NCBI RefSeq assembly: GCF_016595525.1
Contig: NZ_JAENII010000014.1
Location: forward strand, 1-64,000
Length of the DNA stretch: 64,000 nt
Direction: 5' to 3'
DNA from: Haloferula rosea
Lineage (GTDB): Bacteria > Verrucomicrobiota > Verrucomicrobiia > Verrucomicrobiales > Akkermansiaceae
The position numbers and the translations under genes were made by a program. The notes below the pieces were generated by a model. The model did no database searches, was not told where the DNA came from, and saw only the letters and a list, made by a program, of their open reading frames with translations. This document shows positions 1 through 64,000 of the stretch, one piece after another (position 1 is the stretch's first letter; each line of letters begins with the position of its first letter).

Positions 1-480
1 GGGATGAGAACCCAGCTGGGTTTGAATGCGGCTGCGGTCATCCAACCGCAATCCCCCACCTCGGAGCGCAGCGACCTCACTGGCATGGCACCGACAGAGG
101 AGGGGCAATCCCAGTCCGCGTACTTTTTCCCTTTCGCTTCAAGGAAACTTCCACCTCTCCCGCAGCCCATTCGGCCCGCCACATGGAGACTGGGATGAGA
201 ACCCAGCTGGGTTTGAATGCGGCTGCGGTCAATAAACCGCAATCCCCACCTCGGAGCGCAGCGACCTCACTGGCATGGCACCGACGCAGGAGGGGCAATC
301 CCAGTCCGCGTACTTTTTCCCTTTCGCTTCGAGGAACCCGCCACCTCTCCCGCCGCCCATTCGGCCCGCCACATGGAGACTGGGATGAGAACCCAGCTGG
401 GTTTGAATGCGGCTGCGGTCATCCAACCGCAATCCCCCACCTCACGGAGCGCAGCGACCTCACTGGCATGGCACCGACGG
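1..480. repeat. 190-bp tandem repeat array, two full copies and one partial
   Basis: Copies begin at 1, 192 and 382, giving periods of 191 and 190 bp. The third copy is cut short near 480, and the array probably continues upstream of the window. Each copy starts with a perfect 14-bp palindrome AACCCAGCTGGGTT (first copy 8-21). This is followed by a hairpin TGCGGT-(6)-ACCGCA whose stem is kept while the loop changes from CATCCA to CAATAA in copy 2. Short open frames exist in the repeat, but they resemble no protein I recognise and shift between copies. I read it as non-coding. Confidence 0.9.
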
Positions 481-517
481 CCATGCAGTCCGCGGGTGAA
501 GCAGCAGCAGTGCCGTG

Positions 518-1018
518 CTAGTCCGTGTAATACCGCTTGGGTCCTTCGGACGGTGGCGGAATCTTCTCAAGCTGGTCGAAGTCGCCTTCCTCGCAGCAGC
601 ACACGAATCCTTCGGCGTAGCTCTTGAGCTGGTCCCAGCACTCACGGATCTCGGAGGCTTCGTCCGAAGTGATCGAGTGATCCGCCGCCGCCGCGGAGAT
701 GCGTTGCAGCAGGCCGGAGAACTGCCCGACGATTTCATTGGTCGCCGGGAGCACCTCGTAGCCCTTCTTGCACGAGCTCTCCGGGTTGCGGACGAAATAC
801 CCGCCGCTTCTTTGGCACAACCACTCGATGATCTTCGTGTCGCCGCTGAGTTCGATGATCTTCTCCAGCCGGTCGATGGGGTTCCGGCTGCCCGACCCAT
901 CCGCCGACTGCTTTTCCGCCCACTTGTAAACCAGTGAGAGCGACACCCCGAGATCGGCCGCGACCGCCTTCGGCGTCGTCTTGGCGAACGCCTGACGGAG
1001 CACTTCGTGACTTTCCAT
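518..1018 (-). CDS. Phage CII-like helix-turn-helix regulator
   Basis: Predicted DNA-binding protein of 166 residues. The N-terminal stretch (residues 3-40; EVLRQAFAKTTPKAVAADLG, then SLSLVYKWAEK) reads as a helix-turn-helix. Established knowledge: this layout is found in proteins annotated as phage regulatory protein CII family, which occur as free-standing genes in Verrucomicrobia. The rest is a helical domain with several cysteines (EGFVCCCEEGDFD near the C-terminus). I start at the second of two close ATGs because AGAGGA lies about 6 nt before it and would overlap the first ATG at 1024. It lies 81 bp downstream of dusB on the same strand. Target genes cannot be seen; no phage genes are nearby. 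Confidence 0.75.
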   Translation of the reverse strand: MESHEVLRQAFAKTTPKAVAADLGVSLSLVYKWAEKQSADGSGSRNPIDRLEKIIELSGDTKIIEWLCQRSGGYFVRNPESSCKKGYEVLPATNEIVGQFSGLLQRISAAAADHSITSDEASEIRECWDQLKSYAEGFVCCCEEGDFDQLEKIPPPSEGPKRYYTD

Positions 1019-1099
1019 GTGCATCCTCTATCACCGCGAGGCGATGGCGGGAAAGCCCCAAGTCGACCCGAATCCGCCTTCTCCGGCGATTGACAGGCT

Positions 1100-2152
1100 T
1101 CAGACGTTTTGCGGTGATGACGCCGCCGCCACAAGCGACTGCTCGGCAATGTCCTCCACCTGCGCGACACTCTCGACCTTGCACAGCTTCTGGCGCAGCT
1201 CCTTGGCACCGGGAAATCCCTTGCAGTAGGCCATCAGGCGGGCCCGCATGGCCATGATCGCGTGGCGTTCGGCTCCGTAGCGGCTGCTTTCCGCCGCCAT
1301 CCGGCAATGCCTCACCACCAGATCCCAGCGTTCCTCCAACGGCACCGGTGGCAGTTGCTCGCCGGTCGCCAGGAAATGCTTCGCCTGCCGGAACACCCAC
1401 GGATTCTGCATCGCGGCGCGACCGATCATCACCCCGCTCACCGCGGTTTCCCGCTTTCGCTTGGCTAGGTCTTCTCCGGAAGCGATGTCGCCATTCCCCA
1501 CCACCGGCACCGAGACAGCCCGCGCACAGGCGTCGATCACCTCCCAGTTGGCCTCACCCCCATATCCTTGCGACCGGGTCCGGCCGTGAATCGAGATCGC
1601 CTGCATCCCGGCACCTTCGAGGATCTTGCAGACTTCCACGGCATTCACGGAATCCTGATCCCATCCGATGCGGATCTTGGCCGTCACCGGCACCACCCCC
1701 TCACAGGCCTTCGCCACGCCGGCGGCCACCGACTCGAGCACCGGGCAATCCCTCAACAAGGAAGACCCGCCGTTCTTCGAGACCACCTTGTTGACCGGGC
1801 ATCCGAAGTTGATGTCGATGAAGTCCGGGCATTTCCAGTCGACCACCTTGCGTGCCGCCTCTCCCATCCGCACCCCGTCGGCGCCGAAAAGCTGTACTCC
1901 CACCGGTCGCTGCTCATCGGTGAACTCGGTGTATTTCCTCGTCCGGTCATCCGCCACCATGATCCCCTCGGCCGAGACGAACTCGGTCACCATCACATCC
2001 GCACCCAGCTCCTTGCAGATCTGACGAAACACCACATCCGTCACCCCCGCCATCGGGGCGAGATAGAGGGGAAAGGCATCGTTCTGGAACCAAGGCAGCA
2101 CCCCCCACCCCTGCCACGGCCTGACCGTCGCGCAAAGCGGAATATGCTCCAT
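1100..2152 (-). CDS. dusB: tRNA-dihydrouridine synthase (DusB family)
   Basis: FMN-dependent enzyme that reduces specific uridines in the tRNA D-loop, acting in the cytosol. The 350-residue product has the TIM-barrel signature PMAGVTD (residues 33-39). The catalytic cysteine motif NFGCPVNKVVSKNGGS has its Cys at about 118. Phosphate-binding segments IHGRTRSQGYGG, VVGNGDIAS and VMIGRAAMQNPW follow in the expected order. I chose the ATG at 2152 because GGGAGGTGGGTGG lies just upstream, one of the few strong Shine-Dalgarno sequences in the window; the extension to 2197 carries no conserved sequence. Length fits the family. DusB versus another Dus subfamily is inferred from motif spelling. Confidence 0.92.
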   Translation of the reverse strand: MEHIPLCATVRPWQGWGVLPWFQNDAFPLYLAPMAGVTDVVFRQICKELGADVMVTEFVSAEGIMVADDRTRKYTEFTDEQRPVGVQLFGADGVRMGEAARKVVDWKCPDFIDINFGCPVNKVVSKNGGSSLLRDCPVLESVAAGVAKACEGVVPVTAKIRIGWDQDSVNAVEVCKILEGAGMQAISIHGRTRSQGYGGEANWEVIDACARAVSVPVVGNGDIASGEDLAKRKRETAVSGVMIGRAAMQNPWVFRQAKHFLATGEQLPPVPLEERWDLVVRHCRMAAESSRYGAERHAIMAMRARLMAYCKGFPGAKELRQKLCKVESVAQVEDIAEQSLVAAASSPQNV

Positions 2153-2288
2153 TCCACCCACCTCCCGTGCCTCGCCACCCACCCCCATGGATGCCAAAAG
2201 GGGAGGCCGAGCCCATGGCCCGAACCTCCCCGGAATTCGTATCGATCAAGCCACACCCCCTCGGGGGCGAAGCGCGAACGCATCCCTC

Positions 2289-4004
2289 TCAGCGGGACAC
2301 CGCGGCATGGATGTGATCGAGACCTTGGCGAAACATCCACGCCCGCTCGGTCGCATCCTCAATCTTGCGGATTCGCTCGATGAGCGAGCCCATCGCCTGG
2401 CGGACACTGGAGTCCATCTGCTCGTCCTTCGCGAGTTCCACCAAACAGGCCTCGTAGATCTCCGCGCACTTGGCGTGGTCACCGCGATTGAAAATCGGCA
2501 CCCCCTTGTCGATCGCCGCCTGAATCCGGTCGGCCGGGGCCATGGCCGTCTGCTCACAGCTCGTGCAGGATTCACATGCTTCCGATTTCTCGGCAGGCAG
2601 CAGAACCTTGTCGATCACATGGATCACTCCGTTGTCGCAGCTGATGTCCGTCTTGAGGATCGTCGCCCCGTTGACCTTGAACAGACCCTTGTCGATCGTG
2701 AAACCGAGCTTGTCACCATTCAGTGCCTTGGCCGATCCAGCGTTCAATGCGTCCCCTGCCGACACCTTGCCGTTCACGGCATGCAGCATCAGGATCTCAC
2801 GCAGCTTGTTCCGGTTCTCCGGCTTCAGCAGTGACTCCACCGTCCCCTTCGGCAAGGCCTTGAAGGCCTCATCCGTCGGCGCAAGGATCGTGAGAGGGGA
2901 ATCACCCGCCAGCGCGTCGCTCAGACCCGCCGCCTCGATGGCCGCAAGCAGCGTCTTGAACTTGCCGGCCCGCTTGGCCACGCTCGCCAAATCCTTCTTC
3001 GGCTCCGGCGGCAGGATCACGGAATCAATCACGTGGATCACCCCGTTGCTTGCCTCGATGTCCGCGTCGACAAGGCTGGCATCGTTCACCCGCACCTTGC
3101 CTTTGGAGAAAGCGATCTTCACCGGCTCGCCCAATACCGTCTTGGCACTCCCGGCCTTCAACGCCCCCGACAGATCCACTGCCCCGGGCACGACGTGATA
3201 TTTCAGGATCGCCTGAAGCTTCTCACGGTTCTCCGGCTTCAACAACGACTCCACGGTTCCCTTGGGCAGCTTCGCGAATGCCTCGTCGGTCGGCGCGAAC
3301 ACCGTGAAGGGGCCCTTGCCCTGCAGCACCTTGACCAGCTTTGCCTCGGTCAAGGCCGTAGCCAGCACCTTGAAGCGCCCGTCAGCGAGCGCGAGCGCCA
3401 CCACATCCTTCGAGCCCGATTCCTTGGCACCATAAGTGCGGATCCAATCGACCTGCAGCTCGAACGGCCCGGCCTTCTTGTCACCCAACAGCAATCCGAG
3501 ACGACTGATCTTCGCCGGGTTGAATTTCTGATCCTTGAGCTTCATTCCACGGAAGCTGCCGGTGAAGTCGTCGAACGGGATCTTCACTTCCGTCCACTTC
3601 CCCTTGGTGGTGGGAAACTCGGCCATGAAGGAAACCTCCATCCCACGGAAGCGAGCGTCCGTGCTGAAGCGGATCTGGTAGGTCCTGCCATCTCCCTTCA
3701 CCCGGGCCACCAGACCCTCAGCATCGCCGAGATCCATGCTCAGCTTCTCCGTCCGCAGCGAGGAAAACCCGCCGTTGTTCTCGAGCGAGAGCTTGCCCTT
3801 GAAATTGAGCACTCCGTCCTTCGACACCTTGAGGTTTCCTTTCGAGAGCCCTCCCATCACTCCGTCATCCACGACGCGCCAACCGAGGGACTCCGCCTCC
3901 TTGGGGTCGAATTCCGCAACGGAATGCTTTGCTCCTTGGGCTGGAAGCCCGGCGAAACCAAGGCACGCAATGGCCATCGGGATGGAATACAATTTCTTCT
4001 TCAT
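2289..4004 (-). CDS. Secreted CIA30-like plus two FAS1 (fasciclin) domains
   Basis: 571 residues. A signal peptide (1-25, ending PAQGA) is followed by a CIA30-like beta-sandwich at about 28-190 (WRVVDDGVMGGLSKG, then the pattern FTGSFRGM...LGLLLGDKKAGPFELQVDWI). Two FAS1 domains follow at about 198-335 and 340-470, each with the FAS1 hallmarks (FTVFAPTDEAFAKLP, ILKYHVVPG, NGVIHVID). The helical C-terminal tail of about 95 residues starts with a cysteine-rich CESCTSCEQ. FAS1 domains are known as adhesion or matrix-binding modules; the partner here is unknown. It lies downstream of a small lipoprotein gene and a four-FAS1 gene on the same strand, so this is a fasciclin cluster, though a hairpin at 4098-4126 separates it from the lipoprotein gene. 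Confidence 0.88.
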   Translation of the reverse strand: MKKKLYSIPMAIACLGFAGLPAQGAKHSVAEFDPKEAESLGWRVVDDGVMGGLSKGNLKVSKDGVLNFKGKLSLENNGGFSSLRTEKLSMDLGDAEGLVARVKGDGRTYQIRFSTDARFRGMEVSFMAEFPTTKGKWTEVKIPFDDFTGSFRGMKLKDQKFNPAKISRLGLLLGDKKAGPFELQVDWIRTYGAKESGSKDVVALALADGRFKVLATALTEAKLVKVLQGKGPFTVFAPTDEAFAKLPKGTVESLLKPENREKLQAILKYHVVPGAVDLSGALKAGSAKTVLGEPVKIAFSKGKVRVNDASLVDADIEASNGVIHVIDSVILPPEPKKDLASVAKRAGKFKTLLAAIEAAGLSDALAGDSPLTILAPTDEAFKALPKGTVESLLKPENRNKLREILMLHAVNGKVSAGDALNAGSAKALNGDKLGFTIDKGLFKVNGATILKTDISCDNGVIHVIDKVLLPAEKSEACESCTSCEQTAMAPADRIQAAIDKGVPIFNRGDHAKCAEIYEACLVELAKDEQMDSSVRQAMGSLIERIRKIEDATERAWMFRQGLDHIHAAVSR

Positions 4005-4097
4005 TCTGGCTGGAAGGACGCATCGGATCGGCCCTCCGCAAGCAGGAAAATGAATTCGTCCATTTAGCCCGACTCGAACGCCCCCTAACCAACAGAA

Positions 4098-4126
4098 ACG
4101 GCGGGACCCAACAGGGGCCCCGCCGT
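4098..4126 (-). terminator. Probable rho-independent terminator after the small lipoprotein gene
   Basis: GC-rich hairpin with arms ACGGCGGG and CCCGCCGT around a short inner CCC/GGG pairing and an AACA loop. On the minus strand it is followed by a weak T-rich tract (TTTCTGTT). It lies about 25 bp past the stop codon of the gene at 4150-4650. Confidence 0.65.
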
Positions 4127-4149
4127 GAATCCAATCGCTGGAAACCCGC

Positions 4150-4650
4150 CTACTGCATCGCTCCCTCCGCGATCAGGTGCTCTTCGAGCTTCAGCGCCAT
4201 GGTGGCGAGATCAGGTTGCCAGCTCAGACCCAGCTCACGGCGCAGGTCCGCGAGGACCGTGGTCTTCAGACCTTCATCCACCGCTGGATGGGCCGCGACC
4301 CAGAAGAGCGAAGGAAGGCGGACCATCTCGCCACGACCAACGAGGTCATCGGCGAAGACATAGAGCAGATCCAGCTTCTCATCAGCGGACTCCAACGTCT
4401 CCACCGCCTCCATCGCCAGATCGAGGTCGGCATCGGCAGCCTCCAACAGGAGCATCCGGAACGCCTCCGCCCTGCTCTCGGCCGGAAGGCGCCCAATCGA
4501 GTGCAACGATGTCCCGTTCAGCTCATCCGTGGCAGAACCGCGCGACGACAGCTGACGGACTTCCGGAGCGGACTCGTCGGTAACGGGCTCCTGCTTCTCC
4601 GAGCAGGAGGCCACGGCCACACAAACCAGCAAGACGTGGACGGGTTTCAT
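4150..4650 (-). CDS. Small predicted lipoprotein, unknown function
   Basis: 166 residues with a short lipoprotein signal: a hydrophobic stretch, then the lipobox-like ASC at residue 16, so it is predicted to be lipid-anchored in the envelope. The mature part is acidic and helical (EAFRMLLLEAADADLDLAMEA and similar), suggesting a helical-repeat fold. I do not recognise a family. It sits between two FAS1-domain genes on the same strand, only 21 bp after the upstream FAS1 gene, so it is probably cotranscribed with that gene. Confidence 0.8.
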   Translation of the reverse strand: MKPVHVLLVCVAVASCSEKQEPVTDESAPEVRQLSSRGSATDELNGTSLHSIGRLPAESRAEAFRMLLLEAADADLDLAMEAVETLESADEKLDLLYVFADDLVGRGEMVRLPSLFWVAAHPAVDEGLKTTVLADLRRELGLSWQPDLATMALKLEEHLIAEGAMQ

Positions 4651-4671
4651 GATCGGTTGGAGTTCCAGGGA

Positions 4672-6459
4672 TCAGCGGGCCAGGTCGGGCTCCATCCTCG
4701 AAGGGGTGGGCGGGATCAAGACATCGCGGATGATATGGATGACTCCATTGTCAGTCTCGATGTCGGCGACTTCGACGCGCACTCCATTCACTTCCACCAC
4801 GTTGCGGTTGAAGAAATTGAAGAAGAAGAAAAAGAAGCGGGGTCTCCGGTTCTCGATGGTCACGTCAGGGCCCAGCGCAGTCGGCACCGCTCCCTCGGCC
4901 AGCAGTTCGGAAGCCGTCCGACCTCCGGGTGCCACATGATACCTCAGCACGTCGGCCAGTCCGCCGGTTGGATCGTTCAGCAGTCCGTCGAGCACGCCCT
5001 CGGGCAAGCGATCGAAGGCATCATTCGTCGGTGCGAACACCGTGAGGTCCTGATGCGCGTCAGCCACCAATCCGTCCAGCCCGGCGAGTTCGAGAGCCGT
5101 TCCAAGGGTCGACAGTTCCGGATTGGACCGCACGAGGTCGGCAATGGTCACCGGCACCGGTGAGATGACATCTCCCATGACGTGAAGCACACCGTTGGCA
5201 GCATGGAAGTCAGGGTCGACCACCGGGGCCCCGTTCACCGTCACACCCACGTGGGGATCGATGGCAACAAGGAGCTTGTCCCCCGCCAAACTCGTGAGGA
5301 TCTGACCGTCGAAGAGATCATTGGCATTCAGGGTGCCGGGCACCACATGGAGGCGCAGGACGTCGGCAAGGGCACCGGTCGGATCATTCAGGAGCGAAGT
5401 GAGCACCTCCGAAGGAACATTCCCGAAGGCACGGTTGTTCGGAGCAAATACGGTGAACGTAGGACGTCCACGGGTGCTGTCGAAAGTCGGCGCGAGCCCG
5501 GCATCACCAAGCACCTGGACGAAGGTGCTGAGGTCCGGGTTGTTCGATGCCACATCGACCAGCGACTCCGGACCGCGCGGCACGAGAACCTGATCGACCA
5601 CATGGACGATCCCATTCGAAATGCCTGCATCGGTCCCCACGATCGGAACGCCATCCACCGCCAGCGACCAGGCGTCTCCGGAAATGCGGAGCTTGTTGGT
5701 CAGCGTCTGGACGGAACCTTCCCCGAGCAGCTCGCTCTGGTCGAATTCACCACGGGCCACGTGGTTCAGGAGGACCCGCTGCAGCAGCCGCCGGTTCGAT
5801 GCGATGGCCTGAAGATCAGCCGCGGGCACCGCTTCAAAGGCGGCATTCGTCGGCGCGAACACCGTGGCCGAATCCAGCCTGGCGAAGGTCCGTGTGAGGC
5901 GGGCCTGCTGGATCAGCCCCGCAAGCGTGCTGAACTGCGGATCGGCTGCGACCGCCTCCAACAAGGTCGGTTGGTTTCCGACGGCGGGATCAAGGACCGC
6001 GTTGATCTGATGAATCACCCCATTGTCCGCCTCGATGTTCCCGAAGGTGACGCGGGCATTGTCGAAGTTGACGAAACGATAGAAGAAGAACCGGCTCAGG
6101 CTGACCCGGACCGGGGAATCCGGCAGCAAGGTGGGAAGCAGCCCGTTGGCAAATTCGTTGGTTCGTAGTTCGTTGGGCAGGACGTGATACTGCAGGATAT
6201 CCGCAACATCACCGGCCGGCACATTCTGGGCGAATGCTGCATTCGTGGGCGCGAGGATCGTAATCCCGTGGGCATTCCTCAATGTGCTCTCAAGACCCTC
6301 CTGCTGGACCAGGCTGACCAGTGTTGAGAACTCAGGTTTGCTTGCCAGCACGTCGACGATGTTTTCGGCGCTGGCTGAGATGACGAGACCCAGAGCGGAG
6401 AGGGATGAGGCGACCCACCCTGTCAGGCTTCTGCGGAACGGTTTGTGCAATGGTTTCAT
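4672..6459 (-). CDS. Secreted protein with four FAS1 (fasciclin) domains
   Basis: 595 residues from the ATG at 6459, chosen because a clean signal peptide follows (positive N-terminus, WVASSLSALGLVISASA). Four FAS1 domains in series are marked by ITILAPTNAAF, ATVFAPTNAAF, FTVFAPNNRAF and LTVFAPTNDAF, each ending in a GVIH motif. This predicts an extracellular adhesion or matrix-type protein. The last domain contains a phenylalanine-rich strand with six consecutive Phe (RFFFFFFNFFNR, encoded at about 4808-4838), and the first has a milder version (RFFFYRF). No Shine-Dalgarno sequence is visible. An upstream in-frame extension to 6792 lacks any signal peptide and is rejected. Confidence 0.88.
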   Translation of the reverse strand: MKPLHKPFRRSLTGWVASSLSALGLVISASAENIVDVLASKPEFSTLVSLVQQEGLESTLRNAHGITILAPTNAAFAQNVPAGDVADILQYHVLPNELRTNEFANGLLPTLLPDSPVRVSLSRFFFYRFVNFDNARVTFGNIEADNGVIHQINAVLDPAVGNQPTLLEAVAADPQFSTLAGLIQQARLTRTFARLDSATVFAPTNAAFEAVPAADLQAIASNRRLLQRVLLNHVARGEFDQSELLGEGSVQTLTNKLRISGDAWSLAVDGVPIVGTDAGISNGIVHVVDQVLVPRGPESLVDVASNNPDLSTFVQVLGDAGLAPTFDSTRGRPTFTVFAPNNRAFGNVPSEVLTSLLNDPTGALADVLRLHVVPGTLNANDLFDGQILTSLAGDKLLVAIDPHVGVTVNGAPVVDPDFHAANGVLHVMGDVISPVPVTIADLVRSNPELSTLGTALELAGLDGLVADAHQDLTVFAPTNDAFDRLPEGVLDGLLNDPTGGLADVLRYHVAPGGRTASELLAEGAVPTALGPDVTIENRRPRFFFFFFNFFNRNVVEVNGVRVEVADIETDNGVIHIIRDVLIPPTPSRMEPDLAR

Positions 6460-6706
6460 GGTATGGGGTTGATTCTTGTATCTACATGGTAACGACCACC
6501 CAGAGTCGTTCAGTCGTTCTTCGGCGCAAATCCTTTTCTGCTGGTCCAAGCCGCTCGAGCCACCGGACCCCGGTTGCAGGGGATACCGGGAACCCAACGA
6601 CGCAAGGACCAGAGGATGAAAAAGTGGATTTTCGATCCGATTCACTCGCCATGCCCCGGTGGGGTTCGCGATTGACGGGGAGGGATTCGGAGCTTCCATG
6701 GTCCTC

Positions 6707-7627
6707 ATGAAGATCAACCTGTGCCGGTCCATGCTCGCCGCCCTTCTTTGCCCTCTGATGATTGCTGCCGCAGCCGACGAAACACGCACCATCCCCGTTC
6801 AGTTCAAGCCAGGCACAACGGGAGCCGACATCAAGGGTTCGATCACCGGGCGCGAGTCGATCGTCTATACCCTCGGGGCCCGCAGCGGACAGTTTCTCAA
6901 GGTCGACCTGAAGACCGACAACCTCTCGGCGGACTTCAACGTCTACATCCCCGGCAAGGGCCCGGGTGACGACGCCCTCTATGCCTCGGCCCTGGGCGAC
7001 AACTCCTACAACGGCCAACTGTTCAAGGATGGAGAGCACAAGATCTGCGTCTTCCTCAATCGCGCCGCTGCCCGCCGCTCCGAAACCGCCAACTTCAGCC
7101 TGAGCCTGCAGATCACCGACAAAGCACCGGCTCCTTCACCGGCAGCTGAAAAATTCAGCAAGACCGTGAACTACGGCGACATCAAGTTCACCGTGACCTT
7201 TCCCGCCAAGCCGGGAAACAGCGAGTTCAACATCGCCTCCACCGGCCTGACCGAAGCGGACGACACCTTCAACGTCGGCATCGAAGGCAAGGTGATCGAC
7301 GTCCTCTGCGACGACATCACCGGCGACGACTCACCCGAGGTGGCGGTGATTGTCGAAGCGAACGACGGCAAGCGCTCGGCACAGGTCTTCACGAGCTATT
7401 CCAAAAAGTCCTTCGGCATGGTCAACTTCCAGGATGTCACCAACGGGAAAGCACTCGACGGCTACCGCGGTGGCGACGAGTTCCAGTTCGTCGAGAACAC
7501 GTTCGTCCGTCGATTCCCGCTCTACCAGGGCGGTGAGAAGACCGGCAAGTTCCGCCAGTTTCAGTTCAAGATGGAGGACGGTGAGGCGATGAGGCAGCTG
7601 AAGCTCGACCGCACCACCAACTACTGA
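6707..7627 (+). CDS. Putative periplasmic lysozyme inhibitor, PliG-like plus PliI-like domains
   Basis: 306 residues with a signal peptide (1-23, ending MIAAAA). The first half (about 28-125) has the pattern GRESIVYTLGARSGQFLKVD ... YNGQLFKDGEHKICVFLNRA plus ARRSETANFSL, which I recognise from inhibitors of g-type lysozyme (PliG-like, PPC-like fold). The second half (about 140-306) has VIDVLCDDITGDDSPEVAVI, then FVRRFPLYQGGEKTGKFRQ, resembling the PliI family of i-type lysozyme inhibitors. Predicted role: periplasmic protection of peptidoglycan from host or predator lysozyme. The domain assignments come from remembered patterns and need a profile search. The start could instead be the ATG at 6698. 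Transcribed divergently from the FAS1 gene. Confidence 0.7.
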   Translation: MKINLCRSMLAALLCPLMIAAAADETRTIPVQFKPGTTGADIKGSITGRESIVYTLGARSGQFLKVDLKTDNLSADFNVYIPGKGPGDDALYASALGDNSYNGQLFKDGEHKICVFLNRAAARRSETANFSLSLQITDKAPAPSPAAEKFSKTVNYGDIKFTVTFPAKPGNSEFNIASTGLTEADDTFNVGIEGKVIDVLCDDITGDDSPEVAVIVEANDGKRSAQVFTSYSKKSFGMVNFQDVTNGKALDGYRGGDEFQFVENTFVRRFPLYQGGEKTGKFRQFQFKMEDGEAMRQLKLDRTTNY

Positions 7628-7661
7628 GCCGACGGGCCACCCCATAGCTCGGCGCGGCGGC

Positions 7662-9074
7662 TCATTCCTCGCGACCTGCGTCAGTTGCCGGAGTCACCGA
7701 CCATCCTTCGACGCGCACTTCACCGTCCACACCGCAGGCGAACTCCAGAGGCTCCAGCAGGCCCTGCGGACGATCGGCCTTCGGATTGGCATAGTCGTCC
7801 TCGTCCGCCACGCCGGTCAGACCGTTGTTCTCGATCCCGGCATTCAGGCTTTCCTTGTTTCTCAAGAGGGGGCGGGCCACGCCTTCGCACTCGATCCGGT
7901 TGTCACGGATCACGATCGTCGGAAAACCTGACTCAGGATGGAACCCGAACAACCCGTCCTTGCGAGGCGTCCCCGTGGTCACCGCCTTGATGTGGTTGTT
8001 GCGGACCACCAGGTTCGAGAACGGCTCATTGATCCAAATCACTCCCCTGCCGGGATTGCGGACCAGGTTGTTGTGGAAAACCGCAGGCCCTTTTGCTGCA
8101 GCCTTGCCGAATCCCGAGATCAGGTTGCCGTGGTCATTCGCCGGGTCGAAGTCGAACAGATTGTGGTCGATCTCCACCCCGTTCCTCACGAACTCGATGG
8201 CATAACTGTTCTGAAACAGATTGTGATGAATGTGGAAGGTCCGCCCGCTCGTTGGCACCGGCCCGCCCGCATGCTTCGGAATCGAGACTGTGCCATGCAG
8301 GACGTTGTGGTCGATCTCCACGTCCTCGTCGTTCTCGAACGGAAACTCGATCGAGAAGTTCGTCTCGATGGTATTGTGATGGATCCGCAGCCGCTTCCCT
8401 TGGCGCCCCTTGATGCCATAGTAGTGTTCGTTCGGAGCCGTCTTCGTCCGCAGGAAGCGGTTGTTGAAGATCTCGCTGTCCTTGATCCAGATCGCAAAAA
8501 TCCCACCGCCCGTGATGCCTCCCTTCACTCCCGGCTTGCCACGCTCCCAGCGCTGACCGGCATCGATGAACACGCAGTCGTGAATGGACGCCCCGGTCGT
8601 CGAATAAGTACGGATCCCACAGTAGAGGAAATCCTCGATCTTCAGATGATCCAAGCGCAGGTTGCTGTTCCCCGAACCGAAGATCGCTCCATGCAGGCGC
8701 TCGCCTGTTAGATGGAGGTTGGAAATCGTGATTCCTGACCCCTTCGGCTCGAGGTGGATCAGGTAGCCACTGCGGTCGAACTTCTCGCGCTGGGTTTCCG
8801 GGTCCGGCAGTGTCGCCGGATTCCCCTCCCAGCCCGCCTCTCCGGTGAGGGTGGTTTGGTCCATGCCGGCCCCACGGAGAGTCACCCCGGATGCAACCTT
8901 GAGCGGAGCCTTCAGTTCGAACCTCCCCGGTCCCAGCTCGACCACATCGCCCTCACCGGCCTCCCCGGCCTCCCCGAGCACGCGAATGAGCTCATCCACA
9001 TCCGCAATCGGAGCTGCCTGCAGGAAACCTGCCATCATGCTCCACAATCCCGTCCATTGCATTCGACCCCACAT
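7662..9074 (-). CDS. Secreted right-handed parallel beta-helix protein
   Basis: About 470 residues with a short signal-like N-terminus (GLWSMMAGFLQAAP). It is followed by a pectate-lyase-like opening (ELIRVLGEAG, VVELGPGRFELKAPLKVASG, VTLRGAGMDQTTL), then many beta-helix coils rich in N-H-N motifs (IHHNTIETNF, IDHNVLHG, IHHNLFQN, VFHNNLVRN). Predicted extracellular polysaccharide lyase or carbohydrate-binding protein; I see no motif that proves catalysis. The start is uncertain between 9113, 9074 and 9062. Convergent with the lysozyme-inhibitor gene across 34 bp. Confidence 0.82.
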   Translation of the reverse strand: MWGRMQWTGLWSMMAGFLQAAPIADVDELIRVLGEAGEAGEGDVVELGPGRFELKAPLKVASGVTLRGAGMDQTTLTGEAGWEGNPATLPDPETQREKFDRSGYLIHLEPKGSGITISNLHLTGERLHGAIFGSGNSNLRLDHLKIEDFLYCGIRTYSTTGASIHDCVFIDAGQRWERGKPGVKGGITGGGIFAIWIKDSEIFNNRFLRTKTAPNEHYYGIKGRQGKRLRIHHNTIETNFSIEFPFENDEDVEIDHNVLHGTVSIPKHAGGPVPTSGRTFHIHHNLFQNSYAIEFVRNGVEIDHNLFDFDPANDHGNLISGFGKAAAKGPAVFHNNLVRNPGRGVIWINEPFSNLVVRNNHIKAVTTGTPRKDGLFGFHPESGFPTIVIRDNRIECEGVARPLLRNKESLNAGIENNGLTGVADEDDYANPKADRPQGLLEPLEFACGVDGEVRVEGWSVTPATDAGREE

Positions 9075-9152
9075 GACCTGAGGATAAACCGCTCTCACGC
9101 CTGAATCTTTCAACGGGCCTCATCCACAAGCCGCTCTCCTGCACGAAGAGGG

Positions 9153-9190
9153 GGGCGGAACACGGAAGAACCCATCTCCATGTTCCGCCC
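9153..9190. terminator. Hairpin with perfect 10-bp stem, possible terminator
   Basis: Arms GGGCGGAACA (9153-9162) and TGTTCCGCCC (9181-9190) are perfectly complementary with an 18-nt loop. It lies in the 256-bp gap between two minus-strand genes, about 140 bp past the stop at 9331, with no strong T-run. It may be a terminator or mRNA-stabilising hairpin for the protease gene. Confidence 0.45.
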
Positions 9191-9330
9191 TGGATCTGTT
9201 CGTTTTGCAACGCCAGTCCTCTCAAGCCCGATTGGGACCCTACCGATCCAGTCAGCCCAATCGCTGGATCGAAGGATGCCCCGATCCGAAAATCCTGCCT
9301 ATCCCTCAAAAGGGTGATGCGCGGAGCTCG

Positions 9331-10896
9331 CTACTCGTCTTCGGCCTTTTCCAGCAGCATGCCGACCCGTTCCCGCAGAGCCGAAGCAGGCAGGATGAGT
9401 CCCAGCGTCCTCGACAAGCGGGCAATGTGGATCCCGACCAGCTCCCCGGACCGATCGAACACCGGAGTGCCGGCATCACGGGCTTCAAGCGGAAGCGCAT
9501 GACGGATCGCCATGGGATAAGGAGCCCGATGCCCGCTGATGATCGACTTGTCTTCCAACGGCCCCGCCGAAATGGCCTTCGTCACGGGACGCGCTTCATC
9601 CGTGGCGACATTCCACACCAACCGTCCCGCATGATCCCGGGCGACCAGCAGATCACCCGCCTTGATCGTCGCCGGCACTTCGGGCCACACGATGCCCTCG
9701 AATTTCTCCCCGGAGCTGAGTCCGAGCAAGGCAAGGTCCCACTCCTCATCCTGTGCCACCACCTTCACATCCAGCACGCCATCGTCGCAGCGGACCCCCG
9801 CCTCCGCCTCATCCCCTAACAGACTGGCCTTGGTGAGGAAATGCCGCGGACCGACGGCCACCGAGTAGCCCACCCGTTCGCCATCCACCACCAGCGGCAT
9901 CCCCTTCACCGCATCTTCGGGCAGGGCATCCAGAGCGAGCGTGAGCGCCGGATCATCGAGGCCGAGACTCAGCGGCTGCTCCTTGGCGATGGCCATGGCC
10001 GCCTTGGTCATGTGCGTGACGATGGTCTGCGGGGTCAGAGTGACCTCACCCTCCTCGTTCGCGAGTCCTTGCACGAAGTCCAGCGTCGGCGGGTATTTCA
10101 TCTCAAGACGTCTCATGAACTCCGCCTGCACCGCCTCAGTGGCGTCCGGAGTGAGTTCGATCTTGGTGAAGCGCGGCCCGTCGGGCGACTTCTCCCGATC
10201 CCCCCACCGGTCACCCGCCTCCAGGCGCTCGCGGTCGAGGTGATACTGGTCGATGGCGGGGAAAATATTGAACCCGAGGATGCCGGCCGCACTGCTGTCC
10301 AAACCGATCAGCTTCCCGTCCATCGAAAACAACGGCCCACCGGAGTCCCCCGGCTGGATGTTGCAATCGGCGAACAGATAATCCGGGCGCCCTCGAGCGA
10401 GACTGTGCGTGGTGATCCGCCCCATCCTCACCTGGGCGGGTCTGCCTTTTTTCCGCCCGGCCGGATGCGCCACGGTGAAGCAGAAATCCCCGGTGACCGA
10501 CGACGTCTCGGCGAGCTCGCAATGCGGCCACTCGACCTCACCGGGTTCAGTGATCTTCAGCAGCGCGAAATCCGTCTCACGATTGAACCCCAACAGCTCA
10601 GCCTCCGCCTTGCGACCGTCCTCGAGCGTGATCTTGAACACCACATCCTCCTTCGCCATGCGCGTCACATGAGCGGCAGTGAGCACCAGCCCGTCCGGGG
10701 AAATGATCACCCCACTCGCCGTGCCACCCGCGTTCACCGCCACACAGCTCGCCCGCACCTCGGCCAGACTCTGCTTCAGCTGGTCACTCAGCAGCTGCGG
10801 CGTCTGGATGTGGCCAGCCCCCGGAGCATCGACTGCCGCCACCGGCGAGCCGAAGACACCGCAGATGGCCAGCGCATAGGAGAGAATGGATCGCAT
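9331..10896 (-). CDS. Secreted trypsin-like (HtrA/S1) protease with a second degenerate protease domain
   Basis: 521 residues with a signal peptide. Residues about 40-250 form a trypsin-fold domain with a complete triad: His76 in LTAAHV, Asp109 in ETDFALLK and Ser185 in GDSGGPLF. Residues about 300-515 repeat the same fold, but the catalytic positions are lost: LTKASLL stands where LTAAH would be, and ARDAGTPVFD replaces GDSGGP, while the Asp-like DLALLGL persists. The second half is thus probably a non-catalytic substrate or partner module rather than the PDZ domain usual in HtrA. Start at 10896 chosen for the signal peptide MRSILSYALAICGVFGSPVA. It is 81 bp downstream of the DUF481 gene and may share its transcript. 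Confidence 0.85.
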   Translation of the reverse strand: MRSILSYALAICGVFGSPVAAVDAPGAGHIQTPQLLSDQLKQSLAEVRASCVAVNAGGTASGVIISPDGLVLTAAHVTRMAKEDVVFKITLEDGRKAEAELLGFNRETDFALLKITEPGEVEWPHCELAETSSVTGDFCFTVAHPAGRKKGRPAQVRMGRITTHSLARGRPDYLFADCNIQPGDSGGPLFSMDGKLIGLDSSAAGILGFNIFPAIDQYHLDRERLEAGDRWGDREKSPDGPRFTKIELTPDATEAVQAEFMRRLEMKYPPTLDFVQGLANEEGEVTLTPQTIVTHMTKAAMAIAKEQPLSLGLDDPALTLALDALPEDAVKGMPLVVDGERVGYSVAVGPRHFLTKASLLGDEAEAGVRCDDGVLDVKVVAQDEEWDLALLGLSSGEKFEGIVWPEVPATIKAGDLLVARDHAGRLVWNVATDEARPVTKAISAGPLEDKSIISGHRAPYPMAIRHALPLEARDAGTPVFDRSGELVGIHIARLSRTLGLILPASALRERVGMLLEKAEDE

Positions 10897-10977
10897 GCCG
10901 GACAGAGCGACAAGCGCACCCGCTTCTTGTCCACATTTTCCCACCGATCCCGGCCGGTGCGATGAAACCGGGACCGT

Positions 10978-12417
10978 TCAGAACTTCACCGCCGCCGAAC
11001 TACTGAGCAAGGTATCGTGCCGCTGACGGCCCGCAGCAGGTTGGTTCTCATACGTGTAGTCCACCCCAAGTCGCCAGATCAGGCGGGAGCTGACCTTCGT
11101 GTCCAGAGCCGCCGATGCGACCACCGTCGAGTTCTGGAAATCCGCAAGCTCGGCCGTGTAAACCAGCGCCTGGCTCACGGCGAAGCGTTCGCTGAACTGA
11201 TGGCTGAATCGCTCCGCCGCCACCATTGACAGGAAATCCGCAGTCACTCCGCCCGTCTTCTCGAAGGTGTAGGATGGACCCACTTCAAACTTCAATGCCG
11301 TCGCGTCCGAATCGATCAGCGCGTAGCCCGCAAGCACCGTCGGCGCCACCCGGTAGTCGATGGCAGCCGGCTCATCGCGCAGGAACCCAATGCCCCCGCC
11401 GACATACCATGGGCCCTCGAAAAGCCGGTTGTATTGGACTCTCGAAGTCAGCCGGTCCGTCGACGTCAGCCCGTTGTCCTCCGAATAGTGATAACCGAAG
11501 TCGAAGATGAACTCCTTCGTCGGATCGCGGAACAGCGTGTTCCAGTTCAGATGGTAGCCGAAGCGATCCGAGTTGCCTTGATTGAGCGACACCCCGAGCG
11601 CCGCCGTCGTGCCCCAGCCGTCCTTCTTCTCCGCTTCCTCCTCGTCACCCGGCATCAGGCTGCGGCGCCCCCCGCCATCCTCCTCCGGCTCCGGTAGCCC
11701 GTTGAAATCGTAGGCCATCCCGAAAAGCACGGCCGTGTCCGATTTCTTGCTCCCCGGCGCCGGCGTGTCGTCATAGCGGTGCCGCAGGAAGGCACGCAGC
11801 GACAGCTGCCGCGTCATCCGCGTTTCCAGGCCGGCTTCGAACTCAAGCACCGAGTCCGACAGGTCCTCCGCCCGCGGCACCCACGAGAGCGACTGCCAGA
11901 ACTTCGACACCTCCGAGAACTGATACTCGAATCGCTGCGCCAGCCGGAACGTCACGAAGTCCCTCGAGCGCCCGGCCTGCTTCTCCCACGCATACCCCGG
12001 ACCCGCCTCGAAGCTCAGCTTCATGCGCTCCGCATCGATCGCCCGGAAGCCGGCCAACACCCCCGCGTCCACCCGATAGTCAAGGTTCGCCACCTCATCC
12101 CGGAAATAGCTTCCGCGCCCACCCACATACCAGCGCTCACTGACGTCACGGTTGTACTGCCCGAAAAGCTTCAGATTGTTCGTGCTCTCCAGCCCGTTGT
12201 CCTCCGCATGAAAGTAGTCCACCCCCGCGTAAGCCTCATGGCCGTCCGCCAGATAGGACGCCAGGAACTGCAGCGAATACGCCACCGAATCCGAATTGCC
12301 ATCCGACACCGCCAGGCCCGCGGCCCCGGTGAATTCCCACGGCGGTGGCGCCGCATCCTCGGCATGGATGGAAAAAACGAGCGGAACGAGGGCAGGGATC
12401 AATCGCAACTTCGGCAT
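10978..12417 (-). CDS. Outer-membrane protein with two DUF481 (YdiY-like) barrels in tandem
   Basis: 479 residues with a signal peptide (MPKLRLIPALVPLVFSIHA). Two homologous halves are joined by an acidic linker (about 245-275; PEPEEDGGGRR, GDEEEAEKK). Each half has the DUF481 pattern: AVSDGNSDSVAYSL then DNGLESTNNLKLFGQYNRD, and SLNQGNSDRFGYHL then DNGLTSTDRLTSRVQYNRL, followed by a W(Y)VGG turn and a GPGYAWEK/GPSYTFEK strand. The C-terminal residue is Phe, as usual for barrels inserted by BamA. DUF481 members are normally one barrel of about 240-300 residues, so this is a duplication in one chain. The start is supported by AGAGGG shortly upstream. Confidence 0.85.
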   Translation of the reverse strand: MPKLRLIPALVPLVFSIHAEDAAPPPWEFTGAAGLAVSDGNSDSVAYSLQFLASYLADGHEAYAGVDYFHAEDNGLESTNNLKLFGQYNRDVSERWYVGGRGSYFRDEVANLDYRVDAGVLAGFRAIDAERMKLSFEAGPGYAWEKQAGRSRDFVTFRLAQRFEYQFSEVSKFWQSLSWVPRAEDLSDSVLEFEAGLETRMTRQLSLRAFLRHRYDDTPAPGSKKSDTAVLFGMAYDFNGLPEPEEDGGGRRSLMPGDEEEAEKKDGWGTTAALGVSLNQGNSDRFGYHLNWNTLFRDPTKEFIFDFGYHYSEDNGLTSTDRLTSRVQYNRLFEGPWYVGGGIGFLRDEPAAIDYRVAPTVLAGYALIDSDATALKFEVGPSYTFEKTGGVTADFLSMVAAERFSHQFSERFAVSQALVYTAELADFQNSTVVASAALDTKVSSRLIWRLGVDYTYENQPAAGRQRHDTLLSSSAAVKF

Positions 12418-12528
12418 CTCGCCCTCTGCCTGCCCTGCATCCGCCGTTCGGCACAAGGGAATACGTCCCACCACCGCAAAGTGTCAGCCTTGAAACATCC
12501 AGCCCCCCGGAAGCGTTCATTCACCACC

Positions 12529-13779
12529 ATGAAACTTCCATCCTGGGCCCTAACCGCTGGAGGCGTCAGCCTCGCTCTCGCTGCCGGCATCATGATCGGT
12601 CGGACCACCGCCACCTCATCGGACTCGGAATCCAGCAAGTCCGCCCGCTCGGAAGTCCCCGCACGCGACCGCCCGTCGTCACGCCTCCAGCGCAATGAAC
12701 AGGCCACCAGCCGCGAACGCTCCACCGACACCAGCCGCCCGGAAGGCATGAACGCCATCCAGGAACTCGACGACATCCTCGCTTCCACCAGCCGCCTCGC
12801 ACGCACCCAAAGGCTGCTCGCCTACCTCGACCGGCTCCCCACCGATCAATTCGCCGAAGCCTACCTCGCCATCGCCTCCTCGCCCCAGTCTCAACTGCGC
12901 GGATCGGAACGCTCACTCGTCCTCCAGGCATGGGCCGAGCGTGACCCACTCGGAGCCCTCGGCCACCTGCAGGAAAACGGGGCCGAAGACTGGGAACGCG
13001 AAACCGCCGTCAGCACCTGGGCCGCCACCGATCCCGAAGGCGCCTTCGCCTGGGCCTCCTCCAGCGAAGATGCCGGATCCGTCAACAACTGGGTCATCGG
13101 CGCACTCCGCGGCATGGCCGCCGTCAATCCCGACCTCGCCCGCGACTACCTCGTCCAGATGGAACCCGGCGAAACCCGTGAGCGCGGACTCCGCGGCATG
13201 GAACGCTACATCACCCAATACGGCTTCGAATACGCCTCCAGCTGGATCAATGGCGTCTCCGACGACGGCCTGCGCTCCCAGGCATCCCGTCGCTTCGCCG
13301 ACGAACTCGTCGACCTCGACCCCGCCCAGGCCGGCGCATGGAATGCCTCCATCGCAGACACCCGAACCCGCCGCGACGTCTCCGAAACCGTCGCCGACCG
13401 CTGGGCCCGCCAGGACCTCGATGCCGCACGCCAGTGGGTCGACACCCTCCCGTCAGACACCCAGAGCGAGGCCGCCGAAGGCATCGCCCGCCACTACGCC
13501 CGCCAGAACCCCGTCGAAGCCGCCAACTGGCTCGCAGGACTCGGCAACGATCCCGACTACGACGGTGCCAAGCGCGTCTTCATCAGCGAGTCCTTCCGCA
13601 AGGATCCCGAAACCTCACTCAACTTCGTTTCCAACCTCGCCGACACCAAAGCCCGCGAAGGCTACTACAACCGCTACCTCAACAACTGGATGAAGTCCGA
13701 CGCCGAAGCCGCCCGCCAATGGGCTTCCAACAACGTCGACGTCCTCCCCGAGAACCTGACCAAGCGCATCCTGCGCTGA
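12529..13779 (+). CDS. Secreted or anchored helical-repeat protein of a Verrucomicrobia-type family
   Basis: 416 residues. An N-terminal membrane anchor or uncleaved signal (WALTAGGVSLALAAGIMIGR, residues 5-24) is followed by a Ser/Arg-rich linker. A long array of about 30-residue helical repeats follows with a recurrent W-A-x-x-D-P-x-x-A core (AWAERDPLGALGHL, TWAATDPEGAFAWA, RWARQDLDAARQWV, HYARQNPVEAANWL). Such arrays are common in Verrucomicrobia and resemble Sel1/HEAT-like scaffolds, but I know no assigned function. Start at 12529 gives the anchor; the region upstream in frame is antisense to the DUF481 gene. A clear terminator follows at 13796. Confidence 0.82.
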   Translation: MKLPSWALTAGGVSLALAAGIMIGRTTATSSDSESSKSARSEVPARDRPSSRLQRNEQATSRERSTDTSRPEGMNAIQELDDILASTSRLARTQRLLAYLDRLPTDQFAEAYLAIASSPQSQLRGSERSLVLQAWAERDPLGALGHLQENGAEDWERETAVSTWAATDPEGAFAWASSSEDAGSVNNWVIGALRGMAAVNPDLARDYLVQMEPGETRERGLRGMERYITQYGFEYASSWINGVSDDGLRSQASRRFADELVDLDPAQAGAWNASIADTRTRRDVSETVADRWARQDLDAARQWVDTLPSDTQSEAAEGIARHYARQNPVEAANWLAGLGNDPDYDGAKRVFISESFRKDPETSLNFVSNLADTKAREGYYNRYLNNWMKSDAEAARQWASNNVDVLPENLTKRILR

Positions 13780-13795
13780 ACGCCCTCTCAGGTCG

Positions 13796-13814
13796 GGCCG
13801 CAGCGCGGCCTTTT
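13796..13814 (+). terminator. Rho-independent terminator of the helical-repeat gene
   Basis: Stem GGCCGC (13796-13801), loop AGC, stem GCGGCC, then TTTT. It begins 17 bp after the stop codon at 13779. Confidence 0.8.
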
Positions 13815-13887
13815 CCGAAAATATGCGGACCCTTTCCCCAGTCAGGCGATGGGCCCGGCTAGGCTTGCCCCTACCCTGTGGACAACC

Positions 13888-14307
13888 ATGAAACGGAACG
13901 AACCCATCTCGAAGATCATGAGCCGTCACGTCATCACCCTGACCCACGGCGATCCCATCTCGAAAGTCCGCCAAACCTTCACCGAGTCCGGCGTCGGACA
14001 CCTCCCGGTGGTCAACAATGGACAGCTGGCAGGCATCGTCAGCTGGACCGACCTGATGCGCGTCAGCTTCGGTGATGCCTTCGGCGAATCCATCGCCGCC
14101 GTGGACGCCACGCTCGATCACAGCATGACCCTCGAGGACCTGATGCAGAGTGATCCCGTCACCCTGCCCCACACCGCCACCATCCGCGACGCCGCCGAGA
14201 TCCTCGCCAAGGCCGACTTCCATTCGCTGCCCATCGTCGACGGCACCCATCTGGTCGGCATCGTCACCTCGTCCGACCTGATTTCCTATCTCAACGACCT
14301 GATCTGA
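13888..14307 (+). CDS. CBS-domain pair protein
   Basis: 139 residues made of two CBS motifs and little else. The first half has ISKIMSRHVITLTHGDPISK, then SGVGHLPVVNNGQLAGIVSW. The second has TLEDLMQSDPVTLPHTATIR, then FHSLPIVDGTHLVGIVTSSD. CBS pairs bind adenosyl ligands (ATP, AMP, SAM) and act as energy sensors; a stand-alone pair like this usually regulates a partner in trans, which cannot be identified here. Start at the ATG 13888 places the first strand correctly. Cytosolic. Confidence 0.9.
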   Translation: MKRNEPISKIMSRHVITLTHGDPISKVRQTFTESGVGHLPVVNNGQLAGIVSWTDLMRVSFGDAFGESIAAVDATLDHSMTLEDLMQSDPVTLPHTATIRDAAEILAKADFHSLPIVDGTHLVGIVTSSDLISYLNDLI

Positions 14308-14414
14308 GGCCCCGTCCCGGGCCCGAGTCAGTTTTTGTGTAACCTTCATCCGGGAATCCGGAGCCCATGAGTGAGATCCCTCGCAGGATCGCCACTCCAT
14401 GACCTCCCGATTCC

Positions 14415-15089
14415 ATGAAGCCACATCCATTCCAGACCCGTCCATCCACGGAACCATCAGCCGAGCCACACAGCCATCGCTCCCGGCGTGCGTTGCCCAT
14501 CCTCGCCCGCCTTGCCCTCGCCGCAGGATGCGTGGCCCTCGCCTCCTGCGGGAGCACCATCCAGCAGGCACCGCCCGCTGGCATGGCGGTGCTTGATGCC
14601 ACCCCGGACGCCGAACACCGTGATCGCATCGACGGCATTGAACTCGTTTCCATCAACGACCGCAAAGTCCGTGGCACCGAACAAGCACTCCGGCCTGGGC
14701 ACAACCGGGTGCGGGTGGGATTCAACTGGCCACAAGGAGGCGACGAAGAGGTCGACCTGGAGTTCCAGACCCGCCCGAACACCATCTACGCCATCTACTA
14801 CGACGTCTATCCGCCCTACACCGAACGCCTGACCCAACCCGGCACGCTGGATGCGGCCACCGGCGGTCTTTTCCGAGCCAGCGCCGAAATGGATCGGGCG
14901 GCCTTCCTCATGCTCCCGCCCATTGCCGCACTTGGAAGTGCCGCCATCGCAACCCGCGTGGGCAATGAAGTGGCAGAGAACTCGAGGGCCGCCCAGTACG
15001 TCGATGTCCGCGTGGTCGCGCAGCGGTGTTCCCAGGGTGTCGCCTGCACCCGCCGGGTTTTCCCGGACGGCCGGGTCGAGAAACGCTGA
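14415..15089 (+). CDS. Predicted lipoprotein, unknown function
   Basis: 224 residues. A long polar N-terminus precedes a hydrophobic segment ending in the lipobox LASC (Cys about 45), so it is predicted to be lipid-anchored. The mature part has a small beta domain (GIELVSINDRKVRGTEQALR, then NRVRVGFNWPQ and VDLEFQTRPNTIYAIYYDVY) that resembles sugar- or peptide-binding beta-sandwich lipoproteins in general layout only. The C-terminal tail has paired cysteines (VAQRCSQGVACTRRVF). The long pre-signal region hints that translation might start later, but no internal ATG fits before the lipobox. Confidence 0.75.
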   Translation: MKPHPFQTRPSTEPSAEPHSHRSRRALPILARLALAAGCVALASCGSTIQQAPPAGMAVLDATPDAEHRDRIDGIELVSINDRKVRGTEQALRPGHNRVRVGFNWPQGGDEEVDLEFQTRPNTIYAIYYDVYPPYTERLTQPGTLDAATGGLFRASAEMDRAAFLMLPPIAALGSAAIATRVGNEVAENSRAAQYVDVRVVAQRCSQGVACTRRVFPDGRVEKR

Positions 15090-15154
15090 GGCCGCTGCGT
15101 CCTCCGGGGCGTCGCTCTTTTCATCGGACCCGGAGAGACGCTAGCTTGGTCCGC

Positions 15155-15691
15155 ATGAAGGATCACCCCATCCAGGCCATCGTCATCATGGGCGTGTCCG
15201 GCTCGGGGAAATCCACCGTGGGCCCCCTGCTGGCAGAGCGGCTCGGCGGCCCCTTCCTTGATGCCGATGACTTCCACCCGGCGGAAAACATCGCCAAAAT
15301 GCGATCGGGCATCGCCCTCACCGACGCCGACAGGGAGCCGTGGCTACAAAGCCTTCGGGCTCGCATCGCCGCGCACCCCCTCGAGGCACCTCCCCTCGTT
15401 CTCGCCTGCTCGGCCCTGAAGCGCGCCTACCGGGACAGCTTGCGAGGCAGCGACGGAGCGACCGCCTTCATCCACCTCCACGGTTCCCGCGACCAGCTCG
15501 CCGAACGGCTCGCCCGCCGGGCCGCGGAGAGCGACCACTTCATGCCCGGCTCCTTGCTCGATTCCCAGCTCGACGCCCTCGAACCCCCGGAACACGAAGC
15601 CCTCACCTGGCAACTGGCGATCACCGACACCCCTGAAACCCTCGCCAATCTCGCCCTGTCCCATCTCCGGCATGGAGTTCCGCGGGGATAA
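15155..15691 (+). CDS. gntK: Gluconokinase
   Basis: Phosphorylates D-gluconate to 6-phosphogluconate with ATP, feeding the pentose phosphate or Entner-Doudoroff pathway. 178 residues, the usual size. The P-loop GVSGSGKST is at 13-21, followed by the family signature DADDFHPAENIAKMRSGIAL and then TDADREPWL. LACSALKRAYRDSLR and the segment HFMPGSLLDSQLDALEPP complete the pattern. Start at 15155 removes an unrelated upstream extension antisense to nothing known. No gluconate permease or repressor is adjacent; the gene stands alone between a lipoprotein and a secreted phosphodiesterase. Confidence 0.93.
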   Translation: MKDHPIQAIVIMGVSGSGKSTVGPLLAERLGGPFLDADDFHPAENIAKMRSGIALTDADREPWLQSLRARIAAHPLEAPPLVLACSALKRAYRDSLRGSDGATAFIHLHGSRDQLAERLARRAAESDHFMPGSLLDSQLDALEPPEHEALTWQLAITDTPETLANLALSHLRHGVPRG

Positions 15692-15820
15692 ACGGCCCAC
15701 GCTCCCACAACCCAGCCCCGCCAACCCGGTTGCAAGATCGCCAATCTGCGCGATTCTGGTGTCCCAATCCATCGCGTTCACCACCCAATGTAGGTGCTTA
15801 CCGCTTTGAAACCCAAACCC

Positions 15821-17866
15821 ATGAAGCTCGCCCTCACTTGCATCACTGCCGCTGCACTCGGGTGGATCGCGTCTCCGCAGGCCGATGCAGACACCATCCT
15901 CTACTACGACAGCGTCAGCGGCGGCACGGCCGATGCCTTGGACCGCCTCGACGGACAGACCGATGGCAACCTTGTCGCATCGTCCTCCGCGACCACGACA
16001 CTCGGCAGCAACGCGGTGTTCTTCGCTGAACATGGCAGCCAATACCGCGTCAAAGGCCTGGGTGACGGGCTCGACAAACAGTTCCGCTTCGGTTCCAGCG
16101 CAGGTGGCAGCGGCACCATGTCCGGAACCCTCCGGGTGGCCCACATGGCCAACGGACCGTATATCGAAGTCAGCTTCACCGCCGCGCAGGACATGGTCCT
16201 CGATGAGCTGAGCTTCAAACTGTACAACAACTCCAACAACGGCTCCAACTACGGAGCCCGCGACGCCGGTCTCTTCGTCAAGGTATCGAGCGACGAGTTT
16301 TCCCAGTTTGGTGAGCTGTTCACCTCGCCGACCAGCAACGGCAATCAAGGCACCGTCACCTTCAGCGATACCCGTGAGGTCGCAGCGGGAGACCTCGTGG
16401 TCCTCCGAATCGCCTTCACCGACCGGACCCGCCCCAACAACGACGGCCAGGCCGCCACCCGGATCGGCGCGATCAACATTTCCGGCAGCGCGGCGACCAT
16501 TTCCGACAAGCTCCGGGTGCTCACCTACAACATCCACGGTGGCAAGGGCCCTGACGGCGAAGGTACCCCGCTCGCCAATCTCACCGCATTCCGCGACACC
16601 CTGATGCAGAACGAGGACGTGCTCTGCCTGCAGGAGGTCGACAATGGCGATTGCTGGGCCGCCGTGCAATCCGTCTTCGCCGACTACCCCTACCGCTACC
16701 GCACAATCAATCAGGAAACCGACTACTGGTTCTGGGAGACACCGAAACAAACCTCGGTCGCCATCATTTCGAAATATCCCTTCGTCAGCACCCACCACAA
16801 GCTGGTCAATACCGACCCCACCTACGACAAGTGGGAGCGCCACGGGCAGCACGTGCAGATCGAGATCGGCAGCGAGATCGTCCACATTTTCAACTACCAC
16901 AACACCTACGACCCCGCTGATGGAGGCACTTCATCGGAAGAGGCCGGCATGGTGAAATTCCGCGAGTACGTCCTCGAACGACTCGGCCCGAACGCAATTT
17001 CCCAACAGGGCCGCGTGCTCATGCTCGGCGACTTCAATATCAACGGCACCCTGCTCGACGGCATCATGCCCGACCTCGTGCAGAGAAAAACCGACTGGGT
17101 CGACCACGTCGCCAGCATGTCCCATTTCTCAAGCTCCGGCGTCTACAGCAGCGGCAGCCTCTCCGATCACGACGGTGTCTGGGCAGCCCTGGACCTCGCC
17201 GCACCGACTCCCGATGCCGCCACCTGGGCATCCGCACCAGCGGAAGCAGGAACCACCTCCATCACCATGGCCGCCACGGTGGCCAGCGATCCCTCCGGCG
17301 TGGAATACTACTTCTCTAATACTTCCATCCCCAACGGATCCCACGACAGTGGTTGGCAGCTCGACCCGACCTTCACCGACACCGGTCTCTCACCCGCCAC
17401 CACCTATGCCTACACGGTGACCACGAGGGACCGTTCGGCCAACGCCAACGAATCCATGCCCTCCGCCGCGCTGTCGGCGACGACCGACGATGGTGACCCG
17501 CTCCCGAACGATTGGGAACTCACCCATTTCGGAGATCTGACCACCTCCTCCGGTGGCCCCCTCGAAGACCAGGACCGCGATGGCACCAGCGACATCGACG
17601 AATGGCGCGCGGGCACCGACCCCATGGACTCCGCCTCACGCTTCCACGCATGGATCGAACAAGACAGCCCGAACGCCGCCTCCATCCGCTGGGACGGCGT
17701 CGCAGGGAAGACCTACCGCATCCTCACATGGTCGGCCGTGAACTCCGAATGGGTCCCCGCCACCGGGGAAATCCCCGCCACGCTGCCGACCACCAGCCAC
17801 CCGGTCGATACCACCTCCTCCACCAGCGGACTCTTCCGCGTGGAAGTCCTCGGGGAAGGCACCTGA
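15821..17866 (+). CDS. Secreted endonuclease/exonuclease/phosphatase-family protein, multidomain
   Basis: 681 residues with a signal peptide ending SPQADA. Residues about 25-215 form an N-terminal beta-sandwich-like domain. Residues about 225-455 are an EEP (DNase I-like) domain with LRVLTYNIHGG, LCLQEVDNGD, VLMLGDFNING and a terminal SLSDHDGVW, covering the conserved Asn, Glu, Asp-x-Asn and Asp-His positions. An Fn3-like module follows, then a dockerin/TSP3-like segment LEDQDRDGTSDIDEWRAGTD with calcium-binding spacing, and a final small beta domain typical of secreted verrucomicrobial proteins. Substrate could be nucleic acid, phospholipid or a phosphorylated sugar; sequence alone does not decide. 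A GTG start 9 codons earlier (15794) is possible. Confidence 0.87.
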   Translation: MKLALTCITAAALGWIASPQADADTILYYDSVSGGTADALDRLDGQTDGNLVASSSATTTLGSNAVFFAEHGSQYRVKGLGDGLDKQFRFGSSAGGSGTMSGTLRVAHMANGPYIEVSFTAAQDMVLDELSFKLYNNSNNGSNYGARDAGLFVKVSSDEFSQFGELFTSPTSNGNQGTVTFSDTREVAAGDLVVLRIAFTDRTRPNNDGQAATRIGAINISGSAATISDKLRVLTYNIHGGKGPDGEGTPLANLTAFRDTLMQNEDVLCLQEVDNGDCWAAVQSVFADYPYRYRTINQETDYWFWETPKQTSVAIISKYPFVSTHHKLVNTDPTYDKWERHGQHVQIEIGSEIVHIFNYHNTYDPADGGTSSEEAGMVKFREYVLERLGPNAISQQGRVLMLGDFNINGTLLDGIMPDLVQRKTDWVDHVASMSHFSSSGVYSSGSLSDHDGVWAALDLAAPTPDAATWASAPAEAGTTSITMAATVASDPSGVEYYFSNTSIPNGSHDSGWQLDPTFTDTGLSPATTYAYTVTTRDRSANANESMPSAALSATTDDGDPLPNDWELTHFGDLTTSSGGPLEDQDRDGTSDIDEWRAGTDPMDSASRFHAWIEQDSPNAASIRWDGVAGKTYRILTWSAVNSEWVPATGEIPATLPTTSHPVDTTSSTSGLFRVEVLGEGT

Positions 17867-17892
17867 AGGTCGCCGGCCAGAGCAGGCCCGTT

Positions 17893-20148
17893 CTAGTTCT
17901 TCTCCGAGACCAGCCCGACGTGGCGGTTCCGCCGTCCCAGATCCCGGACCTTGCCGTCGCTGATCACCTCGTTCCCCTCGGCTTGCTCACCGAGGACCAC
18001 CGGGATCGCCGTACGGTTCTCCAGCCGGATGTCCGTGGCACGATACCGATCCGGCGCGAATCTCTTGAAGTTCTCCTCATAGGCCTCCGGGACCTTCGGA
18101 AAGTCGGCCGTTAGATAATCGAAGCGCATCGGATAGCCGATGATGACCGGCCGCTGCAGGTCCACGGCTCCCTTGCTGGACAAACGGATGTGGTGCCCCT
18201 GCCCCTTGATCGCCGCCAGCGGATGATCCCCGAGGGCATGGGGCGCAGGCAGCACTTCGAGGTCGATCTTTTGGGACGAGTGCGAGTCCATGTGCACGTA
18301 GAGCAAGGGCCCGTAAGCCGCGTTCCCCTTGCAGCGGATGATCTCCCCGCGACTCGGAATCGAGAACCCCTGGATCACGCAGTCACGCACTTCGCTGTCG
18401 GTGATCGTCGCGCTCTTCGCCATGTACAGTTTGATGCCGCCGCGGCACTTGGTGACCTTGCAATTCTCCACCGTCATCTTTCCCGTCCCCGCGTAGGCCC
18501 GGATCCCGTCCTCCGTTAGATTGATCATGTGATCGCCGCAAACCGGCAGACCCTTCACGTTTTCCGGCCATTGGATCCGGTGGCCGAAGCGCTTCGCCAG
18601 ATCGCCATCGTCATTCTCCTCGAGGAAATCATTGCTTGGCCGCACCTCCCCCTCGACCTCCGTATTGCGGACGATAATCTCGTCCCCGCCCTGCACGAAG
18701 ATGGCATGGCCGAATGCCTCCATCTTCACATAACAACCATCGAGGATGACCCGGTCACCTGTGATCAGGATGCCGCAGTGCTTGCGCAGCGGCACCGCCG
18801 GATCGTCGCCGATGCCATACATGTTCCCGTAGCCGTAGGGATAGGATCCCCTGACCGTGAAACGACAGTCCTCCACCCGGATGTCATCACCACGAAGACG
18901 CATCTCCGTCACCCCACGAGAAGGATAGTTGTCCGGGTTCTGGTTGTAGCTGCCGAAGTCGATCACCGGGTCCAGCGGCTCGGCATAGGTATTCTCAAAG
19001 GTCGCACCGACGAAGCTCACCTTGTCCCCCCTGATCTCGATCGTTCCCAACCCTCCCCGGCTCCGCCGGCGGTTCACATCGCGCCCCTGGAAGACCCGCA
19101 GCGGTGTGATCAGCGTAACGCCGGACAGATCGAAGTGGTTGTTCGATCCCGTGAACTCGAGTCCCACCCGTCCATTGATCAGATCCTCGAGGACATAAGT
19201 CCCCGGCTTCATCACCACATGCTGGTTGCTCTTCGAACCTGCCGCGCGGAGCTCCTCGATCGAGTCCACCTCCACCTTGGTCCGGGCCGGCTTGAGTTCA
19301 TGCACGCGGAAGTTCGAGTAAAGGTGGTGGGTCCGAACCATTCGGAAGCCGAAGAACCCTTCCCGATAGGAAGGAAAAGCTTCCTCCCCATAGACCGCCG
19401 GCTTGCTCACCTTCGCGCCCTTGCCGTCGCGCGACTCGACCTGCACCTCATCGCCCGGAGCCACCTCGTAGATCAGCTTTCCGTCCACGATGTACTGGAT
19501 CACCTCATCATAAGCCACGAGCTGCACCTTCATCACCTTGTCCGGGGCGATCATGAACTCCTCCTGACCGTCCCGCCCGGTCAAGGCCAGGTGGTCCGCC
19601 GGCTTGCCATCCACCTGCCGAGGATAGCGGCGGAAACGCGTCGTCGTGTTCCGCCCGCCACCGGTGCTGGCGTAGTAGCCATGCATCTTGTCGTAAGACC
19701 CGAATCCACCGTCATACCGCTCCGCATCAAACAACCCGCGCCCAGCATCCGCAGGATCCGTCGCCATCCAGAATTGATTTAGATCACTCGGCGCCAGATC
19801 ACGCGACTCCGAGGCTGGCGCGGGACAAACCACCTCATACGTGATCGCCGTGCGCGTCTTGAGCTTCTTCTTGAACCACACCGTGCATCCCACCCCGGGC
19901 ACGAAGCAATCCAGCTTCCCCTCACGGGCTTCGACCTTCGCCTTCCCGGCGTCTTCCTTGTCCTCCAGCTGCACCACCCAATCGTCCAGGTCCTTGAAGT
20001 CATCCGACTCCAGCAACCCGCCGACTTCAAACAACCCGACACCGCGCCCGAGCACCACAGGACCTTCGTCCCCGCCCGCAGCCCGCACCTCTGACCCGAG
20101 TGCCACCAAGGCAGCCACCGCCACCGTTTTGAGGATGTTCTTCATCAT
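17893..20148 (-). CDS. Large secreted beta-helix protein with N-terminal DUF6250-like domain
   Basis: 751 residues with a signal peptide (MMKNILKTVAVAALVALG). Residues about 30-280 form a jelly-roll-like domain with FWMATDP, YDKMHGYYASTGGG and RNTTTRFRRYPRQ, which I associate with DUF6250, often fused to beta-helices. The rest is a right-handed beta-helix (GRVGLEFTGSNNHFDLSGV, GSYPYGYGNMYGIGDD, CGILITGDRVILDGCYVKME, EDGIRAYAGTGKMTVENCKV). The helix is clearly homologous to the protein at 48298-49641, segment by segment. Likely a polysaccharide lyase or hydrolase-type protein acting outside the cell; catalytic residues not assigned. Tail to tail with the EEP gene, 26 bp apart. Confidence 0.85.
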   Translation of the reverse strand: MMKNILKTVAVAALVALGSEVRAAGGDEGPVVLGRGVGLFEVGGLLESDDFKDLDDWVVQLEDKEDAGKAKVEAREGKLDCFVPGVGCTVWFKKKLKTRTAITYEVVCPAPASESRDLAPSDLNQFWMATDPADAGRGLFDAERYDGGFGSYDKMHGYYASTGGGRNTTTRFRRYPRQVDGKPADHLALTGRDGQEEFMIAPDKVMKVQLVAYDEVIQYIVDGKLIYEVAPGDEVQVESRDGKGAKVSKPAVYGEEAFPSYREGFFGFRMVRTHHLYSNFRVHELKPARTKVEVDSIEELRAAGSKSNQHVVMKPGTYVLEDLINGRVGLEFTGSNNHFDLSGVTLITPLRVFQGRDVNRRRSRGGLGTIEIRGDKVSFVGATFENTYAEPLDPVIDFGSYNQNPDNYPSRGVTEMRLRGDDIRVEDCRFTVRGSYPYGYGNMYGIGDDPAVPLRKHCGILITGDRVILDGCYVKMEAFGHAIFVQGGDEIIVRNTEVEGEVRPSNDFLEENDDGDLAKRFGHRIQWPENVKGLPVCGDHMINLTEDGIRAYAGTGKMTVENCKVTKCRGGIKLYMAKSATITDSEVRDCVIQGFSIPSRGEIIRCKGNAAYGPLLYVHMDSHSSQKIDLEVLPAPHALGDHPLAAIKGQGHHIRLSSKGAVDLQRPVIIGYPMRFDYLTADFPKVPEAYEENFKRFAPDRYRATDIRLENRTAIPVVLGEQAEGNEVISDGKVRDLGRRNRHVGLVSEKN

Positions 20149-20380
20149 GACTTGCTGCTTTGCTTCGAAAAATCCGTCGCCCCCGAGACCAGCCGATCGA
20201 GAGCGGTGAACCCAAAAAGGTGATCCCACCCTCTACGCTTCCGGTCCTTCGGTCTTGCGATCATCGCGGTCAACCTGTTGACCTTCCCACGCGGACCGGG
20301 CTGCTAGACCGCCAGACCCATCCAACCCGGCTTTCCCGCCACTCAAAGTCTCCCCCACCACACCCCGCCGATCCCGAAAG

Positions 20381-21094
20381 ATGAGTCCATCCGAATCCCG
20401 TCCACGCCGCCGCAAGCCCGGCTCAACCGCTTCAGCTTCGAAGCCCCAAGCCTCCGGCAACGCGAAGAAAACGGGAGATTCCACGCCCGCCCGACCCACC
20501 GCACCGACCAAGGCGGAGACCGCGCTGCTCCCCCCCTTCCCCGGGCTCACTCTCGACGACATCCACGTCCCGCACACCCACGCCGAGTGCCGGACCGCCG
20601 TCGATGAAATCCTCGCTGCCGGTGTGGCCGGCTTCGACACCGAAGCCCGACCAACCTTCCGCGTGGGCCAGAAAAGCGATGGGCCCCACCTCATGCAATT
20701 CGCACTCACCGACCGCGCCTACCTTTTCCAGCTCCATCGCAAGGAATGCGAGGAAGCCTGCGCCAAACTCATCAGCTCCAAGAAACTCCTCAAGGTCGGC
20801 TTCGGATTGAAGAACGACCACGGTCAGATCCGCAGCCGCTTCGGCATCGCGCTCAACCACGTCCTCGATCTCGACCAGACCTTCCGCAAGCTCGGCTACC
20901 GTGGCCAGATCGGCGTGCGTGGTGCCATGGGCGCCCTGCTGAAACTGGGATTCAAGAAATCCAAGTCCACCACCACCAGCAACTGGTCCCGGCGCGAGCT
21001 GACCCGCGCCCAACTCCTCTACGCCGCCAACGACGCCTACGCCGCCCTGAAAATCATGGAGCACCTCGACCACGAAGGCCTGCTCAAAAAGTGA
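20381..21094 (+). CDS. 3'-5' exonuclease, RNase D-like (DEDDy)
   Basis: 237 residues. The first 50 or so are low-complexity (Pro/Ser/Lys-rich, probably disordered). The catalytic domain carries Exo I AGFDTEARPTF (Asp86, Glu88), Exo II VGFGLKNDHGQI and Exo III LLYAANDAYAALKIM with the Tyr and Asp of the DEDDy class. A lysine-rich GFKKSKSTTTSNW precedes the W-S-R-R-E-L-T motif seen in RNase D and WRN-type exonucleases. No HRDC domain follows, so it is a minimal exonuclease like those in many Verrucomicrobia. Role in RNA or DNA end trimming is inferred. Confidence 0.9.
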   Translation: MSPSESRPRRRKPGSTASASKPQASGNAKKTGDSTPARPTAPTKAETALLPPFPGLTLDDIHVPHTHAECRTAVDEILAAGVAGFDTEARPTFRVGQKSDGPHLMQFALTDRAYLFQLHRKECEEACAKLISSKKLLKVGFGLKNDHGQIRSRFGIALNHVLDLDQTFRKLGYRGQIGVRGAMGALLKLGFKKSKSTTTSNWSRRELTRAQLLYAANDAYAALKIMEHLDHEGLLKK

Positions 21095-21134
21095 CCCCCT
21101 CAGGGGCACCCCGTGGCTGGAGCGCCCCCCGTGG

Positions 21135-21179
21135 CTGGAGCGTCCCGCTCCAGTCCGTTTTCGGAGCGTCCCGCTCCGA
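21135..21179. repeat. Two intergenic TCC-loop hairpins in tandem
   Basis: CTGGAGCG-TCC-CGCTCCAG (21135-21153) and TCGGAGCG-TCC-CGCTCCGA (21161-21179), both with perfect 8-bp stems. The first recurs in reverse orientation at 50662-50680. Members of a dispersed hairpin family in this window. Confidence 0.85.
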
Positions 21180-21270
21180 TTCTTCCCCACCTCATTCCCC
21201 CACCACCTTTTCCAGTCGTAAAATCCCCCTCCATCCGGCACACTTCCCCATTCCACTCTCCCCTCCCATC

Positions 21271-22506
21271 ATGCCGATCCACCGGAAACTCACGACGCTT
21301 GCCCTGCTCCTCGGCTTCACCCTCCTCACCCGTGCCACCCCCGAGCGCGGCACCTGGTTCTGGGGAAACACCACCGTTCCCACCGGCAGTAGCCCCCATG
21401 GCTCCAGCGTCGTCGTGGGCGACAGCGCCAAGGAAGATGCCGAGATCGCCTTCATGACCGCATGGGGCGTCACCCGCGTTTATGGCAGCTACGGCACCGG
21501 ACCCGGCATCAACGCCGAGCGCGCCAAATACCGCGAGTGGAATGCCAAGCTCCACGCCGCAGGCATCGAGTCCCAGCTCCTCCTCAGCGAGTTCGACCCC
21601 GGTGACCCGAGCACCGAACTCACCAACCCCGTCTCCCTCCTCAACAAGATCCAGGCACGACTGATCGACTTCAACGACGTCGCCACCCTGCCCGAAGAAA
21701 AATTCGACGCCCTCCACCTCGACGTCGAACCGCAGACCCTGAATGCCTGGAAGGACTCCGGCGGCGGCACCCCCGCCATCCGGCGCGCCTTCCTCGACGA
21801 TCTCCTCCAGCTCTACCTCGACGTCCGCGCCCTGCTCGATGGCGCCGGCTACGCGTCCCTCCCCATCTACGCCGACATCCCGTGGAACTGGGGGAAATTC
21901 CCCTCCACCACCGCCGGATGGGTCGACGAACCCGACCGCAACGCCTGGTATGCCTCCGTGAATGCCGTGCTGGATGGCGTCAGCCTCATGACCTTCACCA
22001 CCTCCAAGGATACCTTTGCCGAAATCGATGACGCCACCGAGTTCGAGAGAGAGACCGCCTTCGTCGGCAAATGCCGCGTCGCCATCCAGGCCCATGTCGG
22101 TCCCGGCGAGATCTGGCCGAACTGGCCCACCTTCATGAATATCCTCAGTGAACTTGAGGACCCCGTCGACGGCTACGACACCACCGGCGCCACCGACATC
22201 GAGAACTATGCCTTCTGGCGCTACTCCCATACCACCTTCGGCCCCATCCTCACCACCTCCGGGCTTACCTTCACCGCCGACCCCGCGGTTGCCGATGGCG
22301 GCATCATCAGCTTCCCCGCCACCCCCGGATACCTTTACACCATCCGCCACAGCAGCACCCTCACCGACCCCTGGCTCCCCATCGCCACCCGCCGCACCAG
22401 CACCGATGCCGAACGCGAGCTCATCGAATTCCCCGTCGAAATGACCCCACCCCGCGGATTCTATCAAGTCAGCGAAGATCCCGACCCAGCACCCGCCCCC
22501 GAGTAG
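21271..22506 (+). CDS. Secreted hypothetical protein, possible TIM-barrel hydrolase
   Basis: 411 residues with a signal peptide (LALLLGFTLLTRAT). The body looks like a TIM barrel: WGVTRVYGSYG, AAGIESQLLLSEFDPGD, ALHLDVEPQTLNAWK, LPIYADIPWNWG, VSLMTFTTSKDTF and AIQAHVGPGEIW appear as successive strand-loop units, with acidic residues at strand ends (HLDVEP, EIDDATEFE) that could be catalytic. It ends with a short beta domain (YLYTIRHSSTLTDPWLPIAT), a tail common in secreted verrucomicrobial proteins. I cannot place it in a named glycoside hydrolase family. Start at 21271 precedes the signal peptide; upstream frame is unrelated. Confidence 0.75.
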   Translation: MPIHRKLTTLALLLGFTLLTRATPERGTWFWGNTTVPTGSSPHGSSVVVGDSAKEDAEIAFMTAWGVTRVYGSYGTGPGINAERAKYREWNAKLHAAGIESQLLLSEFDPGDPSTELTNPVSLLNKIQARLIDFNDVATLPEEKFDALHLDVEPQTLNAWKDSGGGTPAIRRAFLDDLLQLYLDVRALLDGAGYASLPIYADIPWNWGKFPSTTAGWVDEPDRNAWYASVNAVLDGVSLMTFTTSKDTFAEIDDATEFERETAFVGKCRVAIQAHVGPGEIWPNWPTFMNILSELEDPVDGYDTTGATDIENYAFWRYSHTTFGPILTTSGLTFTADPAVADGGIISFPATPGYLYTIRHSSTLTDPWLPIATRRTSTDAERELIEFPVEMTPPRGFYQVSEDPDPAPAPE

Positions 22507-22576
22507 CCCCGCCTGAAGGACCACCACCCGCGCAACGCTCAAGTCTCCCCTCCCCCGACTTCAACCCTCCGGGTTC

Positions 22577-23269
22577 TCAATCTCCCGGCTCGACCGTTGC
22601 CACATAAATCCGGTGCCATGCTTCCTCGGCATCCTCGTGGTGTTTCGCCAGATGCTCCGTCACCGAGAACCCGGCACGTTTCAGCACCATTTCCAGCTTC
22701 GGCGATGGCTCGGCGACCCAGTAGGCCAGACGCCCCCCCGGATTGAGTGACTTGCGCAGCATCGCCAGGAACTCCGGCGTGTAGAGCTTCACATTGCCCA
22801 TCGTGATCACCTCATCCGGCGTGTCATCGATATCGATCAGGATCACATCATAGGTGTCCCCTTCGCCGAGACAGTCGTGGAGATCCGACAAGACCACAAC
22901 CGTGCGCGGATCCTCGAGCAAAGGGCCATTGTGATCCACCAGATAGGTCTGGTTCCACTCGATCACCTGACTCATCAACTCCGCCACTTCCACCGTGGCC
23001 GGCGAGCCGATCAGTTCCAGCACCCGCTTCAGTGTGAAGCCCATCCCCAGTCCGCCGATCAGCACCCGCGGATGCTCCGGCCGCGTTGGCGCCCCTTCGA
23101 CGATATCCACGCAACCCAACTCCGCCAGCAGCTGCTCGGAATGCGTCAGGTTCGTGCTCATCAACTCCAGGCCATCATACTCCAGGACGAAGTCGTTGCC
23201 GTCCAAATGCAACGACAGAATCGTCCCGTCCGGCAGGGTCGCCTTGTCCACTTCGATGTAAGAGCTCAC
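22577..23269 (-). CDS. Spermidine-synthase-like methyltransferase-fold protein
   Basis: 230 residues from a GTG start at 23269 (the longer frame to 23461 lacks homology and crosses a hairpin repeat). Rossmann motif VLIGGLGMGFTLKRVLEL, then ATVEVAELMSQVIEWN, DPRTVVVLSDLHDCL and YDVILIDIDDTPDEV match the spermidine synthase-like superfamily. The family's polyamine-specific residues are not obvious, and annotated relatives are often generic SAM-dependent methyltransferases. Cytosolic. Convergent with the secreted gene before it. Confidence 0.82.
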   Translation of the reverse strand: MSSYIEVDKATLPDGTILSLHLDGNDFVLEYDGLELMSTNLTHSEQLLAELGCVDIVEGAPTRPEHPRVLIGGLGMGFTLKRVLELIGSPATVEVAELMSQVIEWNQTYLVDHNGPLLEDPRTVVVLSDLHDCLGEGDTYDVILIDIDDTPDEVITMGNVKLYTPEFLAMLRKSLNPGGRLAYWVAEPSPKLEMVLKRAGFSVTEHLAKHHEDAEEAWHRIYVATVEPGD

Positions 23270-23415
23270 GGCCCCAAGTATCTCCGAGTCCCTCCCCCGG
23301 CAAGAGCATTGGCAGGGAACCCGACACTCAAGCGTCTCAGACCCACCACGCCACTCCACCCAAGGGGTTAGGGCCTGAGGGGCTGAGGGGCCAAGCGATG
23401 CCAGCCTCGGACGGA

Positions 23416-23510
23416 GCGCGCGACTCCAGTCGCGCATCGCGCCCATCACACAACTCCCCACTTTTCACTCGGCACTCCCGCGCAGCGGGCCACCACTCCC
23501 GCGCAGCGGG
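23416..23510. repeat. Cluster of three short intergenic hairpins
   Basis: GCGCGACT-CC-AGTCGCGC (23418-23435) is preceded by GGAGC. It is followed by two copies of CCCGC-GCA-GCGGG (23477-23489 and 23498-23510), each preceded by ACT. They fill most of the 265-bp gap between the methyltransferase-like and serine hydrolase genes. No gene is seen in the gap. Confidence 0.8.
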
Positions 23511-23534
23511 CTCACAGGCGGGCCCACAGGCTGC

Positions 23535-24434
23535 TCAAAGCGAATAGCGCTTCTTCATCGACAAGTAGGTCAGGTTCGACACCTCACGGATCACATTCGC
23601 GCGACTCGAGATCCACGGACCATAAGCCCGGTTCCGGCTCCCGCTCTCGATGATGCCGATGAGCATGTAGGGGTAAGACCTTCCGTCGCTTCCCCGCGCC
23701 ACCAGAATGCCCATGTCGCCACAGCACATCGCCGTGCTCCCCGTCTTGTTGTAAACCATGGTCCCCTTCGGAACCCGTTTCGCCTTGGTGTAGAGGCGAT
23801 CAATTCCCGGCAAGCCCATCAGACGAAGCATCTCGGTGGACTCGGGCAGTCGCTTGTTCCAGAGGGCATCCAGGAAGCGGGCATAGTCGCCCGCCGACCC
23901 GCGGTTGCGGTAGGTCCGACCACCCGCCGGGATGTACTCGACCAGCGAGAGCTGATGACAAAGCGACGGGTAATGCCGCTTCAGCAGCGCCTGAGTCGCC
24001 GCCGGCCCGCCGGTCTGTTTCATGACCCAGTTCGTCGAGGCGTTGTTGCTCTTCTGGATCATCAACTCCATGTGCCGCCGACTCGTCGGCCCATACAGAA
24101 GCTTGCCCGCCCGGACCTGATGAAAGAACGCCAGCGCCAGGTAGGGTTTCACCATGCTCGCCGCCTGCAGCGACGTGTTCTCGTTGATCCCGACCAGTTT
24201 CTCCCGCGCCGTGAAATCATAGACCAACCACGCCGTCCGTTCATCACTGCGAATCACCCGCTTGGCACGCAAGGACTTCACATACCCGTTGATCTCCGCC
24301 TCCAGATCACTGCCCCTGGCCGCAGGACCCGACGCCCCGGCAAAGAAACTCAGCACGAGAACCATGACCGGCAACGAGCGGCCGAAACGGAAGAAACGGG
24401 TGGATCGAAAGGGCAAATTCATGAACGATACCAT
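23535..24434 (-). CDS. Secreted class A beta-lactamase-fold serine hydrolase
   Basis: 299 residues with an N-terminal signal or anchor. It has the three motifs of penicillin-recognising enzymes: Ser93-M-V-Lys96, Ser129-Asn-Asn131 and Lys230-Thr-Gly, in class A order and spacing. The Glu166-type omega-loop motif of true class A beta-lactamases is not evident, so a D,D-peptidase or general esterase activity is as likely as antibiotic hydrolysis. Start uncertain between 24434 and 24422. Adjacent genes give no resistance context. Confidence 0.83.
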   Translation of the reverse strand: MVSFMNLPFRSTRFFRFGRSLPVMVLVLSFFAGASGPAARGSDLEAEINGYVKSLRAKRVIRSDERTAWLVYDFTAREKLVGINENTSLQAASMVKPYLALAFFHQVRAGKLLYGPTSRRHMELMIQKSNNASTNWVMKQTGGPAATQALLKRHYPSLCHQLSLVEYIPAGGRTYRNRGSAGDYARFLDALWNKRLPESTEMLRLMGLPGIDRLYTKAKRVPKGTMVYNKTGSTAMCCGDMGILVARGSDGRSYPYMLIGIIESGSRNRAYGPWISSRANVIREVSNLTYLSMKKRYSL

Positions 24435-24551
24435 GGCGACGCCCGGACTCCATACAGGAAATCGATCATTTTGGAGATGCAAAATATTCTCCAGTGCTCG
24501 CGGGTTCATTTCGACTCGACGAATCCCACCCATCAGGAAAATTACAGCGCG

Positions 24552-26330
24552 ATGAGACTCCCCCACCTCTTGGCCTTCACTGCCCTCGGATTGATTCCGC
24601 TCCACGCCGAAGTGCGCCTCCTGACCGGAGACGCCAACAACCAGACCCATGAAAGTTCGGCCGACATTGTCGACCTCTCCTCAGACGGCGATTGGGTCGC
24701 TATCGTCACCGGTCCTCCGGTGACCGGGTCCACACCTGGCATCACCCAAGGCGGCCTCCATCTCCGGCAGATCTCCGCCGACACGCTCGAGTATGTCTCG
24801 GGAAACAGCGGCACCTATGTCGGCGTCGGCGATGCCGCAGTCAGCGACGACGGCCGTTTCGTCGCCTGGCGCTCCACCACGAACGCCGTGAGTGGCTCCA
24901 GCAACCACGCCAAGCATGTCTATTGGCGGGACCGCCAGACCGGCACCACCCGCCTGATCACCGGATTGGCTGAGGAACCCTGCAATGAACCCAAAATTTC
25001 CGCGGATGGCCGCTACGTCACCTTTAGTAGCGCCTCGCGAAACCTCCTCCCCTCCGACCCCGGGCTGCCGAGCACGAACGGCCGATCCGCCGTCTATCGC
25101 TACGACAGCCAAACTGAATCACTCGAAATCGTCTCCCTCGCCTCGGATGGATCGCCACTGACCGGAATCGGAGGAACCACCGGTGCCTCCACCGTAGCCG
25201 CCTACGACTTGAGCGCCGATGGACGCTTCGTGGTCTTCACCACCGATTCGGTGAACGCCCACCCGGACCGCAGCGCCAACATGACGGCCGGGTTCCTTGC
25301 CGTCTGTCGCCGCGAGATCTCGACGGGCACCGTGGTCATGGTGAACCGCAATGCCGCCGGCAATGTCGTCGACGGCAACTTCGTCGGCCCCAGGATCAGC
25401 GACGATGGCTCACGCGTTGGATTTGCCGGCAGCTTCGTGGCCATTTTCAAGCCTGCCAACCCGATGATCACCGGAATACCCGCCAACTTTGGCAATGATG
25501 CCTTCGTCAAGGACCTCGACACCGGTGAGGTCTGGCTCGCCTCCGCCACCACCGACGGGACTGCGCACGCCGGATTCTTCGGCCCCCGTTTCAGCATCAG
25601 CTCGAATGGCAGCACCTTCGCCTTCGCTTCCAGTTCGCCCAAACTCGATCCTCTCGCACCGGATACCGACGGTGCCAAATTCGACGTCTTCCGCGTCGAT
25701 CTGGGTTCGGCCGGAAGCACTACGACGACGCTGATTTCCAGCTCTCCGACAAACAGTGGCAATGTCGACTACATCAGCGGTCCGTTTCTCGCAGGAACCG
25801 GCGACTACCTCGCTTTCAACACCTATCAAGTCGAAGAGATGACCGGCCAGACATCCACCTTCAGTCAAGGGGTGGGCGTCGGCTCCTTCCCTCCGCCTGC
25901 TGGAGGCCTCAGTTACGCATCATGGGCCGCCGTGCTCCCTGCCGCCGACCAGGACTTCACCGACAATCCCGCCATGGACGGTGTCGACAACCTGACCAAG
26001 TTCATGATGGGCATGGATCCCACCGTCCCGGATCGCAGCCAGCTTCCCGCCTCAGGACTCAGTCCGGGCAGCGCACTCGGGCTCGTAGGAGACACGAATG
26101 ACTACCTGACACTCCAAGTCCGAATCCGCCGCGATCTACCGCCCGGTTTCACCTGGACCGTTCGGGCCGCGAACACGCTCGCCGGTCTTGCCGCCGGGGC
26201 CGGCAATGCGATTCAAGTCGGCACTCCAACCGCTGATGGTGATTTCGACCTCTATCTCTTCCGCTTCCCCACCCCCACCTCAGCCGTCCCGGGCACAGGC
26301 TTCATGGACGTGCTGCTGACCGGCTCCTGA
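24552..26330 (+). CDS. Secreted TolB/WD40-like beta-propeller protein
   Basis: 592 residues with a signal peptide (MRLPHLLAFTALGLIPLHA). Repeated blades carry the D-x-x-x-D-G-R-x-V-x-F/W motif (VDLSSDGDWVAIVT, AVSDDGRFVAWRST, ISADGRYVTFSSAS, LSADGRFVVFTTDS, ISDDGSRVGFAG, ISSNGSTFAFAS), about six blades as in TolB/PD40 propellers. A C-terminal domain of about 150 residues begins near NPAMDGVDNLTKFMMGMDPT and resembles a dockerin-like tail. Its last 18 codons plus stop are duplicated 800 bp downstream (27076-27137), flanking a small inserted module. Function unknown; probably extracellular. Confidence 0.82.
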   Translation: MRLPHLLAFTALGLIPLHAEVRLLTGDANNQTHESSADIVDLSSDGDWVAIVTGPPVTGSTPGITQGGLHLRQISADTLEYVSGNSGTYVGVGDAAVSDDGRFVAWRSTTNAVSGSSNHAKHVYWRDRQTGTTRLITGLAEEPCNEPKISADGRYVTFSSASRNLLPSDPGLPSTNGRSAVYRYDSQTESLEIVSLASDGSPLTGIGGTTGASTVAAYDLSADGRFVVFTTDSVNAHPDRSANMTAGFLAVCRREISTGTVVMVNRNAAGNVVDGNFVGPRISDDGSRVGFAGSFVAIFKPANPMITGIPANFGNDAFVKDLDTGEVWLASATTDGTAHAGFFGPRFSISSNGSTFAFASSSPKLDPLAPDTDGAKFDVFRVDLGSAGSTTTTLISSSPTNSGNVDYISGPFLAGTGDYLAFNTYQVEEMTGQTSTFSQGVGVGSFPPPAGGLSYASWAAVLPAADQDFTDNPAMDGVDNLTKFMMGMDPTVPDRSQLPASGLSPGSALGLVGDTNDYLTLQVRIRRDLPPGFTWTVRAANTLAGLAAGAGNAIQVGTPTADGDFDLYLFRFPTPTSAVPGTGFMDVLLTGS

Positions 26331-26339
26331 ACAAAGCCC
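26278..26339 (+). repeat. 62-bp direct repeat, left copy (3' end of propeller gene)
   Basis: Covers the last codons, stop TGA and 9 bp after it. It matches 27076-27137 at 58 of 62 positions with no gap. The segment between the copies (736 bp) carries a two-gene nucleotidyltransferase module. Confidence 0.95.
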
Positions 26340-26418
26340 GCACCATTCATCACCGATCTCGCCATCAAGCCTCGATGCCGCATTGCCGAATGGGTCGATT
26401 TGCTCTACTTTCGCTGCC

Positions 26419-26652
26419 GTGGACGGTGTTGCACCAGAGAAAGATCGCTCGCACTGGGCCCAGGCCAAGTTGAGTTCTTTCGACGAAGTAAGAGCGTATC
26501 GGATCCAGCAATGGCAACAAGCCGGTTGCTCGGCACGACTGGCTGGCACGTGGGAGTTGGTCACCGACTACTGGATCAAGAAACAAGGTAAGCATCCTGA
26601 TGAACTCCGACTTCAAAGATCTGTTACGCATCTTCGCCGAAGAGGGGGTTGA
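26419..26652 (+). CDS. Small hypothetical protein upstream of a nucleotidyltransferase
   Basis: About 77 residues if begun at the GTG 26419 (an ATG at 26383 lies upstream). Helical and Trp/Gln-rich (DRSHWAQAKL, EVRAYRIQQWQQAGCSA, WELVTDYWIKK). It overlaps the nucleotidyltransferase gene by 53 bp, an arrangement often seen for small partners encoded before minimal nucleotidyltransferases. I do not recognise a named family; an antitoxin-like or accessory role is inferred from context only. Existence as a real gene is moderately supported by codon-level protein-like composition. Confidence 0.5.
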   Translation: MDGVAPEKDRSHWAQAKLSSFDEVRAYRIQQWQQAGCSARLAGTWELVTDYWIKKQGKHPDELRLQRSVTHLRRRGG

Positions 26653-27049
26653 GTATCTCACCGTGGGTGCTTACGCCGTCATTCACTACACCCAGCCACG
26701 CTACACCAAGGACATCGATCTTTGGATCAAGCCGTCGGTCGAGAATGCGGAACGAGTCGCGAGAGCCTTTCATCGCTTCGGCCTTCCACTGGTCGAGGTC
26801 ACTCAGCAGGACTTCGAGCAAGAGGGACTCCAGTATGCGATCGGCATGCCGCCGTGCCAGATCGACTTTCTCACATCGCTACCGGGGGCGCCCTCTTTTG
26901 ACGAAGCTTGGTGCCGACGCAGCAGTGCCGAGGAAGACAACATCCCGATCCACTTTCTCGGCAAATCCGATCTCGTTTCCGCGAAGAAGACCGCAGCTCG
27001 CCCGCAGGACCTCGCTGACTTGGATGAACTCGAACGAGCCGGGGGATAG
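26600..27049 (+). CDS. Minimal nucleotidyltransferase (MNT/DUF6036-like)
   Basis: 149 residues. The core motif is VEYLTVGAYAVIHYTQPRYT then KDIDLWIKPS. The G(A/G)-x(n)-R-x-T-x-D-x-D pattern of polymerase-beta-type minimal nucleotidyltransferases is present (YTKDIDLW), with a third acidic strand at CQIDFLTSL. Related proteins act in type VII-like MNT/HEPN toxin-antitoxin systems or as stand-alone AMPylators; no HEPN partner is next to it. It is part of the short module bracketed by the 62-bp repeat. Confidence 0.8.
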   Translation: MNSDFKDLLRIFAEEGVEYLTVGAYAVIHYTQPRYTKDIDLWIKPSVENAERVARAFHRFGLPLVEVTQQDFEQEGLQYAIGMPPCQIDFLTSLPGAPSFDEAWCRRSSAEEDNIPIHFLGKSDLVSAKKTAARPQDLADLDELERAGG

Positions 27050-27075
27050 AACTGCAGTCACCCGAAGCCTTGCAA

Positions 27076-27137
27076 CCTCAGCCGCCCCGGGAACAGGCTT
27101 TATGGACGTGCTGCTGACCGGCTCCTGAACGAAGCCC
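27076..27137 (+). repeat. 62-bp direct repeat, right copy (orphan propeller-gene tail)
   Basis: Same 62 bp as 26278-26339 with four substitutions, including the stop codon, but not attached to any propeller gene body. It ends 35 bp before the fic promoter. Confidence 0.95.
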
Positions 27138-27172
27138 ATCAGACCTCTGACCTTCTCAGGTCCTCTGCCAAG

Positions 27173-27207
27173 TTGACCATGATAGTATCACATGATACTA
27201 TCATTTC
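27173..27207 (+). promoter_or_regulatory. fic promoter with embedded 26-bp palindrome; predicted leaderless
   Basis: -35 TTGACC (27173-27178), 17-nt spacer, -10 TACTAT (27196-27201), then 6 nt to the ATG at 27208. A perfect inverted repeat with 12-bp arms ATGATAGTATCA and TGATACTATCAT around CA occupies 27179-27204, covering the spacer and -10. Transcription would begin at or next to the ATG, and a bound dimeric repressor would block polymerase. The C-terminal winged-helix-like part of Fic is a candidate binder. Confidence 0.75.
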
Positions 27208-28167
27208 ATGAAGCCCCCCTTTTCGATCACCCCCAGGATGCTGGATGAGATCGGTCGGATCGAGCGCTTCATCGGACGGATCGAAGGACTGGATCACCCA
27301 AAGCCTCAGCCTCATCTGCGGAAGTCGAACCGCGTTCGGACGGTTCAGGGAAGTTTGGCCATTGAAGGGAACACTCTCGGCCTCGACCAAGTCACCGCTT
27401 TGCTCGAGGGCAAGCAGGTGATCGGGCAGCATGAGGAGATTCAGGAAGTGCTCAACGCCATCCAGGCCTACGATCAGATCACCGGCTTCTCCCCCTACTC
27501 GGCCAAGGCCCTCCTCAAAGCCCACCGCATCCTGATGGAGGGTCTCATCCCCGATGCCGGAAAGTGGCGCACCAAGAATGTCGGCGTCGTGAAGGGCTCG
27601 ACGGTTTCACACATCGCGCCCCGGGCCGACCGGGTCCCCTTCCTCATGGCGGAACTCTTCCAATTCCTCAAAGAAGATCCATCCCACCCGCTCATCCGCT
27701 CCTGCGTCTTCCACTACGAGTTGGAATTCATTCATCCCTTCCAGGACGGAAACGGAAGAATCGGCCGTCTCTGGCACAGCGTTCTGCTCTACCATTACCA
27801 TCCCGCTTTTGAGTTCATCCCCGTCGAGTCTCTGATCAAGACCCATCAACAGGCCTACTACGACTCTCTCGAAACGTCAGACCGGGTTGGCGACTCCACC
27901 CACTTCGTCGAATTCGCCCTGAAGATGATCCATCGCGCGCTCGAAGACTTCTTGAATCAGTTCACGCCGAAACCCCTCACTGCCGAAGAACGCCTCGGGA
28001 ACGCCCGCAGTCAGTTCTCGGACAAGTCATTCTCCCGAAAAGACTACCTCCGCCACTTCCGAACCATCTCCACCGCCACCGCCAGCCGCGACTTGAAGCG
28101 GGGCGTCGAGAGCGGACTCCTGAACAAAAGCGGGAGCAAGGCTCTGACCACCTACCGCTTCCGGTGA
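27208..28167 (+). CDS. Fic-domain AMPylase-type protein with intramolecular inhibitory motif
   Basis: 319 residues. The Fic active-site motif is complete: HPFQDGNGRIGR from His176. The inhibitory motif SLAIEGN (Ser49-Asn55) lies N-terminal to the Fic core, marking a class II, self-inhibited Fic protein that needs relief to transfer AMP (or another nucleotide) to Ser/Thr/Tyr on targets. The C-terminal 60 residues (SFSRKDYLRHFRTISTATAS then RDLKRGVESGLL) look like a winged helix, common in this subfamily. No separate antitoxin gene is needed or seen. The promoter is described separately. Fragments resembling its 3' end recur at 29140-29189 and near 31514. Confidence 0.92.
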   Translation: MKPPFSITPRMLDEIGRIERFIGRIEGLDHPKPQPHLRKSNRVRTVQGSLAIEGNTLGLDQVTALLEGKQVIGQHEEIQEVLNAIQAYDQITGFSPYSAKALLKAHRILMEGLIPDAGKWRTKNVGVVKGSTVSHIAPRADRVPFLMAELFQFLKEDPSHPLIRSCVFHYELEFIHPFQDGNGRIGRLWHSVLLYHYHPAFEFIPVESLIKTHQQAYYDSLETSDRVGDSTHFVEFALKMIHRALEDFLNQFTPKPLTAEERLGNARSQFSDKSFSRKDYLRHFRTISTATASRDLKRGVESGLLNKSGSKALTTYRFR

Positions 28168-28242
28168 TCCCTGCCCTCTCCCCGACTCGAGGGCGGAAGC
28201 CCAGAGGGCGTGACGGCACTCCAGGTCGTCATTGGCTCAACA

Positions 28243-28262
28243 GTGGGACAAGAGTGTCCCAC
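28243..28262. repeat. GTGGGACA/TGTCCCAC intergenic hairpin
   Basis: 8-bp perfect stem with AGAG loop, followed by CTCCC. The related hairpin at 29045-29064 differs at one stem position on both arms (GT..AC here, GC..GC there), so pairing is conserved. It sits in the 263-bp gap between fic and the DUF433 gene, which otherwise shows nothing. Confidence 0.85.
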
Positions 28263-28430
28263 CTCCCTGTCGGCAGAAGGAGCGTGATTCAGAATGCTCG
28301 ACCTGCGGGCCTCTCGACAGAGACCCGAGATGGGTTCATCGCCTCAAGCACCTGCACCCCTCAGCAGCACTGACTGGCACCCGGCGGAAACGCGCTGGAA
28401 CTGACCTCTACGGTGAATTACCCTACCGCC

Positions 28431-28649
28431 ATGAACGAAAGAATCACCTTCAATCCGGAACAGTGCGGAGGGCGGCCATGTATCCGGGGCCTGCGGGTCA
28501 GAGTCAAAGATGTCCTCGACATGCTCGCGTCAAAGGTATCCCGACAGGAAATCCTCGAAGACTTCCCCTATCTTGAAGACGAGGACATCGACGCATGCCT
28601 CCAATACGCGGCGAGTGAAGCCGATCATCCCGTCCTTTTGACCTCCTGA
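28431..28649 (+). CDS. DUF433 antitoxin
   Basis: 72 residues. The DUF433 hallmark is present: ITFNPEQCGGRPCIRGLRVR, then VKDVLDMLASKVSRQEIL and EDFPYLEDEDIDACLQYA. This is a small winged-helix-like antitoxin family that pairs with DUF5615 PIN-like toxins. The next gene starts 4 bp after its stop, as expected for an operonic toxin-antitoxin pair with antitoxin first. The ATG at 28431 is preferred over an in-frame GTG at 28413. Confidence 0.9.
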   Translation: MNERITFNPEQCGGRPCIRGLRVRVKDVLDMLASKVSRQEILEDFPYLEDEDIDACLQYAASEADHPVLLTS

Positions 28650-28653
28650 ATTT

Positions 28654-28986
28654 GTGCACTTTGTCGTTGATGCCCAGCTGCCTCCTGCATTGGCACGTAG
28701 CCTTGCCAGCCACGGACACCAAGCCGAGCACGTGATCGACCTTGGTATGGCGGACGCCGATGATACCGCCATCTGGGATTATGCCCTCATGCATCAAGCC
28801 ATTCTGGTGACCAAGGACGAAGACTTCCCCCACAGACTCAGCCAGAGTCCACCAAAGGCACCCGCCGTCGTCTGGTTGAGAGTCGGCAACACCAGCCGCC
28901 GTGCCCTGCTGGAATGGTTCGAGCCCTTGCTGCCTCGGATCGTGCAGCTCGTGGAGCAAGGGGACAAACTCATTGAGATTCGATAA
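28654..28986 (+). CDS. DUF5615 PIN-like toxin
   Basis: 110 residues from a GTG start. DUF5615 proteins are shortened PIN-like nucleases (Mut7-C related). Conserved acidic positions are visible at FVVDAQLPP (Asp6), GMADADDTAIWDYA and VTKDEDFPHRL. Predicted RNA cleavage is held in check by the DUF433 protein encoded immediately upstream. Length and gene order match known pairs. Confidence 0.88.
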   Translation: MHFVVDAQLPPALARSLASHGHQAEHVIDLGMADADDTAIWDYALMHQAILVTKDEDFPHRLSQSPPKAPAVVWLRVGNTSRRALLEWFEPLLPRIVQLVEQGDKLIEIR

Positions 28987-29044
28987 GGAAGGCTCAGCGC
29001 GTGAAATAGAGGGTGCCGACAGTTCTGTCGTCATGATCTGATAC

Positions 29045-29142
29045 GCGGGACAAGAGTGTCCCGCCTCCCTACTCTCCCAGCATCCCAAGCCCGTGGCTGC
29101 GGCATCCTGCCGCAGGCCGTCTCGGAGGCTTCCAGCCTCCGA
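29045..29142. repeat. Three intergenic hairpins
   Basis: GCGGGACA-AGAG-TGTCCCGC (29045-29064, followed by CTCCC), CTGCGGCA-TCC-TGCCGCAG (29097-29115) and TCGGAGGCT-TCC-AGCCTCCGA (29122-29142). All stems are perfect. The third abuts a fic-tail fragment. They lie in the roughly 400-bp gap after the DUF5615 gene. Confidence 0.85.
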
Positions 29143-29189
29143 AGACTTCTTAAATCAATTCGCGCCGAAACCCCTCACTGCCGAAGAAC
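29140..29189 (+). pseudogene. fic 3'-region fragment
   Basis: 50 bp matching the fic gene at 27942-27991 with three substitutions, in frame as EDFLNQFAPKPLTAEE. Nothing else of fic precedes or follows it. It is probably a recombination leftover. Confidence 0.8.
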
Positions 29190-29193
29190 TGAA

Positions 29194-29318
29194 GCATCCT
29201 TGCCCGCCCGCAAAGGAAGCCAAGATCCGACAACCGCTCACCCTCCATGGAGGTCCTCAAACCGCCTTGATCGGGGAAAATCTTCACCTGTGCGCGATCC
29301 GCGGGACAGACCCTCGAC
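29194..29318 (+). repeat. 125-bp dispersed repeat, copy 1
   Basis: Strong match to 31620-31745 in direct orientation, beginning GCATCCTTGCCCGCCCGC and ending CCCTCGAC. The two copies bracket the PEP-CTERM gene and the DUF2726 gene. Both copies follow fic-tail-like sequence and a hairpin. Confidence 0.9.
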
Positions 29319-29383
29319 CCACGACACGGCGGGTCCATGACGAGCCGTCAGGAAAACCCGCTCGATCCCAAGGAACGATTTCC

Positions 29384-30022
29384 TCAGGCACGACGGCGCC
29401 TGAGCAGGAGAGCGCTGCCGAGGCCAAGCAAGAGGGTGGAACCCGGCTCCGGGATGAGGCTCACCGAGTCCAGCAAGAGGTCCTTCTGCCGTTCCCCGCT
29501 GGTCGCTTCGAACGAGAGCGTGTAGGTCCCGGCCGCCAGCGTCGGGATGCCCGGCAACGAGCGCTGGGTCCACACCTTGCTGTCCGTTCCGTAAGACTGA
29601 CTGACAAGCACCTGGTCGGAGCCATTCCGCAGCGTGACCACGTAGCTCGAAACCGTGATCAGTCCGGACGCCACACGATCCGAGGTGGCATCAAACCATG
29701 ACAGCGTCGGAGCCACCAGCTCGCTGCCGAGGGTGAAGGTCTGCTGGATGCCCGTATTCGGTGCATTCCCCACATCGGCGAACTGGCTGGATCCTTCGGC
29801 GCCCCCGTTTGGCCACGTCCCGATGCCATGTCCCGGCTTGGAAAGATAGACGGCGACCGCGCTTCCAAAGGGGTCCCAGCCCGGGATCGAAGCAAAGCTC
29901 TGGAACGAGCCATTCAACACAAAGACGGGATCTTCGAACTCGCCATTGACCAAAACATTGGCGGCCGTCGATGGGGAAATCAAGCTGACAAAGAGCAACA
30001 GCCCCGCGGTTCTCGGATTCAT
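29384..30022 (-). CDS. PEP-CTERM sorting-domain protein
   Basis: 212 residues with a signal peptide (LLLFVSLISPSTAA). A carbohydrate-binding-like beta-sandwich contains NGEFEDPVF, GWDPFGSAVAVYL, SQFADVGNAPNTGIQQTFTL and YTLSFEAT. A classic C-terminal PEP-CTERM signal follows: IPEPGSTLLLGLGSALLLRR. Such proteins are exported, recognised by an exosortase and released or anchored in biofilm matrix. Flanked by repeat elements on both sides, on the strand opposite to its neighbours. Confidence 0.92.
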   Translation of the reverse strand: MNPRTAGLLLFVSLISPSTAANVLVNGEFEDPVFVLNGSFQSFASIPGWDPFGSAVAVYLSKPGHGIGTWPNGGAEGSSQFADVGNAPNTGIQQTFTLGSELVAPTLSWFDATSDRVASGLITVSSYVVTLRNGSDQVLVSQSYGTDSKVWTQRSLPGIPTLAAGTYTLSFEATSGERQKDLLLDSVSLIPEPGSTLLLGLGSALLLRRRRA

Positions 30023-30232
30023 CGGCGGGGAACCTAGGATGCTTTTTCATGACTGCCTAGCAACAAAACGTGACGATCGAACAGGATGCCGCAGTCCCTG
30101 AAAAAGCCCCCTCATTCGCCCGCCCTCCCCACCACACCGCTGCCGTCTGCTCCTCCCCAGCGCGTCCACCTCAGCGGAATTTTCCGCCATCGCGTAGGTC
30201 TCAGAAAAACGGCGAATGGTTAGAATCCCTCC

Positions 30233-31513
30233 ATGGGTCGCCACATCCTGTTCATCCTGTCCCTCTGCTTTGCTCCCATCGTCGGTGCCGAAGACCCCTT
30301 CTGGCTCGGTTTGAGGGACGTCGCCGCCCTGGGCAAACCGGTTCCGGAGGACATCGCCCGGCAAGTCACTGAAGCCGCCACGGCTCATCTCGCCCCCTAC
30401 CTCAAGAGCAGTGCGGGCCACTACAGCTGCGCCACTCTGGCGGGAACGAGCAAGTGGATGAACCTGCAAGGGCTCCGCTTCTCAACCATCTATTACGACG
30501 CCCTCTCCAAAGCCGATCGAGCGAATGGGATCCAAGCCCGCCTGAAGGTCTCCATCAAGGTCGACTCCCACTGTTTCCTGGAGACCAACGGCGTCTGGGG
30601 CAAGTGGATGAACGGACGCCCTTACCACATCCCTGCCATGATCTGGGTCGCGAAGCGCAACGGTGCTTGGACGGCCTCCTCAAACATCAATTCCTTTCTC
30701 CGTCCCGTCAGCGACCGCCCCCTGACCATCCCTTCGGAAACCAGCACCCTGCCCAAGCTGAAGGCGCCACCCGCCGCCGCCCCACCGCGCACGGCACCCG
30801 CGCTCCGACCCAAGCCCCCAGTTACCCAATCCCGGCCGGCAGGAGGGTCTTCACCCAAACAGCCCACTCCCGCCCCGGTCCGCGGTCCATCCGTGTCACC
30901 CTTCCTCCTCCTTGGCAGTGGCGCAGCTCTGGCAGTCATCCTTCCGCTCTGCATCCGGCGAGCGAGACGCAAACGCCCTACACCTCCGCCACTTCCCCCA
31001 ACCGACACACCGGGCTGGATGAGCCCCGGGACTTCGCGCAATCCGCAAGCAACCGCGACTCCCACCGGGAACCCCACCTACATCGCCCGAACCTTCCTCC
31101 ACACCAGAACCGAGCAGATCTTCCACCGGCGCCTCCAGAGCTTGATCGATCCGTCCTGCTCAATCTCCGGAAAAGTGCGGCTCGCCGACCTGTTCAAAGC
31201 CCCCAAAGGCAGAGACCACCAGACCGCCTTCAACCGGATCTGCAGCAAACACATCGACTTCGTCATCATCGATCAAGCCAGCAGCCGCATCCTCTGCGCG
31301 ATCGAACTCGACGACACCTCCCACCAGCGACCCGACCGACAGGAACGGGACCGCTTCGTCGACACGCTCTTCGCCAGCGCACCCTTCGACCTCCTCCGAG
31401 TCCCCGTCTCATCCATGCACGATGCGGATTCCCTCAAGCGTTCGCTCCGTTCCAGAAACATCCCCCTCACCGAAGCCGCCTACATGCCACCCCAAGCGCT
31501 GCATGCATCTTAG
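30233..31513 (+). CDS. Membrane-anchored protein with C-terminal DUF2726 nuclease-like domain
   Basis: 426 residues. A signal peptide (1-19) and an exported domain of about 155 residues (SSAGHYSCATLAGTSKWMNL, VDSHCFLETNGVWGKWMNGR) are followed by a Pro-rich linker and one membrane segment (SPFLLLGSGAALAVILPLCI, about 222-241) with an Arg-rich cytosolic stop. The cytosolic C-terminus is DUF2726: HRRLQSLIDPSCSISGKVRL, then IDFVIIDQASSRILCAIELD and TSHQRPDRQERDRFVDTLF. DUF2726 resembles the restriction-endonuclease fold, and its conserved D/E-L-D-D-x-S/T-H motif is intact. This predicts a protein linking an extracytoplasmic sensor to a cytosolic nuclease-like domain; that role is my inference. 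Confidence 0.78.
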   Translation: MGRHILFILSLCFAPIVGAEDPFWLGLRDVAALGKPVPEDIARQVTEAATAHLAPYLKSSAGHYSCATLAGTSKWMNLQGLRFSTIYYDALSKADRANGIQARLKVSIKVDSHCFLETNGVWGKWMNGRPYHIPAMIWVAKRNGAWTASSNINSFLRPVSDRPLTIPSETSTLPKLKAPPAAAPPRTAPALRPKPPVTQSRPAGGSSPKQPTPAPVRGPSVSPFLLLGSGAALAVILPLCIRRARRKRPTPPPLPPTDTPGWMSPGTSRNPQATATPTGNPTYIARTFLHTRTEQIFHRRLQSLIDPSCSISGKVRLADLFKAPKGRDHQTAFNRICSKHIDFVIIDQASSRILCAIELDDTSHQRPDRQERDRFVDTLFASAPFDLLRVPVSSMHDADSLKRSLRSRNIPLTEAAYMPPQALHAS

Positions 31514-31619
31514 GGAACAAGGCTCTGACGACCGATACCAGTGAAGCCAGCCGCACTTGCCTCAAATCGGGAGCGCGGCTTTGCAAGCCGCTTCAGAGGA
31601 CGAGGCTTGAAGAAGTGGG
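31514..31619 (+). other. fic-tail-like remnant and GCGGCTT hairpin
   Basis: 31514-31543 resembles the last codons of fic (AACAAGGCTCTGACGACC here against GCAAGGCTCTGACCACC there). 31575-31591 is a hairpin GCGGCTT-TGC-AAGCCGC preceded by GGAGC. This mirrors the order seen at 29045-29190, before repeat copy 1. Confidence 0.6.
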
Positions 31620-31745
31620 GCATCCTTGCCCGCCCGCGAAGGAAGCCAAGATCCGACAACCGCTCACCCTGCATGGAAGTTCTCAAACAGCCTTGATCGC
31701 GGGAGAGTCTCCACTTGTGTGCGATCTGCGGGCCGGACCCTCGAC
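31620..31745 (+). repeat. 125-bp dispersed repeat, copy 2
   Basis: Direct repeat of 29194-29318 with scattered substitutions and one single-base length difference. It ends close to where base composition changes at the start of the AT-richer island; 31746-31863 holds no recognisable gene. Confidence 0.9.
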
Positions 31746-31863
31746 GCCTCTTCCTCAGCTTTCAGATTGCACGGCGTCCACGAATACATACGCTGTTTAG
31801 CAGCTAAAGGAGAACTCCTAATCACTGAACGGCAAGAGAGGAAGTCCGCAGCAAAATAGAACC

Positions 31864-33219
31864 ATGATCAGCGTTGACAAGTGGCGTATCGGAGAAATCA
31901 AACAACACCTATCAGACGCAAGGTTGTTGCTGGATCCCGAATACCAGCGAAAGGCAGTTTGGACATCCAAGACGCAGACCCTGTTTATTGACTCCTTGGC
32001 AAGGGGTATTCCAGTGGGTGCAATTACCGTATTCGAAGATGACTCGGGACCCTACAAGAAATACGAAGTCATCGATGGTCGGCAGCGATTGACGGCGTTG
32101 AGCGAATATTTCAAAGGAGAACTCGAGATCCGGGAAAGCGTGATAACCGCACAGGTAGAATCCGAGGATGATCTCTCCGACGTCGACTCGGAGCTCGCGG
32201 AAAAAGTGATTGCAGCAGGGACTTACAACGAGCTCGCTCTGGAGGAGCGAATGGCGCTCGATGAATACGAGTTCCCAGTATTCAAGGTCACGGGCAAGAG
32301 AGCCGAAGCCGTTCGGGCCTTTGTCCGGATGAATACGAACCTTTACAGTCTTAAACCACAGGAAATCAGAAATGCCGTTTTTAACAAAACGGCATTCTTG
32401 GATGCTGCGATCGGACTGTGTGAGACTCTCACAGGAGAGCTTGCAAATAGCGACTCATACTTCATCGACGTCGGCGTCGTAACAAGCGAAGCGTGGAAGC
32501 GGATGCAGGATGTGCAGTTTAGCCTAGAATGCATGATTCTTGTGCTCCACGGCCCCCAGCATCGAAGAGATACGATCGACCATTACTGTGATCTATACAG
32601 GGAGCCCAAGGATGCTCAGAAGGCACTCGATGACGCGATCAAGTTCTTGCGAAAGGCCTTCGAGCAAATCTGGGAACTTTGTGAAGGACAGAAGATTCAA
32701 GATCTGAATTTTCCGAAAAACGCAGAAAATGACCTCTACGCCCTCGTCGGCGCGCTCAAAAGAAGGGGGCTCATTACACAAGCGCAATTAAAGAAAGACG
32801 GAGCAGAGCTACGGGATACAATACGTGAGTTTAGGCGACAAGTTCAGCTTTACATCGCCATGGTCCGTGGTGAGGGGGAAGGCGAGGATACATATGCGGA
32901 AGAGGTTAAGGACTACGCGACGACATTCTTGGGTGGCCAAGTGAACTCTGAAAAGAAGCGAGCAAGTCGCATTGAAGTGTTCACAAACGTTATCAATGAC
33001 GTAATCGCGGAAATCGATTCAAGTTCGTTTTCGGAGTTCCAGCGCTGTCTAATTTGGGCCCGCTCGAAAGAAAAGATCTGTGCTCGGTGCGGCGAAGAGG
33101 TAGCTTACAAGGAATTTCACGCCGGCCACAAGGTCGCTCGGGCGCACGGAGGGAGATCGGTCGTGGCCAATGGACAAGTTGAGCATGCCAAGTGCAACCA
33201 GAAAGCGGGTATAAACTGA
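31864..33219 (+). CDS. DUF262 (GmrS/ParB-like) protein with C-terminal HNH nuclease domain
   Basis: 451 residues. The N-terminal DUF262 core is DPEYQRKAVWTSKTQTLFID, then SLARGIPVGAITV and YEVIDGRQRLTAL (the D-G-x-Q-R motif shared with ParB/Srx-type NTPases). The middle is helical. The C-terminus (about 405-451) is a zinc-containing HNH: CARCGEEV, FHAGHKVARAHGG, then N-x-Q-x-E-HAKCN. Same architecture as GmrSD-like and related antiphage nucleases that cut modified or foreign DNA using nucleotide energy. Alone on its strand; convergent with the ATPase gene, so probably an independent system. Confidence 0.87.
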   Translation: MISVDKWRIGEIKQHLSDARLLLDPEYQRKAVWTSKTQTLFIDSLARGIPVGAITVFEDDSGPYKKYEVIDGRQRLTALSEYFKGELEIRESVITAQVESEDDLSDVDSELAEKVIAAGTYNELALEERMALDEYEFPVFKVTGKRAEAVRAFVRMNTNLYSLKPQEIRNAVFNKTAFLDAAIGLCETLTGELANSDSYFIDVGVVTSEAWKRMQDVQFSLECMILVLHGPQHRRDTIDHYCDLYREPKDAQKALDDAIKFLRKAFEQIWELCEGQKIQDLNFPKNAENDLYALVGALKRRGLITQAQLKKDGAELRDTIREFRRQVQLYIAMVRGEGEGEDTYAEEVKDYATTFLGGQVNSEKKRASRIEVFTNVINDVIAEIDSSSFSEFQRCLIWARSKEKICARCGEEVAYKEFHAGHKVARAHGGRSVVANGQVEHAKCNQKAGIN

Positions 33220-33253
33220 GATGGTGCGCGGATTACTGGTCTAACTGGATCTC

Positions 33254-34630
33254 TTATGCGGAACAATTGCCCAATCGTGAGAGCTGAAAGGCAATCTTCA
33301 CAACACCGCGCAACGAGAATCTGATAGAACCTCCTTCCTGTTCAGGCTCCTTACAGAATACCAAGTTCCTTCTGCTCAAGTCGGAGAGCTTCGCCTCTAG
33401 CCAATCAGCAGATTCCGCTCCGACACGTTCGTAGTCCGCCGGCAAGATTTCGCCGCACTTCCCCACCGCTTCTAGCAGGCGAATGAGCTGATCCTCAAGG
33501 CGGAACCCTTGGACCTCCAACTCCGCGACATCGCCAAGGATCTTGAACGCCATATCTTGATCAATCTGATTCTCGACCAGATCAGTACCGATGGAGTTAT
33601 TGAGCTCTTCTGCGAGCATTTCTCGGGTTGTTCCCTTTCCCTCGCTTGCTAAGCGCTTTATTGCTTCGATCCGCATCCGTTCAACAAACTTTGTGCAAAC
33701 TGTATCACTATACTTGAAAACGAATCTCATTTCTCCGCCAGATGCATCATACAGCAGCCTATGCACCTCCATCGGGAGCGGGGCCTTGCCCTCAGCAGCA
33801 GCGGAATGAAAGCGACTCACTCGTTTCGCTATAGCGGTGTCCATCTCCTCCATTGGAACCGGCAGAATGTCTATTCCCGAACCTTCGATCCTCTCAAATA
33901 CTCTCGGATCAAGCGTCTGAATTAACCTTGCGAGCCCCGCCTGACCGATCAAGATCCACCAAATGCCGCTTAGCGCAAAGAAAGTATCCCTAAAGAATAT
34001 AAGAACGCTCTGAAGCTCAGAGGGCTTGAGGTTTTCTAGATTGTCAAACACAACGATCGCGCCATCAAACCCAAGTTCATTTGAGACGTCAGCAACGATT
34101 GCCTCGAAAGCATCTGCAATCACCCCTGCGCCTGCGTCCTTCACAGGAGGGAGGTCTACGCTTCTCCCCAAGCTGCCCCCAAAGCCTGCAATGGTTAGGC
34201 CGACATTCACGCTTCCGCCACCTCGTTGAGTTAACCACTTACCGATCTTTTTGGTCTGGGAGGGCAATTTGCGACTTGCTGAAATACAATACGCATCGAC
34301 GGATCTGAACAAGCTGTCGAGTGCGCCAAAAGCCAATTCAAGGGCGGTTGCCCCAGGGGCTACCGGCAAGAGCTTGCGGGCAGCCATCAGCTTAGGGCCG
34401 AAAAGCGCACGCTCAGATTCGAGCAAAAACTGCTGGACGTTCAAAAAGCTCGTCTTTCCGACACCGGGCGAGCCAGAGATAACCACAACACCTTCAGCTC
34501 CTTTGTCAAGGATCGTGCAGAGAGAAGCTACTTCGTTGTCTCTGCCAACGAGGAGGTCAACATCCTCTTCGCGAACAAACAGGGGATTTGTATTATATGG
34601 ACTTTCCCTGAATCCTAGATTCTCCCACAT
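33254..34630 (-). CDS. STAND/AAA-type P-loop ATPase
   Basis: 458 residues from the ATG at 34630 (the frame also allows TTG at 34642). Residues about 15-60 (ESPYNTNPLFVREEDVDLLV) lead into Walker A GSPGVGKTS, and Walker B is GAIVVFDNLENL. Between them lies an unusual Gly-rich stretch GGGSVNVGLTIAGFGGSLGR. WWILIGQAGLARLI looks like sensor 1, and a helical C-terminus with a winged-helix-like end (SDLSRRNLVF) follows. Resembles ORC/Cdc6-like or STAND ATPases found in antiviral loci. No effector domain is fused and no partner gene is adjacent on its strand; the closest downstream gene converges on it. Confidence 0.75.
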   Translation of the reverse strand: MWENLGFRESPYNTNPLFVREEDVDLLVGRDNEVASLCTILDKGAEGVVVISGSPGVGKTSFLNVQQFLLESERALFGPKLMAARKLLPVAPGATALELAFGALDSLFRSVDAYCISASRKLPSQTKKIGKWLTQRGGGSVNVGLTIAGFGGSLGRSVDLPPVKDAGAGVIADAFEAIVADVSNELGFDGAIVVFDNLENLKPSELQSVLIFFRDTFFALSGIWWILIGQAGLARLIQTLDPRVFERIEGSGIDILPVPMEEMDTAIAKRVSRFHSAAAEGKAPLPMEVHRLLYDASGGEMRFVFKYSDTVCTKFVERMRIEAIKRLASEGKGTTREMLAEELNNSIGTDLVENQIDQDMAFKILGDVAELEVQGFRLEDQLIRLLEAVGKCGEILPADYERVGAESADWLEAKLSDLSRRNLVFCKEPEQEGGSIRFSLRGVVKIAFQLSRLGNCSA

Positions 34631-35488
34631 CAAGCTGTGCAAATTAGATCAGAACTAGGCAATCATCTATTCCACCGTCTAGCAAGGCAATTGAAGAGCA
34701 ATTCTCGCCCTTTGCTACAATCCCTAGACACCAGATAGATTCCTTCTGCTCAGATTTCGTGGTATGAGCACTAGGATAGTCGCTCATGGCACGCAACTAA
34801 CATTCGTTCGATTCGACGGACAACTGCAAATGCTTCAGGGCATTGCGGCAACGAGCGCTCCTAAACTCTGGCAACCTTCGATCCACGCCCTCCCAACTGC
34901 GCTACTACTAAGCAGCCCCTTCTCTGAATGGCTTACACATTCTCTTGCCATAACTCGCTTCTCGTCGAGGTAGCGCTGTAGCAACGGGGAAGCCGCGCCA
35001 AAAAAAATCGCCTACAAACACGGCAAGTCTTTCAGGTTTAAAGACAAAATTGGGACGGTCCAACAGGGACTATTGTCTGAGACAACCTGCAAACGAGAAC
35101 TTCTTGCAGAAGCGTCCCATCCGGAAATCCTTCAAGCGGTTTCCGCTAAAGGAAATCGAGGTCATCCGTTTTGACCGCCACGCTGCACAGAGGAAATACA
35201 CCATATTCAAGAATTCTAGATCAAGTTAGCAGGTGATGGGTATGGGCTATTGATCTTGCTGTCATACATCCCTGATTGCTGCCGACCGGCAAACTGCTCA
35301 TCGCCTAGATATTCCAAGTCGCAGCTAATGCTTTGGCCGAGAACAGATGATAGGTGATCACGCCACAGTACGGAAAGCTGGCAAGGCATCGATCCAGAAC
35401 AAATTGGGTAATTTTTGTTAGACCGCCAACACTGCCAGCGGATTCCTTCCACCAGCGAGCACCCATCGATTCGATTGCTAACAGATCT
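34631..35488. other. 858-bp gap in the defence island, no gene assigned
   Basis: AT-rich, with only short open frames. One stretch of about 65 codons without a start (about 34980-35175, plus strand) has a Lys-rich, protein-like composition (KKIAYKHGKSFRFKDKIG) and may be a decayed gene. A minus-strand frame at 35216-35452 resembles nothing known. The promoter of the ATPase gene should be at the left end. No RNA gene, terminator or strong repeat was recognised. Confidence 0.5.
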
Positions 35489-36670
35489 CTAGGTCAAATC
35501 GTAAATCTTTGGGGCGCCGAGGAACAGCTCGTGAAGCTCACCTCGCGCTACCTTGAACTGTGGACCTCGCTCATGCACTCTGGTCGGAAGCATCTTGATC
35601 ATGTGATCGACAGTGACACTTCCCTCTGAAAGCAACCGGTCGAACTGAATGTTCGAAGGACGCTTCGTATGTGTCACTTCGGTTAGTTGGAAACACGGCT
35701 GCGCCCCTACCTTCAGCTCGTCCGCACGGATCCAGAATGTCTCCCGGTGCTTCTCCTGGAGCTTGACGTGAAGGGTTGACAGTCTCCAGGCACAGACGGC
35801 TTTGTCCCCAGCGCTGGATCTTGCTAGCTCATGAAGCACCTCCGCGTCCTCGTCCACCCTAAGTAACAGGCCCTGAGAATTCGGAGATTTTGACGAAACC
35901 GTGCAGTAGAGTCTCAAGCCGTCTGGCGATGGATACCCAAACCGTTCAAGCATCTCACGAAAATCCCCGACATCGCTAATGCGCCAATCTGGGACTTTCG
36001 CGAATAGACCGTTTCTGGTCTTCGAACGGGACCGCTTGGACTTTAGTTCGATGCCCTTGTAGTCAGGCGACTGGCTGGAATTGATCTGGATTCCGAGCGC
36101 TGTCTCGATCGTCCGTCCAATTGAAGTATCGCCGGTGCCATCCGCTGGAATCGGACCAGAGGCGGCAAGATCCCGCAGCTTGCCGAGCAGCTCTATGCCA
36201 ACAGCTTCGTAATTCAGTCGTAGGGATTCAAGCAACCTGTCCCAGTCGGTCTCCGGAGCTTCCAAGTTAACCTCATCGTCCTTCGTCAGGTTGGCGAAGT
36301 GAGGGACTCCATCATGGAAGAACACCGCTAATACATCGCCCGGATCAACAAAGCGCCTCAACCGCGACAACCAAAACCTAGGGTCTCCCTTCTTAGTCTT
36401 CGGTCGGTAGAGGAAAATCGGGATCCCAACCTTCTGGCCGTGATCGAAGATCACTGCGTCGCGAGTGACTTTGTTTGCTTCCCCCTGCCCTTGCGTGTCG
36501 TAGCAGTGAAAGCCGTTGTCACGGAACAGCTCCCGGTGTGGAGCGGTCGCATCCAGAATGTTCTTTTGAAGTCCAGTCTCGGTCACGAAGAGCAAGGCAC
36601 TCTCAAGTCCAGCCTCATTGATATCTCGGAGCCGCGAGGACTCACTCTTGTCTAGCGGCCGTGAATTCAT
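35489..36670 (-). CDS. MvaI/BcnI-family type II restriction endonuclease
   Basis: 393 residues. The catalytic region DTSIGRTIETALGIQINSSQ, then SPDYKGIELKSKRSRSKTRN contains the D-x(n)-E-L-K signature of the MvaI/BcnI family, whose known members cut CCWGG or CCSGG as monomers. The extra N-terminal domain (about 1-150; FWLSRLRRFVDPGDVLAVFF) is common in annotated relatives. It overlaps the upstream methyltransferase gene by 29 bp, so the two form one restriction-modification unit with methyltransferase first. The recognition site here is inferred to be a CCNGG-type sequence. Confidence 0.87.
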   Translation of the reverse strand: MNSRPLDKSESSRLRDINEAGLESALLFVTETGLQKNILDATAPHRELFRDNGFHCYDTQGQGEANKVTRDAVIFDHGQKVGIPIFLYRPKTKKGDPRFWLSRLRRFVDPGDVLAVFFHDGVPHFANLTKDDEVNLEAPETDWDRLLESLRLNYEAVGIELLGKLRDLAASGPIPADGTGDTSIGRTIETALGIQINSSQSPDYKGIELKSKRSRSKTRNGLFAKVPDWRISDVGDFREMLERFGYPSPDGLRLYCTVSSKSPNSQGLLLRVDEDAEVLHELARSSAGDKAVCAWRLSTLHVKLQEKHRETFWIRADELKVGAQPCFQLTEVTHTKRPSNIQFDRLLSEGSVTVDHMIKMLPTRVHERGPQFKVARGELHELFLGAPKIYDLT

Positions 36671-37958
36671 TGGAACCGGAGAGAATCGATTTCATGTGTT
36701 TTGCAATGTGTTGGGCAAGGAAGACCGGAACCGCATTTCCAATTTGCGTGTACTTCGGAACTTCCCGGTCCCATAAGCCCGCGTCCGGATCTCCAGCCCG
36801 CCGACGCCCACCCGTCGTCCTTGGTCCGGCAAACTGATACCAGTCGGGAAACGTCTGGATTCGTGCCCACTCCCGGACACTGGGCACACGGGGCTGAGCA
36901 AAATGAACGTAGTCGTCGGGCAAGGAGGTCGCAGTAATGTTCGGCCCGCTTCTGTTCCAGATCTCGGGCAAGACACGCTGGGCAAACTTCTTGGTCCTCA
37001 TAGACTCCGGAATTTCTCCGTCATTCTTAATCATGTGCGCGAACTTGCTCATCACAGCGGGAGAGTGCTTACTATACTCGTGTTCCGTAAGCGGGGCCCC
37101 CTTACCCGCAACTTTTCCTTCCGGACTCTTTCTTAACCAGCGTTGGAATTGGTTCTGGGCGGCGTGGGGATACCTTTTAGTAATCCCTTTTTCGCGGTAG
37201 GAAGGATCTATGAGGTCTCCGAGCAATTCCGATAGAGTGGGAGCCTTCACGTTGCCCACGGGAATGTAACCAAGGTCTCTGGCATCCCCCCTGCCGAGAT
37301 AAGGAGAGGGATCTTCACTGAAGCCATTCAGCAGGGGGTTGGCTCGTTCGGCTAGCACGTCTTGCCTATAGCCGACAATGACCACCCGTGGCCGATTCTG
37401 CGGCACTCCATAGTCTTTGGCATGCAACAAGTCCCAACCGACGCTATATTCAGGTATGGACTGGAATGCAGACAGGACATCGCGAAAGATCTCGCCCTTT
37501 TTGCCATTCTTGGTCCAGCGCCCAGATAACAAACCCTTGACGTTCTCGAAGAGAAAGGCCCTCGGCTGCAGAAAGCTGACCACCCGAACCATCTCACTAA
37601 AGAGCTGGTTCGAGGGAATGGCATCTTTCTCAACATCAAATGATCGCCGGTGACCTATCCCGCTATACCCCTGACACGGAGGGCCGCCGCAAACGACATC
37701 GATTTCACTGATGCCCTTCAGCCTCCACATTTCGCGAAGCAAGCGGAGGTTGTCGTTCGTTAGGGAGTAAACATCACCAACAGGAACTACATTATCTTTC
37801 GGCCGGTTCATCATGTAGGTCTGGGCGGCGTTTAAGTTGATTTCACTGAACAGTAGGGGCGTGAATCCCTCGAGTTCGAATCCTAGGGATAATCCCCCAC
37901 AACCTGCGAACAAGTCGATCATCGACAGTTGTCGGTCGGTTGAAATGTTATCTTTCAT
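36642..37958 (-). CDS. DNA (cytosine-5) methyltransferase of the R-M system
   Basis: 438 residues with the canonical m5C motifs in order: I DLFAGCGGLSLGFE, IV GGPPCQGYSG (nucleophile Cys95), VI FENVKGLL (Glu139), VIII QNRPRVVIVG, target-recognition region, IX RVPSVREWARIQTFP, X YTQIGNAVPVFLAQHI. It uses SAM to methylate C5 of cytosine in the site cut by the neighbouring endonuclease. The C5 chemistry contrasts with the N4-cytosine enzymes of MvaI and BcnI themselves and resembles Dcm/EcoRII-type partners. A vsr remnant lies upstream. No Shine-Dalgarno sequence is visible. Confidence 0.95.
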   Translation of the reverse strand: MKDNISTDRQLSMIDLFAGCGGLSLGFELEGFTPLLFSEINLNAAQTYMMNRPKDNVVPVGDVYSLTNDNLRLLREMWRLKGISEIDVVCGGPPCQGYSGIGHRRSFDVEKDAIPSNQLFSEMVRVVSFLQPRAFLFENVKGLLSGRWTKNGKKGEIFRDVLSAFQSIPEYSVGWDLLHAKDYGVPQNRPRVVIVGYRQDVLAERANPLLNGFSEDPSPYLGRGDARDLGYIPVGNVKAPTLSELLGDLIDPSYREKGITKRYPHAAQNQFQRWLRKSPEGKVAGKGAPLTEHEYSKHSPAVMSKFAHMIKNDGEIPESMRTKKFAQRVLPEIWNRSGPNITATSLPDDYVHFAQPRVPSVREWARIQTFPDWYQFAGPRTTGGRRRAGDPDAGLWDREVPKYTQIGNAVPVFLAQHIAKHMKSILSGSNEFTAARQE

Positions 37959-38042
37959 AATGAATTACGGTCGTGGTTGAGAAAAATCGCGCCGAAGCAA
38001 AACCGGACGTTGAGGCGGGCAGAGCCGGAGAAAACTCTCTCA

Positions 38043-38074
38043 AAAGATGACAGTTGCGAACCCGCGTCATCTTT
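38043..38074 (-). terminator. Hairpin with 9-bp stem at the end of the RHH gene
   Basis: Perfect arms AAAGATGAC and GTCATCTTT around a 14-nt loop. It overlaps the stop codon of the RHH gene and is followed on the minus strand by TTTTGAGAG-type sequence. It may end the RHH transcript before the methyltransferase gene at 37958. Confidence 0.55.
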
Positions 38075-38291
38075 GGTCAGAGTTACTTGAAGTTGAACTC
38101 TCGACACGTCCGAGAAGAGGAATATCAAGCTGGAGGTATTCCGTGACGGCGTCTCGCACCACCCAGGAGGCGGACACCCGTTTCGACTGTGCGATCCGGC
38201 AAACCTGCTCGTAATCCTCCCGCGGGAGGGTGACGGTAATGCGGGTAGATTCAGTCGCGCCTGAGGGAGTCGTCGTAGGTTTCTGAGGCAT
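38067..38291 (-). CDS. Ribbon-helix-helix (CopG-like) regulator
   Basis: 74 residues from the ATG at 38291. The fold core is STRITVTLPREDYEQVCRIA, then SKRVSASWVVRDAVTEYLQ: one strand and two helices, as in CopG/Arc/MetJ repressors. No toxin gene follows, so it is either an orphan antitoxin or a regulator of the restriction-modification genes, which lie 108 bp further on the same strand. A perfect palindrome sits in its promoter, consistent with autorepression. Confidence 0.85.
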   Translation of the reverse strand: MPQKPTTTPSGATESTRITVTLPREDYEQVCRIAQSKRVSASWVVRDAVTEYLQLDIPLLGRVESSTSSNSDQR

Positions 38292-38326
38292 GACGCATCT
38301 TATTGCATCACTCTGATGCAAGTCAA
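38292..38326 (-). promoter_or_regulatory. RHH-gene promoter with palindromic operator; predicted leaderless
   Basis: Minus strand: -35 TTGACT, 18-nt spacer, -10 TAAGAT, then 5 nt (GCGTC) to the ATG. The spacer is filled by a perfect inverted repeat TTGCATCA-GAG-TGATGCAA (38303-38321). This fits a dimeric ribbon-helix-helix repressor binding its own promoter. Confidence 0.7.
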
Positions 38327-38479
38327 GTTTTGACTGTGGTGAGGCCATTCTCAGGAGTCATGTCCCGAAGGTCGGTCCGTGATTTGTGGCACAACCATTT
38401 TGAATCCAGTCAGGAGTTCCCGATATTCGCCCTTGGGGCTACCCTACCATGCATCCACTGCGACCGCTCCGCGACCAGA

Positions 38480-38641
38480 TCACCTGATGTGAGGAAATTG
38501 ACGATTCCGCGGGCCGTTGACAGTGAAGCGGTAGCCGAGCCGATGGAGCATCGAACGAACGACCCGTTCCGGCTTCGTGTCGCGGCCACGGATCCGCGAC
38601 ATCACCTCGCTGCGTTTCGTTGGGGTGAAGACGTCGGTCAT
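38480..38641 (-). pseudogene. vsr: Truncated vsr (very short patch repair endonuclease) gene
   Basis: 53 codons from ATG 38641 to a stop at 38482. The translation starts MTDVFTPTKRSEVMSRIRGR, then DTKPERVVRSMLHRLGYRF, which is the N-terminus of Vsr, a T:G mismatch endonuclease that repairs deaminated 5-methylcytosine. After about 45 residues the similarity stops, and the catalytic segment (the usual LPGKPDIV and HGCFWH motifs) is absent, so it is inactive. It lies on the same strand upstream of the C5-methyltransferase gene, the normal partner of Vsr. The rest of the gap 38349-38765 holds no other recognisable gene. Confidence 0.85.
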
Positions 38642-38729
38642 GGGAGCAAATTCAAGGTAGCCTCATCTTCGCAACCCGGAAGCAGGAAGTCCTGTTCCCA
38701 GAAACCCCTGCCTCTGCCCTCAGAACCAA

Positions 38730-38751
38730 GCGGCTTGAAAAGCCGCGCTCC
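38730..38751. repeat. GCGGCTT-GAA-AAGCCGC hairpin with GCTCC flank
   Basis: 7-bp perfect stem, 3-nt loop, followed directly by GCTCC. Same element as 40213-40234 (loop GGA) and the reverse complement of 31571-31591 (loop TGC there, GCA when reversed). Confidence 0.85.
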
Positions 38752-38765
38752 GAAGTTCATCGGGC

Positions 38766-40166
38766 TCAATTCATGCAGCAGCGCTTGTATTTCAGGCCGC
38801 TCCCACAGGGGCAGGGGTCGTTGCGACCGATCTTGGGAGCTTCCCGTTCGTAGGTCTCCGCGGTGCTGTAGCCGTAGCCGCCGGAGCCCGCGGCGGATGA
38901 AGGAAAGTCCCCGCCGGACTGGAGTGCATCGCGCAGCATGTGCGCTGCCCGGACGACATGATTGACCTGGATCAATTCCTCCCTGGGGGTGTCGTCGCCC
39001 GGCTGAATGAGATGGAAGGCACAGGCCATCAGGGCTTGATGACCTTCCGAGCGATCCGTGAGGGAGCTGTGCCAACTCATGATGCTGGAAAGGATGCCCC
39101 GACCCCATTCGACTTCCTCCTCCGTCGGGACGCGGGGATCGGACCGCGGTTCGATGGGCGGAACGTAATTCCCCTCATCAAGTCGGCGGATGATGCCGTT
39201 GTGCCAGTTCTGCACGGCGTCGAGAAAGAGCTGGGCTTCTTCCGCATCGCGCCACGCCGGATCGTGGGCGAGGTTCTCGGGATCCCAGATTGAAGGCAGC
39301 CAGCGTGAGGGCGGGACCATTTCAGGGGCTAGGATAGTGCCAAGCATCAAGCCATCGAATTCGGCGAGGCCTTTCACGCTGGGCGGCCCACCGTAAAGCC
39401 CGAGGAAGTAGCGAATGATGCCCGCATCGTCGCCTTCCTGCGGAAGGGGTCCGAGACGCTGAACCAGTGCCTCTTTGGCAAGCTCGGCTTCAAGCTCGAC
39501 CCAATTCGGCGCCGGGCTGGAGCGTTCGGCACGCGCGCCGAGCGCGATCTCCACGTCTTCCAGATCACCGTTGATCGAGACATCGACGAGGTTCTGCTCG
39601 AAGGCCTGCCGGATTTCCGGAAGGTAGCGGTCCTGCTTGAGCTCGATGAGACCGGCGATGATGAGTCCTTTCAGGAGCCGGTGAGAGGGATCTCCCCGTA
39701 GCACCTCGACCTGCGCCCCAAGCGCCGCATCCCGCTCGATGCCCTGTCGGGCAAACTCAGTCAGGGCGCTGGCGAATTCGAGAAGGATGGCTTCGTGGTC
39801 CCGGGCTTCCTTCAGTTCGGCGATGAGTTCGGGGACCACCTCCGGGCCAGCGGCAATCATGAGGTCGGCAAACCGCACCATGAAGAATTCGTCATCGACG
39901 CGGCATGCCACCCGAAGTTCCTCGATGATGAATTCGCGCCCTTCTTTCCCTCCGAAATACGCGAGGATGCTCCAGGCGTGCATGAGTGCGGCGTCGGTGA
40001 CCTCCTCTTCCTCCTCCTCGAGTTCGAGGTCCATCCATTGCTCGATCAGGCCGACTGCTTCCTTCTCCCCGAAACCTTGTTCGGCATAGAAGGTCGCAGG
40101 CATGACCCGGTCCGGTTCCGGGGCAGGGAGATCGAGCAGGCGTTCACGGAGATTCTTCACCGCCAC
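38766..40166 (-). CDS. SEC-C zinc-motif protein with HEAT-like helical body
   Basis: 466 residues from a GTG start. The C-terminus carries the SEC-C motif NDPCPCGSGLKYKRCCMN, the zinc-binding tail also found at the end of SecA and in YecA-type proteins. The N-terminal half is helical with HEAT-like repeats (PELIAELKEARDHEAILLEF, LLKGLIIAGLIELKQDRYL) and a run of glutamates near residue 52. The second part (about 260-430) shows a UPF0149-like layout. Function unknown. Interestingly, the secA of this window lacks the SEC-C tail, but a direct link is speculation. Confidence 0.82.
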   Translation of the reverse strand: MAVKNLRERLLDLPAPEPDRVMPATFYAEQGFGEKEAVGLIEQWMDLELEEEEEEVTDAALMHAWSILAYFGGKEGREFIIEELRVACRVDDEFFMVRFADLMIAAGPEVVPELIAELKEARDHEAILLEFASALTEFARQGIERDAALGAQVEVLRGDPSHRLLKGLIIAGLIELKQDRYLPEIRQAFEQNLVDVSINGDLEDVEIALGARAERSSPAPNWVELEAELAKEALVQRLGPLPQEGDDAGIIRYFLGLYGGPPSVKGLAEFDGLMLGTILAPEMVPPSRWLPSIWDPENLAHDPAWRDAEEAQLFLDAVQNWHNGIIRRLDEGNYVPPIEPRSDPRVPTEEEVEWGRGILSSIMSWHSSLTDRSEGHQALMACAFHLIQPGDDTPREELIQVNHVVRAAHMLRDALQSGGDFPSSAAGSGGYGYSTAETYEREAPKIGRNDPCPCGSGLKYKRCCMN

Positions 40167-40212
40167 AGGATGCGGACATGGGCTCTCCCACGCAAGCCGG
40201 TGGTCTCACGAA

Positions 40213-40234
40213 GCGGCTTGGAAAGCCGCGCTCC
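40213..40234. repeat. GCGGCTT-GGA-AAGCCGC hairpin with GCTCC flank
   Basis: 7-bp perfect stem with GGA loop followed by GCTCC, in the intergenic space between two divergent genes. Member of the dispersed hairpin family. Confidence 0.85.
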
Positions 40235-40297
40235 TTACTGCGTTCACCACGAACGTGGTCATTTACATCGGTCGGCCGGTGTGTCACTCGCTCCGCC

Positions 40298-41173
40298 GTG
40301 CGGCGGACGAAACCCAGAATCATTTTTCAGGACATCGACGGCTGCCTGAACCCGGCCGATGGCGAGCATTTCAGCGTGACTCCCGGTGAGCCCCCCTCGC
40401 CCGCCCAGGCGGAGATGCTTGCCGAGATCAATGCTGCGGTGGACGCCTCCCCGGTGGAGCACTTCATCCTCAACAGCGGCCGTCCGTGGAATCTGGTCGA
40501 GGAGATTGCCGCCCACCTGCCGACCCGCAAGGCTCGCTACGTCCTGCTTGAGCATGCCTGCGTGCTCTTCGACCGTGAAAGCGGAGACTACGTCGATTGC
40601 GCGGAGCTGGCGTCCCGATGTGACCTCGACGAGCTGCATGCCCGCTACCGCCAGGTGGAAAACATCCATCGGCTCTTCGACTGGTACCGCGATCAAGGTC
40701 AGGCCCGTCTGGAAAAACGCTACCAGTGCCCGTTGCCGGCGCTCGACAAGGTGGGCAATCTATCCATCGCGGTTCCGGACACGCTCGATGGTGAGGAATT
40801 TCTGGCGGCCATCGAAACCCTCGCGCGGACGCAGCTGGAGCCCCGGATCCTCGAACCGCTGCAGTTCCTTCGATCGGACCGCTACATCGACATCCTGCCG
40901 GGGATTCACAAGCTGGACGGGATTCACCTGCTGAGCGCCCACTTGAAGGTGGAGCTGGACGAGGCTCTGGCGGTCGGCGACTTCCTCAACGACCTGCCGA
41001 TCTTCGAGGGATTCCCGCATGTCATGTGCCCGGCCAACGCCCATCCCCGGATCCAGTCGCTGACCCGGAGCAAAGGAGGCCATGGCCATGTGTCCGACAA
41101 AGCCTACGGTGCTTCGTTGCTCGACCTCCTTCGAAGCATGGGACCCTCGCCGGCCGCGTCGTCCGTGGCGTGA
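40298..41173 (+). CDS. HAD-superfamily hydrolase (Cof-like)
   Basis: 291 residues from a GTG start; the frame extends to 40178, but that part contains the hairpin repeat and is not protein-like. Motif I IIFQDIDGCLNP (Asp-x-Asp), motif II FILNSGRPW, and motif IV-type VGDFLNDLPIFEGF support a Mg-dependent phosphatase. A cap domain lies between about 70 and 200. The substrate is probably a small phosphorylated metabolite; not determinable. Divergent from the SEC-C gene. Confidence 0.82.
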   Translation: MRRTKPRIIFQDIDGCLNPADGEHFSVTPGEPPSPAQAEMLAEINAAVDASPVEHFILNSGRPWNLVEEIAAHLPTRKARYVLLEHACVLFDRESGDYVDCAELASRCDLDELHARYRQVENIHRLFDWYRDQGQARLEKRYQCPLPALDKVGNLSIAVPDTLDGEEFLAAIETLARTQLEPRILEPLQFLRSDRYIDILPGIHKLDGIHLLSAHLKVELDEALAVGDFLNDLPIFEGFPHVMCPANAHPRIQSLTRSKGGHGHVSDKAYGASLLDLLRSMGPSPAASSVA

Positions 41174-41498
41174 TGGTGGCGGTGACAACACCGTGAGCCG
41201 CAGCGGCGCGACAGGAGCAGCCTCGCGCCGAAGGGCGTGAGCAAACGGGAGCACCGCCATCGACTCCCCGGCTCCCTGTTCATTCGCGCCCTTTCGCGTC
41301 CTTTCGCGGCTTCCATTTCATCGCGGGAGATTCCGACGAGCATCCACTGACGGCACTTCCCCGTGAAGCGATCCCCTCGTGATCACGGGCGTGAGCCAAG
41401 GGCGACTCCCAAAGCGGTGTCAGGCCACCGCACTCCAAAGAGGTGGAAGGCTCATCAAACCATTCAGGGGGACGGCAGTCCTCCCTTCCGGGCAACGC
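41174..41498. other. 325-bp gap with one hairpin, no gene
   Basis: Short open frames only. 41414-41436 holds GCGGTG-(6)-CACCGC followed by ACTCC and flanked by AAAG on each side, related in layout to the GCGGCTT hairpins. 41291-41310 has a doubled CTTTCGCG(T/G) motif. Nothing else recognised. Confidence 0.55.
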
Positions 41499-41849
41499 TC
41501 AATCACGGATGACAGGTTTGTCCTTGGCTCGCGGTTGGCGCCGTTCGGCAAAAACGGATTCCTTCGCTTTGATGCCGAGACCTTCATAGGCCACGGCGAC
41601 AAGATCCTGCACCCGTTTGGATATCCGGGACTTCGGGTTCCACGTGTACAACAAGGTTCGGCCCTGCCGACGACAGACCATCACCCCGGTACGCTCGAAG
41701 CGATCGAGTTGTCGCTGGACGGAATCCAGTGAAACGCCAAAATCCTTCGATGCGGCACGACCATAGGTTTCGCCATGGTGATGAAGATGCAACAGCACCG
41801 CCTCACTCGCCCGACTCCCGAAAAGATCTGCCAGCACCGAGATAGACAT
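41499..41849 (-). CDS. Winged-helix transcriptional regulator
   Basis: 116 residues, ArsR/MarR-like. LADLFGSRASEAVLLHLHHH is helix 1-2, RAASKDFGVSLDSVQRQLDR the recognition helix, and GVMVCRRQGRTLLYTWNPK the wing. No metal-binding cysteines of ArsR sensors are seen. Diverges from a nucleotidyltransferase-fold gene across 46 bp, an arrangement seen in mobile toxin-antitoxin-like pairs where the regulator represses both genes. Confidence 0.85.
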   Translation of the reverse strand: MSISVLADLFGSRASEAVLLHLHHHGETYGRAASKDFGVSLDSVQRQLDRFERTGVMVCRRQGRTLLYTWNPKSRISKRVQDLVAVAYEGLGIKAKESVFAERRQPRAKDKPVIRD

Positions 41850-41895
41850 GACCCGAAATAAAGGTCATTTGACCCAATAATCAAGTCATAAGATC
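41850..41895. promoter_or_regulatory. Divergent promoter region with operator palindromes
   Basis: For the minus-strand HTH gene: TTGATT, 17 nt, TTATTT, 6 nt (CGGGTC), ATG, so a leaderless start is predicted. The spacer contains GGTCA-TT-TGACC (plus strand 41863-41874), and a further half-site TGACC begins at 41849, giving several copies of TGACC/GGTCA. The plus-strand gene's own promoter is less clear. Confidence 0.65.
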
Positions 41896-42447
41896 ATGGA
41901 GCCACCCGACTGGAAGCAATGCAGCGAAGCCGAACTATGGCACTACGTGGCTTGGCATCTCGAAGGGGCCGAGATCCGTTCAGTACTGGTAGGCGGTGCA
42001 GTCGTCGCCATCTACACCGAGGGTCTCTACCGGTCTGGTGATCTCGATCTGATCGCAGATTCATTCGATTTCGAGGCGTTGAAGGGGGTTCTGAGTTCAC
42101 TCGGATTCGTTCCGAGCAAGTCCCGCTACTTCAAGCATCCGGAATGCCGGCACCTGTTCCTTGAGTTCCCTCCCGGCCCCGTGGAGATCGGTGAGGAGTT
42201 CCCTGTGGTACCCGACGAACTCGAGGTCCATGGTCGTGCCCTTCAACTGCTGTCCCCAACAGACTGCGTCAAGGACCGGCTCGCCGGCTACATCCACTGG
42301 AAATCCCGCGCCAACTTTGATCAAGCCGTCTTGGTGTGCCGACGTCAGTCCCAGCGAGTCCAGTTCGAGATCATCCGCCGGTGGTGTCAGGCGGAAGGGG
42401 CGATTGCGGTGTATGAGGAGCTTCGCCAAGCGCTTCAAGATTCCTAG
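41896..42447 (+). CDS. Nucleotidyltransferase-fold protein (AbiEii/MNT-like)
   Basis: 183 residues. The core VLVGGAVVAIYTEGLYRSGD then LDLIADSFDFEALKGVLSSL has the G-G-x(n)-R-S-x-D-L-D-L pattern of polymerase-beta-like nucleotidyltransferases. A later segment (ALQLLSPTDCVKDRLAGYIH) matches the conserved region of AbiEii-type and DUF6036-type proteins. Possible toxin or RNA/protein nucleotidylating enzyme, controlled by the divergent winged-helix gene. The match to a named family is tentative. Confidence 0.75.
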   Translation: MEPPDWKQCSEAELWHYVAWHLEGAEIRSVLVGGAVVAIYTEGLYRSGDLDLIADSFDFEALKGVLSSLGFVPSKSRYFKHPECRHLFLEFPPGPVEIGEEFPVVPDELEVHGRALQLLSPTDCVKDRLAGYIHWKSRANFDQAVLVCRRQSQRVQFEIIRRWCQAEGAIAVYEELRQALQDS

Positions 42448-42544
42448 AAATCCTGATCGGCCTCGCCTCCGTCACGGTCGCCATGCGCGGAAAACTCCTG
42501 TTCCCCGCCTGCCATCCCGGGCAAGCTGAAGCTTCACCCTTCCC

Positions 42545-42874
42545 ATGAACGAAGCTCCTGAAATCCCCGCCCCTCCCCCGGAGATCCCGCGGAAATCACT
42601 ATGGACGACTCTGGCGATCCCACCCGCCATCACCACCATCGGCACCCTCGTGATGTCGATGATCTTCGGGAGCAGGAACTACGGTGCGGAGATGCTGTGG
42701 ATGCTGCCGATCGGCCTGATCGCCATCATCACCTGTCTCGTTTTCTTCGTCCGGGTCTTCCGAATCCGCTACCGCGGCCGCACCCTGGTCCTCACGTCCA
42801 TCGGCTACTTCCTCGGACAGGTCATCCTCTGCCTGTGCCTCTGGTTCGGCTCCTGCATGGTGGTGCTCCAATGA
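42545..42874 (+). CDS. Small membrane protein, three predicted transmembrane helices
   Basis: 109 residues. A Pro-rich N-terminus (PEIPAPPPEIPRK) precedes three hydrophobic segments at about 20-40, 50-70 and 83-105, separated by an Arg-rich loop (RVFRIRYRGR). No family recognised. Stands alone; role unknown. Confidence 0.72.
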   Translation: MNEAPEIPAPPPEIPRKSLWTTLAIPPAITTIGTLVMSMIFGSRNYGAEMLWMLPIGLIAIITCLVFFVRVFRIRYRGRTLVLTSIGYFLGQVILCLCLWFGSCMVVLQ

Positions 42875-43070
42875 CCGGACCACCCGGCGGACCACCACGG
42901 CGCCCCCCGGATCAGAGGGAATCACATGAACCAGCTGACATTTACACGAGTCATGTTACACGCCTTACAATACATGCACTTTTTTTCGCTTTTTAGTGGC
43001 GCGGTTTCGAATGGGGGGTAATTGGAATGTGGTTCGGGAATCCCGGGCCTCCTTTCCAACCAACCAAACC

Positions 43071-44033
43071 ATGAACAGAACATCCATTGTCGCGAAAACC
43101 GCCGGTCTTTTCAGTGCCTGCGCCGTTTCAGCCCTGGCGGGCACGGTGGCCCTCGAGCCAGCCACGATCGCCACCACGACGACCGCCTTCGAGAACACGC
43201 GTCGACCGATCACGAACCCGACCCTGTTCGACAACGCCCTGCCGCAGTCGAACGTGCACCCGATCTTCATGTATCACCGCCTGCCCGACTTCGCGGACAC
43301 CACACTGGGGCCGCTGGCGATGGGAGGGCACGTGGAGATCTACGCCCTGCAACTCGAGTGGGCGCTGACCGACCGGCTCTCGCTGGTGGCCACCAAGGAT
43401 GGATACGTGCGTTTCCGCCCGGACACTCCGGGCCTGTGGTCGGCGCAGGAGGGTTTTGCCAACCTGGCCGGGGGATTGAAGTATGCCTTCATCCTCGATC
43501 CGGTGAATGAGTTCGTGCTCAGCGGCTCCGCGACCTTTGAATTCCCCACGGGCAACCAGGATGTATTCCAAGGGGAAGGTGATGGCGCGGTCAACCTGAT
43601 CGTCTCCGGTCTGAAGATGTGGGACCGCTGGCAGTTCGCGGGTGGCGCAGGGATCCGGCTGCCCTTCGACGGCCAGATGTCGACCAACACCTTCGTCAGC
43701 ACGCACGTGAGCTACGAGGTGGTGCCATGGTTCATCCCACTGGTCGAACTCAACTGGCACCACGTGCTGGAAGCCGGAAACGGTCGGGCGAGCTTCTTCT
43801 CCCAAGCAGGCGGCGCGGTGCCGGTGGTGGCCACTTTCGAGGGCAATGACCTGCTGAACTTCGGTGCGGCCAATGCCTCGCAGAACCGTGACTTGGTGAC
43901 CGCCGCAGTGGGCTTCCGCTCGCGCATCACCGAAAGCGTCGATCTTGGCTTCGCCTACGAGTTCCCACTCACCGACGAGGAAACGGGCATCATCGAAGAT
44001 CGCTTCACCGCCGACCTGGTCTGGAGGTTCTGA
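43071..44033 (+). CDS. Predicted outer-membrane beta-barrel protein
   Basis: 320 residues with a signal peptide (TAGLFSACAVSALAG). Alternating-residue strands with aromatic girdles (YALQLEWALTDRLSLVATKD, FVLSGSATFEFPTGNQDVF, WQFAGGAGIRLPFDGQM, LVTAAVGFRSRITESVDLGF) end in the terminal motif DLVWRF, the BamA-recognised C-terminal Phe. Resembles MetA/phenol-pathway-type barrel proteins in general layout. Specific ligand unknown. Followed by two hairpins. Confidence 0.82.
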   Translation: MNRTSIVAKTAGLFSACAVSALAGTVALEPATIATTTTAFENTRRPITNPTLFDNALPQSNVHPIFMYHRLPDFADTTLGPLAMGGHVEIYALQLEWALTDRLSLVATKDGYVRFRPDTPGLWSAQEGFANLAGGLKYAFILDPVNEFVLSGSATFEFPTGNQDVFQGEGDGAVNLIVSGLKMWDRWQFAGGAGIRLPFDGQMSTNTFVSTHVSYEVVPWFIPLVELNWHHVLEAGNGRASFFSQAGGAVPVVATFEGNDLLNFGAANASQNRDLVTAAVGFRSRITESVDLGFAYEFPLTDEETGIIEDRFTADLVWRF

Positions 44034-44047
44034 CCCGCCTGAAATTC

Positions 44048-44115
44048 ATGGCAGTCGCCTGGCTGCCATTTCGAAAAAGCCCTCGGACGACGCGCATCTC
44101 GTCCGGGGGTTCTTT
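44048..44115 (+). terminator. Hairpin plus rho-independent terminator after the barrel gene
   Basis: A first hairpin ATGGCAG-(8)-CTGCCAT (44048-44069) is followed by CGGACGA-(8)-TCGTCCG flanked by CCC/GGG and ending in TTCTTT (44080-44115). Confidence 0.7.
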
Positions 44116-44259
44116 GTGTCCCACCCGGGGATGACGAGCCAGCCTGACGGCGCCGGAACTCCGCCGATCTTGCGATTGTTGACCCTCAAACTCCGCGTGG
44201 ATTGTCGTCCGGATGGCGGAGACGGATAGTGGTCGGGAAACTGAAACCCCGGCAACTCC

Positions 44260-44559
44260 ATGAAACGATACATTGCACTCCTCACCTTCACCGAGAAGGG
44301 ATTCGCCTCGATCAAGGACAGCCCTGCAAGGGTCGCCACCTTCCGCGCCAGCGCCGAAGCAGCCGGCGTGACGATCAATGCGCTCTATTGGACGACCGGC
44401 CCCTACGACGGACTCATCTCCTTCGATGCGCCCGACGAGATGACCGCCGACGCGCTGATGCTGGACCTGAATGCAACCGGGTTCGTCAAAACCCAGACCA
44501 TGCGGGCGCTCGATGACGACGCCTTCGCTGCGGTGCTGGCCAAGGCAGGCCAGGCCTGA
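44260..44559 (+). CDS. GYD-domain protein
   Basis: 99 residues, full family length. Ferredoxin-like alpha/beta fold with RYIALLTFTEKGFASIKDSP, INALYWTTGPYDGLISFDAP and the G-x-Y-D motif (TGPYDG) that names the family. GYD proteins are small cytosolic proteins of unknown biochemical role. Convergent with secA. Confidence 0.88.
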   Translation: MKRYIALLTFTEKGFASIKDSPARVATFRASAEAAGVTINALYWTTGPYDGLISFDAPDEMTADALMLDLNATGFVKTQTMRALDDDAFAAVLAKAGQA

Positions 44560-44645
44560 ACCGATTCCACTTCACCACCTTGGAGCGACCGCCTTCCACT
44601 GCGGGTGGAAGGCGATGTCGTGCCATGTCCCGTCACAGCGCCCGA

Positions 44646-47588
<2,943 letters not shown>

Positions 47589-47801
47589 GGATCGAAATAA
47601 GTGGTGGCGGAGCTGCACCCCGCCGGGGAAAAATAGAAGTTGTTGGATTCAGGGAGCCGTAAAACGGCAGGAGCCCGCCACAAGGACAGGCGAAGGCTTC
47701 CTCGTCATCGGGAGGAAGCTCGGGGATGCGCTGGATTCCCGGTGGAGCAAGCGGCACTCCAACCTGTGTTAGGCGAGCGACGGACGGCGCGGGAAAGCGG
47801 T

Positions 47802-48146
47802 TCAGCAACCGGCAGGCAGCGGCGGTGCCCGGCCCTGGACGGCGGCATCGCGGCGGGTCTCGCCGAGAATTTCCCGACTGGGTGCAATGGCGAGACGCCG
47901 GGCATCCGGCTGCCTGAGGCGGATGCCATCGAAGGATCCACCGCCCAGACCGAGTTGGAGATCACCGGGCGCGCACGTGGGGGCCGCTTCACTGGCGAGC
48001 TGCGTCACGCTGCCACCATTCAGGGGAGCCGACTTCCTCAGCGGGACTTGCTGCTGGGCAACAAGATTCCATCCGAACACAGCGAGCAGGGCGAGGACCC
48101 ATGGGATCATCGTGTGCGGCTTGAGATTTTGACGGAAGGCGGTCAT
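47802..48146 (-). CDS. Small putative membrane-anchored protein
   Basis: 114 residues if translated from 48146. One hydrophobic segment (MIPWVLALLAVFGWNLVAQQ, residues 13-32) is followed by a polar, Gly/Arg-rich tail with no recognised motif. It lies on the same strand 213 bp upstream of secA. It could be a real single-pass protein or a chance frame; the N-terminal 35 residues look most convincing. The 47589-47801 stretch shows nothing beyond possible secA promoter sequence. Confidence 0.35.
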   Translation of the reverse strand: MTAFRQNLKPHTMIPWVLALLAVFGWNLVAQQQVPLRKSAPLNGGSVTQLASEAAPTCAPGDLQLGLGGGSFDGIRLRQPDARRLAIAPSREILGETRRDAAVQGRAPPLPAGC

Positions 48147-48297
48147 CGGAGTGCAGCGGGTTTCTCCCTGCTGAACGACCGGACTAGGATCGGGGTGGGT
48201 GCAGGATTGTCAAACGATGCTTTCAGAGAGGCGTCACCATCGCGGAGTGACGCTCCACGATCCGGGAGACAGGACGAATGCCCTCCCTGAATCCGAT

Positions 48298-49641
48298 CTA
48301 CGGTCCGGGGGAATCCAGCTTCTTGACCGTGTTCTTTCCAAGGTCACCACTGACCGGCCCGTAACTGGTCACCTGATTCCCACTCGCCCCCTCTTCCAGC
48401 ACCACCTTGTATTCGGTGTGGTTGATGATAGTCGAATCATCGCCCGTGATGACAATGGCCCGCTCCTCGTCACGGACGATTGGTCCCCTCCCCCGATTCA
48501 GCGTGATGTGGTGCTTGTTGCCGAGGATATCCATGATGTTGTGGCTGCCCGACGCACGAGGGGAGGGAAGAATGGTCCACTCGGCTCGGCTGCCTCCGCG
48601 ACCTCCCCGGTAGTCGGTCAAAGGACCGAAGGCAAAGTCGCCCGAAGAGTTCTCCACCTGCCCTTTGCTCGGCAGGTTGTAGCCGGTGTACTCGCAGAAG
48701 GTCACCGTGCAGTCCTTGACCGTCGCGGGGCCGCCCAGATAGAGCCGGATGCCCCCGCGCATCTTCGTGACGGTGCAGTTCTCCACCGTGATGCTGCCGC
48801 GGATGTTGTACATGCGGATGCCATCCTCGCAGAGGGAATGCACCCGGTCCTTGGGAATCGGATAACTTCCGGGGGATTGGATCCTGAAGTCGTCCCGGTT
48901 CGGGAATCGATAGCCGGCTCGTTTCGGCAGATCTTCAGGGTCCGTTTCCTCGTAGAGATCCCCGGTCTTTCGAACCCGCCCTTCCACGTGGCAGTTCTTG
49001 ATGACAGTCTTGTCCGCCTTGCCCTGCATGTAGATGCCGTGACCGAAGGCTCGCTGCTGCAGCTCGATGCCATCCAGGGTGTTGCCCACGCCTCGGATCA
49101 GGATCCCACACCGCTTGTTCAGCCCGAAGGTGCTCGGCGCACCGATCCCGAAGAAGCTGCCATAGCCGTAGGGCCAGGATCCCCTCACCGTCAGCTTGAG
49201 CCCTTTGACCAGATTTCCGTCACCATCCACATCCATGACGGCCTCACCCCGAAGCCCGGCCGCAAGGTTCCTGCGGTCCTTGTTGTAGGCGCTGAAATCC
49301 TCAACAAAGGTGACGCCATTCCTGTAGGTATCCTCGAACTCCCCGCCGATGATCGTGTTGTCGTTTCCCGTGACTTCGATGTAGGAGCGATCGACAAGCC
49401 CGACCGTCACATTGACGTAAACACCGCTCAGATCCACCGTGTTGTCCGAACCGGAGAATTCGAGTTTGCGCTCTTTCCGTGGCAGCTGCTCCAGGTCGTA
49501 GCGGCCCGGCTTCATCCGGATGGTGTTGCCACTCTTCGAGATGGCTTCATTCAGTTCAGTCAGTGAACTGACATGAATGCTGCCGCCGAGCGCCGGAAGC
49601 ACGACAAGCGTGATGGCAACGAGGAATCTGAGAATGAGCAT
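48298..49641 (-). CDS. Secreted right-handed beta-helix protein, paralogue of 17893-20148
   Basis: 447 residues with a signal peptide (LRFLVAITLVVLPALGG). The beta-helix parallels the C-terminal part of the large protein at 17893-20148: GSWPYGYGSFFGIG, KRCGILIRGVGNTLDGIELQ, RAFGHGIYMQGK, EDGIRMYNIRGSITVENCTV, KMRGGIRLYLGGPATVKDC. The DUF6250-like N-terminal domain of that protein is missing here. Predicted extracellular polysaccharide-active or binding protein. An upstream in-frame extension to 49698 lacks signal features. Confidence 0.85.
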   Translation of the reverse strand: MLILRFLVAITLVVLPALGGSIHVSSLTELNEAISKSGNTIRMKPGRYDLEQLPRKERKLEFSGSDNTVDLSGVYVNVTVGLVDRSYIEVTGNDNTIIGGEFEDTYRNGVTFVEDFSAYNKDRRNLAAGLRGEAVMDVDGDGNLVKGLKLTVRGSWPYGYGSFFGIGAPSTFGLNKRCGILIRGVGNTLDGIELQQRAFGHGIYMQGKADKTVIKNCHVEGRVRKTGDLYEETDPEDLPKRAGYRFPNRDDFRIQSPGSYPIPKDRVHSLCEDGIRMYNIRGSITVENCTVTKMRGGIRLYLGGPATVKDCTVTFCEYTGYNLPSKGQVENSSGDFAFGPLTDYRGGRGGSRAEWTILPSPRASGSHNIMDILGNKHHITLNRGRGPIVRDEERAIVITGDDSTIINHTEYKVVLEEGASGNQVTSYGPVSGDLGKNTVKKLDSPGP

Positions 49642-49776
49642 GCTTGTCGACGGCGGGGAATGGATGGGTGACTGAATTCCCGCATACAGCCATGGCAACG
49701 GGAATCTATCGGGCGGACCGGTGGGCTCGCCCCTACCGCTTGCCGCCGCGGCCGGTCAAGAAAGCCTTACTTCGTC

Positions 49777-50475
49777 CTAAAACAAGGAGATCTTCTCATC
49801 GATCACCACCTGACCGTCGCCGCTCAAGAACAGGCGGTCCTTGGTCGCGCCAAGATGCATCCCGTAGCGGTAGGGTCTCTTCGAGTAGAAGATCACACCT
49901 GACACACCATCGATGGTCTTGCCCTCCGGGTGATAGTCGTAGTTGCGGGTGAAATTGCGCACCATCGACTGGGCACCCGCAACCTCCAGATGGTCGACGA
50001 TCTCCTGCACGCTTGCCGGGGCGCGCCCCAGCTTCCGGGTCACCTCGTCAATGCTGTCACCCACCAGGCTCAGGCTCGTTTTCACCCCTCCGCCATTCAC
50101 TGCATTCTTGAACCGACCGGCGGCCTCGATGTCCGCCTTCCACTCGCCATCCTCCTTCTTGAGAAGCATCAGGTCTTCTTTCCCAAATGCATTGAAGAGG
50201 GTCTTCGCGGGCGTGTAGGTGACCACCGCCTCATCGCCGTTGATGAACACATTGCCGACCGGTCCACTGAACAATTGGTCGATCGGTTGCTCGTCATAGT
50301 AGCGCTTGAACCACCTGACCTGACTCTCACCGCGCACGAAGAGCTTGCCCGCACCATCGATGTCGTTCGATGACAGACGGGCCAGGACCTTCTCCGCCAC
50401 AGCCTCCGGAGTGTTCGGCGTGCGGTCACAGGAGATGATCAGAAGCGGTAGGAGCAGTGCGATGAGCAAGCGCAT
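49777..50475 (-). CDS. Predicted lipoprotein, unknown function
   Basis: 232 residues with a lipoprotein signal (LLIALLLPLLIISC, Cys about 16). The first half resembles NTF2/DUF4878-like lipoproteins (EAVAEKVLARLSSNDIDGAG, VFINGDEAVVTYTPAK, WKADIEAAGRF). The C-terminus has YDYHPEGKTIDGVSGVIFYS. No family can be named with confidence. Start chosen for the signal; the frame continues upstream into hairpin repeats without protein-like sequence. Confidence 0.78.
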   Translation of the reverse strand: MRLLIALLLPLLIISCDRTPNTPEAVAEKVLARLSSNDIDGAGKLFVRGESQVRWFKRYYDEQPIDQLFSGPVGNVFINGDEAVVTYTPAKTLFNAFGKEDLMLLKKEDGEWKADIEAAGRFKNAVNGGGVKTSLSLVGDSIDEVTRKLGRAPASVQEIVDHLEVAGAQSMVRNFTRNYDYHPEGKTIDGVSGVIFYSKRPYRYGMHLGATKDRLFLSGDGQVVIDEKISLF

Positions 50476-50608
50476 AGAAAAGCCTAGCCACCCACCCTCC
50501 GGCCAAGCGAGCAGAATAGGGAACCTACGCCGGTCACCGTGTTGCCTCACAATTGAGGACACCACGGCGCCAACCATGGAAATGAGCAAGCGGGAGCGTC
50601 CCCCATGG

Positions 50609-50680
50609 AATGCCGATCTCCGGCATTGGGAACGACCGCGGCGGGACGCCACCGCAACGGACTGGAGCGGGACGCTCCAG
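50609..50680. repeat. Two intergenic hairpins
   Basis: AATGCCG-ATCTC-CGGCATT (50609-50627) and CTGGAGCG-GGA-CGCTCCAG (50662-50680), the latter the exact reverse complement of the element at 21135-21153. A GGAGCGTCCC half-element lies at 50593-50602. They fill the 310-bp gap between a lipoprotein gene and an esterase gene on opposite strands. Confidence 0.85.
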
Positions 50681-50785
50681 CCACGATGCAACATGAATGC
50701 CGGCACGCCTGTGCAACCGTGTGAACCAATAAGCCGAGCGGGTCCTTGTCTTGCCGCCCGGGCGCAGCGAGCTTCGATCCTCCCG

Positions 50786-51715
50786 ATGAAAAAACTCCTG
50801 CTACTTGCTTCCCTGCTACTTCCTCTCGCGAACGCTTCCGCCGCAGCGAAGGGAGTGCTTCACATCGTGCTTGTCGGCGGGCAGTCCAACGCCGTCGGAC
50901 AGGACTCCTCAAAGAGCCTGCCTTCCTCGCTCCGGAAACCGCAGGAGGACATCCCCTTCTACTACGCGGTCGTCCCGCACAAGGGCGGTGCGATGCACGA
51001 ACCGGTCTACACCACCCTCCGCCCCGGCGCCTCCCACGTGGAGGATGGCGTGGGTCCGGAGATCTCCTTCGGCAAAGAGGTCGCATCTTACTACGACGGG
51101 AAGGTTTCGAACGATCGGGTCGCAATCATCAAGTTCGCCCGCGGCGGCACCAACCTGTACTCGCAATGGAAGGCGGGAGGTGATGCCACGACCGAGGGTG
51201 ACGGGTCGGTCTATCGGAACTTCCAGAAGGTCATCGGCCAGGGACTCGAGGCCCTGAAGAACGATCCCGCACTGAAAGAATACGAGCACCGGATCGAGGC
51301 CATGCTCTGGGTCCAGGGCGAGGCCGATCTCAGTCATGACCGCGCGAAGGATTACGCCGCGAACCTTGAAGCCTTCATCAACGATGTCCGCCTGACCTAT
51401 GGCAAGGATCTGCGCTTCTATTTCTCACGGATCTCCAGCAGCCAGACAATCTACACCGATTCGAAAGACCCGAAACTGGTCGCCAACTACGAACTGATCC
51501 GCAAGCAGCAGGCCGAGGTCTCGGAGTCAGTCAAGGGAGCGACCATGGTCGACATCGACGGGCGGAAATTCAGCATGCTCGAACAAGCGCACTACCGCCC
51601 CTACCTGCTCCACTTCGACGCGAAGGGCACCATGGCGATCGGTGAGGCCTTCGCAAAAGCCTATCTCAAGGATGTGGAGGCGCGAAAATGGTCCAACCCG
51701 GCACCGCAGCCCTGA
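50786..51715 (+). CDS. Secreted SGNH esterase (sialate O-acetylesterase/DUF303-like)
   Basis: 309 residues with a signal peptide (KKLLLLASLLLPLANASA). The catalytic serine motif LVGGQSNAVGQ (Ser34), GPEISFGKEVA, and WVQGEADL (oxyanion/Glu block) are the hallmarks of the CE6/DUF303 sialate-O-acetylesterase-like family. It probably removes acetyl groups from sugars or plant/algal polysaccharides outside the cell. The C-terminal catalytic Asp-His pair is less certain (HFDAKG). Confidence 0.88.
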   Translation: MKKLLLLASLLLPLANASAAAKGVLHIVLVGGQSNAVGQDSSKSLPSSLRKPQEDIPFYYAVVPHKGGAMHEPVYTTLRPGASHVEDGVGPEISFGKEVASYYDGKVSNDRVAIIKFARGGTNLYSQWKAGGDATTEGDGSVYRNFQKVIGQGLEALKNDPALKEYEHRIEAMLWVQGEADLSHDRAKDYAANLEAFINDVRLTYGKDLRFYFSRISSSQTIYTDSKDPKLVANYELIRKQQAEVSESVKGATMVDIDGRKFSMLEQAHYRPYLLHFDAKGTMAIGEAFAKAYLKDVEARKWSNPAPQP

Positions 51716-51798
51716 TTTCTACGAGATCCACCGTACCCAAGCGGTCGGGATCGAAGGAGCCCATGCGATCTGCCCGCTGAGCGCGGAAGAAGGCACTT

Positions 51799-52197
51799 TC
51801 ACCCGAGCTCTTCTTCGATGAACTCGAGAAGAAGATCGACGAGTTCATCCATGCCGGCGGGGAGTTCCTCCTCGATGGTCGCGAGGTATTCCGATTCGGT
51901 CTCGGTATAGTCGTTGCGATCCTCGCTACGCGTTTCACACCAGCGACTGGCATTGAGCGGGTCGACCAAGGTGGCCGCACCCACGAGGTCGAAGGAATTG
52001 ATCACCCGCTGGTGGTCCACCCCACTCTGCCAGAACTCGTGCAGGCAGTCCTCGCTCTCCAGCACCGGGACCGTCTCATAGACATCCATCACCGCGCGTT
52101 CCTCGCGGCTGAGATCCCGCTCGGCCGCCTCCTTCTCAAGTCGGTCGACAAGCACCTCGATCTCGTCCGGCCATTCAATCGGTTCCTGGGAAAGCAT
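51799..52197 (-). CDS. DUF4375-like (DMP19-type) acidic small protein
   Basis: 132 residues, strongly acidic. The core [40 protein letters not shown], then [14 protein letters not shown] resembles the DMP19/DUF4375 family, known in Neisseria as a DNA-mimic protein but of unknown role in most bacteria. The acidic C-terminus ([11 protein letters not shown]) fits a DNA-mimic or protein-binding character. The in-frame extension to 52359 is not protein-like. Confidence 0.7.
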
Positions 52198-52352
52198 CGC
52201 GCGCGGATCTAGAACGTCCGTGCCGACCTTGCCAAGCGATTCCGGCAGGCAGCACCCGGAAGTTGGCCGAGTCCACGCAGCGAGAGGGTGGTACCGATGA
52301 GTCCGCCGAGGTGCTGGACCAATCGACGGTTTCCGCCCAGCCTCGCATCCGC

Positions 52353-53342
52353 ATGGCACTGGAGGTGGAGAATCGGATCATCGAGGCAACCGGGGCAACC
52401 CGCTGCCGGGAGATCGGCATGGTCCAGCGGCTGTGGAGCGGGTATGGTCGGGTGTTGCGCTACGAACTGGATGGCACCCCGCGAAAGAGCCTGATCGTGA
52501 AGCACATATCTCCGCCGGCAGCGTCGGATCATCCACGCGGATGGAATACCGATCGCTCCCATCAGCGGAAACTCCGATCGTACCAGATCGAATCGGTCTG
52601 GTATCAACAGTTCGCGGCGCGCGCGGGAGACGAATGCCGACTCCCCGAGTGCCTCGCCATCGACAAGCACGGCGACGAGATCCTCTTCCTTCTCGAAGAC
52701 CTCGACGCGTCAGGTTTCCCGATGCGCAAGACCACCGTCCGCACGGAGGAACTGCACGCCTGCCTCGCCTGGCTGGCCCACTTTCATGCCACCTACATGG
52801 GATGCCCTGCCGACGGGCTATGGCCACGCGGGACCTATTGGCATTTGGAAACACGGCCCGACGAGATGGAGCAGCTCGCCACGGAGGATCCCGTCCTGTG
52901 GGAGGCTGCCGGAGCACTGGATGCAATGCTCGGACATGCCACCCATCAGACCCTGGTCCATGGCGATGCCAAGCTGGCCAACTTCTGTTTCTCACCGCAG
53001 GGGGACGACGTCGCAGCCGTCGACTTCCAGTATGTCGGCAAGGGATGCGGCATGAAGGATGTCGCCTACTTCATCGGCAGTTGCTTCGGTGAGGATGAAT
53101 GCGAAAGCCACGCCCCCGGACTCCTCGACGTCTATTTCAAACAACTGCGCACCGCGCTCATTGAGCTCGGCAGTGATGTCGATGCCGATGCCCTCGAATC
53201 CGAGTGGCGCGACCTCTATCCGGTTGCCTGGACCGACTTCCATCGCTTCCTCAAAGGCTGGAGCCCCGGGCACTGGAAGATCCACAGCTACAGCGAACGC
53301 CTCGCCAGACAGGTGCTCGCACAGATCAACCAAGAATCATGA
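52353..53342 (+). CDS. Aminoglycoside-phosphotransferase-fold kinase (EcKinase-like)
   Basis: 329 residues. Protein-kinase-like fold: LIVKHISPP (ATP-anchoring Lys), [13 protein letters not shown] (hinge), catalytic loop [14 protein letters not shown] (Asp205, Asn210) and VDFQYVGKG (Mg-binding Asp224), then [11 protein letters not shown]. Such proteins phosphorylate small molecules; the substrate is unknown. The next gene starts inside its stop codon (ATGA), so translation is coupled and the two may act on one metabolite. Start could be further upstream (TTG 52263). Confidence 0.85.
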
Positions 53343-54217
53343 AGCTCACTTCGGACCACCTCCATCACCTCGCCGACCAGGCCTGCCACGCCGCCAAGGA
53401 GGCCGGGGCACTCATTGCCGGCTACTGTCACCACGACGTGGAGGTCCGCGAAAAGGATGCCGGTAGTGGTCTCGCCTCCCAGGTCGTGACGGAGGTCGAT
53501 GAACGGAGCGAAGCTCTCATCGTCGACCTTCTCAACCCCTCTATCGAAGCCCATGACCTCGCCATTCTCACGGAAGAACGAGAAGACGATGAGAGACGGA
53601 TGGAGAAGGACTACTTCTGGTGCGTCGACCCGCTGGACGGCACCCTTCCCTTCACCCGGGGAATCCCGGGTTACTCGGTTTCGATCGCCCTCGTCCGCAA
53701 CGATGGTCGTGCGATGATCGGCGTGATCTACGACCCCGTCACCCGGAAGCTCTACCGCGCCGTCGCGGGAGCGGGTGTCGAGATCGACGGTCAGGCATTC
53801 CAGCCAATCCTGCGCCCGGACGGCCCCCTCAAGTTTTTCTGCGACTGCACCTTTCCCATGCATCCCGAGCGCGACGCCTTGATCGAGGAGGTCGCACAAG
53901 TCGCCACTCGCGAGGGATACCCGGGGATCGAAGTGATTGAAGGGGCGGGTGGCGTGCTCAACGCCTGCCACGTGCTGACGGATGGCCCGGCCTGCTACTT
54001 CAAGAAGCCGAAGATGCAGCAGGGTGGCGGGTCACTGTGGGACTTCGCCGCCACCGCCTGCCTCTTCGATGAGGCCGGACTCCATGCACGCGATTTCGAC
54101 GGCCTACCTCTCGACCTGAACCGCCCCGACTCGACCTACATGAATCACCGCGGTGTGTGTTTCGCCTCCACCCCGGATCTGGCTGCAGCCCTGAGGGACG
54201 CTCATGGCAAAGGCTGA
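53339..54217 (+). CDS. Inositol-monophosphatase-family phosphatase, CysQ-like
   Basis: 292 residues. Metal-binding motif DPLDGT at 97-102 preceded by an acidic ILTEERED segment, and the second motif SLWDFAATA (Trp234-Asp235) define the IMPase superfamily: Mg-dependent, Li-sensitive phosphatases that act on inositol phosphates, fructose bisphosphate or 3'-phosphoadenosine 5'-phosphate. Spacing suits the CysQ (3'(2'),5'-bisphosphate nucleotidase) group, but the substrate is not proven. Overlaps the upstream kinase-like gene by 4 bp. Confidence 0.87.
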
Positions 54218-54290
54218 ACTCCCTCGCACGAATGAAGGACGACCCGAACGGTGACGCCACCGATCTTCGCGCCCATGGCTCGGAGAAAAG

Positions 54291-54572
54291 CTAGGCCATC
54301 TTTTCCACCGCCTGCTCGACGGCTTCCTCGAAACCTGAATCGATGCGGATAAAGAGCTCCTGCAGTCCCTTCTCCGACTGCATCACGGCCTTCAAGCCTC
54401 CGGATTGCCGGCGTTGAATGCGCACCGATCCGGTGCGACTCGCGCGCCCCAGTGACTTCCCTCCGTAGGAACGACCGATCATGGTTCCCGCCACCCCTTC
54501 CATCGCCTCGATCCTCTTTAGGATCGCAAGGCATTCCTTGGATGTGCTTTGGTGACGACCGCGCGATGGCAT
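54291..54572 (-). CDS. Small basic hypothetical protein
   Basis: 93 residues from the ATG at 54572. Basic central part (MIGRSYGGKSLGRASRTGSV, RIQRRQSGGLKAVMQSEKG) and an acidic helical end (RIDSGFEEAVEQAVEKMA). No family recognised; the charge layout could suit nucleic-acid binding. The frame extends to 54689 without protein-like sequence. Divergent from the SGNH gene, convergent with the phosphatase gene. Confidence 0.5.
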   Translation of the reverse strand: MPSRGRHQSTSKECLAILKRIEAMEGVAGTMIGRSYGGKSLGRASRTGSVRIQRRQSGGLKAVMQSEKGLQELFIRIDSGFEEAVEQAVEKMA

Positions 54573-54691
54573 GAGACCCGGCCATGATCCGATGCATTCG
54601 CATGATGGCAAATCTGAATTGATGTTCCACCACCGGACCACGACGATCGAACCGCTGAAACACGCTTCCCAACCCATCAGCTTCAACACCC

Positions 54692-55450
54692 ATGCATTCC
54701 TTCCTCAGACGTCTTGCCTCCTGTGTCTCCCTCCTCCTGATTCCGGTGGTATCCGCACAGCAGGGAGTCATTACGCCCGGAGAGGCTTCCAAGAAACAAC
54801 GGCAGACCAACCCCGCCTTCCGCGAGGTCGTCGATGACCCGGCACTGCCACGAGTCCTCATCATCGGGGATTCCATCTCCATCGGCTACACGGCCGGAGT
54901 GCGCGAGAAGCTCGAGGGCGTGGCCAACGTGCACCGGATCCCGGGCAATGCCGGACACACCGGCATGGGCATCGAAAATCTGGACAAGTGGCTCGATGAG
55001 AAGAATGGGTCATGGGACCTGATCCACTTCAATTGGGGACTCTGGGACCTCTGCTACCGCCATCCGGAATCCAAGAACCAGGGAAAGCGAGACAAGGTGA
55101 AGGGAACCCTCACCCACACCCCTGAAGTCTACGCCCGCAACCTCGAAGCCATCGTCGAACGCCTCGAGAAGACCGGAGCCACCCTCATCTTCGCGACCAC
55201 CACACCGGTGCCCGCAGGCGAAGCCGGGCGCAAGGTCGGCGATGACGAAATCTACAACAAGGCCGCCCTTGCCGTGATGAAGAAACACGGAATCCAGATC
55301 AACGACCTCCACGCCATCATGGCCGACAAGATGGACCGCTACGGCAAGAAACCCGGCGACGTCCACTTCAAGCCCGAAGGCTCGGCCCTCCTCGCCGAAG
55401 CAGTGGCGAAGGAAATCCAGAACCAACTCCCGAAGACTTCCACCGAGTAG
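54692..55450 (+). CDS. Secreted SGNH/GDSL hydrolase
   Basis: 252 residues with a signal peptide (LASCVSLLLIPVVSA). Block I IIGDSISIGYT (Ser61), block III-like IHFNWGLWDLC (the usual G-x-N-D appears as G-L-W-D) and block V GDVHFKPEG (Asp, His) give a complete catalytic set. Probably an extracellular carbohydrate esterase or lipase; sequences like this are abundant next to sulfatases and esterases in Planctomycetes and Verrucomicrobia. Confidence 0.88.
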   Translation: MHSFLRRLASCVSLLLIPVVSAQQGVITPGEASKKQRQTNPAFREVVDDPALPRVLIIGDSISIGYTAGVREKLEGVANVHRIPGNAGHTGMGIENLDKWLDEKNGSWDLIHFNWGLWDLCYRHPESKNQGKRDKVKGTLTHTPEVYARNLEAIVERLEKTGATLIFATTTPVPAGEAGRKVGDDEIYNKAALAVMKKHGIQINDLHAIMADKMDRYGKKPGDVHFKPEGSALLAEAVAKEIQNQLPKTSTE

Positions 55451-55507
55451 TCGACTTTAGGCCGAGTCTCCGATCCGCATGAACAGGAACGGAGCCCGGG
55501 AAAACTG

Positions 55508-56089
55508 TCAGGACTTCACCCGCACGCGCCCGTGCCGGACGCTGACATGCGGGCTGTCCTTCATCAGGAAGCGCCACGGCAGAGTCGTCGCCTTTGAAAT
55601 CCCGACCCGGATATCCGAAGCCACTTGGATTTCCGCCCCCTCCGGTCTCGTGAGAATCCGTCGATCTGGATGGTCCACCAACGAGGATCCATGGTCTTCC
55701 CGACCAAGCCCGATGGAGATCCCCAGCTTCCCCGGCCCTGAGCAGAGTTGTAGATCGCTCATCTTCGAACCCCGTCGACGACGCATCTCGTCGAGGCCAT
55801 CGACAGGTTCAAGGGCCCGGATGAGCACGATCCCATCCTTGGCCAGAACATTGAGAAGCCAGTAGATCCCGTAGTTGATATAGGCATAGACCGTGCCCGG
55901 ACCGTGTTCCTCGAAGAACTGGCGGGCACTCCGGCGGAAGAAGGTGTGACAGGCTTCATCCCCCTCGCTCCCGTAGCCTTCCGTTTCGACAATCACCCCG
56001 GCACAACCGTCCCATTCGAGGCGTGACCCGATCAGCTCACGGGCGACATCGAGGTGATGCCGGTCAAAGAAATCAACTCCTGCCCTCAT
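55508..56089 (-). CDS. 3-methyladenine DNA glycosylase (Mpg/AAG family)
   Basis: 193 residues. Removes alkylated purines from DNA, starting base-excision repair. Family pattern complete: ARELIGSRL, GVIVETEGYGSEGDEACHTF (catalytic Glu), GTVYAYINYGIYWLLNVL, VLIRALEP and LCSGPGKLGISIGL. Length normal. A methylated-DNA repair methyltransferase lies 3 kb away (59239-59742), but they are not in one operon. Confidence 0.93.
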   Translation of the reverse strand: MRAGVDFFDRHHLDVARELIGSRLEWDGCAGVIVETEGYGSEGDEACHTFFRRSARQFFEEHGPGTVYAYINYGIYWLLNVLAKDGIVLIRALEPVDGLDEMRRRRGSKMSDLQLCSGPGKLGISIGLGREDHGSSLVDHPDRRILTRPEGAEIQVASDIRVGISKATTLPWRFLMKDSPHVSVRHGRVRVKS

Positions 56090-56141
56090 GGAAGGATTCC
56101 AGACAAGGCCGTCCGAACCTTCAATGCTGGATCACCCGGTT

Positions 56142-56363
56142 TCACTCCCCGGCATCCGATCTCTCCACCTCACTTGCAGACTTGAGGACCTGCGCACCGT
56201 CGTCCTGACGAATCAGATAGGCAGGCTCTTCCTCACTTGCATCACGGGTCACCTCATTCCCATCGATCGTCCGCGTCACTTTCTCATGGAACACCTCGGT
56301 CACCTCGCCCTTGGCCGTTCCATTCCCCCAACTCCAACTTACGTTCGTTCCTTCACGGATCAT
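56142..56363 (-). CDS. DUF2945 (HVA1/tudor-like) small protein
   Basis: 73 residues. REGTNVSWSWGNGTAKGEVT, then RTIDGNEVTRDASEEEPAYL match DUF2945, a small SH3/tudor-like barrel found widely in bacteria and fungi, named after a fungal hypervirulence-associated protein. Function unknown. The ATG at 56363 follows a TTG in frame; family alignments start with M-x-x-G-x-x-V. Confidence 0.88.
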   Translation of the reverse strand: MIREGTNVSWSWGNGTAKGEVTEVFHEKVTRTIDGNEVTRDASEEEPAYLIRQDDGAQVLKSASEVERSDAGE

Positions 56364-56438
56364 CAATCACCGATAAGCCGCCACCGCCAATGCGCAAGGA
56401 TCGGCTTGATTGCTGACCGGCGAGGTAGGGATCTTCCT

Positions 56439-56669
56439 TCAAATCCTCCGCTCGCGATCCTGAAGACCCAGGAACTGTTTGTAGAGCACCTCCACCTTCG
56501 TCCGGGCCCACGGGGTGCGCCGCAGGAACTTGAGACTCGATTTGATGCTGGGGTTCTGACTGAAGCAGTTGATCCGAATGCGATAGGCCAGATCCTCCCA
56601 GCCGAACTCGTCGACCAGTTCAGTGAGCATGCGCTCCAGGGTAATCCCATGCAGAGGATCCTTGTTCAT
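56439..56669 (-). CDS. VF530-family DNA-binding protein (DUF2132)
   Basis: 76 residues. The motif [20 protein letters not shown], then [20 protein letters not shown] and [14 protein letters not shown] is the VF530/DUF2132 signature, a double-stranded-DNA-binding helical fold (name from a Vibrio fischeri structure). Role unknown, possibly nucleoid-associated. Start at 56669 fits the conserved N-terminus. Confidence 0.9.
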
Positions 56670-56826
56670 GAATGGACCATCATGGATCACGATCCAAGAC
56701 GCAACGACCATTCGAAGCGACCGGCTCCGGGGCATGACCCCCTCGACTTCTTATGGCTTCCGAACTCCGGCAGGAAATGGAGGGAAATCGCGCCAGCCCG
56801 CTCGCTCGGGATCCCGACCGAGCCGA

Positions 56827-57141
56827 CTAGAGCGGAAAACTGGAATCGATCACCGACGCATCGGACGGCGGTGATGAAGACGCCGGCCGCTTGGCCTCCT
56901 CAGCCACCTTCTTCCGGGCTGTTTGAGGAACCTTCCGGGCCGATCCCTCCTCGGCCTGGACCCTCGCGGGGCGACTCGCTTTGACCACCGGCCTCTGGCG
57001 CTTCTCTGGCGCCCCCCCGGTTGCCTTCAAACCAAGGCGCAGCAACTCCTCCACCACCTCCTTGAGCTTCCGGTCCTGCTGGGCCGCACGAATCTTCACT
57101 TCCCGCATCAAGGCATCCGGCAAATCCAAGGTCGTCCGCAT
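56827..57141 (-). CDS. Ribbon-helix-helix antitoxin-like protein with basic tail, no adjacent toxin
   Basis: 104 residues. Residues 1-40 are a VapB/CopG-type ribbon-helix-helix: MRTTLDLPDALMREVKIRAA, then RKLKEVVEELLRLGL. The remainder is a Lys/Arg/Ala/Pro-rich disordered tail, unlike the toxin-binding tail of classic VapB. No PIN-domain or other toxin gene follows within 150 bp, so it looks like an orphan antitoxin or stand-alone regulator. Its promoter contains an 18-bp perfect palindrome. Confidence 0.82.
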   Translation of the reverse strand: MRTTLDLPDALMREVKIRAAQQDRKLKEVVEELLRLGLKATGGAPEKRQRPVVKASRPARVQAEEGSARKVPQTARKKVAEEAKRPASSSPPSDASVIDSSFPL

Positions 57142-57176
57142 AAACGCATAAAAACATAATTATGTTTTGATGTCAA
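57142..57176 (-). promoter_or_regulatory. Promoter with 18-bp palindrome; predicted leaderless
   Basis: Minus strand: consensus -35 TTGACA, 17-nt spacer, -10 TTTTAT, 6 nt (GCGTTT), ATG. The perfect palindrome AAAACATAATTATGTTTT (57151-57168) occupies the spacer and the edge of the -10, fitting autorepression by the ribbon-helix-helix product. Confidence 0.75.
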
Positions 57177-57262
57177 TATGTGCGGAACCTGATGAATCGA
57201 TCTGATCAGCGTGGCGATTCCCTTCCCGAGCCCTGCAGTCGGGCCATCGGGCCTGTCACGCT

Positions 57263-57817
57263 TCAGCGCGGAGGCAGCGCCTGACGCTCCCGTTTCCTCA
57301 ACCCGAACGGATGGGCGACCCCCGCAGCCGCCAAGGTCGGCACCAAACCGAACAGCATCCAAACCGGGGCGAGGAATGCCCAGGCCGCCCCGTTGCCGAT
57401 TGCTCGATTGACGATCTCATCGAGCTCAAACGGACTCCGCGGGGTGCATCTGGCACAGCTGCACCAGTAGTGGAAATCGCAGCCGTAGTTCAGATCGATC
57501 CAGTAGCCTTGGTAATCCAGCGCCAGCCCGTGGATCGCCCCTTCAGGTCGGGCCGTGATGTAGGAACTGTAACGGTGCAGTTGGTTGGATTTCTCGTCAG
57601 ATCCGAGATCCCACAGCCAATAGTAGGCAAGCACCACCGCCACCAGCGTGGAGGCGAGCACGACGAAGCAAACCGTCGCACGCACCGCCGGCAGAAAACT
57701 GTGCTGGAGGCTCTGCCCACGCACACCCGATCGGAAGCCGCTGACGGCACCTACCACCAGAAACGAGGCCGCCATGATCGAAGTCAGCCACCATTCCGAC
57801 CAATCCACGTCGATCAT
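57263..57817 (-). CDS. Hypothetical membrane protein
   Basis: 184 residues from ATG 57817. Three to four hydrophobic segments (TSIMAASFLVVGAVSGF, VCFVVLASTLVAVVLAYYW, WAFLAPVWMLFGLVPTLAAA) surround a polar loop with clustered cysteines and tyrosines (YWIDLNYGCDFHYWCSCARC). The Cys cluster could bind metal or form disulfides. No family recognised. Divergent from the helicase gene. Confidence 0.72.
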   Translation of the reverse strand: MIDVDWSEWWLTSIMAASFLVVGAVSGFRSGVRGQSLQHSFLPAVRATVCFVVLASTLVAVVLAYYWLWDLGSDEKSNQLHRYSSYITARPEGAIHGLALDYQGYWIDLNYGCDFHYWCSCARCTPRSPFELDEIVNRAIGNGAAWAFLAPVWMLFGLVPTLAAAGVAHPFGLRKRERQALPPR

Positions 57818-58036
57818 CGAGAGTGAGAGTCCGGGTGTCAGCACACTCCGGGATACGTCGCAAGCCGCCGCTTTCCCACGGAAATCCGCCGAGATCCCGT
57901 CTCCATGCCACCCCGCCCTCTTCATCGGTCACGGCATGCTCCCCGACCCCTTCCCTTGACCAAAGCTCGTTCGGATCAGGCTCGTCAGGGCGAAAGCCAA
58001 GGCGCAAGCTGCCCCCACACGCTTTCGCATTCATTC

Positions 58037-59149
58037 ATGGCTCATCCATTTCAAGCACTAGGCATTCCGACCGACCTCATCAAGGGCATCGAGGAGCTCG
58101 GCATCCACCGACCCACCGAGATCCAGGAGAAGGCGATTCCCTTCCTGACCGAAGACGGCGGCAACCTGATTGCCCAAGCCCAGACCGGCACCGGCAAGAC
58201 GGCTGCATTCGGTCTTCCGCTCCTGACCAAGATCCAGCCGAAATCGAAGGAGATTCAGGGCCTGGTCATCGCCCCCACCCGCGAGCTCGCCAAGCAGATC
58301 GGCAAACAACTTTTCCGCTACACCAAATACTCGGCCAAGGTCTTCACCGAGGTGCTGTGTGGCGGTGACGATATCGACCGCCAGGCCGGGGCTCTGCAGC
58401 GACCAACCCAGATTGTGGTCGCCACGCCCGGCCGACTCCTTGATCTGATCAAGCGCAAGGCCCTGACGCTGGAGCACGTCCGCTACCTGATTCTCGATGA
58501 GGCCGACGAAATGCTGAGCATGGGTTTCAAGAAAGAACTCTCGAAGATCCTCGCTCTGGCCCACCAGCGGAAGAGCACCTGGTTGTTCTCCGCCACTTTC
58601 CCGGACTCCGTCAACCTGCTCGTCCGGGATTGCATGGCCGACACCCCCCGCTCGATCAAGATCGACCGCGGCCACGTCGTGAACCGCGACATTTCCCATC
58701 GCTACGCCATCTGCCGGAAGGATGAAAAGAACGAGTTCATTTCCAACTTCCTCAGGCGGCACAAGGACGACCGTGGATTGATCTTCTGCCGCACGAAAGC
58801 CGGTGCCATCACCCTGGCGAAGCAACTCACCAACATGGGCCACGCCGTCGACGTCCTGCAAGGCGACCTCACCCAAAAGGAACGGGACAAGGTGATGCGT
58901 GCCTTCAAGAAGCAGCGCTTCTCGGTGCTCATCGCCACCGATGTCGCCGCCCGGGGCATCGACGTCGAGCAACTCGCCTTCGTCATCCACCACCAGCTGC
59001 CGGATCAGACGGAATACTACACCCACCGAAGCGGCCGCACCGCCCGTGCCGGGCTCAAGGGAATCTCCATCGCGCTGATCGATCCGCGCGAACGGAAGTC
59101 GCTCGCACGCCTGGAACGCGAACTCGATATCGCCTTCCAGGAAATGTGA
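58037..59149 (+). CDS. DEAD-box RNA helicase
   Basis: 370 residues: a minimal two-RecA-domain helicase with almost no tail. Q motif FQALGI...RPTEIQEKAIP, Walker A AQTGTGKT (to residue 55), PTRELA, TPGR, DEAD at 154-157, SAT (LFSATFP), FCRTKAGA, DVAARGID and HRSGRTARAG are all present. Unwinds RNA secondary structure in ribosome assembly, decay or cold response; the RhlE/CsdA/DbpA type cannot be told without the C-terminal extension they normally carry. Followed by a GC-rich hairpin. Confidence 0.94.
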   Translation: MAHPFQALGIPTDLIKGIEELGIHRPTEIQEKAIPFLTEDGGNLIAQAQTGTGKTAAFGLPLLTKIQPKSKEIQGLVIAPTRELAKQIGKQLFRYTKYSAKVFTEVLCGGDDIDRQAGALQRPTQIVVATPGRLLDLIKRKALTLEHVRYLILDEADEMLSMGFKKELSKILALAHQRKSTWLFSATFPDSVNLLVRDCMADTPRSIKIDRGHVVNRDISHRYAICRKDEKNEFISNFLRRHKDDRGLIFCRTKAGAITLAKQLTNMGHAVDVLQGDLTQKERDKVMRAFKKQRFSVLIATDVAARGIDVEQLAFVIHHQLPDQTEYYTHRSGRTARAGLKGISIALIDPRERKSLARLERELDIAFQEM

Positions 59150-59157
59150 CGCGGGTT

Positions 59158-59182
59158 GGCGACGCAGGCTCGCCCCGTCGCC
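59158..59182 (+). terminator. GC-rich hairpin after the helicase gene
   Basis: Arms GGCGACG (59158-59164) and CGTCGCC (59176-59182) with an 11-nt loop, starting 9 bp past the stop codon. No T-run, so possibly a rho-dependent end or an mRNA-stabilising hairpin. Confidence 0.45.
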
Positions 59183-59238
59183 ATGGCCGGAATGCACGGT
59201 CGACTTGCCGGAAGCCCCATCGGATGCCAGACTGAGGC

Positions 59239-59742
59239 ATGAAGGGATTCCCCGAGCATGCCACAGCCGCCCGCCGCGTCGGCAGCCCCGTCGGTGAGCT
59301 GGTCCTTCTCGCCTCCGCGAAAGGTCTGGCAGGGCTCTTCTTCGGTCATCGCTATCCGGAGACGGCCACCGCGACCGATGATCCAACCAACCCGCACCTG
59401 AACGCTGCGGAGGAACAACTGGCCGAGTATTTCCGTGGGGAGCGAACCGAGTTCGACATTGAGCTCGACGCCCGGGGCACCCACTTTCAGGAGCAGGTCT
59501 GGGCCCAGCTTTCGACCATCCCCTTCGGCACCACGTGGAGTTACGGGGACATCGCGCGGAAGCTGGAGAACCCGGGCGCGGTTCGCGCGGTCGGCCTGGC
59601 CAATGGCAGCAACCCGATTTCCATCATCATCCCCTGCCACCGGGTGATCGGGGCCGATGGCTCGATGACGGGCTTCGGCGGTGGCTTGAAGATCAAGCAG
59701 CAGTTGCTGACTCACGAAGGCGTCCTGCTTGGGGTTCTCTGA
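59239..59742 (+). CDS. ogt: Methylated-DNA-protein-cysteine S-methyltransferase
   Basis: 167 residues. Suicidal repair protein that moves the methyl group of O6-methylguanine to its own cysteine. Active site IPCHRVIGADGSMTGFGGGL with acceptor Cys133; the helix-turn-helix core QEQVWAQLSTIPFGTTWSYG, DIARKLENPGAVRAVG and NGSNPISI is complete. No Ada regulatory domain, so it is the constitutive Ogt type. Confidence 0.93.
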   Translation: MKGFPEHATAARRVGSPVGELVLLASAKGLAGLFFGHRYPETATATDDPTNPHLNAAEEQLAEYFRGERTEFDIELDARGTHFQEQVWAQLSTIPFGTTWSYGDIARKLENPGAVRAVGLANGSNPISIIIPCHRVIGADGSMTGFGGGLKIKQQLLTHEGVLLGVL

Positions 59743-59828
59743 TGGCGATGCCGGATCCCTTCGTCGTGGACCAACGATAGAACCTGCCGGGCGCGAACGT
59801 CTCATCGGGGCACTTTGCCCGCGTTTTG

Positions 59829-62771
59829 ATGACTTTCCCTTCCTTGCCTTCCCTGGCCCGCATCTCATTTCTCGCCCTCCTCGCCACGGCAGGAAGCGCC
59901 ACCGGCCAATTGACACTGGAGAAAGACGACGTCGTCTGCCTGATCGGCAACGGTCTGGGCGACCGCATGCAGCACGATGGCTGGGTCGAGTCCCTGATTC
60001 AGAAGACCCATCCGGACCACCAGCTTCGGTTCCGCAATCTCTCGTACTCCGGGGACACCGTGGATTCACGCCCGCGCAGTCAAGGATTCACACCCCACGA
60101 GCGCTATCTTGAAGACTGCAAGGCGGACGTGATTTTCGTCTTCTTCGGCTACAACGAATCCTTCGCGGGTGAGTCCGGCGTGCCGAAGTTCAAGAAGAGC
60201 ATGGCGTCGATGATCGACAAATACCGCATGGTTAAATTCAACGGCGAGACCCCTGCACGCTTTGTCTTGTTCAGCCCCATCGCCCACGAAAACCTGAACG
60301 ACCCGAACCTGCCGGATGGCTCCGCCAACAATGCCAACCTCGAGCTCTACACCCGGGCGCTCGCTGAGGTCGCCGAGGAGAAGAAGGTCGGATTCGTCGA
60401 CCTCTTCCACCCTACTCAGGAACTCTACGAATCCGCCGAATCCCCGCTGACTCTCAATGGCATCCACCTGCTTCCCGAAGGCAACCGCCAGCTCGCAGGA
60501 GTCATCGCCAGCGCCCTGACCGGCAAGCAAGCCAAGGCCGGCAAGGATCTCGAACCCGTGCGCCAAGCGGTGCTCGAAAAGAACTGGACCTGGCACAACC
60601 GCTACCGCGCGATCGACGGCAACGACATCTGGGGCGGGCGCTCCAAACTGGCCTTCGTCGACGGCCAGAAGAACAGCGATGTGCTCGTGCACGAACTCAC
60701 CATGCTCGACGTGATGACCCAGAACCGGGATGCCGGAATCTGGGCTGCGGTGAAGGGCGAGAAGTTCGAGATCGACGACTCCAACGTGCCGCCACCGGTC
60801 AAGGTGATCTCCAATGTGGGAGGCGGCAGCAAAAGCTCCAGCGCGGCGAAGGAAGGTTCCACCACCTATCTCGACGCCAAGGAGTCCATCTCGACAATCA
60901 AGGTGCCCGAGGGCTTCGAGCTGAACCTCTTCGCCGACGAAAGCCGCTTCCCTGAGCTGGCGAATCCCGTGCAAATGCAGGTCGACACCAAGGGCCGCCT
61001 GTGGGCCGCCTGCTGGGGGACCTACCCGAAGTGGGAACCCCTCAAGCCGATGAACGATCGCCTCATGATCTTTCCCGATGACGATGGAGACGGAGTGGCC
61101 GACCGCGCCGTCGAGTTCGCCAAGGTCCACAGCCCGCTCGGCTTCGAATTCTGGAACGGAGGCGTCATCGTGACCTCGCAGCCGGACATCCTTTTCCTCA
61201 AGGACACCGACGGTGATGACAAGGCCGACGTCCGCATCGTGCTGCTCCAAGGCATCGGCTCCGCGGACACCCACCACGCGGCGAACAACCTGCTCTACGG
61301 CCCGGACGGCGGCATCTACTGGCAAAGTGGCGTCTTCCTCAGGAATGCCCACGAGCACCCGTGGGGTCCCCCGCTTTCCAGCGGCTCGTCCGCCATGTAT
61401 CGCTTCGACCCGCGGCGCTACACCATCACCCATCACGCCAACAACAGCCCGAATCCCCACGGCAGCAGCTTTGACCGCTGGGGCTACCACTTCGCCAACG
61501 ACGGCACCGGCGGGCGTTCCTATCAGGTGCGCCCCCACGGCGACTCCTTCAAGATGTTCCCGCTTGTGAAGAAGGAGGTCCGCCCGGTCACCGCGGATGC
61601 CATCATCTCCAGCACCAATTTCCCGGATGAGATCCAGCAGGACTTCATGCTCCTCAACGTCATCGGCTATCTCGGCATCAAGCGCTACGACCTCCACCGC
61701 GACGGATTCTCCGAAGGCGACGTCGACTACAAACAGGGCGAGATCTGGGGCACTCCGACCGACCCGTTCCTGCAGTCCGAGGACAAGAACTTCCGCCCGA
61801 CCGATGCGGTCTTCGGGGAAGATGGCGCCCTCTACGTTTCCGATTGGCACAATGTCATCATCGGCCACATGCAACACAACATCCGCGACCCCCAGCGCGA
61901 CAAGAAGCACGGCCGCATCTACCGCATGGTCTACAAGGACCGCCCACTGCAGGAGAAGGTGAAGATCGACGGCGAACCGGTCGCCGCCCTGCTCAAGAAC
62001 CTCGAACACCCGGTCGACGGGGTGCGCCACCGCACCCGTGTGGAGTTGAGCGAACGGGGTACCCGCGAGGTCATGGCCGAAGTCGCCAAGTGGGTGAAGA
62101 AGTTCGACCCGAGCCGCAAAGAAGACGGCCTGCCGCTGCTTGAAGCACTCTGGGTCCATCAGCAGCACAACGTGAAGAACGAAGCGCTTCTCGAAGCCGT
62201 GCTCACCTCACCCGACCCACACGTCCGCATCAATGCCGCCACGGTGAAGCATTTCTGGGGACCCGCCGATCCCACCAAGGGCAAGGCCATCCCGGCCGGG
62301 AGGGAAAGGAAAGCCAAGGTGAAGGTGCCCGCGCACCTCACTCGCGAGGAAGGGAAAGCCTACGAACTCGGAGCCCGGGTCTTCATGCGCGAGGCCCACT
62401 GCGTGACCTGCCACCAGGCGGATGGCAAGGGACTCGCCCCCGCCTACCCTCCGCTCGCCGGCAGCGAGTGGGTCCAAGGCAGCGACGAACGTCTGATCAA
62501 GCTCACCCTTCACGGCCTGTGGGGACCGATCACCGTCAAGGGCGTCCACTACGACCCCAACAAGGGAGTGCCGCCGATGACCCGTTTTGCCGAGTTGCTC
62601 GACGACAAGGAAGTCGCCGCCGTGCTGACCTATGTCCGCAACAGCTGGGGGAACAAGGGGCCCGCCATCAACAAAAAGGACGTGAAGGAAGTGCGCAAGG
62701 CCCACTCGAAACGCTCCACCTTCTGGACCACCGAAGAACTCCTCAAGGACCACCCGATGGAGAAACCCTAA
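59829..62771 (+). CDS. SGNH hydrolase / PVC-type dehydrogenase propeller / HEAT / cytochrome c fusion
   Basis: 980 residues with a signal peptide. (1) About 30-235 is an SGNH-like domain (VVCLIGNGLGDRM, with Asn-Gly where GDS is usual; FFGYNESFAG; NGIHLLPEGNRQL). (2) About 345-710 is the N-terminal membrane-bound-dehydrogenase-type propeller of Planctomycetes/Verrucomicrobia (FELNLFADESRFPELANPVQ, VDTKGRLWAACWGTYPKWEP, GADTHHAANNLLYGPDG-type block, DWHNVIIGHMQH). (3) HEAT-like helices to about 820. (4) Cytochrome c with CVTCH at 858-862 and probable axial Met near 917 (GVPPMTRF). A periplasmic oxidoreductase is predicted, substrate unknown. ATG at 59829 preferred to TTG 59826. Confidence 0.88.
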   Translation: MTFPSLPSLARISFLALLATAGSATGQLTLEKDDVVCLIGNGLGDRMQHDGWVESLIQKTHPDHQLRFRNLSYSGDTVDSRPRSQGFTPHERYLEDCKADVIFVFFGYNESFAGESGVPKFKKSMASMIDKYRMVKFNGETPARFVLFSPIAHENLNDPNLPDGSANNANLELYTRALAEVAEEKKVGFVDLFHPTQELYESAESPLTLNGIHLLPEGNRQLAGVIASALTGKQAKAGKDLEPVRQAVLEKNWTWHNRYRAIDGNDIWGGRSKLAFVDGQKNSDVLVHELTMLDVMTQNRDAGIWAAVKGEKFEIDDSNVPPPVKVISNVGGGSKSSSAAKEGSTTYLDAKESISTIKVPEGFELNLFADESRFPELANPVQMQVDTKGRLWAACWGTYPKWEPLKPMNDRLMIFPDDDGDGVADRAVEFAKVHSPLGFEFWNGGVIVTSQPDILFLKDTDGDDKADVRIVLLQGIGSADTHHAANNLLYGPDGGIYWQSGVFLRNAHEHPWGPPLSSGSSAMYRFDPRRYTITHHANNSPNPHGSSFDRWGYHFANDGTGGRSYQVRPHGDSFKMFPLVKKEVRPVTADAIISSTNFPDEIQQDFMLLNVIGYLGIKRYDLHRDGFSEGDVDYKQGEIWGTPTDPFLQSEDKNFRPTDAVFGEDGALYVSDWHNVIIGHMQHNIRDPQRDKKHGRIYRMVYKDRPLQEKVKIDGEPVAALLKNLEHPVDGVRHRTRVELSERGTREVMAEVAKWVKKFDPSRKEDGLPLLEALWVHQQHNVKNEALLEAVLTSPDPHVRINAATVKHFWGPADPTKGKAIPAGRERKAKVKVPAHLTREEGKAYELGARVFMREAHCVTCHQADGKGLAPAYPPLAGSEWVQGSDERLIKLTLHGLWGPITVKGVHYDPNKGVPPMTRFAELLDDKEVAAVLTYVRNSWGNKGPAINKKDVKEVRKAHSKRSTFWTTEELLKDHPMEKP

Positions 62772-63319
62772 GCCGGGTTTTCCGCCCGGCGGCGCCAGCG
62801 GCGGATCCAGATGAGGAAGACCACCCCCACCACGCCTCCAATCAGGTAGCAGGTCAACTGGATCGATTGACTGGTGATGAGCGGGCGGGTGAGCTCCGGG
62901 TAAATGATCTCCGGATAGACCGTGCGACCGGTGAACCACGAGTAAGCACCCGCCGCAAGTCCGCAGCACTCGGTGATCACCAGCCCCGTCGCGACGGCGG
63001 CAAACATCGGCTTCAGGGGCATCTTGGGAAGCCTGCCACCGCGACCCACGAAGGTCGCCGCCAACCCGAGCAGGATACCCGGTCCGATGGACGCCCTGAA
63101 CGCCCATGCCAGCGCGAGCAGGGACTCATTCTCGATCCCCCACAACTCCGGGTGATAGACAGTGAAATGCTCGGGAGCCAGACGCACGAGATATTGGTCG
63201 TGCAACGCGCAGTAGAAAAACACGAGGCCCCAGATCCCGAAAGTGAGTCCGTAAACCACGGAGCGTTTCTCATTGATGAGACTCCGCCACCACGGAGCCG
63301 GTGCTCCGTCGACCGTCAT
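62768..63319 (-). CDS. Hypothetical four-helix membrane protein
   Basis: 183 residues with about four hydrophobic segments (VVYGLTFGIWGLVFFYCAL, GPGILLGLAATFVGRGG, MFAAVATGLVITECCGLAAG, LTCYLIGGVVGVVFLIWIRR). No family recognised. It starts inside the stop codon of the upstream HAD gene (ATGA overlap), so the two are translationally coupled. Tail to tail with the cytochrome fusion gene, overlapping it by 4 bp. Confidence 0.75.
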   Translation of the reverse strand: MTVDGAPAPWWRSLINEKRSVVYGLTFGIWGLVFFYCALHDQYLVRLAPEHFTVYHPELWGIENESLLALAWAFRASIGPGILLGLAATFVGRGGRLPKMPLKPMFAAVATGLVITECCGLAAGAYSWFTGRTVYPEIIYPELTRPLITSQSIQLTCYLIGGVVGVVFLIWIRRWRRRAENPA

Positions 63320-64000
63320 GATGCCGAGAAGTAGTGCTCCAGCGCCTCGACGCAGCCCGCACTGTGGGCCGCGGAACAGATGTAGCCACCAACCGTCCCC
63401 ACATGGGTGCGGACTTCGTCCACCGCATTCCCCGGACAGGCGATCCGCGCCGCAGCATCGGGTGAAAGCATCTCGAAATCATTGTGGCTGTCACCGATCG
63501 CGAAGCATCGCTCCGGACCCAACCCGTATCCCGACGCGACCTGGCGCAAACTACTACCTTTCTGGTAGTTCTTGTGACCGAATCGGAGATAAATTGAATT
63601 GCGCTGCCAACCCAGCAGCGGTTCGGCCGCAGCGTGGGTCCTGACCCTGCCAAGGATCCATTCCATCTCCTCATCCGTCCGGGCGATCAACCCCGCCAGA
63701 TCCCCCTTCTGTTCGACCCATGTCGCACCGGTGTGTTCCTCGACCTCCGCACGGATCAGCAGGAGGAGTTTGCGGATCTTCTTGAAGAAGCGCTTGTGGT
63801 CACGGTCGCAGGTCTTGTTCCACTTGATGTCACCGACCCATCGTCCGTATGGGTTCGGGTACCAGATCTCACGCTCACGGGCGACGACCCAGTCGGGCGA
63901 GAAGGGAAACCGGCTCTCGATCAGACCTTCGATCACATGTTCCATCGAACGCCCGGTATTGATGCCCCAGACCACGCAATCCCGCCGGCGGAGATTGGAG
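63316..64000 (-). CDS. HAD-superfamily hydrolase, partial (5' end beyond window)
   Basis: At least 228 residues; the frame stays open to the window edge, and the N-terminal Asp-x-Asp motif must lie outside. Seen are the motif II region VWGINTGRSMEHVIEGLIES, a Cof-type cap (YLRFGHKNYQKGSSLRQVAS with the motif III Lys) and motif IV FAIGDSHNDFEMLS. A GTG at 63975 could be mistaken for a start, but it is internal by comparison with the fold. Coupled to the membrane-protein gene downstream. Confidence 0.85.
   Translation of the reverse strand, partial: SNLRRRDCVVWGINTGRSMEHVIEGLIESRFPFSPDWVVAREREIWYPNPYGRWVGDIKWNKTCDRDHKRFFKKIRKLLLLIRAEVEEHTGATWVEQKGDLAGLIARTDEEMEWILGRVRTHAAAEPLLGWQRNSIYLRFGHKNYQKGSSLRQVASGYGLGPERCFAIGDSHNDFEMLSPDAAARIACPGNAVDEVRTHVGTVGGYICSAAHSAGCVEALEHYFSAS

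Follow-up and report, generated by a model that had tools for sequence, protein, structure and literature searches.

The stretch of DNA analyzed here, 64,000 nucleotides and referred to below as the window, contains on the reverse strand, at positions 38641-38480, an open reading frame of 53 codons and a stop, which a preliminary description had read as a decayed vsr gene, the lost mismatch-repair partner of the C5-cytosine restriction-modification (RM) system encoded nearby. The questions that this locus raises are whether the frame is indeed a broken vsr, whose vsr it was, and what became of the genome that lost it. The first of these can be answered with confidence. The Pfam Vsr profile PF03852 (cut-off 27 bits) aligns its positions 1-42, out of 74, to residues 2-43 of the translation with a score above the cut-off (46.2 bits, E 4.1e-12). 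NCBIfam TIGR00632 gives 38 bits (E 1.6e-9), below the cut-off of 97.85 that applies to full-length proteins, and the PADLOC Vsr model matches weakly (13.1 bits, E 0.019). A full-length Vsr HMM, which we built from 16 loci and the Vsr sequence of the related RM locus L028 and ran over the window in six frames at an E limit of 0.1, aligns positions 1-50 to the fragment with 63.1 bits; the best score of this HMM in reversed control sequence (the window and six loci) was 1.3 bits. The preliminary description had named an empty sensitive profile search as grounds for abandoning the identification, and the search is far from empty. The catalytic region of Vsr consists of the PD, FWH and WE-like blocks; in the intact relatives, an LPGRPD-like block is followed by the FWHGH region, and at the same place the fragment reads FPHIR and ends. 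The frame thus encodes, as originally described, approximately 47-50 N-terminal residues homologous to Vsr followed by an early stop, with the catalytic region missing, and its 53-aa product, which would lack that region, is probably inert.

The assembly is a draft in 69 contigs, and an early stop in such a sequence could come from a sequencing or assembly error, that is, a frameshift that conceals an intact vsr. However, within the window and at the E limit of 0.1, the full-length HMM finds no Vsr C-terminal half adjoining the fragment in any of the six frames, so that a single missed base is no explanation and the 3' part of the gene is gone. The HMM lists two sites in the whole window, the fragment and a second relic at 35183-34810 (-) that is itself interrupted by several stops and a change of frame, which likewise speaks against an isolated error. 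The artefact that the preliminary description had allowed for is accordingly very improbable.

The second element of that description, the proximity of the fragment to an apparently complete C5 RM system, stands as well. The C5-cytosine DNA methyltransferase gene (36642-37958, reverse strand) matches PF00145 with 213.8 bits over positions 2-323 of 324, and the gene for a restriction endonuclease of the MvaI/BcnI family (35489-36670, reverse strand) matches PF15515 with 191.4 bits over positions 2-227 of 227. The DNA_methylase and MvaI_BcnI domains are therefore both complete, and the two genes are adjacent on one strand, an arrangement that resembles the MvaI/BcnI type II RM systems. In contrast to these, the full C-terminal domain of the window endonuclease is preceded by about 160 additional residues at the N-terminus, which the family domain lacks, and the putative repair partner in the window is decayed; the similarity of the endonuclease to solved structures is weak (R.BcnI, E 0.0034; R.MvaI, E 0.025). 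The fragment lies on the same strand as the RM genes, with approximately 520 bases separating it from the start of the methyltransferase gene downstream; between the two is a gene for a ribbon-helix-helix protein (38067-38348, reverse strand; PF01402, 30.4 bits), by inference a regulator.

The GC profile falls at approximately 31.6 kb and climbs at approximately 38.45 kb, delimiting a low-GC island that also includes genes for an AAA ATPase (33254-34642, reverse strand; PF13191, 39.2 bits) and for a defence-like protein with GmrSD_N and HNH domains (31864-33219, forward strand; PF03235 and PF01844; NsnA, 101 bits). The five island genes have a GC content of 0.507-0.547 and a GC3 of 0.553-0.632, compared to 0.622-0.641 and 0.732-0.812, respectively, for the three host genes that were measured. 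The homologous part of the vsr fragment has host-like values (GC 0.631, GC3 0.787) which, together with the GC step at approximately 38.45 kb, place the fragment at the edge of the island, on its host side. The host-like SEC-C/UPF0149 gene at 38766-40166 (reverse strand) is outside the island; it has a homologue (61%) in the congeneric genome G001, where no vsr was found with PF03852. A simple insertion of the island into the vsr from which the fragment derives is rejected: apart from the relic at 35183-34810, the HMM scan of the window (E limit 0.1) shows no C-terminal Vsr match that could be the missing 3' part at the other end of the island. As a separate observation, relatives of a nucleotidyltransferase-like gene of the window (26600-27049) occur close to vsr fragments in G011 (52%) and G024 (71%).

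A palindromic repeat, GCGGCTTNNNAAGCCGC, occurs at 14 sites in the 4.68-Mb genome, compared to a single site for the control, and three of the copies are found within 8.7 kb of the window: at 31570-31593, coinciding with the island's left GC step; at 38725-38751, in the opposite orientation, at the right GC step and about 83 bases upstream of the start of the vsr fragment; and at 40208-40234. We considered the repeats as the island's own ends, or as marks of a defined mobile element, and rejected both notions because most copies outside the window lie in DNA of host GC content, and an unremarkable 1273-aa ORF, which presumably encodes a protein resembling the alpha subunit of DNA polymerase III, has one of these copies on either side. 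We regard these sequences as dispersed repeats, possibly used in recombination.

The location of the fragment, on the strand of the RM genes, close upstream of the methyltransferase gene and inside two bracketing repeats, is compatible with the view expressed in the preliminary description, namely, that this is the island's own former vsr that arrived with the island, whereas its host-like GC and GC3 argue against this view. We therefore compared the fragment with the vsr genes of the host genus. A PF03852 search of 18 genomes of the genus (one of these, G005, being 61% complete) detected intact vsr genes in nine (G002, G003, G007-G010, G012, G013 and G015; products of 153-166 aa), nothing but broken or cut-off copies in four (G000, G004, G006 and G011; of two pieces in G006, one is interrupted by a contig end), and no match in five (G001, G005, G014, G016 and G017); given that the profile spans only the N-terminal 74 positions, C-terminal pieces are under-counted in this survey. 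A Dioxygenase_C gene is located within 1 kb of eight of the nine intact copies, and a rhomboid gene accompanies seven (the G002 copy lacks both neighbors, and the G012 copy lacks the rhomboid gene). No PF00145 gene was detected within 17 kb of any of the nine, 17 kb being the shortest distance from vsr to a contig end among them (G003); the C5-methyltransferase genes of these genomes are on other contigs or at least approximately 349 kb away on the same contig. With all nine intact copies unlinked to a detected C5-methyltransferase, vsr appears to be mainly a solitary chromosomal gene in this genus. A PF00145 match is nevertheless present somewhere in all 13 genus genomes with any vsr match, as against three of the five without one, although the sample is small.

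The fragment is close to these copies, that is, to those without a linked C5-methyltransferase: it shares 68-85% identity with the vsr genes of the genus over up to 47 aa (the best match being that of G011) and, in a tree of 50 aa, groups with 14 genus and family copies with support of 90/89, without a supported place inside the group. The pN values in comparisons with its kin are 0.12-0.20 and the pS values are 0.42-0.73; with pS well above pN, the fragment diverged mostly under constraint and was cut late. It does not occupy the usual place of the genus's vsr: the fragment is on contig C5, the host orthologue of the dioxygenase is on contig C11, and no vsr was found beside that orthologue. 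On balance, the fragment most likely belongs to the solitary vsr type of the genus, and the absence of linkage of its closest kin to C5-methyltransferase genes (nine of nine) is a further point against its having been the partner of the RM system.

The distinction is not absolute, however. Outside the genus, two of 11 vsr-bearing relatives, G027 and G037, have a PF00145 gene directly beside the vsr match, the methyltransferase reading frame in the latter containing stops; in eight others, PF00145 matches are elsewhere, 80 kb away in G051, 196 kb away in G025, and on different, sometimes short, contigs in the rest, and there is no PF00145 match in G048. In G027, which belongs to a sister genus of the same family, an intact vsr that is 72% identical to the fragment over 47 residues is convergent with, and overlaps by 4 bases the end of, an endonuclease-like gene with weak similarity (24%) to the window endonuclease, and the latter is followed by a gene for a C5-methyltransferase with an N-terminal HTH domain (L082:7982-11170). 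Given this linkage to a C5 RM pair, vsr genes of the fragment's type are not always solitary, and the version in which the fragment itself was the RM partner retains some plausibility. This version is also favored by the presence of broken vsr pieces in defence-gene neighborhoods of two genus members: in G011, a cut-short vsr of 103 aa and a second N-terminal piece adjoin a DUF2357/PDDEXK_7 and AAA gene pair, and in G004, a middle piece of vsr adjoins a ResIII/PLD/DUF3427 helicase and an HNH_2 gene. Separately, we observed short N-terminal pieces of C5-methyltransferase genes near broken vsr copies at L077:9293-9400 in G011 and at G006:C61:24050-24166 (PF00145 positions 2-37 and 2-40).

The strongest competitor for the role of the lost partner is the second relic, at 34810-35183 on the reverse strand, which was absent from the preliminary description. 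A PF03852 search of the whole genome (69 contigs, 97.5% complete), a check that the preliminary description had called for, identified no intact vsr and only two matching sites, both in the window: the fragment and 35183-34992 (-), where positions 7-69 of the profile align across one TAG with 21.3 bits, below the 27-bit cut-off; at this level of completeness, an intact vsr could be among the unassembled sequences. The more complete outline of the second relic comes from the L028 Vsr, which in tblastn comparisons aligns with it by residues 7-85 (E 2e-10 when 849 bases were searched and 8.5e-8 for the whole window) and, in another frame, by residues 71-129 (E 6e-5 and 0.011, respectively), at approximately 27% identity; the full-length Vsr HMM recovers the relic with 16.1 and 8.3 bits. 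The second relic is thus nearly full length and more decayed than the fragment, and retains degraded remains of the catalytic region in two frames, interrupted by several stops. It is on the strand of the RM genes, begins approximately 305 bases behind the endonuclease gene, and has a GC content of 0.519. Its site is the one where L028 carries an intact vsr, behind the endonuclease gene, and on the strength of this position the second relic is a likelier lost partner of the RM system than the fragment. The claim that the island once had a repair partner and lost it therefore probably holds, with the second relic in this role, and it is the assignment of that role to the fragment that becomes doubtful, considering its host-like GC and its unlinked kin in the genus.

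The related RM loci show what kind of a place this is. Eight close relatives of the window system (L028, L029, L030/L116, which share the same genes and count as one locus, L046, L117, L118, L215 and L216) have both genes, with 48-62% identity of the methyltransferases over most of their length; in L117 and L118, the methyltransferase and endonuclease genes are convergent. L118 also has two MvaI/BcnI-like endonuclease genes, a long form (3142-4305) and a short form (5794-6462), that flank the methyltransferase gene. A vsr is adjacent in one of the eight, L028, so that carriage of vsr by such systems is not the rule, and a vsr of the fragment's type is found beside none of the eight. In L028, the methyltransferase, endonuclease and intact vsr genes are on one strand, and the first ATG of vsr (7200) overlaps the endonuclease stop; the encoded protein, the homologue of the second relic, matches the solved structures 1cw0, DNA mismatch endonuclease (E 6.6e-15), and 1vsr (E 2.9e-14). 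When the comparison is extended to 23 relatives of the endonuclease (L028-L050, several of them on short contigs), a classical-type vsr is encountered in L043, next to the related endonuclease gene and convergent with it, and L039 has a doubtful Vsr piece of 12 bits. In L215, on an Alisedimentitalea plasmid, the corresponding position directly behind the endonuclease gene, that is, the vsr position in L028 and the position of the second relic in the window, is taken by an HhH-GPD gene (7674-8198) annotated as "hypothetical protein", the product of which has as its best solved match 1kea, "Possible G-T mismatches repair enzyme" (E 2.9e-18); a relative of this protein (42.6%) is encoded at the RM locus L031. 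The enzyme family differs from Vsr, and the presence of a likely G:T glycosylase in place of vsr suggests that one repair partner can substitute for another at this position. The site of the second relic is thus a place where repair partners occur, though not always.

Weighing these lines of evidence, we give a probability of about 0.6 to the reading in which the RM island was acquired with its own vsr, now the second relic, and the fragment is a host-type solitary vsr that was cut at the island's edge. Counting against it are the modest identity of the second relic to the L028 Vsr, the gap between this relic and the endonuclease gene, the single vsr among the eight close RM relatives, the linkage in G027, the vsr of L043 and the location of the fragment away from the genus's usual vsr site. 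The rival reading, in which the fragment came with the island as the vsr of the RM system, keeps its positional arguments and the G027 precedent, but has to contend with the separate relic that already occupies the vsr place of L028 and with the lack of fragment-type vsr genes beside the close RM relatives; we consider it possible and clearly the less probable of the two. Under the reading in which the fragment is of host type, the host would have acquired a defence island of low GC, from approximately 31.6 to 38.45 kb, with the GmrSD/HNH, AAA, endonuclease, C5-methyltransferase and ribbon-helix-helix genes, as judged from GC, and the RM system would have brought along a vsr of its own, located behind the endonuclease gene; both the relic and its position are observed, and the partnership is the presumed part. 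Stops and a change of frame would then have reduced this vsr to the relic seen at 35183-34810. What remains at the island's edge is a vsr 5' end of the type that is solitary in the genus, cut after approximately 47-50 codons, with its kinship, host-like GC and loss of the 3' part directly apparent, and the rearrangement that placed the island may have removed that 3' part.

The comparison with characterized systems sets the two vsr copies in perspective. Both are homologous to the Vsr of the E. coli dcm-vsr pair, which is intact, in contrast to the broken copies of the window. According to a published account (PMC12907096), vsr and dcm belong to one operon in E. coli, whereas vsrA of Caulobacter is a solitary Vsr-like gene unlinked to the methyltransferase gene scmA. 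The kin of the fragment in the genus, being unlinked to a detected methyltransferase gene, differ from the E. coli arrangement and resemble that of Caulobacter in their gene arrangement; in the window genome, unlike Caulobacter, the probable host-type vsr is cut short. The same account (PMC12907096) reports that VsrA in the absence of ScmA causes an SOS response and lower fitness, which lends some plausibility to a selective explanation of the losses, compatible with either history of the fragment: Vsr would be costly where its motif mismatches the resident methylation, and both vsr copies would have been discarded for that reason. The four of 18 genus members with solely broken or cut-off vsr and the five with no vsr match are in line with this proposal, but plain decay would produce the same pattern and nine of the 18 members keep an intact vsr, so that we consider selected loss unlikely. 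Slightly less likely still is the broader proposition that VSP repair was lost twice, independently, at one island, once with the vsr of the mobile system and once with a host-type solitary vsr cut at the edge, and that in this genus the sites where defence islands become established are, time and again, those at which solitary vsr genes are disrupted.

Given the completeness of both RM domains, methylation of the genome in the absence of VSP repair is probable, and deaminated m5C would be left to general repair. A search with the L215 glycosylase yields a single match in the window genome, a 351-aa ORF with 28% identity that we take, from its appearance, to be MutY-like; the L215 protein itself also matches MutY structures. 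Judging from the gene complement, this would be a genome without dedicated repair of m5C deamination, be it Vsr or an L215-like glycosylase, if the methyltransferase is active.

The preliminary description went on to predict uncorrected C-to-T decay of the methylated sites. MvaI and BcnI cleave and methylate CCNGG-type sites, which was the basis of the putative choice of sites for a test of this prediction. We calculated the ratio of observed site counts to the maximal-order Markov expectation in 464 kb of the host genome, made up of the window and 20 stretches (400 kb in all) from two contigs, and in six relatives (G002 and G010, 200 kb each; G014, 98.6 kb; G001, 79.1 kb; G016, 120 kb; G008, 100 kb). 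For CCWGG, the ratio is 0.64 here compared to 0.60 in G002, 0.66 in G010, 0.80 in G014, 0.88 in G001, 0.71 in G016 and 0.81 in G008; for CCNGG, it is 0.87 compared to 0.84-1.02 in the six relatives; and for CTNGG, it is 1.01 compared to 0.96-1.09 and, hence, not raised. CTAG is low in all seven genomes (0.12-0.43), and the palindrome with the lowest ratio relative to the other genomes, among those with an expectation of at least 40, is TTWAA, with a small count of 48 observed and 68 expected. The predicted decay is therefore not seen: in 464 kb set against the six relatives, there is no genome-specific signal of decay or of site avoidance at CCNGG-type sites, a result that neither proves nor excludes the loss of repair because the recognition site is putative and the island may be young.

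Overall, the decay at this locus is real and for the most part ordinary; its history is now better resolved, and the arrangement is instructive. Such decay of vsr is ordinary, and what it leaves behind is an apparently methylated genome in which no working Vsr was found. The arrangement allows two kinds of vsr that are usually lumped together, the passenger of an RM system and the solitary gene of the host, to be told apart within a single locus. Should the recurrent breakage of solitary vsr genes prove true, with the two losses at this island and the broken copies beside defence genes of G004 and G011 as its instances, it would leave methylated genomes without Vsr in this genus. With an apparently complete C5 RM system, no Vsr found, and congeners that possess Vsr, this natural genome offers a setting in which the mutational cost of methylation without Vsr would be measurable.
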